DNA from: a virus
Length of the DNA stretch: 27,643 nt
IMG/VR virus record: IMGVR_UViG_3300049203_000074
Span: 1 to 27,643 of that record
Direction: 5' to 3' (one strand)
The stretch's first letter is position 1. The number at the start of each line of letters is the position of its first letter. A program made the translations under genes and the position numbers. This document shows positions 1 to 27,643 of the stretch, piece by piece. Below the pieces are notes generated by a model. It worked only from the letters and a program-made list of their open reading frames with translations, had not been told where the DNA came from and ran no database searches.

Positions 1-1433
1 GGCGCAACGGTATTGATCGCGTTGACGGCAGAGGACTTCACATTGTCCATCGCGGGACCGAAATTCTGGACCGCCGACTGAGCCGCTTCCGGTATCTTGG
101 AGCGGATGAAGGCTCCGGCCAGTGTCGGCGCGTTCATTTCGCTGCCGATGTCAATGAAGCCGGAGCGGTGGATTTTGACCACGCCCATGCCATCCGGCCC
201 GCGCGAGATGGTGATGGTGTTGCCCGTTGCCGGGTTCACCTGTGTGCCGAGCGGGGCCATCTTGCCAGAGGGCAGGCGCACCATCTCCTGAGCCGGTTGG
301 GCAGACTGCGCCGGAGCGCTGTCATTGCGCGGCGCGGGAACGCTGGGCGGCGCTACGCTGTTGAGGGCGCTAGGGCGACCAGGCATCGGGACAGGAGCGG
401 AAGGCCCGCCGGGGAAGGCCGGACGGCCCGGCATGGGCACTGGCGGCGCAGGGCGGTCATAGACGCCCGCAGAGATGTCCTTGAGCGTATTGAGCGCGTC
501 CCAGTTGGGACCGAACCCAACGCCGTTGCCGAGGCCGATCATCTGATCTGGATCAGCCACCATGTCGATCATCGGCGGCCGCCCCGGCATAGGCACGGGG
601 GCAATCGGCGGGCGCGCACGCGGCAGCGGCACCGTCTCCTGTTGTGGCTGTAGTAGCGACGCAATGCGCGGGTCTGCAACACCGCCGGGCACGTTGCCAG
701 CCTCAAGCCGGGCGCGGGCGTAAGATGATCGCGGGATGGGGGCGCGCATGTCGCGCCCCTCCATTACGTTCTGGCCGTTTATCCATCCCAACGTGGATGT
801 GGAGAGCCTTGACAGCGGGCTTTCGAGGTCCCCGGCGGTGGCGCCGAAGGTGGAGCCAAAATTGGGTGACTGCGCGTCGCTTAGACTAGCCGGGCGCCCG
901 GGCATTGGCGTCGGCGCACCCACATCGAGCGAACTTGCCACAACGGGAATATTCAGGGGCGGGGTGTGCGTGCCGGCGGTATAGGCTTCCTTAAGCCATG
1001 GCTCTACGGGCTGCCCGCTCTTGATCGAGGACCACACCGCCGGGTTTCCGAAGCCGATATGAACCGTCTGCGTGCCCATGTAGCCCGAGCCGGCACCGAT
1101 GCCGGTTGCGCCCCCAGCCCGCGCAAGCTGCACGATGCGGCCCCAGGTCTCCTGCCCTTCAGGGGTCGAGAAGTCGATGTAGTTGCCGTTGGCGTCCTTG
1201 GCCTTCACGTCTGCGGCATTGCCGTGGTCGTGGCGCGTTGAGCCGGTACGCCGCGAGCCTTCGCCCTTGGCATCCTGCCCGCCGCTCGACACCTCAAACG
1301 TCACGCCGGTCTCAGCCGCGACACTGGCGAGGATCGCCTCTAGCCGGGGGTCGATGGCCTTGTTACGCGTCCGCTCAGACGAGCCGACATAGGGCTGGAG
1401 CACGTAGTCAGACGCATTGATCTTCTGTGCCAT
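1..1433 (-). CDS. Large virion protein with N-terminal M15-type peptidase domain (3' end outside window)
   Basis: The frame is open from an ATG at 1433 to the window edge, so about 477 N-terminal residues are visible. Residues ~20-130 look like a zinc D,D-peptidase of the M15 type: a TRHDHGNAAD motif places His68 and Asp75 with the H-x6-D spacing, and TVHIGFG supplies the second histidine (His125). Such domains cleave peptidoglycan cross-bridges. After residue ~170 the protein becomes a Pro/Gly-rich linker carrying four copies of P-x-PMPGRP (bases 891-914, 576-599, 420-443, 372-395). It is the last visible gene of the late unit, behind three other probable ejection proteins, so a virion-associated murein hydrolase used during DNA entry is more likely than a free endolysin. 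The peptidase call is by motif only; the rest of the protein is not recognised. Confidence 0.75.
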   Translation of the reverse strand, partial: MAQKINASDYVLQPYVGSSERTRNKAIDPRLEAILASVAAETGVTFEVSSGGQDAKGEGSRRTGSTRHDHGNAADVKAKDANGNYIDFSTPEGQETWGRIVQLARAGGATGIGAGSGYMGTQTVHIGFGNPAVWSSIKSGQPVEPWLKEAYTAGTHTPPLNIPVVASSLDVGAPTPMPGRPASLSDAQSPNFGSTFGATAGDLESPLSRLSTSTLGWINGQNVMEGRDMRAPIPRSSYARARLEAGNVPGGVADPRIASLLQPQQETVPLPRARPPIAPVPMPGRPPMIDMVADPDQMIGLGNGVGFGPNWDALNTLKDISAGVYDRPAPPVPMPGRPAFPGGPSAPVPMPGRPSALNSVAPPSVPAPRNDSAPAQSAQPAQEMVRLPSGKMAPLGTQVNPATGNTITISRGPDGMGVVKIHRSGFIDIGSEMNAPTLAGAFIRSKIPEAAQSAVQNFGPAMDNVKSSAVNAINTVA

Positions 1434-1460
1434 TCGTACCCCAAAGGAAACGGCCGCCTT

Positions 1461-1733
1461 GTGAGCGAGCCGGTGAGTGTCTATGTTCTGCGGTTGATGG
1501 GAGACATCGAACTATCCCCCGAGCACTACCGGCGCGTCGGCTCGCAGTCGCCGCGCTTCCGTCGCGGCCTCGCCAAATGGCTGTACTTCCTGCGCCACCC
1601 GATCCTTGCCGCCGCGACCTACCAGAAGGCGTACCCGGACGATCCCGAGAAGGAACCGGAGTTCCGCGAGCGGCTCGCTCACGGCGCCCTGTTTGGACTC
1701 GCGGTCTATTGGATTAACCGCCTCACTGGTTAG
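1461..1733 (+). CDS. Small protein of unknown function, opposite to the late operon
   Basis: This 90-aa frame fills the only gap between the late genes on either side, on the opposite strand. It starts at GTG 1461, with AAAGGA about 13 bases upstream, and its end overlaps the convergent 582-aa gene by 11 bases. Third codon positions are strongly G/C, as in real genes here, and the minus-strand frames opposite it translate to low-complexity Arg-rich text. The product has an acidic N-terminus, a basic/hydrophobic stretch around residues 35-55 (RRGLAKWLYFLRHPILAA), an acidic PDDPEKEPEF patch and a hydrophobic tail (ALFGLAVYWI). It could be a small membrane-associated protein, but no family is recognised. 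An internal ATG at residue 13 is an alternative start. Confidence 0.6.
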   Translation: MSEPVSVYVLRLMGDIELSPEHYRRVGSQSPRFRRGLAKWLYFLRHPILAAATYQKAYPDDPEKEPEFRERLAHGALFGLAVYWINRLTG

Positions 1734-3471
1734 GCGGCATGAGCTGCGGCGTGACACCGCGCGCCACGACTGACGGAATGTTCGTTCCCTTTGCCAGCAT
1801 GGCTCGCCCCGGCGCAGAGAGCATGGCCCTGCCCGTTGCCCACGGCGCCAATGCACCAGCCACAGCCGCCCCAGCGGCCACGAGCGGGTCACCGCCCTGA
1901 AGACCGTGCGTCACGCCACCCTGCATCATCAGCAGCGGCGTCAAGCGTGCGGCGGTCCCGCTGTCGGGCAAGCGAGGCATGGCGATAACGCCGGCTCGAG
2001 CCAAGCCATTCAGATCTCCACCACCCTTGACGTAGCGGCGCGGATTGCCCTGTGCCACGGCAGCGCGCAAGGACTCCGGCGTGAGCAGCCCCTTGACGGC
2101 GCTATCGCCCGAGCCCTTCACGGCGTTGGTAACGACCATGAGGTTTGCGTAGTTCTGTCGAGCCTTCTGCCATGCGGCTTTCGTCTGACCGCTGGCGCTG
2201 CGTTCTACGGCATCGTCCAGAGCCTCGCGCATCTTGCTGAGGGCGGTCGTCGGCCCGCCGGCCTCCATCGCCTCGCGGATGTCGGTGATGAGTATCTGGT
2301 AGCTCTCGCCCTTGAGCACGCCGCCGTTCTGCTGGGCCAATGTGCCGACGCGATTGAGGATGTTGTTCAGGACGGGGATGCTCTGGCCGCTTGCATCCTC
2401 GTAGCCTACTACTGCCTTCAGGAGATCATCCTGCAATTGGCTATCGACTTTGACCGTCGTCATCTTGGCAAGCGTGTCGAACGTGCTGCCCGCCTTGTCG
2501 AAAGCGGCCTTCATCACCTCCGGCCCGGCATTATCAGCGTTGACGCCAGCGGCTTTGAGCGCGGCGCGGGTATAGGCCGACAGTTGCTTGTCGCGGAAGT
2601 TCTGCGCGGCCACACCGCCGAGCTGGCCTTCCATCTGCTGCAAGGCCCGAGAGCCGCGCGCCTGCCCGCCTGTAACGGGCACGCCTTCACGCTTCAGCGT
2701 CTCAATGGCCGCAGACTGTTCCTTGGGCAGCTTGGCGCCCTTGCCGAGCAGCGCAAAGGGCATCGTCGCTACCGAAGGTAGGACCGACTTGCTAAAAGCC
2801 TCCTGAGCCCCCTCGCCTCGCGCCATGCGGTCGCCGGTATTGATAGCGAGCTGCGACGCACCAGTCATGCCGAGGCGGGTCAGCAGGCCACCTTCCAAGC
2901 CGAGAGCGCCAGCCGTGATCGGGTTAGACATCGCCAAGGCGTAAGGAGCGACGGAGCCCACAACACCGCCAGCCATCGCGGCCTCGGGGTTGCGCTCCAC
3001 GACCTTGTTCATGTCGGCTCGAGCCGCTTCCGGCGTATCGCCGTAGATGCCAGCATTGAGCTTGTCGCGCCCGGACTGAAGGTATGGGCCGGCGATGGGA
3101 ATAGCCCCTGCCGCCTGGTCCGCAAATGCAGCCACGGCATTGAGCGGGTTGGAATAGCGGTTCGTAATGTCGAAAGCCGGATCGGGCTTCAGTGGCGTGG
3201 TGTTCGGCGTACCGGGGATCGCCAGCCCGACATTCTGGTCCGGGTGCGTCAAGGCACCCTGCTGAGGCATCCGCGCGTTGATCGCAGCCCTGTTGGCAGG
3301 ATCGGACGCATAAGCACGCGCCTCAGCATCGCTGCTGAACTGGGGGGGCACTCCGCCACCGCTCGCACCGCCACTGAACTGCCGGAAGGCCGCCATAGCC
3401 GCCGCCTGGTCGGGCGCGGTGATGACGTACTTTTTGCCGGTGTTCTGGTCGGTGACTTGGAACTTGGGCAT
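1723..3471 (-). CDS. Internal virion / DNA-ejection-type protein
   Basis: A 582-aa protein. The N-terminal ~35 residues (VTDQNTGKKYVITAPDQAAA and following) form a small motif common at the start of phage virion proteins. The rest is Ala/Gly-rich and mainly helical, with a hydrophobic Gly/Ala region at ~165-200, a long helical region at ~260-430 and another Ala-rich segment near the C-terminus. This composition and the position after the tail hub fit the large internal proteins that podoviruses eject ahead of DNA. There are no catalytic motifs. The ATG overlaps the stop of the preceding gene by one base (TGATG). The family assignment is inferred from composition and order; a structural role is fairly secure. 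Confidence 0.7.
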   Translation of the reverse strand: MPKFQVTDQNTGKKYVITAPDQAAAMAAFRQFSGGASGGGVPPQFSSDAEARAYASDPANRAAINARMPQQGALTHPDQNVGLAIPGTPNTTPLKPDPAFDITNRYSNPLNAVAAFADQAAGAIPIAGPYLQSGRDKLNAGIYGDTPEAARADMNKVVERNPEAAMAGGVVGSVAPYALAMSNPITAGALGLEGGLLTRLGMTGASQLAINTGDRMARGEGAQEAFSKSVLPSVATMPFALLGKGAKLPKEQSAAIETLKREGVPVTGGQARGSRALQQMEGQLGGVAAQNFRDKQLSAYTRAALKAAGVNADNAGPEVMKAAFDKAGSTFDTLAKMTTVKVDSQLQDDLLKAVVGYEDASGQSIPVLNNILNRVGTLAQQNGGVLKGESYQILITDIREAMEAGGPTTALSKMREALDDAVERSASGQTKAAWQKARQNYANLMVVTNAVKGSGDSAVKGLLTPESLRAAVAQGNPRRYVKGGGDLNGLARAGVIAMPRLPDSGTAARLTPLLMMQGGVTHGLQGGDPLVAAGAAVAGALAPWATGRAMLSAPGRAMLAKGTNIPSVVARGVTPQLMPPNQ

Positions 3472-4475
3472 CAGGGGATTTCCTGAATGGTGATGCCGCC
3501 GCCCATGTCAACAACCGCCCCACCGGACGGCGCTGCTGCTGGCTTGAAGTTGGCGAGCGGGTTAGGGACAGCGGCCTGCCGCTTGCGGCCCTCGGCAGGG
3601 CTGATCTCACGGTTGGCAACCTGCTGTGCGATTGTGGCTTGCGCGATGTAGTACTCGTTAATGGCCTTGGCCGTCTGGATGATGAGCGCGTTACCGCCCG
3701 GCTGGTTCACGATCGCCGGGAGTGACGCCTTGAACAGGAGCAAGTCAGCGTCCGACATCGTACCTGATCCAGGGGGACGCTGGCCGGGAACCATCTGGTT
3801 GATGAGGGCCTGCGCAGCCTGCACTTCGCTCGCGCCCTCTACAGGAAGTCCGAGGGCACCGGCAGCCTGTGTAAGTACGCCCTGCGCCCCTTGTGGCGCC
3901 GACTGCAATAGCGTTTCGATCTGCCCGAGGCGGATGTTGTTGCTCTGCGCCGTCAGGCCAGTCTCGATCGAGCCCGCCACCTGATCCGCCATCTTCGCGT
4001 CAAGCGTGTCGTAGAACTTGTCCGTACCGCCGATGTTGTTGGTGACAAGCGTGTCGGGTGTCGAGGGGTTGCCCTGCGCGATCACTGTCTTGCCATCCCC
4101 AGAGAAGCGCGTCTGCCCCTCGCCCAGCGTGAAAGGGTCGGCAGGCTTCGGGCTTACGAAGTCCCAATACGCCTCGCCCGGGTCCTTGATGCCGTCTGCA
4201 ATGGCCTGTGCGATGTCAGGCTTGCCCCAGTCGATGAACTGCTGGGCATACTTGGCGCGCAACGCCGCCTGATCGGCAATGGCCTTCTGACGCTCCGCTT
4301 CCTGCGCCTCGATGCGCTCGGCCTCAGCACGAAGGGGCTGCATCTCGGCGTTGCGACGTGCGCCAGCTCCAAGCCCGCTCCAGATGGTCGGAGACTGCGT
4401 GAGCCCCACGCCAATGTCCTGAAGCGCATTGCCGCCGAAGCGCGTCCAGTTGAAGTTGGGATTGGGCGCGATCAT
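3471..4475 (-). CDS. Probable internal virion protein
   Basis: A 334-aa protein. The ATG at 4475 is chosen over an upstream in-frame start because it overlaps the previous stop by four bases (ATGA) and because the upstream extension is Arg-rich shadow sequence. It begins MIAPNPNFNW. A charged helical stretch at ~45-80 (AEAERIEAQEAERQKA) could form a coiled coil. The middle is Gln/Ala/Gly-rich, and the C-terminus is a Pro/Ala linker followed by a short Gly-rich end. It sits second in a run of four probable ejection or tail-tip proteins. No enzyme motif is visible and no family is recognised. Confidence 0.65.
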   Translation of the reverse strand: MIAPNPNFNWTRFGGNALQDIGVGLTQSPTIWSGLGAGARRNAEMQPLRAEAERIEAQEAERQKAIADQAALRAKYAQQFIDWGKPDIAQAIADGIKDPGEAYWDFVSPKPADPFTLGEGQTRFSGDGKTVIAQGNPSTPDTLVTNNIGGTDKFYDTLDAKMADQVAGSIETGLTAQSNNIRLGQIETLLQSAPQGAQGVLTQAAGALGLPVEGASEVQAAQALINQMVPGQRPPGSGTMSDADLLLFKASLPAIVNQPGGNALIIQTAKAINEYYIAQATIAQQVANREISPAEGRKRQAAVPNPLANFKPAAAPSGGAVVDMGGGITIQEIP

Positions 4476-5239
4476 CGCAGCGCTCCGCCACTTAGCGCGC
4501 TGCCGCCGAGCCCGATCAGAGCCCCGAGGCCCTGTTGCCACCACGGAGCCTCATTGGCCGCGCCAACGGGATCACCGAACGCCGCGCCGATCTTGATAAG
4601 CCGATCCAGCTCCGCGTTCTTGGTGCGGTCGAACAAGTCAGCCCTGCCGAGGAGAGCGCCCTGAGCATTGGCATCCTGCGCGGCGCCGATCTGCGTGAGC
4701 ATGTCGATGGCGTTCTGCTCATTGCCGAGCGCCGTCTGTCCCATGCCGAACAAGCCCGACTGAATGCCGGCCTGCGAGTCGAGCGAGCGATAGCGGTTGT
4801 CGATGTCCCGCTGCATGTTGGTATAGTCGAGCCCAGCCAGAGCTTCCCCGAGCCCTTCCGCGGCACCCTTGTTGAAGCTGGTGGAGCCGTATCGGCCATT
4901 GGAGGCTCCGAGGCTCGCCACATCGGTCAGTACGTCATCACGGATGCCACTGCGCAGTGTCTGGTACGCTTCGCTGTTCGGGTCGTAGGCAGTGCTCAGA
5001 GCGCCATACTTCGTACCCAGTCCGCCGAAACGGTCCATCGCCGCACGCTGGCCTACACCGAAGCCGCTTGAGGCATCGAGGCCCTTGGCAAACGTGGTGC
5101 CTGCGTTCCATGCGCTCTTGGTGCCCGTGCCCGCGCCAGCAAAGAGGCTCTCGCCAAAAACCGGCGCCTTTTTGTCGAGCTGGTTGCCAAGCTTGTTGAG
5201 GTACTGATCGCCAAACTGCTTTGACTTGGAGTCGCCCAT
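4472..5239 (-). CDS. Probable virion structural / ejection protein
   Basis: A 255-aa, Gly/Ala-rich protein starting MGDSKSKQFG, without Cys. The sequence is helical with repeated Gly-containing turns, and it ends in a hydrophobic Gly-rich segment (GLGALIGLGGSALSGGALR) that could insert in or lie on a membrane. This suits a protein delivered into the host envelope with the DNA. The ATG overlaps the previous stop by a base, and the stop overlaps the next start (ATGA). It lies between a GNAT-like small protein and two large virion proteins. The assignment is by composition and gene order. Confidence 0.65.
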   Translation of the reverse strand: MGDSKSKQFGDQYLNKLGNQLDKKAPVFGESLFAGAGTGTKSAWNAGTTFAKGLDASSGFGVGQRAAMDRFGGLGTKYGALSTAYDPNSEAYQTLRSGIRDDVLTDVASLGASNGRYGSTSFNKGAAEGLGEALAGLDYTNMQRDIDNRYRSLDSQAGIQSGLFGMGQTALGNEQNAIDMLTQIGAAQDANAQGALLGRADLFDRTKNAELDRLIKIGAAFGDPVGAANEAPWWQQGLGALIGLGGSALSGGALR

Positions 5240-5655
5240 CAGATGGCCTTCCTAATTCTGTTCGGATAGTCGGGGTCGAAGTGCTCCCATTCGGGAAACA
5301 CCCGCGACCAGTTGCGCCCGCCCATGACGAGCCATTTGCAGCCCGCTTGACGGGCAAGCTTTTCAATCTCGGCAACGATGTCCCGGCAGGCTCTAATGAA
5401 GACCCGAGGGCCGCCCTTCACCTCACCGGCGACGTAGTTGATCCAGCACTCGCCATCCTCGATGGTCGTCACGCCGACGCCCCTCACATGAACCGGAATG
5501 GCGATCCAGAAGGCTTCGGAGCGGCCGGAGGTGAGCCACGCATAGACATCAAGCGGCGTCGCGTTCCTGTCGTGCTCGATGGCAGACCCGATGAGAGCCA
5601 TGATGCGCTCCCACTCCTGCGGGATGCGCTCGAGCGGGATAGGAATGAAGATCAA
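5239..5655 (-). CDS. T7 gp13-like internal protein / GNAT-fold candidate
   Basis: A 138-aa protein beginning MIFIPIPLERIPQEWERIM. It has alternating strands and helices (AFWIAIPVHVRGVGVTTIED, then GGPRVFIRACRDIVAEIEKLA, then CKWLVMGGR) ending in a conserved-looking NWSRVFPEWEHF segment. This arrangement resembles the acetyltransferase-fold internal protein found beside ejection proteins in T7-like phages (gp13). That is a resemblance in size, fold order and place, not a proven match. The start codon appears to be TTG at 5655, overlapping the previous stop as TTGA; no good ribosome-binding site is seen, which suggests translational coupling. A catalytic role is not evident. Confidence 0.6.
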   Translation of the reverse strand: MIFIPIPLERIPQEWERIMALIGSAIEHDRNATPLDVYAWLTSGRSEAFWIAIPVHVRGVGVTTIEDGECWINYVAGEVKGGPRVFIRACRDIVAEIEKLARQAGCKWLVMGGRNWSRVFPEWEHFDPDYPNRIRKAI

Positions 5656-5978
5656 CTCGGCTCAACGATCACCGCGACCACATCAATGCGGTTTGCCGTG
5701 CCTGCCGTGGCCCTTAGCTTCCAACCCTTCGGCAACGGAATATCGCCCCACGTCAGCGTTTGCCGCGCCGTCATCGGCTTGGTGTTCATCAGGTAGTACG
5801 AGGTCGTCCCGTCATACACCTCGAGCGAGAAGTTCGGGGTGTTGCCACTGATCTCAGTGACGTACACCTTCTTGACCGTGCATTTCCGATCCACCGCAAC
5901 GATGTCGGTGACGTTGGTGTCGGTTAGCTTCTTCGCCCGCAAGCCGGAGACACCGCCCTCATAGGTGACGTTGCTCAT
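5652..5978 (-). CDS. Small beta-rich virion protein
   Basis: A 108-aa protein rich in Thr, Val and Tyr, with alternating polar and hydrophobic strands (KVYVTEISGN, FSLEVYDGTTSYYLMN, LRATAG, RIDVVAVIVEP). This looks like a single all-beta domain, as in head fibres, decoration proteins or tail-associated jelly rolls. The ATG overlaps the stop of the tail-hub gene by four bases, and its own stop is shared with the TTG start of the next gene. The position between the tail hub and ejection proteins makes a tail attachment role plausible, but no family is recognised. Confidence 0.65.
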   Translation of the reverse strand: MSNVTYEGGVSGLRAKKLTDTNVTDIVAVDRKCTVKKVYVTEISGNTPNFSLEVYDGTTSYYLMNTKPMTARQTLTWGDIPLPKGWKLRATAGTANRIDVVAVIVEPS

Positions 5979-7414
5979 CGCGGCCCACCCGCGCGCTTGT
6001 CTGTCACTTCAATGGCTGTCGAGCGGGTCCAGGTTGCTGCCGCCGCATGGTTGATCCGCGTCCGGTAGTATTTGCCCCGCCCGCGAAGCCCGGCCCTGCC
6101 GCTTGCTGTCAGTGGAACGGCAGTCTTCCACGTGAAACTGTCCGACAGCCGCTCTTTGACGCCGAGTTCGATGGTCGCACTCGGATCGTCGGTGAGCGCC
6201 TCGCACCAGTTGAACAGGTACGTGCTGCCATCACCTTCGGTCGGTGTCTCGATCGTTGCCGCCGCGACAGAGCCCTCGAAAAACCCGAATTTGTAGTCAG
6301 CATCCAGCCCGGCGAGACGGAAATTGCCGCCCTGCCAGAACGACGAGCCCAACGGATACTGCGACCAATTGCTCAGCGCGCCAAAGGCGGATGAGATCGT
6401 GCCGATGGTGTAGCCCGGCGAGCCCATGCGGAAGATGGCCGATGTGCTCTCGGTTCCGGGAATGAACTCCTGTTCGACCCAGTTGTAGTCAAGTATCGAA
6501 TTGAACACGGTTGCCGTAGAGCCATCGCCCGTTGCGGCGTAGCGAATGCGAAACAGCGTGTTCTTCGGGTCAACCGTGACCCAAACCTTCTTGAGATCAG
6601 AGCAGCGGGCGAGAAACCACTTGTTGATCTTGCCAGCACCGATGTTGACTGGCGGGCCGCCGCTCGTTGCCCACCATCCGTCGGTATGAAGGAAGATCGT
6701 CGTTCCGTTATAGGTGGCCTGCGCCCTTGGATGCACACACCCAACGTCATCGGCCAGCTTGTCGAGGCGGAACAGCGCACCACCGCCGGCATTGCCGAAG
6801 GTCATGCGGCGCACGGCGCGAAGTTGCAGCAGGATCGCCACACCGTTTCCGAGATCACCGCCGCCTGTGAAGGCGCCGCCGTCGTTGATGTCCTGCTGGT
6901 CGGCGCCCGTATCGTCCCAGTCGGTGTGATCGCCAAAGGCCGACACACTGAGCCGGTTGAGAGTCGAGCCGTCCCCGAGAGCCACGAGCTGGTTGTTCGC
7001 CGGGAACATGTAGCGAGCAGCGGGCGCACCGGTTACGGCATTGACGCCAGCCGGCGTGTCCATGTTGTAGTCCTTCATGCCGTCCGTCGTGTTGGACGTG
7101 ACCATGAAGACGCCGATCTGCGCGAACGCCTGGTCCTCATCTGTCGGGACCGTCTGGCTGCCCTCGATAGAGGTGAAATCGTAGTCGGCATCGATCGTGT
7201 AGATGTCGGTTTCCGTCGCCACGAAGCCCTTGAACGTGCCGTCGGGCAGGAAGCCGCCGAATGCGCCACGCGGAGCGGCAGCAAGCGCCACGGCGCCCGG
7301 AGCGGCTTCCAGCGTCGGCCTTGGCCCATACCCGCCAGCCGTCATGAAGACGTTGCCCACCTCACTGGAAGCAAGCTCGCCAGCGTCTGGGCGGAAGGGG
7401 AGAAAGGAGGGCAT
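5975..7414 (-). CDS. P22 gp10-like tail hub / packaged-DNA stabilization protein
   Basis: A 479-aa protein, close to the length of P22 gp10 (about 470). It shows many short beta-strand blocks with aromatic and Gly turns (GDHTDWDD, FLHTDGWWATSGG, YNWVEQEF) and ends in a Thr/Arg-rich beta segment, as expected of the beta-propeller-like plug and hub proteins that close the portal channel. It follows the adaptor gene, with a one-base TGATG overlap. Together with the P22-type portal this gives the order portal, scaffold, coat, adaptor, hub. The specific gp10 label is inferred from size, order and sequence style. Confidence 0.72.
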   Translation of the reverse strand: MPSFLPFRPDAGELASSEVGNVFMTAGGYGPRPTLEAAPGAVALAAAPRGAFGGFLPDGTFKGFVATETDIYTIDADYDFTSIEGSQTVPTDEDQAFAQIGVFMVTSNTTDGMKDYNMDTPAGVNAVTGAPAARYMFPANNQLVALGDGSTLNRLSVSAFGDHTDWDDTGADQQDINDGGAFTGGGDLGNGVAILLQLRAVRRMTFGNAGGGALFRLDKLADDVGCVHPRAQATYNGTTIFLHTDGWWATSGGPPVNIGAGKINKWFLARCSDLKKVWVTVDPKNTLFRIRYAATGDGSTATVFNSILDYNWVEQEFIPGTESTSAIFRMGSPGYTIGTISSAFGALSNWSQYPLGSSFWQGGNFRLAGLDADYKFGFFEGSVAAATIETPTEGDGSTYLFNWCEALTDDPSATIELGVKERLSDSFTWKTAVPLTASGRAGLRGRGKYYRTRINHAAAATWTRSTAIEVTDKRAGGPR

Positions 7415-8040
7415 CAGAACTCTGTCGCCTCGAGATAGCCCAGAGCGGTCTTGTCGTCCCGAGCGCTTAGCAACTGTGATAGAGCCAGCGCTTCTGCTGC
7501 TTGCATGATGACCGCGTTGGCCGAGTCATTGTAGCGGTGGGCGTACAGCTCGGCCTTGGCTCGGCTCATGATGAGTTCGTACGCCTCCGTCATCCATACA
7601 TTGTCGGTCTCGCCGTCGCTGGTCGGTGCTGCGACCTTGGTGTGACCGAGGATGCGGGTCGAATAGGCGTCATCTGGATTGCGCCAGAGGCGTATGCCCC
7701 CTGGTACGGATGCATAGTCGCTTGGCTCACCTGTGTCGGCGTTGTTCCCGGCGACACGCTCCATCTGCTGGTAATTGAGGCGGTCGAGTTCCCGCACGTC
7801 GCCTGCTGCGATGGTCACGAACACGCCGTCGATCTTATAGAACTCCGTCCCGATGGTCGTGAACAGGTAGGTGTCCGTTGATGCTACGGTGTTGAACGTC
7901 ACACTCCGGCTCTCGTTGAACCAGAAGCGCTTGGGCTGGTAGTGCCGGATCGCTGCGTTGATCTTGTTCGTGAACGCTGCGGAGTCAGAGCGCTCCATAT
8001 CGTCGGCCATTTCAGCAAGCATGATGGCGCGTGTCGTCAT
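7414..8040 (-). CDS. Head-to-tail adaptor (SU10/P22 gp4-type)
   Basis: A 208-aa protein with the layout of phage adaptor proteins: an N-terminal helical block (IMLAEMADDMERSDSAAF then INAAIRHYQPKRFWFNES), a central beta domain with an FYKIDGVFVTI segment, a Pro/Gly loop (YASVPGGIRLWRNPDDAY), and a long C-terminal helix (LIMSRAKAELYAHRYND onward). Adaptors bind beneath the portal dodecamer and join it to the tail. The ATG overlaps the stop of a 47-aa gene by four bases, and the stop overlaps the hub gene by one. Position between the coat-region genes and the hub supports the call. Confidence 0.78.
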   Translation of the reverse strand: MTTRAIMLAEMADDMERSDSAAFTNKINAAIRHYQPKRFWFNESRSVTFNTVASTDTYLFTTIGTEFYKIDGVFVTIAAGDVRELDRLNYQQMERVAGNNADTGEPSDYASVPGGIRLWRNPDDAYSTRILGHTKVAAPTSDGETDNVWMTEAYELIMSRAKAELYAHRYNDSANAVIMQAAEALALSQLLSARDDKTALGYLEATEF

Positions 8041-8180
8041 TTAGCCCTCGCTCGCTTGGTCCGTACCGCCTTCTTGCCGAGACGCTTAAGCGTCTCAGCG
8101 GGCTTGTCCGCCGGTTTCGGCAAAGTCTCGGGCGGCAGGTCGTATCCCGCCGCCCAGAGGTGCGTGATGGTAAGGTCCAT
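8037..8180 (-). CDS. 47-aa basic small protein of the head-tail region
   Basis: This short gene fills the gap between the decoration-like gene and the adaptor. ATG at 8180 begins MDLTITHLWAAGYDLPPETL; it continues through a Pro/Lys-rich middle (PKPADKPAETLK) to a strongly basic end (KKAVRTKRARAK). Its TGA overlaps the adaptor ATG by four bases, the junction style used throughout this operon, and the start lies four bases past the preceding stop. The basic tail could contact DNA or acidic capsid surfaces, but that is a guess. Codon third positions are G/C-biased. No family is recognised. Confidence 0.65.
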   Translation of the reverse strand: MDLTITHLWAAGYDLPPETLPKPADKPAETLKRLGKKAVRTKRARAK

Positions 8181-8183
8181 TGC

Positions 8184-8666
8184 TTAGCTGAAGGCCGCCG
8201 CAGCGGTCGAAAGCACCACGCCGGACACGATCCAGTACGTGCCGTCGCAGTACATCTCGATCACGGTCCCGCCCTGCGGCAGGTTCACCTGGAGCTGGTC
8301 GTCGTCGGACTGGTCGGCAACGACGGCAGCAGCCGTGGCGGGGGCCGCGTCGGTGTCGATCATGAGCACGCCGCCCTTGAACAGGTCGGCAGTCGCAGCG
8401 GCGACGAAGATCCAGTCGTGACCGTCCGCAGCGCCGACTTCCGCAACGAACTTGTACCGCAGGCCAGCAGCCACGGCGGGCAGCGTGAAGGTGCGATCCG
8501 CCGACACGTTGGCGATGAGGTGCGTCTTGCCGCTGTTGGTGGCAAGGATCGTGGCGTTGGCATCGCCCAGCGAGACAATGCCGGGCGTGTCATAGAGAGT
8601 GCCGACCTTAAGGGTTCCAACTTCGACATCGGAGTCCTTGTAGAGGTCGTGCTTGCCAGTGGTCAT
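8184..8666 (-). CDS. Head decoration / small structural protein
   Basis: A 160-aa protein with an Ala/Val/Thr-rich beta composition. Residues ~40-100 read like a fibre or decoration fold (TFTLPAVAAGLRYKFVAEVG, HDWIFVAAATADLFKGG), and the last ~30 residues (GGTVIEMYCDGTYWIVSGV) resemble the final strands of many small phage surface proteins that cover a hydrophobic core. An AAGGAGA ribosome-binding site stands just before the ATG. A hairpin (8687-8710) separates it from the gene before it. It lies in the coat region, so a high-copy capsid accessory protein is likely, though unproven. Confidence 0.65.
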   Translation of the reverse strand: MTTGKHDLYKDSDVEVGTLKVGTLYDTPGIVSLGDANATILATNSGKTHLIANVSADRTFTLPAVAAGLRYKFVAEVGAADGHDWIFVAAATADLFKGGVLMIDTDAAPATAAAVVADQSDDDQLQVNLPQGGTVIEMYCDGTYWIVSGVVLSTAAAAFS

Positions 8667-8686
8667 GTGAGTTCTCCTTGGGAAAG

Positions 8687-8710
8687 GAGGCGGGCCATTA
8701 CACCCGCCTC
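8687..8710 (-). terminator. Hairpin between two capsid-region genes
   Basis: GAGGCGGG and CCCGCCTC form a perfect 8-bp inverted repeat around an 8-base loop, directly after the stop of the 137-aa gene and before the ribosome-binding site of the next. On the minus strand only a weak pyrimidine run (CTTTCCC) follows, so it is at best a leaky terminator. It could also be an RNA-stability hairpin protecting the abundant capsid message. Confidence 0.45.
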
Positions 8711-8717
8711 ACATGCC

Positions 8718-9131
8718 TTACTGGTCGTTGTCGCAGACGTAGGTGACGATGATCTCGGCAACGCCAGCCGAGACGGCGCCAGAACCGTCATTGAGCGTGA
8801 CGGTTACGGTCGCGTCCTCGGTCTGCATGATGTTGGTCGTCGCAGCCAGTTCATCGAGCGCTTTGAAGCCAACAGCCGTTGCGACCAGCGCGGTCGCGTA
8901 GGCGTTGGGATCAGCGGTCGAATTGCCGTCCTTGAAACCAATATCAATGGTCGAGGTGTCATCGAAGGCGGTCGTGATCATCGCACCGCCACCGATGACG
9001 ACGGCGTTGGCGGGCAGGTAGCCCACCGTCACCTCATCGCCCTCGTCAGCGAACGTGATGCGCTTGCGCAGGTAGTGCACGAGCTGCTTCTGATAGTCGC
9101 GAGCAGTCGTGCCAGCGGTGTTGGTAGCCAT
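8718..9131 (-). CDS. Small capsid-associated protein after the major capsid gene
   Basis: A 137-aa protein that starts MATNTAGTTARDYQKQLVHY and then becomes beta-rich (VTVGYLPANAVVIGGGAMIT, STIDIGFKDGN, ATVTVTLNDGSG), ending AEIIVTYVCDNDQ. This matches the general form of small head proteins encoded just after N4-gp56-type coat genes. A strong AAGGAGGG ribosome-binding site, partly inside the stop region of the coat gene, implies high expression. A cement or decoration role is inferred; a head-completion role is the alternative. Confidence 0.68.
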   Translation of the reverse strand: MATNTAGTTARDYQKQLVHYLRKRITFADEGDEVTVGYLPANAVVIGGGAMITTAFDDTSTIDIGFKDGNSTADPNAYATALVATAVGFKALDELAATTNIMQTEDATVTVTLNDGSGAVSAGVAEIIVTYVCDNDQ

Positions 9132-9143
9132 TTGCTGCCCTCC

Positions 9144-10259
9144 TTACGAAGTGTGGGCCGCGGCATAGGAAGACACGACAACCGTGCCGAAGTCGGCGCT
9201 GTTGAACTGGGTCTTCTTCATGCCGAAGATGGACATGACGCTCACCTCGAGCTTGCGCTTGTGGTCGAGCAGTTCCTCGTTCCAGGAGTAGTCGGTCTCG
9301 CCGCCATCCTTGGAGGTCGCCATCGCACAAGCCTGCGCACCGAGCAGAACAGCGCGGCGCGTATTGGCAACCGAGGTCGTCGGAGTGCCGGAGTTGGCGC
9401 CCAGAGTGACGTGGTTGGCCTTCTTGAGGATGACGTTGTTGTGCTCGCCAAGAGCGTCCGTGTAGATCGGGTTCTTGGAAGCATTCCCGTTGGCGAGAGC
9501 GGCCTTCTGGATATCCAGCCACTGACCCGTCGAGGTATTCGTGCGAAGGTCGGTCACCTGGTAGGGATGCAGGTACATCACGTACTTGCCGCCCGAGATG
9601 TCCCGGCCATCGTCGTAGCCTTCGACGTTGATCGGCCGCACCGGGTTCGACGCGGTTTCCGCAACTTCGCGGGCAACGTCCACCATGCGCAGCGTGAACA
9701 CGTCATCGCTGCCGAGGTTTTCGTCACCGTCGGAGTTGTTGTTGCCGGCGTCCACCCAGACCTGGCGGCCCGAGGAAGGAGCGATGATCGCGTTGTTGCC
9801 ACGGTACTTCGCCCGCGTCTCCGGCGTGTAGCCGCAGACGTGGTTGAAGAAGATCGTGCTCAGGCGCTTGCTCCACCACGCGCGAAGGCCCATGCGGGCT
9901 GCGTCGCGGAGGTTGAACGGAACGCGCTGGTCATCGATCGAGCGCCCCTTGTTTGGGATGCCCACGACGTGGCCAAGCTCGTTGATGAGGATCGCGTCGG
10001 CATAGATCGACAGCGACTCGCCATTACCCTCGGCAATTTCACTTTCGGTGAAACCGTCGCCGGTCAGTTCGGTCATGAGGGAGAAGGTCACCTGGTCGCC
10101 GGCAGACTTGGAGGTCTCCGACTTGAGGTGGATGATGGAATTCGCGGACTCGCCAATGAGCGACGAAATATCGGTTCGATAGACAATCTGGAAACCGAGA
10201 CGCTTCGCCCACAGCTTGACCGCATTGGTGTCGTTGACACCAAAGGTGGTCGTGGCCAT
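9144..10259 (-). CDS. Major capsid protein, N4-gp56 family
   Basis: A 371-aa protein with features typical of the N4-gp56 coat family (HK97 fold): an N-terminal MATTTFGVNDTNAVKLWAKR segment, the early GDQVTFSLM strand, a loop with GESLSIYADAILINELGH, the central LRDAARMGLRAWWSKRLS spine-helix region, a SGGKYVMYLHPYQVTDL P-domain segment, and a C-terminal SWNEELLDHKRKLEVSV stretch. Length is within the family's normal range. It follows the scaffold gene after a 178-base leader with repeats, and a CAGGAG ribosome-binding site precedes the ATG. It forms the icosahedral shell. This is one of the most secure calls in the window. Confidence 0.9.
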   Translation of the reverse strand: MATTTFGVNDTNAVKLWAKRLGFQIVYRTDISSLIGESANSIIHLKSETSKSAGDQVTFSLMTELTGDGFTESEIAEGNGESLSIYADAILINELGHVVGIPNKGRSIDDQRVPFNLRDAARMGLRAWWSKRLSTIFFNHVCGYTPETRAKYRGNNAIIAPSSGRQVWVDAGNNNSDGDENLGSDDVFTLRMVDVAREVAETASNPVRPINVEGYDDGRDISGGKYVMYLHPYQVTDLRTNTSTGQWLDIQKAALANGNASKNPIYTDALGEHNNVILKKANHVTLGANSGTPTTSVANTRRAVLLGAQACAMATSKDGGETDYSWNEELLDHKRKLEVSVMSIFGMKKTQFNSADFGTVVVSSYAAAHTS

Positions 10260-10437
10260 TTCTGGCTCCTGTGCTGATGATGTTGGGGGTGATGCGCCGT
10301 GCGTTAACGCCCGCTAGGCTTGGCGAAGCATCGGTATCGGGTGATGCGCCCGTAGTGAGTTGCCGGTCTTACGGTCCCGGCGTCCGAAGCATCGCTAGCC
10401 GCCATGCGTAGGCTTCAGAGTGGCTGACTTGGCAGGA
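10260..10437 (-). promoter_or_regulatory. Coat-gene leader with paired repeats
   Basis: This 178-base non-coding stretch separates the scaffold and coat genes in an operon that otherwise has almost no spacers. It holds two copies of a two-part unit: GGGTGATGCGCC at 10287-10298 and 10339-10350, and CGAAGCATC at 10324-10332 and 10385-10393 (plus-strand spelling). A 5-bp stem GCCGG/CCGGC lies within the second unit. No T-rich tract or clear -35/-10 pair was seen. It probably sets coat expression relative to the scaffold through a promoter, processing site or RNA structure. Confidence 0.5.
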
Positions 10438-11388
10438 TCAGCCGCCCATGATCTCGTCAAACTTAGCCTCGCTGCCCTTCTTGGACATCCAGGCCTTGAA
10501 CTCCTTGTCCGACATGCGCGCCAGTGCCTTTGCGTCGAGCGGAGCCACGGCCTCGCCGCCTCCTGCATCCGAAAGGCTCTGGTGACGCTGCTGCGCCGCT
10601 GCCACGGCTGCAATGTCGGTCTTCTGCTGGACCGGCTGCTGTGCCTTGGGCTGCCACCCACGCACGCTGGCCATCGACTTGATGTGGTCCGCAATGTTCA
10701 AGCCGCGCTGCGCCACATACATGACGTGCTCGCGCTCAATGCGCTGAAGCTCGGCCTGTGCCTGCGGCACGGTGTAGCCGAGAGCCAGCAATTCCTTGCC
10801 CTGCGACTCGCGTAGGGCGCTGTACGCCTCCGCAAGCGTCGGATCGGCAGCAGATGCGGCACGGTAGTCGGCATCGACCGTTGCGAACGCCTGCTGGAAT
10901 GCCTGTTCCTGCCGTTGCGTTTCGGCCTGCTGAGCCGCCGTCTGGCGTTGCTGCTCCTGAAAGGCCGTGAGCTGTTCGACCGTCCAGTTGAGACGGCCCA
11001 TTGGATCGTCCGGCCCCGGCATGGCGGGTGGTTCCGGCTCTTTGGCGGGCTCGCGCTGTCCGGCAAGGAAGTCGTTCCACCGCTGCTCAAGAATAGCCGC
11101 TTGCCGTTTGGCCTCTCTGGCTTCTGCGCGCGCCTCCTGAAGAGCGCGAACGTCAACCTGCTTGGGTTGTTCGTCCTCAGGCTTGCCCGGCTCGACGGGC
11201 TTGTCGCTCTCTTGCGGCTCAGGTTCCGGCTTGGCCGCTTTCTCCGGGCCGGGCTTTGCCGGCGCGAGTGCAGGTTCGGCGTCGTCGTTCTGCGGGATGT
11301 CGTCATCGTCGTTGGTGACGACGCTATTCAGTTCGTCTTCAGTCGGGGAAAGCCCAAGGCTCTCCTCGGTCGGGAGGGTGCGGCTCAT
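10438..11388 (-). CDS. Capsid scaffolding protein
   Basis: A 316-aa, highly charged protein located between portal and coat, where scaffolds are found. The N-terminal ~90 residues are acidic and Pro-rich (NDDDDIPQNDDAEP and repeated PEP/KPE units). Residues ~95-230 are Gln/Ala/Glu-rich helix likely to form coiled coil (LQEARAEAREAKRQAA, FQEQQRQTAAQQAETQRQEQ). The C-terminus is a compact charged helix (LARMSDKEFKAWMSKKG), the usual place of a coat-binding segment. Scaffolds assemble the prohead and then leave. No protease motif is visible. Ribosome-binding sequence AGGA lies before ATG 11388. Confidence 0.82.
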   Translation of the reverse strand: MSRTLPTEESLGLSPTEDELNSVVTNDDDDIPQNDDAEPALAPAKPGPEKAAKPEPEPQESDKPVEPGKPEDEQPKQVDVRALQEARAEAREAKRQAAILEQRWNDFLAGQREPAKEPEPPAMPGPDDPMGRLNWTVEQLTAFQEQQRQTAAQQAETQRQEQAFQQAFATVDADYRAASAADPTLAEAYSALRESQGKELLALGYTVPQAQAELQRIEREHVMYVAQRGLNIADHIKSMASVRGWQPKAQQPVQQKTDIAAVAAAQQRHQSLSDAGGGEAVAPLDAKALARMSDKEFKAWMSKKGSEAKFDEIMGG

Positions 11389-11413
11389 TCAGTCCTGCCA
11401 ATGTTGCCAATGT

Positions 11414-11433
11414 GCCGGGATGGCCCGCCCGGC
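11414..11433 (-). repeat. Hairpin between portal and scaffold genes
   Basis: GCCGGG and CCCGGC make a 6-bp inverted repeat with an 8-base loop in the 53-base spacer after the portal stop. A 9-base tandem duplication (TGCCAATGT, plus-strand 11396-11404 and 11405-11413) follows it. There is no T tract, so it is more likely an RNA-stability or attenuation element than a terminator. Confidence 0.4.
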
Positions 11434-11441
11434 GTCGGGGA

Positions 11442-13457
11442 CTATGCGGTCACAGCTTGCCGCTGCGCCGTAACCTTCGCGTTGGTCGCCGCGACCTGAG
11501 CCGCGATCTTTTCCATGTCAGCCTCGTGCTTCTCGCGGTCGCGGATGCGCTCGGCGTTCATACGTTCCATCTCCATGCCGAACTCGGCACGGGACACCTG
11601 CATATCCATCGCCGCCTGCTCGCGTTCGGCATTGGCCTTGATCTGCTCAGTCTGGCCCTTCTGCCCCTCAGCCTGCGCCTTGGCGGCGTTCAGTTGGGCT
11701 TCCGAGTTGGTCTTGTCGATCTCAGCGGCGGCCATGCGGGCAGCCATTGCCGCCTGTTCCTGCGCCTGCGGGTTCGGAGCCTTCGCCATTTCCTCCAGCT
11801 CAGCCACAACCGAGGTCGGCAGCGGGGAGTATTTAAGCGCCTTCAGGATGTACTCGGGCGGAATGGCCTTGCCGACAAGCGGCATCATGGACTGGATAAT
11901 GCCCCAGATTTGCTCCTTCTGGTTCGGAGCGTTCGGAGCGTCGTCAACGATGATATCGTAGTCCTTATCCGCCTCTTTCATCAGCGGGACATACTGCTCA
12001 TTGTCCTTGCCGGTGATGCGGATCAGCGTGCCGTCGGGGATGTCCTTCTGGATGTAGTAGAGGACCACCCTGCCCTGCATTTCACGATAGAGCTTAAGCC
12101 CATCGAACAGGGGCTGGAGGATGGTCATGCCGGACTGCCGGCGCTGATATTCGAGCGATGCGGCCTGATCGTTCTCGCGCTGGCCCAATAGCTCAAGCGA
12201 AACACCGGACACATCACGAATGGACGAGATGGCAAACTCGGTGAGCTGCTGGAACCCTACCGGGAACTGCGCCTGCGGCTTCTCCTTGACCTTGTTGCCG
12301 GAGATCGCCCCGTCTTCCATCATGGTCACGCTGTCGGGCTGCGACCATTCCGCCTGAGCCGTGCGCGGGTCCTTGAACGCACCCGACTCGGCCATGATGC
12401 CGCCTTTGGCATTGGCGTTCATGATGTGCATCATCTGCGCGAGCCACTTGTTGGCCCAGCGCTGCGGATCAAGCATCGCCTCGACGGCGCCGTACCATGT
12501 GCCCTGGTTGCGGTCGTACTTGCCCGTCGTGCATTGCAGTGAAAATTCGTCGTTGCATGGCGCGGGGCCGTAGCTCAGAACAACCTCACCGAAGAACGCC
12601 TGCTTGCGCACCTTGCGCTTGAACTTGGCGCCCTGCATTTCCATGCCGAGCATGGTCTTCAGGCGCTTGTTCGCCTGCGCCCACTCCTCGGTCGTGAACT
12701 CCGTCTCCTGACCCGTCATCGGGTCTTCAGCGAGGTAGAACGTCTCCTTCTCAACCCATTGGCACTGGACAATGGTCACATAGCCGTCATCGCCCTCATG
12801 CGACGGCTCGGGAGCGCGCATCAGGTCGGCTTCCGACGATACTTCGGACCAAGCCGCATGCAGCTCGTTGGCGTCGAAGCCGGGGAACATCGTCTGCGCT
12901 TCCTTGGTCGGAATGCGACGAGTGCGCCACACACGGCGCGCGTCCCTCAGATTGCGCTGGCGCGCGTCACGATCCCAGGCCATCTCAAACGGGTCGATTT
13001 CCTCGATCACCGGCTCGGGCTTGGGGCCATTGTCGAAGTTCAGGCGGGTCTCCGTCCACCCCATGCCGCCGATGACGACGCAGGCGAACATGGCACTGTC
13101 GGCGTAGTCACCATAGCCCTCATCACGGAACCACTGTCCGGCCCCCGTCAGCAGCTCGTTGGGCTTCACGTCGCCCATTTCACGCGGAATGTAGCGCACC
13201 TCGCGGCGATTGCCGATTTCGTAACCCGTGATGGCATCGACAATGGGGCCGATGCGGTTGAACACCACAGCAGGGCGCTTGCGCTTCTGGAGGGTCTTCA
13301 ACTCCTCTTCGGTGAACTGGCGACCGGCAACGAAGTCGAAGCAGATTTTAGCCCGCTCGCGCCAGATGGCTGCCTTGTCACGGTCCGGCAAATACCACTG
13401 GCGGAAGCGCAGCGGTACGGCCTCGCCTTTGCTAATGCGTGTCTCGGCTTCAGCCAT
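11442..13457 (-). CDS. Portal protein, P22 type
   Basis: A 671-aa protein, near the P22 portal length (725). Recognisable segments are an N-terminal helical region (WRERAKICFDFVAGRQFTEE), RPAVVFNRIGPIVDAITGYE near residue 70-90, PFEMAWDRDARQRNLRDARR, and FAISSIRDVSGVSLELLG in the middle, typical of this family. The last ~120 residues form a long Ala/Gln/Glu/Met-rich helical barrel (AAEIDKTNSEAQLNAAKAQA onward). The portal is the dodecameric DNA channel. The ATG at 13457 is chosen because it overlaps the stop of the 51-aa gene by one base (TGATG); a start ten residues upstream is possible but lies inside that gene. Confidence 0.9.
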   Translation of the reverse strand: MAEAETRISKGEAVPLRFRQWYLPDRDKAAIWRERAKICFDFVAGRQFTEEELKTLQKRKRPAVVFNRIGPIVDAITGYEIGNRREVRYIPREMGDVKPNELLTGAGQWFRDEGYGDYADSAMFACVVIGGMGWTETRLNFDNGPKPEPVIEEIDPFEMAWDRDARQRNLRDARRVWRTRRIPTKEAQTMFPGFDANELHAAWSEVSSEADLMRAPEPSHEGDDGYVTIVQCQWVEKETFYLAEDPMTGQETEFTTEEWAQANKRLKTMLGMEMQGAKFKRKVRKQAFFGEVVLSYGPAPCNDEFSLQCTTGKYDRNQGTWYGAVEAMLDPQRWANKWLAQMMHIMNANAKGGIMAESGAFKDPRTAQAEWSQPDSVTMMEDGAISGNKVKEKPQAQFPVGFQQLTEFAISSIRDVSGVSLELLGQRENDQAASLEYQRRQSGMTILQPLFDGLKLYREMQGRVVLYYIQKDIPDGTLIRITGKDNEQYVPLMKEADKDYDIIVDDAPNAPNQKEQIWGIIQSMMPLVGKAIPPEYILKALKYSPLPTSVVAELEEMAKAPNPQAQEQAAMAARMAAAEIDKTNSEAQLNAAKAQAEGQKGQTEQIKANAEREQAAMDMQVSRAEFGMEMERMNAERIRDREKHEADMEKIAAQVAATNAKVTAQRQAVTA

Positions 13458-13612
13458 CAGCGCGACTCTCGATATGCGATCGCCCAAGCGATGAGCGCAG
13501 CATCATTCTCACGGTCTCGCTTGTTGCGCTCTGCGCGACGAGTGAACGGCCAATACTCGCCGTCATAGAACGCAAGGCGTGCCCAGCTTTCATTTGCTAC
13601 GCCGTAAGCCAT
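13457..13612 (-). CDS. 51-aa protein between TerL and portal
   Basis: ATG at 13612 starts inside the last codons of the terminase gene (16-base overlap), with GAGGG about 5 bases upstream. The TGA is shared with the portal ATG. The product reads MAYGVANESWARLAFYDGEY, then a basic segment (RRAERNKRDRENDAA) and a short helix (ALIAWAIAYRESR). It is Trp/Tyr/Arg-rich. Overlap on both sides shows it is part of the translationally coupled packaging segment. No family is recognised; a terminase-portal accessory role is a guess from position. Confidence 0.68.
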   Translation of the reverse strand: MAYGVANESWARLAFYDGEYWPFTRRAERNKRDRENDAALIAWAIAYRESR

Positions 13613-15150
13613 GAACCCTCGCTGTCCTCACGGTCGTAGTAGCGCTTCTTGTGCCGATCGCCGTCATGCGAAGGCGCGACGGTAGGCGTGTGGTTGCTGT
13701 TGGCGAACGTCAGATAAGCGTCAGCGCCGTTCGACTCTGGGCCGTGGTGCGGATGATCGCGCCACACAAGCCGCCGCTCGTCCCATTCCTTGCGGTAGGA
13801 CTTGAGGCGTTTCATGCCTTCCTTGGTCCCCGCCTCATCGAACGCGACAGTGCCGAACTTGCGCCGGCCTATCTTGATCGACTCCCACTTGTCGGGATGA
13901 CGGTTGACGATGATCGGCCTGAAACCGAGCCGCGCCATGACGACCATAGAGCCCTCCGGCGTCCAGATCGTCTTCCTGTCCCCATCGTGCGGCAGGTAAT
14001 GCTTGCCGAACACGGCGCTGCGCTCGTCGCCCCACTGCTTGAGCCAGCGAATGTAGTGCTCGATGCCCTCGCCCGAGTTCTCGTAGTACCCGATGAACGT
14101 GGGCTGCGCGCCCATGTCCTGCTCGAGCCAGATGGCCGTTTCGTCGTTGTGGCCTAGATCCCAGAAGGTGTTGACCGGGCGCGTTGGATCGAACGGAAAA
14201 TTGCCGATGCGATGGTGTTTGTGCGCAATGGCGATGTCGTCTGCGAAGATCGCGCCTTCGATTGCCTGCTCGAATGCTTCCTTGGGCGTTGCGGGATATT
14301 CACGCTTCATGTCGCTGCCCAACGCGGCCTGCTCCGTCACCCACCAGTTCTTCTGCTCCTGATCGAAGCCGTCGAAATGCCGAGCCAGCCACGGGATGGC
14401 CCTGATCTCTGCTGCAACGCGCTCGAAATAGGCCTCGTCCTCTGGCGAGATGGGCACGTTGGTATGCGTCAGCCGGTATTCCTTGGCTCGCCACCAGGGG
14501 AAGAAGAAGAACTTGAAGTCCTTGCGCGTCAGCTCTGCGCCGACGTTCATCAGCCCTTCGGCTGTTTGTGTAATGTCGTAGAAGTCCCCGCCTTCACCCT
14601 CGGCAGTGGACTCAATGGTGATCACCCCCGCCTCAGCAGCGGGGAATGAGCCTGTCCTGATCTCGCGCGCCTTCTCAGGGAACTGAGCGCATATCTTGCC
14701 GTACTCCGACACATGCAGCCAGTTGAGCGTGCCAGAGCGCACCGACGTGCTAACGCGGAAGCTGCTGTTGTTGCCCAGCGTCAGAGTGTCGGCGCTATCC
14801 TGCACCGCGGGCACTGTCGCCCGGAGCTGCGCCGGCAGATTGTCATACGGGAGCTTCACCTTGTCCCGGAAGATGACCTTGGCGTCGTCCATGCGGTGCG
14901 CAATGATCGCGGCACGCACGTTCGGGGCGAACACGCAGTCATCCAACTGCACGATGCCCATCAGCGTGGTGAACCCGCGCTGGCGGCACTTGAGGATGTC
15001 GTTGCGGCTGTGAAGCTCGGTCAGAAACTCGCGCTGCTCGTCCCACAGCCGAAACGGTACGAGTTGGCCCTTCTTGTTGAGGCACCAGTAGAGGTTGTTG
15101 ATGCGCCAGATCGGATCGAGGAACTGATCCGGCGATATGGTTGCGGTCAC
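13597..15150 (-). CDS. Terminase large subunit (packaging ATPase/nuclease)
   Basis: A 517-aa protein in the normal TerL length range. ATPase: a variant Walker A at residues 55-62 (CRQRGFTT) after LKCRQ, and a Walker B-like LNWLHVSEYGK with the catalytic acidic residue. Nuclease: NTFWDLGHNDETAIW carries the first Asp, with further acidic residues near the ADAYLTFAN end, as expected for an RNase H-like fold. It cuts concatemers and pumps DNA through the portal. The start is taken as GTG 15150, which overlaps the TerS stop by four bases (GTGA); the upstream in-frame extension is Arg-rich text overlapping TerS. Packaging mode (cos or headful) cannot be read from the sequence. Confidence 0.9.
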   Translation of the reverse strand: MTATISPDQFLDPIWRINNLYWCLNKKGQLVPFRLWDEQREFLTELHSRNDILKCRQRGFTTLMGIVQLDDCVFAPNVRAAIIAHRMDDAKVIFRDKVKLPYDNLPAQLRATVPAVQDSADTLTLGNNSSFRVSTSVRSGTLNWLHVSEYGKICAQFPEKAREIRTGSFPAAEAGVITIESTAEGEGGDFYDITQTAEGLMNVGAELTRKDFKFFFFPWWRAKEYRLTHTNVPISPEDEAYFERVAAEIRAIPWLARHFDGFDQEQKNWWVTEQAALGSDMKREYPATPKEAFEQAIEGAIFADDIAIAHKHHRIGNFPFDPTRPVNTFWDLGHNDETAIWLEQDMGAQPTFIGYYENSGEGIEHYIRWLKQWGDERSAVFGKHYLPHDGDRKTIWTPEGSMVVMARLGFRPIIVNRHPDKWESIKIGRRKFGTVAFDEAGTKEGMKRLKSYRKEWDERRLVWRDHPHHGPESNGADAYLTFANSNHTPTVAPSHDGDRHKKRYYDREDSEGSWLTA

Positions 15151-15605
15151 GACCCGAGGCGCTTCCCGTTCTCGGCAACCTCTCGCATGAGATCGCCAAG
15201 CGTGTCCGTCACGCCGTGCTCGAGTTCGATCTTCTCGCCGTATTTCTTGGGGCGGAGTTTGCCCGCCATCCACTTCCGCGCATCGATGCGCAGTCGCGAT
15301 CGGTTCAGAGCCTCCCCATTTTCACGCCAGCCCATATTGGCGTCTTCCCGGTCCTTGCGCTCCATCCAGTCGTTCCGGCCATCGTCGGCAATGAGTAGGA
15401 TTTCGTCAAAGATCGCGTCGGCCTGCGCTTCTCGCGCGCGCGCGTACTGCTCCGCGAAGGCGCTGTCCTCACTCAGCCACACAAAGACGGTAGAGGCCGC
15501 CGGCATGCCCTCATCGCTGGCTATCTGGCGCAGGCTTTCTCCATTGGAGATGCGGTCGCAGATGGTGACCTTATGCGCTGCGATCTGTTCGGGTGAATAC
15601 GCCAA
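15147..15605 (-). CDS. Terminase small subunit
   Basis: A 152-aa protein directly before TerL. Residues ~5-50 form an HTH-type DNA-recognition domain (ICDRISNGESLRQIASDEGM then STVFVWLSEDSAFAEQYARA), the common start of this TerS group. The middle has a charged helical oligomerization region (AQADAIFDEILLIADDG, RLRIDARKWMAGKLRPKKYG), and the C-terminus is short. It selects viral DNA for packaging. The start codon is TTG at 15605, with GAGG about 10 bases upstream near the end of the preceding gene. The RKWMAGKLRPKKYGEKIELE segment is characteristic of the family. Confidence 0.87.
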   Translation of the reverse strand: MAYSPEQIAAHKVTICDRISNGESLRQIASDEGMPAASTVFVWLSEDSAFAEQYARAREAQADAIFDEILLIADDGRNDWMERKDREDANMGWRENGEALNRSRLRIDARKWMAGKLRPKKYGEKIELEHGVTDTLGDLMREVAENGKRLGS

Positions 15606-15610
15606 CGGGC

Positions 15611-16048
15611 TCAGGCGTCCTCGAAGCCGAGCTTGATCTTGAGCGAGCTGGCCGCATACGTCGGCGTACCAGAGCGCAGCACACCCGAGATGTAAGCCGG
15701 GTTCTGCATGATCAGATTGATGTCGCGCTTGGTGGCCACTTGCGAGTTGATGGTGTCGCAGTAGTCCGCGATGAGCACTGAAACCGTGCCGAGTATCTTG
15801 CGGGCGTCGGCGTCGGAGATGTTCACAGCCCCGTTGATCGTGCCGAGCGTCACATTGCCGTCGGTGAAGATCAGGTCGATGTCCTGCGCCTGGTCGGCCT
15901 CATCGAGGATAACGACACTGACCAGTTTACGAGCTGGGCCGTTGCCGCCGTCTGCCCTGTAGGCAGGGATGGCGATGGGCACGAACAGCACATCGTTGTC
16001 GGCGTACTGGCTCGTGTCGAGCACCGGAGTGATGTCAACGACCTGCAT
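15611..16048 (-). CDS. Virion-like beta protein at the head of the late operon
   Basis: A 145-aa protein starting MQVVDITPVLDTSQYADNDV. The central part has strand-rich segments (KLVSVVILDEADQAQDIDLI, NVTLGTINGAVNISDADARK) and the end is SGTPTYAASSLKIKLGFED. This style, with a hydrophobic strand core and a short conserved-looking C-terminal SLKIKLGFE, is seen in small structural proteins of phages, but no named family is assigned. A CGGAGA ribosome-binding site stands before the ATG. It ends five bases before the TerS start, so it is cotranscribed with packaging genes. Confidence 0.68.
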   Translation of the reverse strand: MQVVDITPVLDTSQYADNDVLFVPIAIPAYRADGGNGPARKLVSVVILDEADQAQDIDLIFTDGNVTLGTINGAVNISDADARKILGTVSVLIADYCDTINSQVATKRDINLIMQNPAYISGVLRSGTPTYAASSLKIKLGFEDA

Positions 16049-16071
16049 GTGCAGTCTCCGAAGATGTGGTG

Positions 16072-16257
16072 TTACTTCCGCCCTCGCCTATCGCCCGGGA
16101 GGGATGCGTGGAAGCCTATGGGGTTGGGCTTTTGACGAACGATGACGCGAAACTTGGTGTTGTCGTCGCCGCGATAGGTGACGTGCGTCGTCTTGGTGTC
16201 TTCCCAGACTGTTGCGCTGGGCATGGCTACTGTTTCGCCCCAGTCGTTGACGTACAT
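16072..16257 (-). CDS. Small protein at the start of the late unit
   Basis: Sixty-one residues from ATG 16257 (MYVNDWGETVAMPSATVWED) to a basic C-terminus (GDRRGRK). The central segment (KTTHVTYRGDDNTKFRVIVR) looks like a beta hairpin. The frame stays open far upstream, but that part translates to Arg/Ser-rich text over a terminator and control region, so it is not taken as coding. GTG codons at 16275 and 16284 are alternative starts; none of the three has a strong ribosome-binding site. It is the first gene after the terminator at 16.47 kb. Function unknown. Confidence 0.5.
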   Translation of the reverse strand: MYVNDWGETVAMPSATVWEDTKTTHVTYRGDDNTKFRVIVRQKPNPIGFHASLPGDRRGRK

Positions 16258-16458
16258 GTGGCCGCGAGGCTTCACGTGAGACACCGCCTGATGAAGTTTG
16301 GTGCCCGATCTCTCAGCCGGGCTGCGGCGTACATGCGCGCCGTCGCTTCTCAGTGGACTAGACCACTCGCTACCCACCCCGGTTCCTTCACGGCCATCGA
16401 GCATTCCCGATTTCCGATCCACCGCCGGGCTCTGCTTTGTCCGTCTGCCGCTGAGAGT
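16258..16458 (-). promoter_or_regulatory. Early-late boundary region without a gene
   Basis: About 200 bases between the intrinsic terminator and the first late gene show no convincing frame on either strand. They contain an inverted repeat AGTGG/CCACT around ACTAGA (16352-16367), a GC-rich stem GCGGCG/CGCCGT around 16324-16343, and several G-rich runs. A late promoter or antiterminator-loading site is expected here, because transcription of the packaging and capsid genes must begin or resume past the terminator. No consensus -35/-10 pair stands out, so the promoter itself is inferred. Confidence 0.45.
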
Positions 16459-16484
16459 CAAAACGGCCCGCCGAAGCGAGCCGC
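16459..16484 (-). terminator. Intrinsic terminator of the early leftward operon
   Basis: On the minus strand GGCTCGC-TTCG-GCGGGCC forms a 7-bp stem (one T-G wobble, extendable by a C-G pair) with a TTCG tetraloop, followed at once by GTTTTGAC. This is a textbook rho-independent terminator. It lies about 45 bases after the stop of the 132-aa gene, so it closes the early/replication transcript before the late genes. Confidence 0.75.
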
Positions 16485-16527
16485 ATTGTGTCGCTGCTAT
16501 TGCAGCTTGCTCCTTATCGCTGCTTCG

Positions 16528-16926
16528 TTACGCCGCGTCAAGAGGGTGACCAAGAAGCACTTCAAACCTGTATCCCCAGTCGAACTCGCTTGGCCAGCGT
16601 TTCAGCAACTGGGTAGCAGAAACGCGCACCATTACACCGTTGTAACTCTCTACCGCATTTTCGAATGGCAGCGCTTTGAAGGTCGCGAACACCGGAGGGG
16701 TTGAGGCAAACCGCCATGCCATTTGCGTCGCAACAGGGAGGCACACACATCTCGAAAACTCTTTGAAGTTATGGGAGTCGAGTTGGTCCTCCGACAATCT
16801 CACATCACGTCCATACGTGAAAGCCTCGGCGAGGTCGCCGCGCCCCACCACATCAGGGCGAAGCCAGTGGATCAGAGTTAGCACCTCTTTGGCGGCGATC
16901 GACGGCGTGATGGTTGCCCTTATCAT
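16528..16926 (-). CDS. Protein of unknown function before the terminator
   Basis: A 132-aa protein starting MIRATITPSIAAKEVLTLIH, with a mixed alpha/beta pattern and an internal Cys pair (SRCVCLPVATQMAWRF). The ATG overlaps the stop of the preceding gene (ATGA); a GGAGG lies unusually close, one base before the ATG, so coupling may matter more than that site. The last gene before a strong terminator at the early-late border is where lambdoid phages keep an antiterminator, so a late regulatory role is possible. No motif supports it directly. Confidence 0.65.
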   Translation of the reverse strand: MIRATITPSIAAKEVLTLIHWLRPDVVGRGDLAEAFTYGRDVRLSEDQLDSHNFKEFSRCVCLPVATQMAWRFASTPPVFATFKALPFENAVESYNGVMVRVSATQLLKRWPSEFDWGYRFEVLLGHPLDAA

Positions 16927-17486
16927 GCCTCCACCCTGTTCTGTAGCCGCAGCGCCTTGCTGAGCTTGTCCACCGTCCTGCGAAACTCCACCATGCCCTT
17001 ACTGATCTGCGCCGAGTTGGCCTTGCGCACGTTGCAGAAGTGCCGAGCATACGAGGTTGGGCCCCACTCCCCGATGATGACGAAGTGGAGCTGCTTCATT
17101 TCCACCCTGGTCATGGCGTTGACGATGCGATCCCATTGCCTGCGCGCATCCGCGCCGCGCTCGAATGCTGCGTCAGGGTTCACGCCGCCGCCGTCCACAG
17201 GCTCAACGCTCGGGTCCACTGCCTTGGCGCCGCCTATCTGGCTGGCCTCATAGGTGCTGCGGAAGATACGGCACGCCTCGAGCCGCGCTTCCCTGCCCTC
17301 CGCCTTGGGTGGGCCGAAGAACCGATGGGCGCCACCCACCAGCGTTGTCATGTTCACCTGGGCCTTGACGACGCCGGCATATGGCGAGGCCGTCTGCAGC
17401 TCGTGGACGAACTGCGCGTAGGTGGTCAGCGGGTTGTCCACCCGCCTCTCTTCGATAATCGCTTCCATTGCCGCCTGTCGCCCCAT
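16923..17486 (-). CDS. Protein of unknown function, possible late regulator
   Basis: A 187-aa protein. ATG 17486 is chosen because GGAAGGCGGCGGGGA precedes it and the longer frame would overlap the previous gene by 40 bases. It reads MGRQAAMEAIIEERRVDNPL; the middle has a Gly/Pro-rich loop (KAVDPSVEPVDGGGVNPDAA), and residues ~115-187 look folded and basic: RQWDRIVNAMTRVEMKQLHF, IIGEWGPTSYARHFCNVRKA, then a helical end (GMVEFRRTVDKLSKALRLQN). The basic helical C-terminus could bind nucleic acid. It sits just before the early-late boundary, so a control role is plausible, but the family is not recognised. Confidence 0.68.
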   Translation of the reverse strand: MGRQAAMEAIIEERRVDNPLTTYAQFVHELQTASPYAGVVKAQVNMTTLVGGAHRFFGPPKAEGREARLEACRIFRSTYEASQIGGAKAVDPSVEPVDGGGVNPDAAFERGADARRQWDRIVNAMTRVEMKQLHFVIIGEWGPTSYARHFCNVRKANSAQISKGMVEFRRTVDKLSKALRLQNRVEA

Positions 17487-17506
17487 ATTCCCCGCCGCCT
17501 TCCTCG

Positions 17507-17710
17507 TTAGTTGCCCGCCGAATTGCGTTTGCGCCAGAACTCCCACGGATGCTTTGGCCTCGACTTCATCGTCTTGTCGGTCACCAGCCCAATTGCGCAG
17601 TGCCGCAGCGCCTTGTTCGCCTCCTGCGACAACATCATTCCCCAGCCGACGCTCATGTGGACACGCTCATACGCCCAAGCCTCTAGCCTTGCTGTGTCCG
17701 CCTCGCTCAT
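17507..17710 (-). CDS. Small helical protein, unknown function
   Basis: Sixty-seven residues, MSEADTARLEAWAYERVHMS onward, with a Trp/Met-rich amphipathic helix and a basic end (KSRPKHPWEFWRKRNS). The ATG at 17710 overlaps the previous stop by four bases, and GAGGGAAGA serves as ribosome-binding site within the coding end of that gene. The stop falls 21 bases before the next start. It is clearly expressed as part of the operon, but no function can be assigned. Confidence 0.68.
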   Translation of the reverse strand: MSEADTARLEAWAYERVHMSVGWGMMLSQEANKALRHCAIGLVTDKTMKSRPKHPWEFWRKRNSAGN

Positions 17711-17976
17711 TCTTCCCTCATATGGTTAGGGCCGGACGCGGTTAGGGTCTCCTCTGGTAGGGGGTGCCATCCGACGATTTCCGCATCCGCGTCCAGCACG
17801 AACGTGTCGTCCACAAAGCTCTGGCTCATGTTCAATGACCAGCCGCTCCATTCGGGACCATCTTCAGCGCCATCCCAATACTCTGCGTAACACTCCCGTC
17901 CACTGCTCAGCCGCACAATGATGCCAGAGCCATCCTTCGGTGCCGTCGAAATGTCCTGCCACACTGTCTCGCTCAT
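17707..17976 (-). CDS. DUF551-like small protein
   Basis: An 89-aa protein from ATG 17976. The N-terminal WQDISTAPKDGSGIIVRLSS segment matches the W-x-x-I-x-T-A-P-K-D-G pattern of the DUF551-like family, common in phages and of unknown function. A second Trp-rich part (EYWDGAEDGPEWSGWSL) and a final EIVGWHPLPEE complete the usual short domain. Its first four codons (MSET) and its AAGAGGA ribosome-binding site lie inside the 42-base direct repeat described separately. A start 12 codons further upstream is less likely because it would skip this site. Confidence 0.75.
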   Translation of the reverse strand: MSETVWQDISTAPKDGSGIIVRLSSGRECYAEYWDGAEDGPEWSGWSLNMSQSFVDDTFVLDADAEIVGWHPLPEETLTASGPNHMREE

Positions 17977-18005
17977 CTCGTATTCCTCTTGGTTAGGGGG
18001 GGCTG
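17964..18005. repeat. 42-base direct repeat, left copy
   Basis: Identical over 42 bases to 18229-18270 with a 265-base period. Read on the minus strand it carries the whole intergenic spacer, a CCAAGAGGAATACGAG ribosome-binding region, an ATG and the first codons (Met-Ser-Glu-Thr) of the DUF551-like gene. This copy is functional as that gene's translation start. Confidence 0.9.
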
Positions 18006-18008
18006 CGC

Positions 18009-18215
18009 TCATCGACCCGCGTAGAATGAACCAACGTAAGCCAGCAGCTCCTTCTTCGTCTTGAAGATGAGAACGCCGTTAGTTGCGGGGCGAACGCGGG
18101 CGCCAGAGGCCACCCAAGCGTTATCCGTGGCGGCAAGGTTCTCGTCGCGCCACTCGACGGCAAAGCCGTTGTCGCACTGCACAACTTCCAATTTCCGTTG
18201 GTAAAAGCCCATCAT
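18009..18215 (-). CDS. 68-aa protein bracketed by the direct repeats
   Basis: Reads MMGFYQRKLEVVQCDNGFAV, EWRDENLAATDNAWVASGAR, then a short beta/helix end (NGVLIFKTKKELLAYVGSFY). This looks like a compact alpha/beta fold of a small accessory protein, but no family is recognised. Its ATG overlaps by four bases the stop of a 9-codon mini-cistron that begins in the right copy of the 42-base repeat, so it is probably translated by reinitiation. The gene and one repeat together make a 265-base unit that looks inserted or duplicated in, like a moron. Confidence 0.7.
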   Translation of the reverse strand: MMGFYQRKLEVVQCDNGFAVEWRDENLAATDNAWVASGARVRPATNGVLIFKTKKELLAYVGSFYAGR

Positions 18216-18241
18216 GCTTGTGTCCTTTCTGTCTCGCTCAT
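18212..18241 (-). CDS. Nine-residue mini-cistron (MSETERTQA)
   Basis: The right copy of the direct repeat supplies a ribosome-binding site and ATG at 18241. The frame reads MSETERTQA and stops at a TGA that overlaps the ATG of the 68-aa gene (ATGA). It shares Met-Ser-Glu-Thr with the DUF551-like protein because of the repeat. It most likely acts as a loading ramp for the next gene rather than as a working peptide; it may also be the remnant of a duplicated gene start. Confidence 0.5.
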   Translation of the reverse strand: MSETERTQA

Positions 18242-18270
18242 CTCGTATTCCTCTTGGTTAGGGGGGGCTG
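18229..18270. repeat. 42-base direct repeat, right copy
   Basis: Exact copy of 17964-18005. Here the start codon leads into a nine-codon frame instead of a full gene. It fills the whole spacer between the 63-aa gene and the 68-aa gene. Recombination between the two copies would delete the 68-aa gene cleanly and leave a functional junction. Confidence 0.9.
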
Positions 18271-18275
18271 GAGTC

Positions 18276-18467
18276 TTACTGCCAGAGCGCTTTCAGGTGC
18301 TCGTGAATACGCCGTAGGTCATCATCGTCAGCGGGTCGCGAAAGGCTTAGGATGAGTGACTTTTCGTTCTCTGCGTCGCGGCTCACGCCGATCACACGCA
18401 AGTGTTCGCGCTTCCAATAGTCGGGCGCGAGGTCGAGGTTGATCGTGGCCTTCCGGATGTAGCTCAT
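18276..18467 (-). CDS. 63-aa protein, unknown function
   Basis: Starts at ATG 18467 (MSYIRKATINLDLAPDYWKR), and the rest is LRVIGVSRDAENEKSLILSL followed by an acidic/helical end (RPADDDDLRRIHEHLKALWQ). The beta-then-helix layout suggests a small single domain. The ATG overlaps the stop of a 19-codon mini-cistron by four bases (ATGA), and GAAGAG lies nearby as a ribosome-binding site. A longer in-frame extension upstream is Arg/Ser-rich shadow of the replication gene and is excluded. Confidence 0.68.
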   Translation of the reverse strand: MSYIRKATINLDLAPDYWKREHLRVIGVSRDAENEKSLILSLSRPADDDDLRRIHEHLKALWQ

Positions 18468-18523
18468 TCGCTCTTCACCATCTTTGCGGGAGTCCCTGCC
18501 CTTGCCTGGTTGAGGTTGGTCAT
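18464..18523 (-). CDS. Nineteen-residue mini-cistron after the replication gene
   Basis: ATG 18523 overlaps the replication gene stop (ATGA), the frame runs MTNLNQARAGTPAKMVKSE, and its TGA overlaps the ATG of the 63-aa gene. With four-base overlaps at both ends it forms a perfect relay for coupled translation. It may be only a coupling device, or a real micropeptide; nothing in its sequence decides this. Confidence 0.5.
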   Translation of the reverse strand: MTNLNQARAGTPAKMVKSE

Positions 18524-19386
18524 GCTGCCGCCATTGCCTTTTCAAGTTCAGCCTTCGGCACGGTGATGCTGCCGCCGTCGCCAACGAACGGCGCACGACC
18601 GCGTAGTTTCTTGATCGCGTCGAACTCAGCCGTGCCGACGGCGATGACGGCGAGGTCCGGTGACGGCTTGTCCGCCTCTGCCAGCTTCGCCGCACTGCGC
18701 CACTCTCCGTTCGCAAGGAAGTTGTGCAGCTCCGTTACCCACTTCGCGCCCTCCTCGATCGAGCGGTTGCGCTTGAGGCTATCGGCGGCAAGGGCTTTGG
18801 AGGCGTAGATGGCACCGGCAAGCACAGTGGCGCGCTCGGACTCGGGGATGCGCTCGAACGCCTTCCTTGCGGTCTCGGCCTTCGGCCCCGGATCGCGGGG
18901 ATAGGCTTCCAGCACGTCTTCAAACAAAACGCGCGCGCCCTCGGGTTCTGGAACAGGTGGCGGTGGTGTATCTTCATCCTCCACCCTCCCTCCTCCATCC
19001 TCCATCTGCGGAGACTTTTCCCCATCGGTTCCGAATTGGTTCCGAACTAGACCGGCGTATTGCTCCAATTCTGGCGGCATCAGTCCCGAACTGTTCGGCT
19101 TCTTCGGGCGCTGATAGAGGCGGAAGTTCCGAATTACCCCGATGGTCTTCTCGCCTTCAAAGCGCACCACGCAGTCCGCTTTCACCAGCTCATCGAGCAG
19201 CGCTACAACGTCAACGCTATCGACGGGGAAGATGCGGGCCTTGAGTGTGAGCGGCTTCCACTCGAACACTCCGTCATCCCAAGCCTCGTTCCAGATGCCG
19301 ATGAAGAGCAGGCGCGCGTACGCCGACAGCGACATGAAGGCGTCGTCGGTCCAGATGCCGGGGTGGATGGATCTGATGCGGCTCAA
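18520..19386 (-). CDS. Replication-initiator-like protein with winged-helix N-terminus
   Basis: A 288-aa protein. Residues 1-105 (SRIRSIHPGIWTDDAFMSLS, ARLLFIGIWNEAWDDGVFEW, VVALLDELVKADCVVRFEGE) match the winged-helix start of phage replication initiators and helicase-loader-like proteins common in Hyphomicrobiales phages. A Pro/Glu linker (~130-150) leads to a helical C-terminal domain (~155-250) with a WVTELHNFLANGEWR segment, as in the DNA-binding C-terminal regions of such proteins. It probably opens the phage origin and recruits host helicase. The start is TTG 19386, overlapping the previous stop as TTGA, with an excellent CAGGAGGC ribosome-binding site. Its own origin was not located. 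Confidence 0.75.
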   Translation of the reverse strand: MSRIRSIHPGIWTDDAFMSLSAYARLLFIGIWNEAWDDGVFEWKPLTLKARIFPVDSVDVVALLDELVKADCVVRFEGEKTIGVIRNFRLYQRPKKPNSSGLMPPELEQYAGLVRNQFGTDGEKSPQMEDGGGRVEDEDTPPPPVPEPEGARVLFEDVLEAYPRDPGPKAETARKAFERIPESERATVLAGAIYASKALAADSLKRNRSIEEGAKWVTELHNFLANGEWRSAAKLAEADKPSPDLAVIAVGTAEFDAIKKLRGRAPFVGDGGSITVPKAELEKAMAAA

Positions 19387-19766
19387 TGGCGTGCCTCCTG
19401 AAGTAGCGACGCACCATTGTCCACGGGGGCTGTTAAGACTGCTTTAACCATTTTCTGCTGTCGCCAGAGTAGCCGCCGCTCCCCGTTCCCCCTGCCGTTC
19501 GCGGTTTCAACCCAGAGGTCGCTGTCTTTGAGTTTGCTGCGCAGGCCCTTCATGATCCCGGCCACGGCCATCGTCGCGTTGTCTGGTCCTCCGTCCGGGT
19601 CATCGCCGTAAATGGCTTCGATAAGCGCTGGCGATCGCACCCAGCGACCAAACGACTTCACGAGGCGGTCGAACAGTCTGCGTTCATACGAGGATAGCCG
19701 GAGCCCTTCCCCATAGGCGCCAGGATCGCGCTCTGGCATATCGCCGCCGCAGCAAGGACACTTCAT
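19383..19766 (-). CDS. Zinc-knuckle plus OmpR-type winged-helix protein
   Basis: A 127-aa protein. It opens MKCPCCGGDMPERD, a zinc-ribbon half with CPCC. Residues ~22-100 follow the OmpR/PhoB effector pattern: LRLSSYERRLFDRLVKSFGR (strand and first helix), WVRSPALIEAIYGDDPDGG, NATMAVAGIMKGLRSKLKD (recognition-helix region) and a final wing strand (DLWVETANGRGNGERRLLW). There is no receiver domain, so it would act without phosphorylation. The ATG overlaps the stop of the GcrA-like gene (ATGA). It is a good candidate for a middle or late transcription regulator. The fold call is by pattern only. Confidence 0.72.
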   Translation of the reverse strand: MKCPCCGGDMPERDPGAYGEGLRLSSYERRLFDRLVKSFGRWVRSPALIEAIYGDDPDGGPDNATMAVAGIMKGLRSKLKDSDLWVETANGRGNGERRLLWRQQKMVKAVLTAPVDNGASLLQEARH

Positions 19767-20257
19767 GCCGCTTCCTTCCATTTGTGGGCTTCGCGCTCGC
19801 TGGGCGTGCCTACGCCGACGGAAAGCGCGTGGTGATATTCGCAGTACGGGCCATGAGCCGCCGCGCCGCAGAACAGATGCGGGCGGTCCTCGCTGACTGG
19901 CCACTTGCACATGCCGGGCTCAAGGTCGATCAGCGGGACCGGCGACGAACCAGGCAATGGCGCCCAAGCGTCACCGCGCATGAACCGCGTGTCGCCGGGC
20001 AGAGAGATGGGCAGCAACGGTCGCGGCCTGCGCTTGATGGTCTCTGGCGCGCGTTCCTTACGGGGCCTGAAGCGCGGCTGGACCTTGTTGTCGCGCATCT
20101 GCAAACCGAGCCGCCGCACGCGGCCAATGACAGCGTTGCGCGTGATGCCCATGATGAACGCGATGTCGCCGGATGATAGGCCCTCTTCATCCCACATGCG
20201 GCGCAGCTCGGCGGTGTTCGTCTCGTTCCACCGCGTGAATTGGCCCTTGAGCATCAT
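19763..20257 (-). CDS. GcrA-family transcription regulator
   Basis: A 164-aa protein. The N-terminal domain (WNETNTAELRRMWDEEGLSS, then IAFIMGITRNAVIGRVRRLG) is the GcrA HTH, including the hallmark N-A-V-I-G-R-V-x-R-L-x-L. The C-terminal part (GMCKWPVSEDRPHLFCGAAA, YCEYHH) is the sigma70-contacting C-W-P ... F-C-G ... Y-C-x-x-H segment. Cellular GcrA binds promoters carrying GANTC methylated by CcrM and recruits RNA polymerase, setting cell-cycle genes. Phage copies could redirect this to phage promoters or disturb the host cycle. ATG 20257 follows GAAGGCGG and overlaps the previous stop (ATGA). Confidence 0.88.
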   Translation of the reverse strand: MMLKGQFTRWNETNTAELRRMWDEEGLSSGDIAFIMGITRNAVIGRVRRLGLQMRDNKVQPRFRPRKERAPETIKRRPRPLLPISLPGDTRFMRGDAWAPLPGSSPVPLIDLEPGMCKWPVSEDRPHLFCGAAAHGPYCEYHHALSVGVGTPSEREAHKWKEAA

Positions 20258-20448
20258 GCCGCCTTCTCCCAAATGAACATGGACACGGGAGGCATATGCG
20301 CGATGTTGGCCTTGATGCGCTCGACGCGGCATTTGCGCCCAAACTCGCGTAACGCGATCTGCTCCGGCGTCCGCGCGTCCTTTGGGACGATCAGCGGGAC
20401 GTGATGATACCAGGGCTGGAATGTCGGCTCAGCGTCGGTCGTTTTCAT
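20254..20448 (-). CDS. 64-aa protein, unknown function
   Basis: From ATG 20448 (MKTTDAEPTFQPWYHHVPLI), with GAAGGGG as ribosome-binding site. The middle is VPKDARTPEQIALREFGRKC, a basic helix follows (RVERIKANIAH), and the end is MPPVSMFIWEKAA. It overlaps its neighbours by four bases on both sides, so it is part of the nuclease-to-GcrA stretch. No family is recognised; the basic helix could contact nucleic acid. Confidence 0.65.
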   Translation of the reverse strand: MKTTDAEPTFQPWYHHVPLIVPKDARTPEQIALREFGRKCRVERIKANIAHMPPVSMFIWEKAA

Positions 20449-20756
20449 TGGCGCCCCTTCAAAACATCGATGAAGTCGGATACTCTCAGGACAACGAGAG
20501 CGGCGTTCCGGTCGGAGCGAATGAACAGCCCCCGGTGAGCGCCAAGCCACTCGTAAATTTGCTTGAAGCCGTCGGCGCGAACCTTGCTCTCGAAGCGCCA
20601 GTCCTGCCCCATGACGGGAACGGTGAGGTCGCCGGCAAACGAACCGCCAGCGGCGCCCGACAGCGGGATGCGCTCGGCGGCAATGCCAGCGTCCTGAAAC
20701 TGGTTCACCAACCCGCGTTCCTCACGAGCGCCCTTGTCTCGAGACTTCTTACCCAC
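20445..20756 (-). CDS. Hjc-like PD-(D/E)XK nuclease (Holliday junction resolvase type)
   Basis: A 103-aa protein with the Hjc order of motifs: KGAREERGLVNQFQDAG (first acidic residue and helix), AERIPLSGAAGGSFAGDLTV (catalytic Asp of GDL), and WRFESKVRADGFKQIYEWL (E-S-K active-site motif). Such enzymes resolve four-way junctions made during phage replication and recombination. The start is taken as GTG 20756 because GGGGAG lies seven bases upstream; GTG 20771 would add five residues. It follows the methyltransferase gene after a 42-base gap and leads into the regulator genes. Confidence 0.8.
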   Translation of the reverse strand: MGKKSRDKGAREERGLVNQFQDAGIAAERIPLSGAAGGSFAGDLTVPVMGQDWRFESKVRADGFKQIYEWLGAHRGLFIRSDRNAALVVLRVSDFIDVLKGRQ

Positions 20757-20798
20757 GGGGCTCTCCCCCACTGTCTTGGTTGTGTATGGACATGGGGG

Positions 20799-21629
20799 TT
20801 ATGCCGCCTCCAGGCTTTGGAGGATGGCGTTGCCGATCAGTTCGGGGATTTGCGGGACGACCGCGTTGCCTAGTCGTCCAATTCGGTGTGCCCTGTGGGG
20901 AACCCCATTAGCCACTCGACCCACGGCGGGTTCAGAGCCCCATTGTTCCGCTCCAACCGTTGCATGAACTCGCTCAAGTTGACGCCGCGTGACGAGGACG
21001 CCGCCCGCTTGTCCACCGTCTCCAGCCTCATTGACGATCTGTAGTCGCGCGCTGTCGGAGTTGGGAACATCGCTACTCTCGTTGCCAGTCCATCCCCGCT
21101 GGTCGCCGAAGCCCCCTTGCGGTTGTAGTTTCCGTTCACCGTGGGAGTGGGCCACAATCCAGATGCGGTCTCGTCTGTGAGGGGCACCAACGGCGGAAGC
21201 TGGAATGCAATGCCACTCCGCATCAAACCCGAGCGAGGCCAAGTCTCCGAGAACTCTGCCCAACCCTCTAGCAAGGAGCGCTGCGACGTTCTCCACGAGG
21301 ACGAAGCGGGGTCGAAGCTCGCCAACAAGACGGGCGTATTCTGACCACAGACCGGACCTGGCTCCGTCCAAACCCGCTCCCAGCCCTGCGAGGCTGATGT
21401 CCTGACAGGGAAATCCTCCGCAGATAACATCAACTGGTCCGACACTTTCGCCTCGCAATGTGGTAACGTCTTCGAAGCACGGGACATCGGGCCAATGCTT
21501 CGCCAGAACCCGCCGGCAGAACGGATCGATCTCGCAGAACGCCACTGTCTCAAACCCGCCCGTGCGCTCGAGCCCCAAGCTGAAGCCGCCAATGCCCGAG
21601 AAAAGGTCAAGGACTTTGAGCTTGCTCAT
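20799..21629 (-). CDS. DNA cytosine-5 methyltransferase (Dcm type)
   Basis: A 276-aa protein with every core motif in order: I, DLFSGIGGFSLGLE (residues 8-21); IV, GGFPCQDIS with catalytic Cys75; VI, ENV at 112-114; VIII, HRRDRIWIVA; a short target-recognition region (about 180-235); and X, GRLGNAVVPQIPELIG. It transfers methyl groups from S-adenosylmethionine to carbon 5 of cytosine, most likely to protect phage DNA from restriction. No partner restriction enzyme is visible, so it is an orphan enzyme; the recognition site cannot be read from sequence. AAGGAGGGTGAGGGG precedes ATG 21629. A second long open frame lies inside it. Confidence 0.93.
   Translation of the reverse strand: MSKLKVLDLFSGIGGFSLGLERTGGFETVAFCEIDPFCRRVLAKHWPDVPCFEDVTTLRGESVGPVDVICGGFPCQDISLAGLGAGLDGARSGLWSEYARLVGELRPRFVLVENVAALLARGLGRVLGDLASLGFDAEWHCIPASAVGAPHRRDRIWIVAHSHGERKLQPQGGFGDQRGWTGNESSDVPNSDSARLQIVNEAGDGGQAGGVLVTRRQLERVHATVGAEQWGSEPAVGRVANGVPHRAHRIGRLGNAVVPQIPELIGNAILQSLEAA
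20870..21430 (-). CDS. Overlapping +1-frame reading frame inside the methyltransferase gene
   Basis: In the frame one base downstream of the methyltransferase frame, DNA is stop-free from 21610 to 20870. From an internal ATG at 21430 it would give 186 residues. The translation contains SSWRTSQRSLLEGWAEFSET, WPRSGLMRSGIAFQLPPLVP, GLWPTPTVNGN, FPTPTARDY and GALNPPWVEWLMGFPTGHTE. I recognise this style, especially the WPRSG and NPxWVEWLMGFP segments, from C-terminal parts of proteins annotated in phages as methyltransferase-related. It could be a true overlapping gene, a frameshift extension, or a by-product of conserved methyltransferase codons. The ribosome-binding site is weak (CGGAC). Confidence 0.42.
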   Translation of the reverse strand: MLSAEDFPVRTSASQGWERVWTEPGPVCGQNTPVLLASFDPASSSWRTSQRSLLEGWAEFSETWPRSGLMRSGIAFQLPPLVPLTDETASGLWPTPTVNGNYNRKGASATSGDGLATRVAMFPTPTARDYRSSMRLETVDKRAASSSRGVNLSEFMQRLERNNGALNPPWVEWLMGFPTGHTELDD

Positions 21630-21826
21630 CCCCTCACCCTCCTTGCCTGAGTGAAGTATTCCTCTGTCTCTGCCTTGCGCTGCTCGAATGGGATGGTCGC
21701 GTTGTACACAGCCAGTTGCAGCATCACGTCCGTGCGGCGGCGCTGTGCGGCCATGCTCTCCTGGCGAGTGGCGACGACATAACGGGTTGCGGGTTCGGGC
21801 TTTTGCCAGGGCCAATGGAAGTTCAT
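21626..21826 (-). CDS. 66-aa protein, unknown function
   Basis: MNFHWPWQKPEPATRYVVAT at the start, then a basic/polar helical stretch (RQESMAAQRRRTDVMLQLAV) and YNATIPFEQRKAETEEYFTQ to the end. It overlaps the methyltransferase ATG by four bases and starts on an ATGA overlap with the gene before. No domain is recognised; the short Trp/Pro-rich beginning and Gln/Arg-rich helix suggest a small interaction protein. Expression as part of the operon is well supported by the junctions. Confidence 0.65.
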   Translation of the reverse strand: MNFHWPWQKPEPATRYVVATRQESMAAQRRRTDVMLQLAVYNATIPFEQRKAETEEYFTQARRVRG

Positions 21827-22170
21827 GGCGCACCCGGCGGCAGCGGCGCGGCACGGAACAAAGTTGGGTACACTCGGATGGCGCTTACTTGCCAGAAGCC
21901 GTCGCCGTCACGGGTTTGGAACCAGCTTCCGAGCCACTGCGCGCATGGCCCTTCTGGCTGGAGACTGCCCCACAGTAGCAGCGTCTTCCCGTGCTCCTTG
22001 TCAGCCTCGCTGATCGGCTTCCATGCTTCGCTGTTGCGTCGCTCGGCAAGTTCGTTGAGTGCCGTCCGGATGTCGGCGAGGTCGTCGCCTTGCAACACCG
22101 CCATGCCAACATTCGGCGCGGTGAGCGCTGCCAGCATCGTTGCCAGCCGTTCTCCAGAAATGTGCCCCAT
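21823..22170 (-). CDS. DUF551-like protein with N-terminal helical extension
   Basis: A 115-aa protein. The first ~50 residues are helical (GERLATMLAALTAPNVGMAV, DIRTALNELAERRN); from residue ~50 comes WKPISEADKEHGKTLLLWGS, the same W-x-x-I-x-x-A-x-x-x-G pattern as the protein at 17707-17976, followed by WLGSWFQTRDGDGFWQ and ending with Pro-rich residues. The family is common in phages and of unknown function. The stop overlaps the next ATG (ATGA). Confidence 0.68.
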   Translation of the reverse strand: MGHISGERLATMLAALTAPNVGMAVLQGDDLADIRTALNELAERRNSEAWKPISEADKEHGKTLLLWGSLQPEGPCAQWLGSWFQTRDGDGFWQVSAIRVYPTLFRAAPLPPGAP

Positions 22171-22204
22171 TTACCTCTTCCCCCGAAATGTCCTGCTTTG
22201 ATGG

Positions 22205-22423
22205 TTAGGCCCGGTTGGCCGTGTTGCTCGTATCGTTCAGCCTGGAAGTAGTGCCCGACTTGGTATAGTCAGGCGCTTCGTGTACGATGTGAGCCAGTGG
22301 AGCGATGTTCTGCCACTCGCTCTTGATGAAGCCGCGCAGCTTCGCCGGTTCAACGTCGATGTCGAGCTTCGTCAGCAGCAGCGCCGCCAGTTTCCGTTCC
22401 GCCCTTGTTGCTTCGTCAGTCAT
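22205..22423 (-). CDS. 72-aa protein, unknown function
   Basis: MTDEATRAERKLAALLLTKL leads to DIDVEPAKLRGFIKSEWQNI and HIVHEAPDYTKSG, ending in a polar tail (LNDTSNTANRA). Mostly helical and acidic at the start. ATG 22423 overlaps the stop of the small membrane protein gene (ATGA). Thirty-four bases separate it from the next gene. No family is recognised. Confidence 0.62.
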   Translation of the reverse strand: MTDEATRAERKLAALLLTKLDIDVEPAKLRGFIKSEWQNIAPLAHIVHEAPDYTKSGTTSRLNDTSNTANRA

Positions 22424-22551
22424 TTGCCCGTCCTTCGGTTGAGATCAGTGATGCGTGAGAGTCGATGACGCTTCTCGTGGGACACCATCAGGCCAACGAC
22501 GATCAGGAGCACTGCTGCTATGATGACGATGGCCCAATGTTCGGGGGTCAC
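22420..22551 (-). CDS. 43-aa single-span membrane protein
   Basis: GTG 22551 overlaps the previous stop (GTGA) and the stop overlaps the next ATG (ATGA). The product has a short N-terminus (MTPEHW), one clear membrane segment (AIVIIAAVLLIVVGLMV) and a basic tail (SHEKRHRLSRITDLNRRTGK), so the positive-inside rule predicts an outside N-terminus and inside C-terminus. It may be an early membrane-active phage protein, such as an exclusion or host-takeover peptide. A holin is less likely outside a lysis cassette. Confidence 0.68.
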   Translation of the reverse strand: MTPEHWAIVIIAAVLLIVVGLMVSHEKRHRLSRITDLNRRTGK

Positions 22552-22850
22552 GGCAATGAGCGCTCAATGCGGTCGAGAGCCTCGCGGGAGCGGCTGACGT
22601 TCTGGCTGATCGAGCGGCCATGCGAGACGATTGTGTCGAACACTCCGGCAGGGACTTCCCGGAGCCCCTCGCTGGCGTCGCCCGTCTCGGGGGTCATGCC
22701 GCAGAGGCGATCGGCAAGAGACTCGATGCGGGCACGGAGGACGCGCACCTCCTCTTCGGCGCGCTCGGTTGCCTCGGTGAAGGCAGGCGCCTGTCGCGGC
22801 GGCAGTTTGTTCGCGGTAGCGGTGGCGTAGTCAGAGGTTGTGAGAGCCAT
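22548..22850 (-). CDS. 100-aa coiled-coil protein, unknown function
   Basis: MALTTSDYATATANKLPPRQ, then a long charged helix (FTEATERAEEEVRVLRARIE, SLADRLCG) with heptad-like spacing, a Pro/Gly loop (MTPETGDASEGLREVPAG), and a second helix (SISQNVSRSREALDRIERSL). The pattern suggests an oligomeric or scaffold-type helper protein. Its stop overlaps the GTG of the small membrane protein, so the two could act together at the membrane. No family is recognised. Confidence 0.65.
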   Translation of the reverse strand: MALTTSDYATATANKLPPRQAPAFTEATERAEEEVRVLRARIESLADRLCGMTPETGDASEGLREVPAGVFDTIVSHGRSISQNVSRSREALDRIERSLP

Positions 22851-22862
22851 AGGTCAGTCCTT

Positions 22863-22994
22863 TCAGCGCTTGTTGAGAACAACGGCCCGCCGCCGAGACT
22901 TGGTGCTCTGCGGGCCAAACTTCGGCTTTGGTTCCCACTTGCGCGGGAGCGCCTTCCCGGCGCGCTTGACGCTGGCAATGGCCTTATTGCCCAT
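22863..22994 (-). CDS. 43-aa very basic protein
   Basis: ATG 22994 (MGNKAIASVKRAGKALPRKW) follows GGGGAGAG and sits just past the HNH gene stop. The remainder is EPKPKFGPQSTKSRRRAVVL-type sequence. Fifteen of 43 residues are Lys or Arg, so nucleic-acid or ribosome contact is plausible. A longer upstream in-frame start lies within the HNH gene and is rejected. Confidence 0.6.
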   Translation of the reverse strand: MGNKAIASVKRAGKALPRKWEPKPKFGPQSTKSRRRAVVLNKR

Positions 22995-22996
22995 CG

Positions 22997-23551
22997 TCAC
23001 TCTCCCCGAGTTCCGGTGCGATCCGCGTCGCGTCCGTGGTTGCAATGGAAGCCATAGGCGGCCTCTGCCGCCTTCCTAGCGGCCTTCGCCTCGTTCACCG
23101 TTGGAAAGCTGCCGAGGTAGCGCTTGAGGCCGCTAGCTTGGATTTGCGCGACCCAGCGGCCGCGCTGCATGAAGACACCTGACACGCCGCTCCTGTTGTT
23201 CCTCTGACGCGCCTTATTCTGGCTATTGACTGCCTGCGACACGTCGCGGAGGTTCGCGATGCGATCGTCGTAGGTGCGCCCGTTGATGTGGTCGATGCGA
23301 TCCGGGTCAGTGCCGTAGTGCAGCTTCCAGATCAGACGGCTCGCCTTGCGGCATTTCCCGGCAAAGCGGATGACGCGATAGCCCTTAGTTTCGATCCAGC
23401 CCGCATCGGTTCCGGCGTGCTTCGTGTTCCAGACGCTCCATGCGTTCGTGGTAGCGAAGTCACTGCGCGGACGTGCGCGCCAGACAAGCCGTCCGCGCTC
23501 GGCATCATAGATGAAACTCGCCTGGATCAATTGCTGCGACGGCTCAGTCAT
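22997..23551 (-). CDS. HNH endonuclease with AP2-type DNA-binding domain
   Basis: A 184-aa protein of the phage HNH-AP2 type. Residues ~60-110 hold the HNH core: GYRVIRFAGKCRKASRLIWK, then DRIDHINGRTYDDRIANLRD with the D-H-I-N motif and later conserved Asn residues. Residues ~118-160 (RSGVSGVFMQRGRWVAQIQA, LKRYLGSFPTVNEAKAARKA) are the AP2 DNA-binding domain. These are free-standing homing-type nucleases that copy themselves between phage genomes. It overlaps the previous gene by four bases (ATGA), which is unusually tight for a selfish insertion. Target sequence unknown. Confidence 0.88.
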   Translation of the reverse strand: MTEPSQQLIQASFIYDAERGRLVWRARPRSDFATTNAWSVWNTKHAGTDAGWIETKGYRVIRFAGKCRKASRLIWKLHYGTDPDRIDHINGRTYDDRIANLRDVSQAVNSQNKARQRNNRSGVSGVFMQRGRWVAQIQASGLKRYLGSFPTVNEAKAARKAAEAAYGFHCNHGRDADRTGTRGE

Positions 23552-23922
23552 TTCACCGTCGCCTTCTTGCTTTCAATTTCCGTAGCAATCGCTCTAAGGC
23601 GATCAGCAAGGTCCGAATTAGAAACATCGCCTAAGGCCTCTTCCGTTGCGATCTTGAGTTGCAGCTTCCGCACTTGGGCTGCACACAGATCGAGGTAAGC
23701 CAGCCGGAGCCTCGCAAAGAGCGACACGTCGCACGACTTCGCCCTGCCCGATGCCAAGTGCATGACTTGGTTGGGGCCGAGCCCATATCGCTGCTCCAAA
23801 CGGAACAACGCTCCCTCTGTGTCCCCGCGCCCCCGAGCCTCTAGCTCGACAAGCTGCCGGGCATAGTCAGACGCCACCTCAAGGGTCATTGGCTGAACCT
23901 CATTACTGGATTTCTTGAACAT
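23548..23922 (-). CDS. 124-aa helical protein, unknown function
   Basis: ATG 23922 begins MFKKSSNEVQPMTLEVASDY; a second ATG (residue 12, base 23889) has GAGG eight bases upstream and may be the true start. Helical blocks include ARQLVELEARGRGDTEGALF, RLEQRYGLGPNQVMHLASGR and LRLAYLDLCAAQVRKLQLKI. The RLEQRYGLGPNQVMHL segment looks like a small HTH-type helix pair, so DNA binding is possible. It ends on an ATGA overlap with the HNH gene. Confidence 0.65.
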   Translation of the reverse strand: MFKKSSNEVQPMTLEVASDYARQLVELEARGRGDTEGALFRLEQRYGLGPNQVMHLASGRAKSCDVSLFARLRLAYLDLCAAQVRKLQLKIATEEALGDVSNSDLADRLRAIATEIESKKATVK

Positions 23923-23945
23923 GCTTCATCCGATCCTGTGTCACG

Positions 23946-23962
23946 GTTCTGGTCATCAGAAC
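23946..23962. promoter_or_regulatory. Palindrome GTTCTG-GTCAT-CAGAAC, candidate operator
   Basis: A perfect 6-bp inverted repeat with a 5-base centre lies between the divergent starts at 23922 (minus) and 23988 (plus). Size and position suit a regulator-binding site. It does not match the alphaproteobacterial LexA box GTTC-N7-GTTC. Confidence 0.4.
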
Positions 23963-23987
23963 GAGAGTCCAGGAAAGGACGCACGAA

Positions 23988-24443
23988 GTGGCCTTCAAGA
24001 GCATCGGAACATTGGCGTGTGCTGTGCTCAGGGAGGCAGAATTGCGGGCCGCGCGCCAAGGCACAGCGGCGAATTGGAACGAAGCCGGAAGCGGCGAAGC
24101 TACGGCTTCGATGCAGCCCACCACGGGCGGCATGGGAATGGCTGGCGGGCCGACGAAGGGAGGGGAGCGTCAGCCCGCCTTGCCGGCGGAGGGTCGCCCC
24201 GGCAAACCGAATGGAAAGGGCCGTGGCACAGTGAAGGCCACGGCAAGTTGGGGCCGTGCTGTGAAAATGCCAGCGCATGGAGGAATTGCGCGGGCGAGTA
24301 CTACGGCCCATCTGAGACTTGTGATCGACAACGGAATGCGGGGCGCTCCCCGCCGCCAAAACAGGGCTTACCCGAGCCCGGCGTCCCGCAGTCCTTTGAT
24401 GATCGTGGGAGGCACGCATTACACGACCTCCGGGAGCTTCTGA
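23988..24443 (+). CDS. Possible plus-strand gene in the early-region gap
   Basis: The gap 23923-24418 has no convincing minus-strand gene, which is unusual in this tight operon. On the plus strand GTG 23988, with GGAAAGGAC upstream, opens a 151-aa frame: MAFKSIGTLACAVLREAELR looks like an ordinary helical start, followed by a Gly/Pro-rich middle (TTGGMGMAGGPTKGGE) and a basic C-terminal half ending near VGGTHYTTSGSF. The first ~30 residues are most protein-like; the rest is low complexity. The end overlaps the convergent 106-aa gene by 25 bases. No family is recognised, so this remains a candidate. Confidence 0.42.
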   Translation: MAFKSIGTLACAVLREAELRAARQGTAANWNEAGSGEATASMQPTTGGMGMAGGPTKGGERQPALPAEGRPGKPNGKGRGTVKATASWGRAVKMPAHGGIARASTTAHLRLVIDNGMRGAPRRQNRAYPSPASRSPLMIVGGTHYTTSGSF

Positions 24444-24739
24444 CGGGCGATGTCATGGAACAGCGCCGCATCTTCAGCCTCGGTCTTCGGCTCGACCGCC
24501 GGACGGAAGCCGTGGATCAGCCATCCAGGCTCATAGCCATTTGGCAGCGTCCGGTTGACGATCTCGTCCAGATACAGACCGACCTCGCCTCCCGACGTTT
24601 CTGCGCGCCGAATGGTGTAAACTGTGCCGACCTCGGGGCAAGTGATCCCGACAGGCGGGAGACGCTTCACCGACCCCGACGGGGAGCCGACGCAAACGAC
24701 TTTTCTGCCCGGAGTGGCCCATGCCGGTATCCCGCTCAT
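24419..24739 (-). CDS. 106-aa SH3/KOW-like small protein, unknown function
   Basis: MSGIPAWATPGRKVVCVGSP at the start, then a beta pattern (GITCPEVGTVYTIRRAETSG, VGLYLDEIVNR), a Trp/Phe loop (GYEPGWLIHGFRP) and a helical acidic end (KTEAEDAALFHDIARQKLPE). The early P-G-x-x-V-V-C-V then G-T-V-Y-T-I-R arrangement resembles small SH3-like beta barrels of phages, with no known function. It overlaps the next gene by four bases (ATGA). Confidence 0.7.
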   Translation of the reverse strand: MSGIPAWATPGRKVVCVGSPSGSVKRLPPVGITCPEVGTVYTIRRAETSGGEVGLYLDEIVNRTLPNGYEPGWLIHGFRPAVEPKTEAEDAALFHDIARQKLPEVV

Positions 24740-24996
24740 CCGCGCCTCCGAACACTGGTTGTGACAGGCCGATAGCGGAAGTCAGGGGCCGGGGAGGTAT
24801 CGACGGGCGGGGCTTGAGTACCCGCTGGCTGGGCTTCCCTTATCTCGGCCTCCACAGCACCAACCAGCAGTGCCAGCTTCGCCTCGTAACTCAGGGGCAC
24901 GTCCATCCGTGCTGCCGTCGATATGTTGCCCGCACTGGCGGGGTTGCTGATGTTCGGGAACAGGCTGCGAGCCCATTGGGTAAGCTGATCGGGCAT
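24736..24996 (-). CDS. 86-aa protein, unknown function
   Basis: MPDQLTQWARSLFPNISNPA, then a hydrophobic helix (LSYEAKLALLVGAVEAEIRE) and a Pro-rich basic tail (AGTQAPPVDTSPAPDFRYRP onward). The ATG at 24996 directly follows the stop of the GIY-YIG-type gene, with GGAAGG about 11 bases upstream. The product could be an adaptor-like early protein, but no domain is recognised. Confidence 0.62.
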   Translation of the reverse strand: MPDQLTQWARSLFPNISNPASAGNISTAARMDVPLSYEAKLALLVGAVEAEIREAQPAGTQAPPVDTSPAPDFRYRPVTTSVRRRG

Positions 24997-25581
24997 CTAT
25001 GCGGCCTTCCGCATTGGCGACCGCTCATGCCGCGTCATGCGCGGCAGTGGGTCAGCCAGGAAGGCGTCGAGCTTGGCGTAGTCCTCTGCCGTGGGCACGC
25101 GGCCCTTCGCGCCATACCCATACGTACGCCAAGAGTTGACGATGGCCTTTATGTCATCGGGGACGGTGTAGTAGTGCTCCGGCGTATCGAACTTGCGGTC
25201 AGCCCAACTGACCCGCATCGCATAGCTGCAACGCTTTTTTGTCTCAGGACGCTGCTTCCAGTGATTGCCGTTCGCGCTTCTCCGGATGCGCGCACTGAGG
25301 TCCATCGCCTTGTGGATCGGGACACCTGCGAGCAGCTTGTCGATGATGGCCGCGATACGCCCGTCGTCATTGAACCACTCGCGGTGCGAGTGCATGTCCC
25401 ACAGGCATGCATGGATATTGCGCTCAAGGACGAAGTTGCCGGGGATGGTGGCAACTATCTCAAGCGGGAATGGCGACCAGCACGACAAAGCCGCGAGCCG
25501 CTGCATCGGCATATCCGAACAGCCAATCTTCACGGGCGTCGTCATGCCAACGGGGCGCATGAAATAGACGAACTTGCTCAT
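24997..25581 (-). CDS. GIY-YIG-type (T5orf172-like) domain protein
   Basis: A 194-aa protein whose first ~85 residues fit the T5orf172/MUG113 branch of the GIY-YIG superfamily: KFVYFMRPVGMTTPVKIGCS (V-Y-F ... V-K-I-G), MQRLAALSCWSPFPLEIVAT, and LERNIHACLWDMHSHREWFN with the conserved Glu/His pattern. This domain is common in phages and may nick DNA, but many members have no proved activity. The rest is basic, with a Tyr/Trp-rich section (HYYTVPDDIKAIVNSWRTYG). The ATG overlaps the Cro-like gene stop (ATGA), so it is the second gene of the leftward early operon. Confidence 0.78.
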   Translation of the reverse strand: MSKFVYFMRPVGMTTPVKIGCSDMPMQRLAALSCWSPFPLEIVATIPGNFVLERNIHACLWDMHSHREWFNDDGRIAAIIDKLLAGVPIHKAMDLSARIRRSANGNHWKQRPETKKRCSYAMRVSWADRKFDTPEHYYTVPDDIKAIVNSWRTYGYGAKGRVPTAEDYAKLDAFLADPLPRMTRHERSPMRKAA

Positions 25582-25802
25582 GCAGCGCTCGCCTCTGCCG
25601 CGCCGAACACATCCGGGCGCAGCTCGTGGCGGCTGATGCCGCTTGCCTCCTCAACCGCCAGCACCTTGTCGGCAGGCACCTGCCCGCGCTTGCGCCAGTT
25701 GAGGATCACGCTGGGGTTGGACAGCCCGAGTGCGGTAGCTGCCTTGGTGGGCCCGCCTAGCGCCTCGATTGCCTTTTCAATGGGGGAGTTCGCGTCAGAC
25801 AT
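25578..25802 (-). CDS. Cro/YdaS-type HTH protein
   Basis: A 74-aa protein. Residues ~7-50 (IEKAIEALGGPTKAATALGL, NPSVILNWRKRGQVPADKVL) match the YdaS/Cro HTH family: a helix, a G-G-x-x-K-A-A-x-x-L turn, and a recognition helix with x-x-x-W-x-x-R-G-x-V-P. In phages such proteins act as Cro-like antirepressors or start the lytic program. It is the first gene of the long leftward operon, back to back with the repressor, and its promoter holds a palindromic operator. The -10-like element lies only five bases before the ATG, so the message may be nearly leaderless. Confidence 0.85.
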   Translation of the reverse strand: MSDANSPIEKAIEALGGPTKAATALGLSNPSVILNWRKRGQVPADKVLAVEEASGISRHELRPDVFGAAEASAA

Positions 25803-25807
25803 GACCT

Positions 25808-25837
25808 GTCATATCACGCAGCGTGAAGATATTTCAA
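25808..25837 (-). promoter_or_regulatory. Early leftward promoter, overlapped by operator
   Basis: On the minus strand TTGAAA (25832-25837) and TATGAC (25808-25813) are spaced by 18 bases, and the operator palindrome lies in the spacer. Repressor binding there would block RNA polymerase. The ATG of the Cro-like gene follows the -10 element by five bases. Confidence 0.5.
25814..25826. promoter_or_regulatory. Operator palindrome TCACGCAGCGTGA (left arm)
   Basis: A perfect 13-base palindrome matching the two sites in the right arm except for its centre base. The next bases on the right, TTCAAGC-CGTGAT-GCGTGAA at 25833-25852, repeat the same half-sites with a wider centre and may be a weaker second site. 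Confidence 0.75.
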
Positions 25838-25887
25838 GCCGTGATGCGTGAATATTTTTGGGCGGCTGAAAATGGCATACCGTAGGC

Positions 25888-26187
25888 ATGGCCGACGGCG
25901 GGAAATCCACAGAGGATATCGGTAAGCGGATCGTGATGCTCCGCGAAGCGCTCGGTCACAACCAAAGCTCATTCGCCAAGCTGGTCGATATTTCCCAGCC
26001 CTCGCTCGCCAATTACGAGAAGGGGTTTCGCCGCCCCGAACTCGAGAAGGCGTTCCTGATCGTCGCTAAGACGGGCGTTACTTTGGACTGGTTGTACCTG
26101 GGGGACCGAGGCGGCTTGTCAGCTCGTCTCTTGGCACTAATCTCAGAATTTGATGCTGCTGAGCGTCGGACAGGCGAACGAGCCTAG
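25888..26187 (+). CDS. Phage repressor, XRE-type HTH (CI-like, no protease domain)
   Basis: A 99-aa protein. Residues ~10-65 form an XRE HTH domain: IGKRIVMLREALGHNQSSFA, KLVDISQPSLANYEKGFRRP, ELEKAFLIVAKTGVTLDWLY. Only ~30 residues follow, so it lacks the S24/LexA-like peptidase domain of lambda CI and cannot be cut by RecA-stimulated self-cleavage. It is divergent to the Cro-like gene, the typical immunity layout, and is the likely reader of the TCACGC palindromes, though the Cro-like protein is also a candidate. Its own promoter was not clear. Its 3' end overlaps a convergent gene by 110 bases. Confidence 0.85.
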   Translation: MADGGKSTEDIGKRIVMLREALGHNQSSFAKLVDISQPSLANYEKGFRRPELEKAFLIVAKTGVTLDWLYLGDRGGLSARLLALISEFDAAERRTGERA

Positions 26188-26314
26188 GCGCGTGGCCTAG
26201 GTGGTCGATCAAATCCGTCGCCGTTTCCAAGACGTAATGCGCCTCTGTCTGGTCCTCAGGCAGTTGCGCTGCGATCTGCAAGGCTAACCGTCTCAAATGA
26301 TCTGCGCCGCTCAC
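26078..26314 (-). CDS. Gene antisense to the repressor 3' end, unknown function
   Basis: GTG 26314, with AAGGGGG about 6 bases upstream, opens 78 codons: MSGADHLRRLALQIAAQLPE, then DQTEAHYVLETATDLIDHLG, then LVRLSDAQQHQILRLVPRDE. The first 45 residues look like an ordinary two-helix protein; the last part lies opposite the repressor gene and may be shaped by that. A promoter-like TTGACT-N17-CAAATT and a 14-base palindrome stand 30-70 bases upstream, supporting expression. Transcription from it would run against the repressor message, so it could modulate immunity. Confidence 0.6.
   Translation of the reverse strand: MSGADHLRRLALQIAAQLPEDQTEAHYVLETATDLIDHLGHAPRLVRLSDAQQHQILRLVPRDELTSRLGPPGTTSPK
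26183..26201 (+). terminator. Hairpin at the end of the repressor gene
   Basis: CCTAGGC and GCCTAGG form a 7-bp stem with loop GCGTG; the repressor's TAG stop lies inside the left arm. No T-run follows, so it may stabilise the RNA or act as a weak stop. Confidence 0.4.
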
Positions 26315-26341
26315 AGCATCCCCCTTGCTTTCGGCTTTCTG

Positions 26342-26355
26342 TCCTATCGATAGGA
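26342..26355. promoter_or_regulatory. Palindrome TCCTATCGATAGGA, candidate operator
   Basis: A perfect 14-base palindrome just downstream of the -10-like element of the antisense gene's promoter, where a bound regulator would block initiation. It differs from the TCACGC operators, so a different protein is expected to read it. Confidence 0.5.
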
Positions 26356-26383
26356 ATTTGATCCTTCACGCCCTGTGAGTCAA
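26355..26383 (-). promoter_or_regulatory. Promoter candidate for the antisense gene
   Basis: On the minus strand TTGACT (26378-26383, five of six matches to consensus) and CAAATT (26355-26360) are 17 bases apart and point toward the GTG at 26314. The -10 element is weak. Confidence 0.45.
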
Positions 26384-26541
26384 TATCTTTGAGGACAGGC
26401 GGGAATCCCTCCCGGCTAACATAAGCTAGCACACCATTGGTCAGACACACCGTCGGACTCCCGCAGGTCTTTGCCGCAAAACCCACCATTACGCCCGAAG
26501 CGCCCAACCGGCGCAGCTCGTTTGGCCGTCCAAAACTTTTT

Positions 26542-26554
26542 TCACGCTGCGTGA
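26542..26554. promoter_or_regulatory. Operator palindrome TCACGCTGCGTGA (right arm, distal)
   Basis: The reverse complement of the left-arm site, base for base. Its centre is 31 bases, about three helical turns, from that of the next site, so two bound dimers would face the same side of the DNA. Confidence 0.75.
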
Positions 26555-26564
26555 TGTTTTTCTC

Positions 26565-26591
26565 TTGTGTATTCACGCCGCGTGATATAGG
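26565..26591 (+). promoter_or_regulatory. Rightward early promoter candidate
   Basis: TTGTGT (26565-26570) and TATAGG (26586-26591) point at the 26624 gene; the spacing of 15 is short and the match is modest. The proximal operator fills the spacer, which argues that a repressed promoter is here even if the exact hexamers are uncertain. Confidence 0.4.
26573..26585. promoter_or_regulatory. Operator palindrome TCACGCCGCGTGA (right arm, proximal)
   Basis: Same 13-base palindrome with C at the centre, located in the presumed rightward promoter 39 bases before the start of the 93-aa gene. Confidence 0.75.
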
Positions 26592-26623
26592 TAATGGTCA
26601 TCAGAGCAACGGGAGCATACGCA

Positions 26624-26905
26624 ATGAGCAACACGACCAAGACCCCAGCAGAACTTTCGACCATTGCCCTCGATGTGGCCATGAACGCCAAGGCGTCCGG
26701 CATCGGCATCAAGGACCTCGGCTGTTTCCACGATGACGACTGGAACCTGACGGATGCCGAATGGCTGGCAGTCATCGACGAGGTTGGCGACATCTACGAA
26801 GGCGTCGAGCCGAGCGTCGCGCTTCGGCGCTCGTGGGCAAAGGTCAACGCCGACTTCCGCGCGGAAGAGCGTTCCGAGCGCCTGATGTTTGCGGGCGACT
26901 GGTGA
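26624..26905 (+). CDS. 93-aa acidic early protein, unknown function
   Basis: ATG 26624 is chosen over ATG 26594 because GGGAG lies eight bases upstream of it and because 26594 would fall at the promoter. The product reads MSNTTKTPAELSTIALDVAM, then GIKDLGCFHDDDWNLTDAEW and AVIDEVGDIYEGVEPSVALR, ending ERLMFAGDW. It is acidic and helical. As the first gene under the right-arm operators it should be expressed only when repression is lifted. No family is recognised. Confidence 0.75.
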   Translation: MSNTTKTPAELSTIALDVAMNAKASGIGIKDLGCFHDDDWNLTDAEWLAVIDEVGDIYEGVEPSVALRRSWAKVNADFRAEERSERLMFAGDW

Positions 26906-27075
26906 GCGCCGTGCTCCCCGCCCTGCCCCGCAACTACGCCCTCCTCCGCGAGATCACCGAAGAACAGGAAGCCATCTTCGACGCACAAGCCGAAGAGGAA
27001 GAGGTCGAACGGTGGCTGGCCTCATGGTCCGACGACTTCAACAGCGACGAATGGCTTGAGGCGGCAACCGCCTGA
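26902..27075 (+). CDS. 57-aa acidic protein coupled to the preceding gene
   Basis: The likely start is GTG 26902, whose GTGA overlaps the previous TGA; the frame extends further upstream to an ATG, but that part lies inside the 93-aa gene and is Arg-rich. It reads VSAVLPALPRNYALLREITE, then EQEAIFDAQAEEEEVERWLA, then a Trp/Asp-rich end (SWSDDFNSDEWLEAATA). Highly acidic; it could mimic DNA or bind a basic partner, but this is speculation. Confidence 0.6.
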   Translation: MSAVLPALPRNYALLREITEEQEAIFDAQAEEEEVERWLASWSDDFNSDEWLEAATA

Positions 27076-27078
27076 TCA

Positions 27079-27093
27079 CGGGATCGCATCCCG
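27079..27093 (+). repeat. Inverted repeat CGGGAT-CGC-ATCCCG
   Basis: A 6-bp perfect stem with a 3-base loop, three bases past the stop of the 57-aa gene. An A-rich, not T-rich, stretch follows, so it is more likely an RNA hairpin or protein site than an intrinsic terminator. Confidence 0.4.
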
Positions 27094-27133
27094 GCAAACA
27101 CACAAACCTAGATGATGAAAGGGAATTGGGGAA

Positions 27134-27586
27134 ATGCCTTGGACGAGCTTCATGGATATGCACTCGGGCGGCGGCAACAAGCTGTGGCGGCACGCCGACG
27201 GCACGGTCGATGACGACGGTTCGTCGTGGCGTCCGAAGGACGGCGATATCCCCATCAGCCACCTCTACATCGAGGCTTCTGAGGATGAGGCACGAGCGGT
27301 GTTCTATAACCGCTTCGGGCGCAACCCGGACCGCGTAACCTGCACCTGCTGCGGCAACGACTACGCCCTCGACACTGAGGACGATATCGCTCAGCTCACG
27401 GCCTATCACCGCCATTGTGAGTACGTTGGCGACGCCTATGTCGAGCGTCCGAACAAGTACCACGACGCGGTTATCTCGCTCGAAGAATACCTAGCACAGC
27501 CGACCGTCCATGTCATTCGCGCCGACGACATAAAGGACGCAGAACGAACCGCGGACGTTCCGACCGAAGGCTACGTCTGGGCCTAG
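27134..27586 (+). CDS. 150-aa protein with CxC/CC zinc-knuckle-like motif
   Basis: Starts MPWTSFMDMHSGGGNKLWRH. Residues ~40-75 hold ISHLYIEASEDEARAVFYNR and GRNPDRVTCTCCGNDYALDT, where C-T-C-C-G looks like half of a zinc knuckle; the later HRHC (residues ~92-95) could supply the other ligands. The C-terminus is acidic (SLEEYLAQPTVHVIRADDIK, then DAERTADVPTEGYVWA). The type is common as a hypothetical protein in phages; a role is unknown. AAAGGGA lies about 10 bases before the ATG. Likely part of the rightward early transcript. Confidence 0.78.
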   Translation: MPWTSFMDMHSGGGNKLWRHADGTVDDDGSSWRPKDGDIPISHLYIEASEDEARAVFYNRFGRNPDRVTCTCCGNDYALDTEDDIAQLTAYHRHCEYVGDAYVERPNKYHDAVISLEEYLAQPTVHVIRADDIKDAERTADVPTEGYVWA

Positions 27587-27617
27587 CCCCCACACACCAG
27601 CAACCTAACGGGAGCGC

Positions 27618-27643
27618 ATGAAGATGGCCACGAAGGCAGATAA
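27618..27643 (+). CDS. Start of the next rightward gene (cut by window end)
   Basis: ATG 27618 with GGGAG about 4-8 bases upstream starts MKMATKAD before the window ends; a second ATG at 27624 is also possible. Nothing can be said about function. Confidence 0.5.

Follow-up and report, generated by a model that had tools for sequence, protein, structure and literature searches.

The window and its frame-0 methyltransferase gene

The window, that is, the whole stretch of DNA analysed, was a 27.6-kb virus record (27,643 nt, IMGVR_UViG_3300049203_000074). It contained tailed-phage head genes (portal and major head protein) and an early module encoding a replication initiation protein, a RusA-like resolvase and an HNH endonuclease. 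The gene under study was located on the minus strand at 20799..21629, with its ATG at 21629 and its stop at 20799; all features of the locus described below lie on the same strand. It encodes a predicted cytosine-5 DNA methyltransferase large subunit of 276 aa, here called alpha, which matched PF00145 (4e-42), phrog_363 (2e-83) and TIGR00675 (1e-35). A strong Shine-Dalgarno sequence, AAGGAGG, was read from the sequence at 21638..21644, 8 nt before the ATG. Two short overlapping ORFs lie beside the gene on the minus strand, one at 20254-20550 with no match and one at 20445-20771 matching RusA-like resolvases (phrog_244). Elsewhere in the window, a 748-aa ORF (8031-10277, plus strand) lies opposite the major head protein gene, which occupies 9144-10259 on the minus strand; this may be an effect of composition.

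The motifs of PF00145 C5-methyltransferases were found in alpha at I, IV (PCQ), VI (ENV) and VIII (RxR). Motif I (LDLFSGIGGFSLG; 21573..21611), which binds the cofactor, was invariant or nearly so in alignments A2 and A4. Motif IV (GGFPCQD; 21399..21419) carries the catalytic Cys75, and both C75 and Q76 were invariant in A4, as were E113 and N114 of motif VI (ENV; 21285..21293) and R153, R155 and W157 of the motif VIII region (APHRRDRIW; 21159..21185). A single-chain C5-methyltransferase carries the TRD and motif IX in the same polypeptide; motif IX was absent from alpha, and a TRD is probably absent as well. The usual TRD position is occupied by a linker (20940..21137) that was little conserved and disordered in the structure model, with pairwise identity of 0.10-0.21 at residues 166-225; the same bases form the putative TRD region of the second reading frame described below. 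Motif X (RIGRLGNAVVPQIPELIG) follows at 20832..20885, where frame 0 resumes directly after motif IX. The preliminary description had all core motifs intact in the main frame, which was correct for motifs I, IV, VI, VIII and X; motif IX was absent from that frame and was found in +1.

Structure prediction pointed the same way. The AlphaFold model of alpha, built on an alignment that left out one row from an annotated phage record, had a mean pLDDT of 77.6 and was confident at residues 1-165 and about 250-276; pLDDT was below 50 at 175-212, indicating disorder, and confidence stayed low up to about 245. Foldseek searches with this model returned M.HhaI and M.HaeIII as top matches over about 165 columns, with an E value of 9e-16 for the M.HhaI-like large domain. 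In sequence, alpha aligned to M.HhaI residues 12-179 (motifs I-VIII) and then to 295-315 (motif X, a segment not significant by itself), skipping the TRD and motif IX. The confidently modelled part of alpha is thus a large catalytic domain with no small domain, and a disordered gap lies where the TRD and motif IX are expected.

Selection on the +1 frame

As the preliminary description had stated, the +1 frame is open inside the alpha gene from 20870 to 21610 (741 nt, 246 aa counted from a TTG). The strings quoted from its translation, GLWPTPT among them, were present, and the bases that read VGRVANGVP in the enzyme frame do spell VEWLMGFP in the other. Three explanations had been offered for this frame: a dual-coded gene pair, a frameshift-extended form of the enzyme, and a codon-bias echo of conserved motifs.

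Alternative frames tend to stay open at high GC content, and some frame-shifted similarity comes with every conserved protein. The open +1 frame might accordingly be an untranslated by-product of GC-rich codon use and conserved methyltransferase motifs; the window alone spoke against this only at p of about 0.01, its longest +1 run being 753 nt against 413 nt expected after synonymous shuffling, which preserves the protein and its codon usage. Related genes decided the matter. Across 79 viral methyltransferase loci collected using the methyltransferase frame only, the mean longest +1 open run was 733 nt compared with 357 nt in shuffled sequences, and stops in the +2 frame were not depleted (14.0 versus 13.3). 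No +1 stop was found at methyltransferase residues 91-240 in 71 related viral genes, where about 195 were expected from the synonymous shuffle and about 115 from a stricter null in which the following base was also fixed. The stricter null gave the same picture for genes of 40-52% GC, with 0 stops against 43.6 expected. In a 72-gene alignment, +1 stops were common up to residue 60, fewer at 61-90, absent from 91 to 240 and present again after about 250. Neither the flanks of residues 91-240 nor 95 neighbouring control genes from the same loci (292 versus 284 nt) showed a +1 effect; the shuffle nulls ignore the kinship of the sequences, a feature that the flanks and the control genes share. With no stops seen where about 195 or about 115 were predicted, genes of 40-52% GC included, and no effect in the +2 frame or in the control genes, the codon-bias echo was ruled out and retains practically no probability. 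Homologues with a +1 frame broken by stops, which the preliminary description had named as evidence against dual coding, did not occur among the 71 genes over residues 91-240.

Constraint was found in both frames. Conservation of +1 residues in the core blocks lay 27-60 z units above shuffled sequences, values that are not to be read as probabilities since the sequences are related, and synonymous change in frame 0 was suppressed in the same blocks. Changes altering both proteins were scarce in ten closer pairs (7 observed, compared with 36 when replacements at these sites were random). Purifying selection acts on both frames, as defines an overprinted gene. The second protein, here called beta, is almost certainly a real, selected coding sequence, and stop depletion together with selection in both frames strongly supports a dual-coded gene pair.

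Extent and probable start of the beta gene

The coding part of the +1 frame is likely to be 20870-21445 and not all 741 nt. This putative nested gene would start at a GTG and encode about 191 aa comprising the TRD region and motif IX. A candidate Shine-Dalgarno sequence, GAGG, was located at 21451..21454, 5 nt before the GTG. The start was picked from this GAGG-5nt-GTG arrangement and from an N-terminus (M-S-D/E-Q...) common to five other loci (L089, L090, L093, L098 and L112): read from the GTG at 21445, window beta begins MSDQLMLSAEDFPVRTS, like the ATG starts picked independently in those five. The quality of the GTG and its GAGG as a start is moderate.

The profile phrog_1008 matched window beta at 7e-33. 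The preliminary description had likened the quoted strings to tails of phage methyltransferase-related proteins; they belong to a real protein tail, and the resemblance is not a mere likeness. Searches of Pfam and NCBIfam with beta gave nothing meaningful. Its N-terminal block (LLASFDPASSSWRTSQRSLLEGWAEFSETWPRSGLMRSG...; 21158..21334) is overprinted on alpha motifs VI-VIII; conservation here was 38-57 z units above shuffled sequences, and the same-codon probability was 0.65-0.69 against about 0.3-0.4. This block resembled no known domain and matched no Pfam family. Downstream lie a first WPTPT unit (21140..21157), whose T100 and P101 were nearly invariant in alignment A1, and a second unit, FPTPTARD (21041..21067), with P128 and T129 nearly invariant in the same alignment. 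Betas had 0-4 units of the WPTPT type, most often 2. Motif IX (LNPPWVEWLMGFPTGHT; 20885..20935) is the +1 reading over alpha EPAVGRVANGVPHRA.

Programmed frameshifting offers another way to use the +1 frame. A ribosome slipping from alpha into +1 would fuse the alpha N-terminus to the TRD and motif IX, with no separately started beta; this would agree with a +1 frame that, in the window, opens shortly after the start of alpha, and with phages Samy and Bora, in which genes in frames 0 and +1 lie next to each other. Starts preceded by a Shine-Dalgarno sequence were, however, enriched in the +1 frame across 72 loci (at least 6 nt in 26%, compared with 9% in shuffled sequences, z 4.9), sitting just upstream of the stop-free interval, and the other two frames of these loci showed no such enrichment. 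In four loci (L092, L100, L105 and L131) a +1 stop immediately precedes a start with a 5-nt Shine-Dalgarno sequence, stops upstream of the start region were not depleted, and the predicted beta N-termini agreed across lineages; the fusion product would, moreover, have no motif X. About 15% of the 72 loci had no start with a Shine-Dalgarno sequence of at least 4 nt at the tested spacing. Since Shine-Dalgarno-preceded starts are enriched in +1 only, +1 stops lie before starts and the beta N-termini match, the frameshift-extended enzyme of the preliminary description is disfavoured and improbable, and beta is probably translated by internal initiation, as judged from these sequence signals.

Division of motifs IX and X between the frames

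Motif IX (LNPPWVEWLMGFP) was recognised by its model in the +1 frame of all 72 genes and in the alpha frame of none. The reverse was found with a motif X model, which matched alpha in all 72 and the +1 frame in none. Motif IX in +1 ends on the base where frame-0 motif X starts. This placement of motifs by frame means that the canonical DNA order I-VIII / TRD / IX / X is kept and that only the predicted TRD-IX portion is read in +1. At the TRD position itself the alpha segment is unconserved and disordered, and the conserved units are in the beta segment. When the beta profile was compared with the PDB, the only matches were to a plant DRM methyltransferase, at its motif IX (LEPDEVEMLLGFP), and taken alone they are weak (E 1.8). 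We consider it very likely that alpha and beta are subunits of one enzyme, in which beta supplies the TRD and motif IX.

AlphaFold modelled beta alone poorly (pLDDT 58.5, too low for a fold search), so the model provides no fold confirming a TRD; such poor folding in isolation might be compatible with a partial domain.

Co-occurrence of the two genes and shifts of the frame boundary

Loci were also retrieved by beta alone. Alpha was present in the -1 frame relative to beta in 80/80 viral and 80/80 bacterial loci, and no free-standing beta was found among these 160. Homologues encoded without an overlapping methyltransferase, which the preliminary description had proposed looking for, were thus not encountered in this set.

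Motif IX was in +1 and motif X in frame 0 in 205 of 222 distinct loci. Both motifs were in frame 0 in four actinophage loci (ReT1v-2, Philonius, MelBins and Phasih) and both were in +1 in three others (Bora, Samy and a Spirochaetia MAG), which together make up the loci with another frame boundary (L001, L004, L005, L007, L195, L249 and L253); the remaining exceptions were contig ends, frameshifted or unresolved. In most classified exceptions the two motifs shared a frame, which is what the division of a single enzyme at different points would produce. With IX in the alpha frame in the four actinophage loci, the +1 ORF need not always bear this motif. The LPTP units of Philonius lie first in +1 and further on in frame 0.

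A beta with a separate function, anti-restriction or regulatory, would also be a real protein in an overlapping frame and would merely resemble motif IX. The N-terminal block with no Pfam match and the lack of a confident fold for beta alone fit such a protein. Motif IX, however, sits exactly where alpha has none and adjoins motif X in the DNA, IX and X remain together in most loci with other layouts, and no beta was found without alpha, all of which make a separate function quite improbable.

Proposed two-subunit enzyme and comparison with known systems

Alpha and beta are very probably the two subunits of a DNA cytosine-5 methyltransferase, encoded in overlapping frames of a single DNA stretch. 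The analysis shows selection in both frames, the placement of motifs by frame, co-occurrence in all loci examined and a confident alpha fold with no small domain. In the proposed scheme, frame 0 would give alpha, with AdoMet binding, the catalytic PCQ cysteine, the ENV and RxR motifs and the C-terminal motif X helix. The internal GTG at 21445, with its own GAGG Shine-Dalgarno sequence, would give beta of about 191 aa, consisting of the overprinted N-terminal block, the variable WPTPT region in the place of the TRD, whose role it may play, and motif IX, which would anchor the small domain. Beta would bind alpha to assemble one active enzyme, and this enzyme would methylate the phage DNA, most likely as protection against host restriction.

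M.HhaI and M.HaeIII share with the window the large-domain fold of alpha and the DNA order I-VIII, TRD, IX, X, but each is one polypeptide, and its TRD and motif IX share a reading frame. M.EcoHK31I, the nearest precedent, reportedly consists of two polypeptides (alpha, about 309 aa, and beta, about 176 aa), the gene for beta lying within that for alpha in another frame; the window locus has such an overlap too. PMC3404938, citing Lee, Kam and Shaw 1995, assigns motifs I-VIII and X of this enzyme (YGGCCR) to the large polypeptide and motif IX alone to the small one, and places the predicted TRD in the large subunit. The window resembles this described layout in having I-VIII and X in the large subunit and motif IX in a small polypeptide. 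It differs in being phage-encoded and in that the alpha segment is a disordered, little conserved linker, the conserved units being in beta. Judged by layout and not by sequence homology, the window pair would be of the M.EcoHK31I type in every feature compared except, perhaps, the position of the TRD. What is new relative to the M.EcoHK31I kind is the phage-wide extent and the moving frame boundaries.

M.AquI is an active C5-methyltransferase made of two polypeptides divided near the TRD, the small subunit bearing IX and X (PMC3404938). The window pair is likewise a predicted two-polypeptide C5-methyltransferase divided near the TRD, but has motif X in alpha; closer to M.AquI are the loci of Bora and Samy, with IX and X both in +1.

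Extent and annotation of the nested arrangement

Window beta and all 68 aligned betas matched phrog_1008, an entry that is labelled DNA methyltransferase and says nothing of a gene nested in that of another methyltransferase family. Nested C5-methyltransferase pairs of a second, distant branch were found in 155 phage records from Escherichia, Klebsiella, Salmonella, Pseudomonas and Xanthomonas phages, with a motif-IX-like LNPAHSRWLM in +1 (for example L275, 983-1675 within 895-1719; L273, 1093-1746; L274, 1261-1851). Among the inspected records of nested layout, the nested CDS was annotated only in the Escherichia phages K1G and fTaEco01 (GU196277, MT711527), as a +1 'putative Mte8-like protein' lying wholly inside a C5-methyltransferase gene. 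Like window beta, it ends in a motif-IX-like sequence, LNPAHSRWLMGYP; unlike it, it belongs to the more distant sequence branch and is annotated with no stated function. A phmmer search of the PDB with K1G beta returned nothing, and a literature search for nested phage methyltransferase genes found no paper. Within one bacterial class, 274 genomes were sampled and about 3% had a match.

The nested arrangement was found in hundreds of phages and is seldom annotated. We lean towards the view that dual coding throughout marks a large class of C5-methyltransferases in phages and prophages, most of it unannotated, with the catalytic and recognition halves of one enzyme in two frames and a switch point that moved between lineages; either half of the gene would then combine an ancestral frame with a newly overprinted one. 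Annotation pipelines give one methyltransferase here and drop the probable recognition subunit. A single codon-optimised ORF made from such a phage methyltransferase would destroy beta, and a false 'inactive' result could follow. Long same-strand overlapping genes could also be studied cleanly in this family, a natural example in which one enzyme is read from two frames, sequences number in the hundreds and activity is simple to assay.

Some individual copies depart from the common form. Apparent stops inside beta in two loci from the class-wide bacterial search (L267 and L271) proved on inspection to belong to intact nested pairs with shorter beta N-termini. The prophage copy of E. coli PCP07014 (L266, 2501-3262) has stops at the same place in the alpha and beta frames, which indicates a decayed gene, and is a RefSeq pseudogene. 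In Mycobacterium phage Seabastian (L008, 1444-2203), a frameshift divides alpha, which is annotated as two 'DNA methylase' genes, and the beta motifs are in the third frame.
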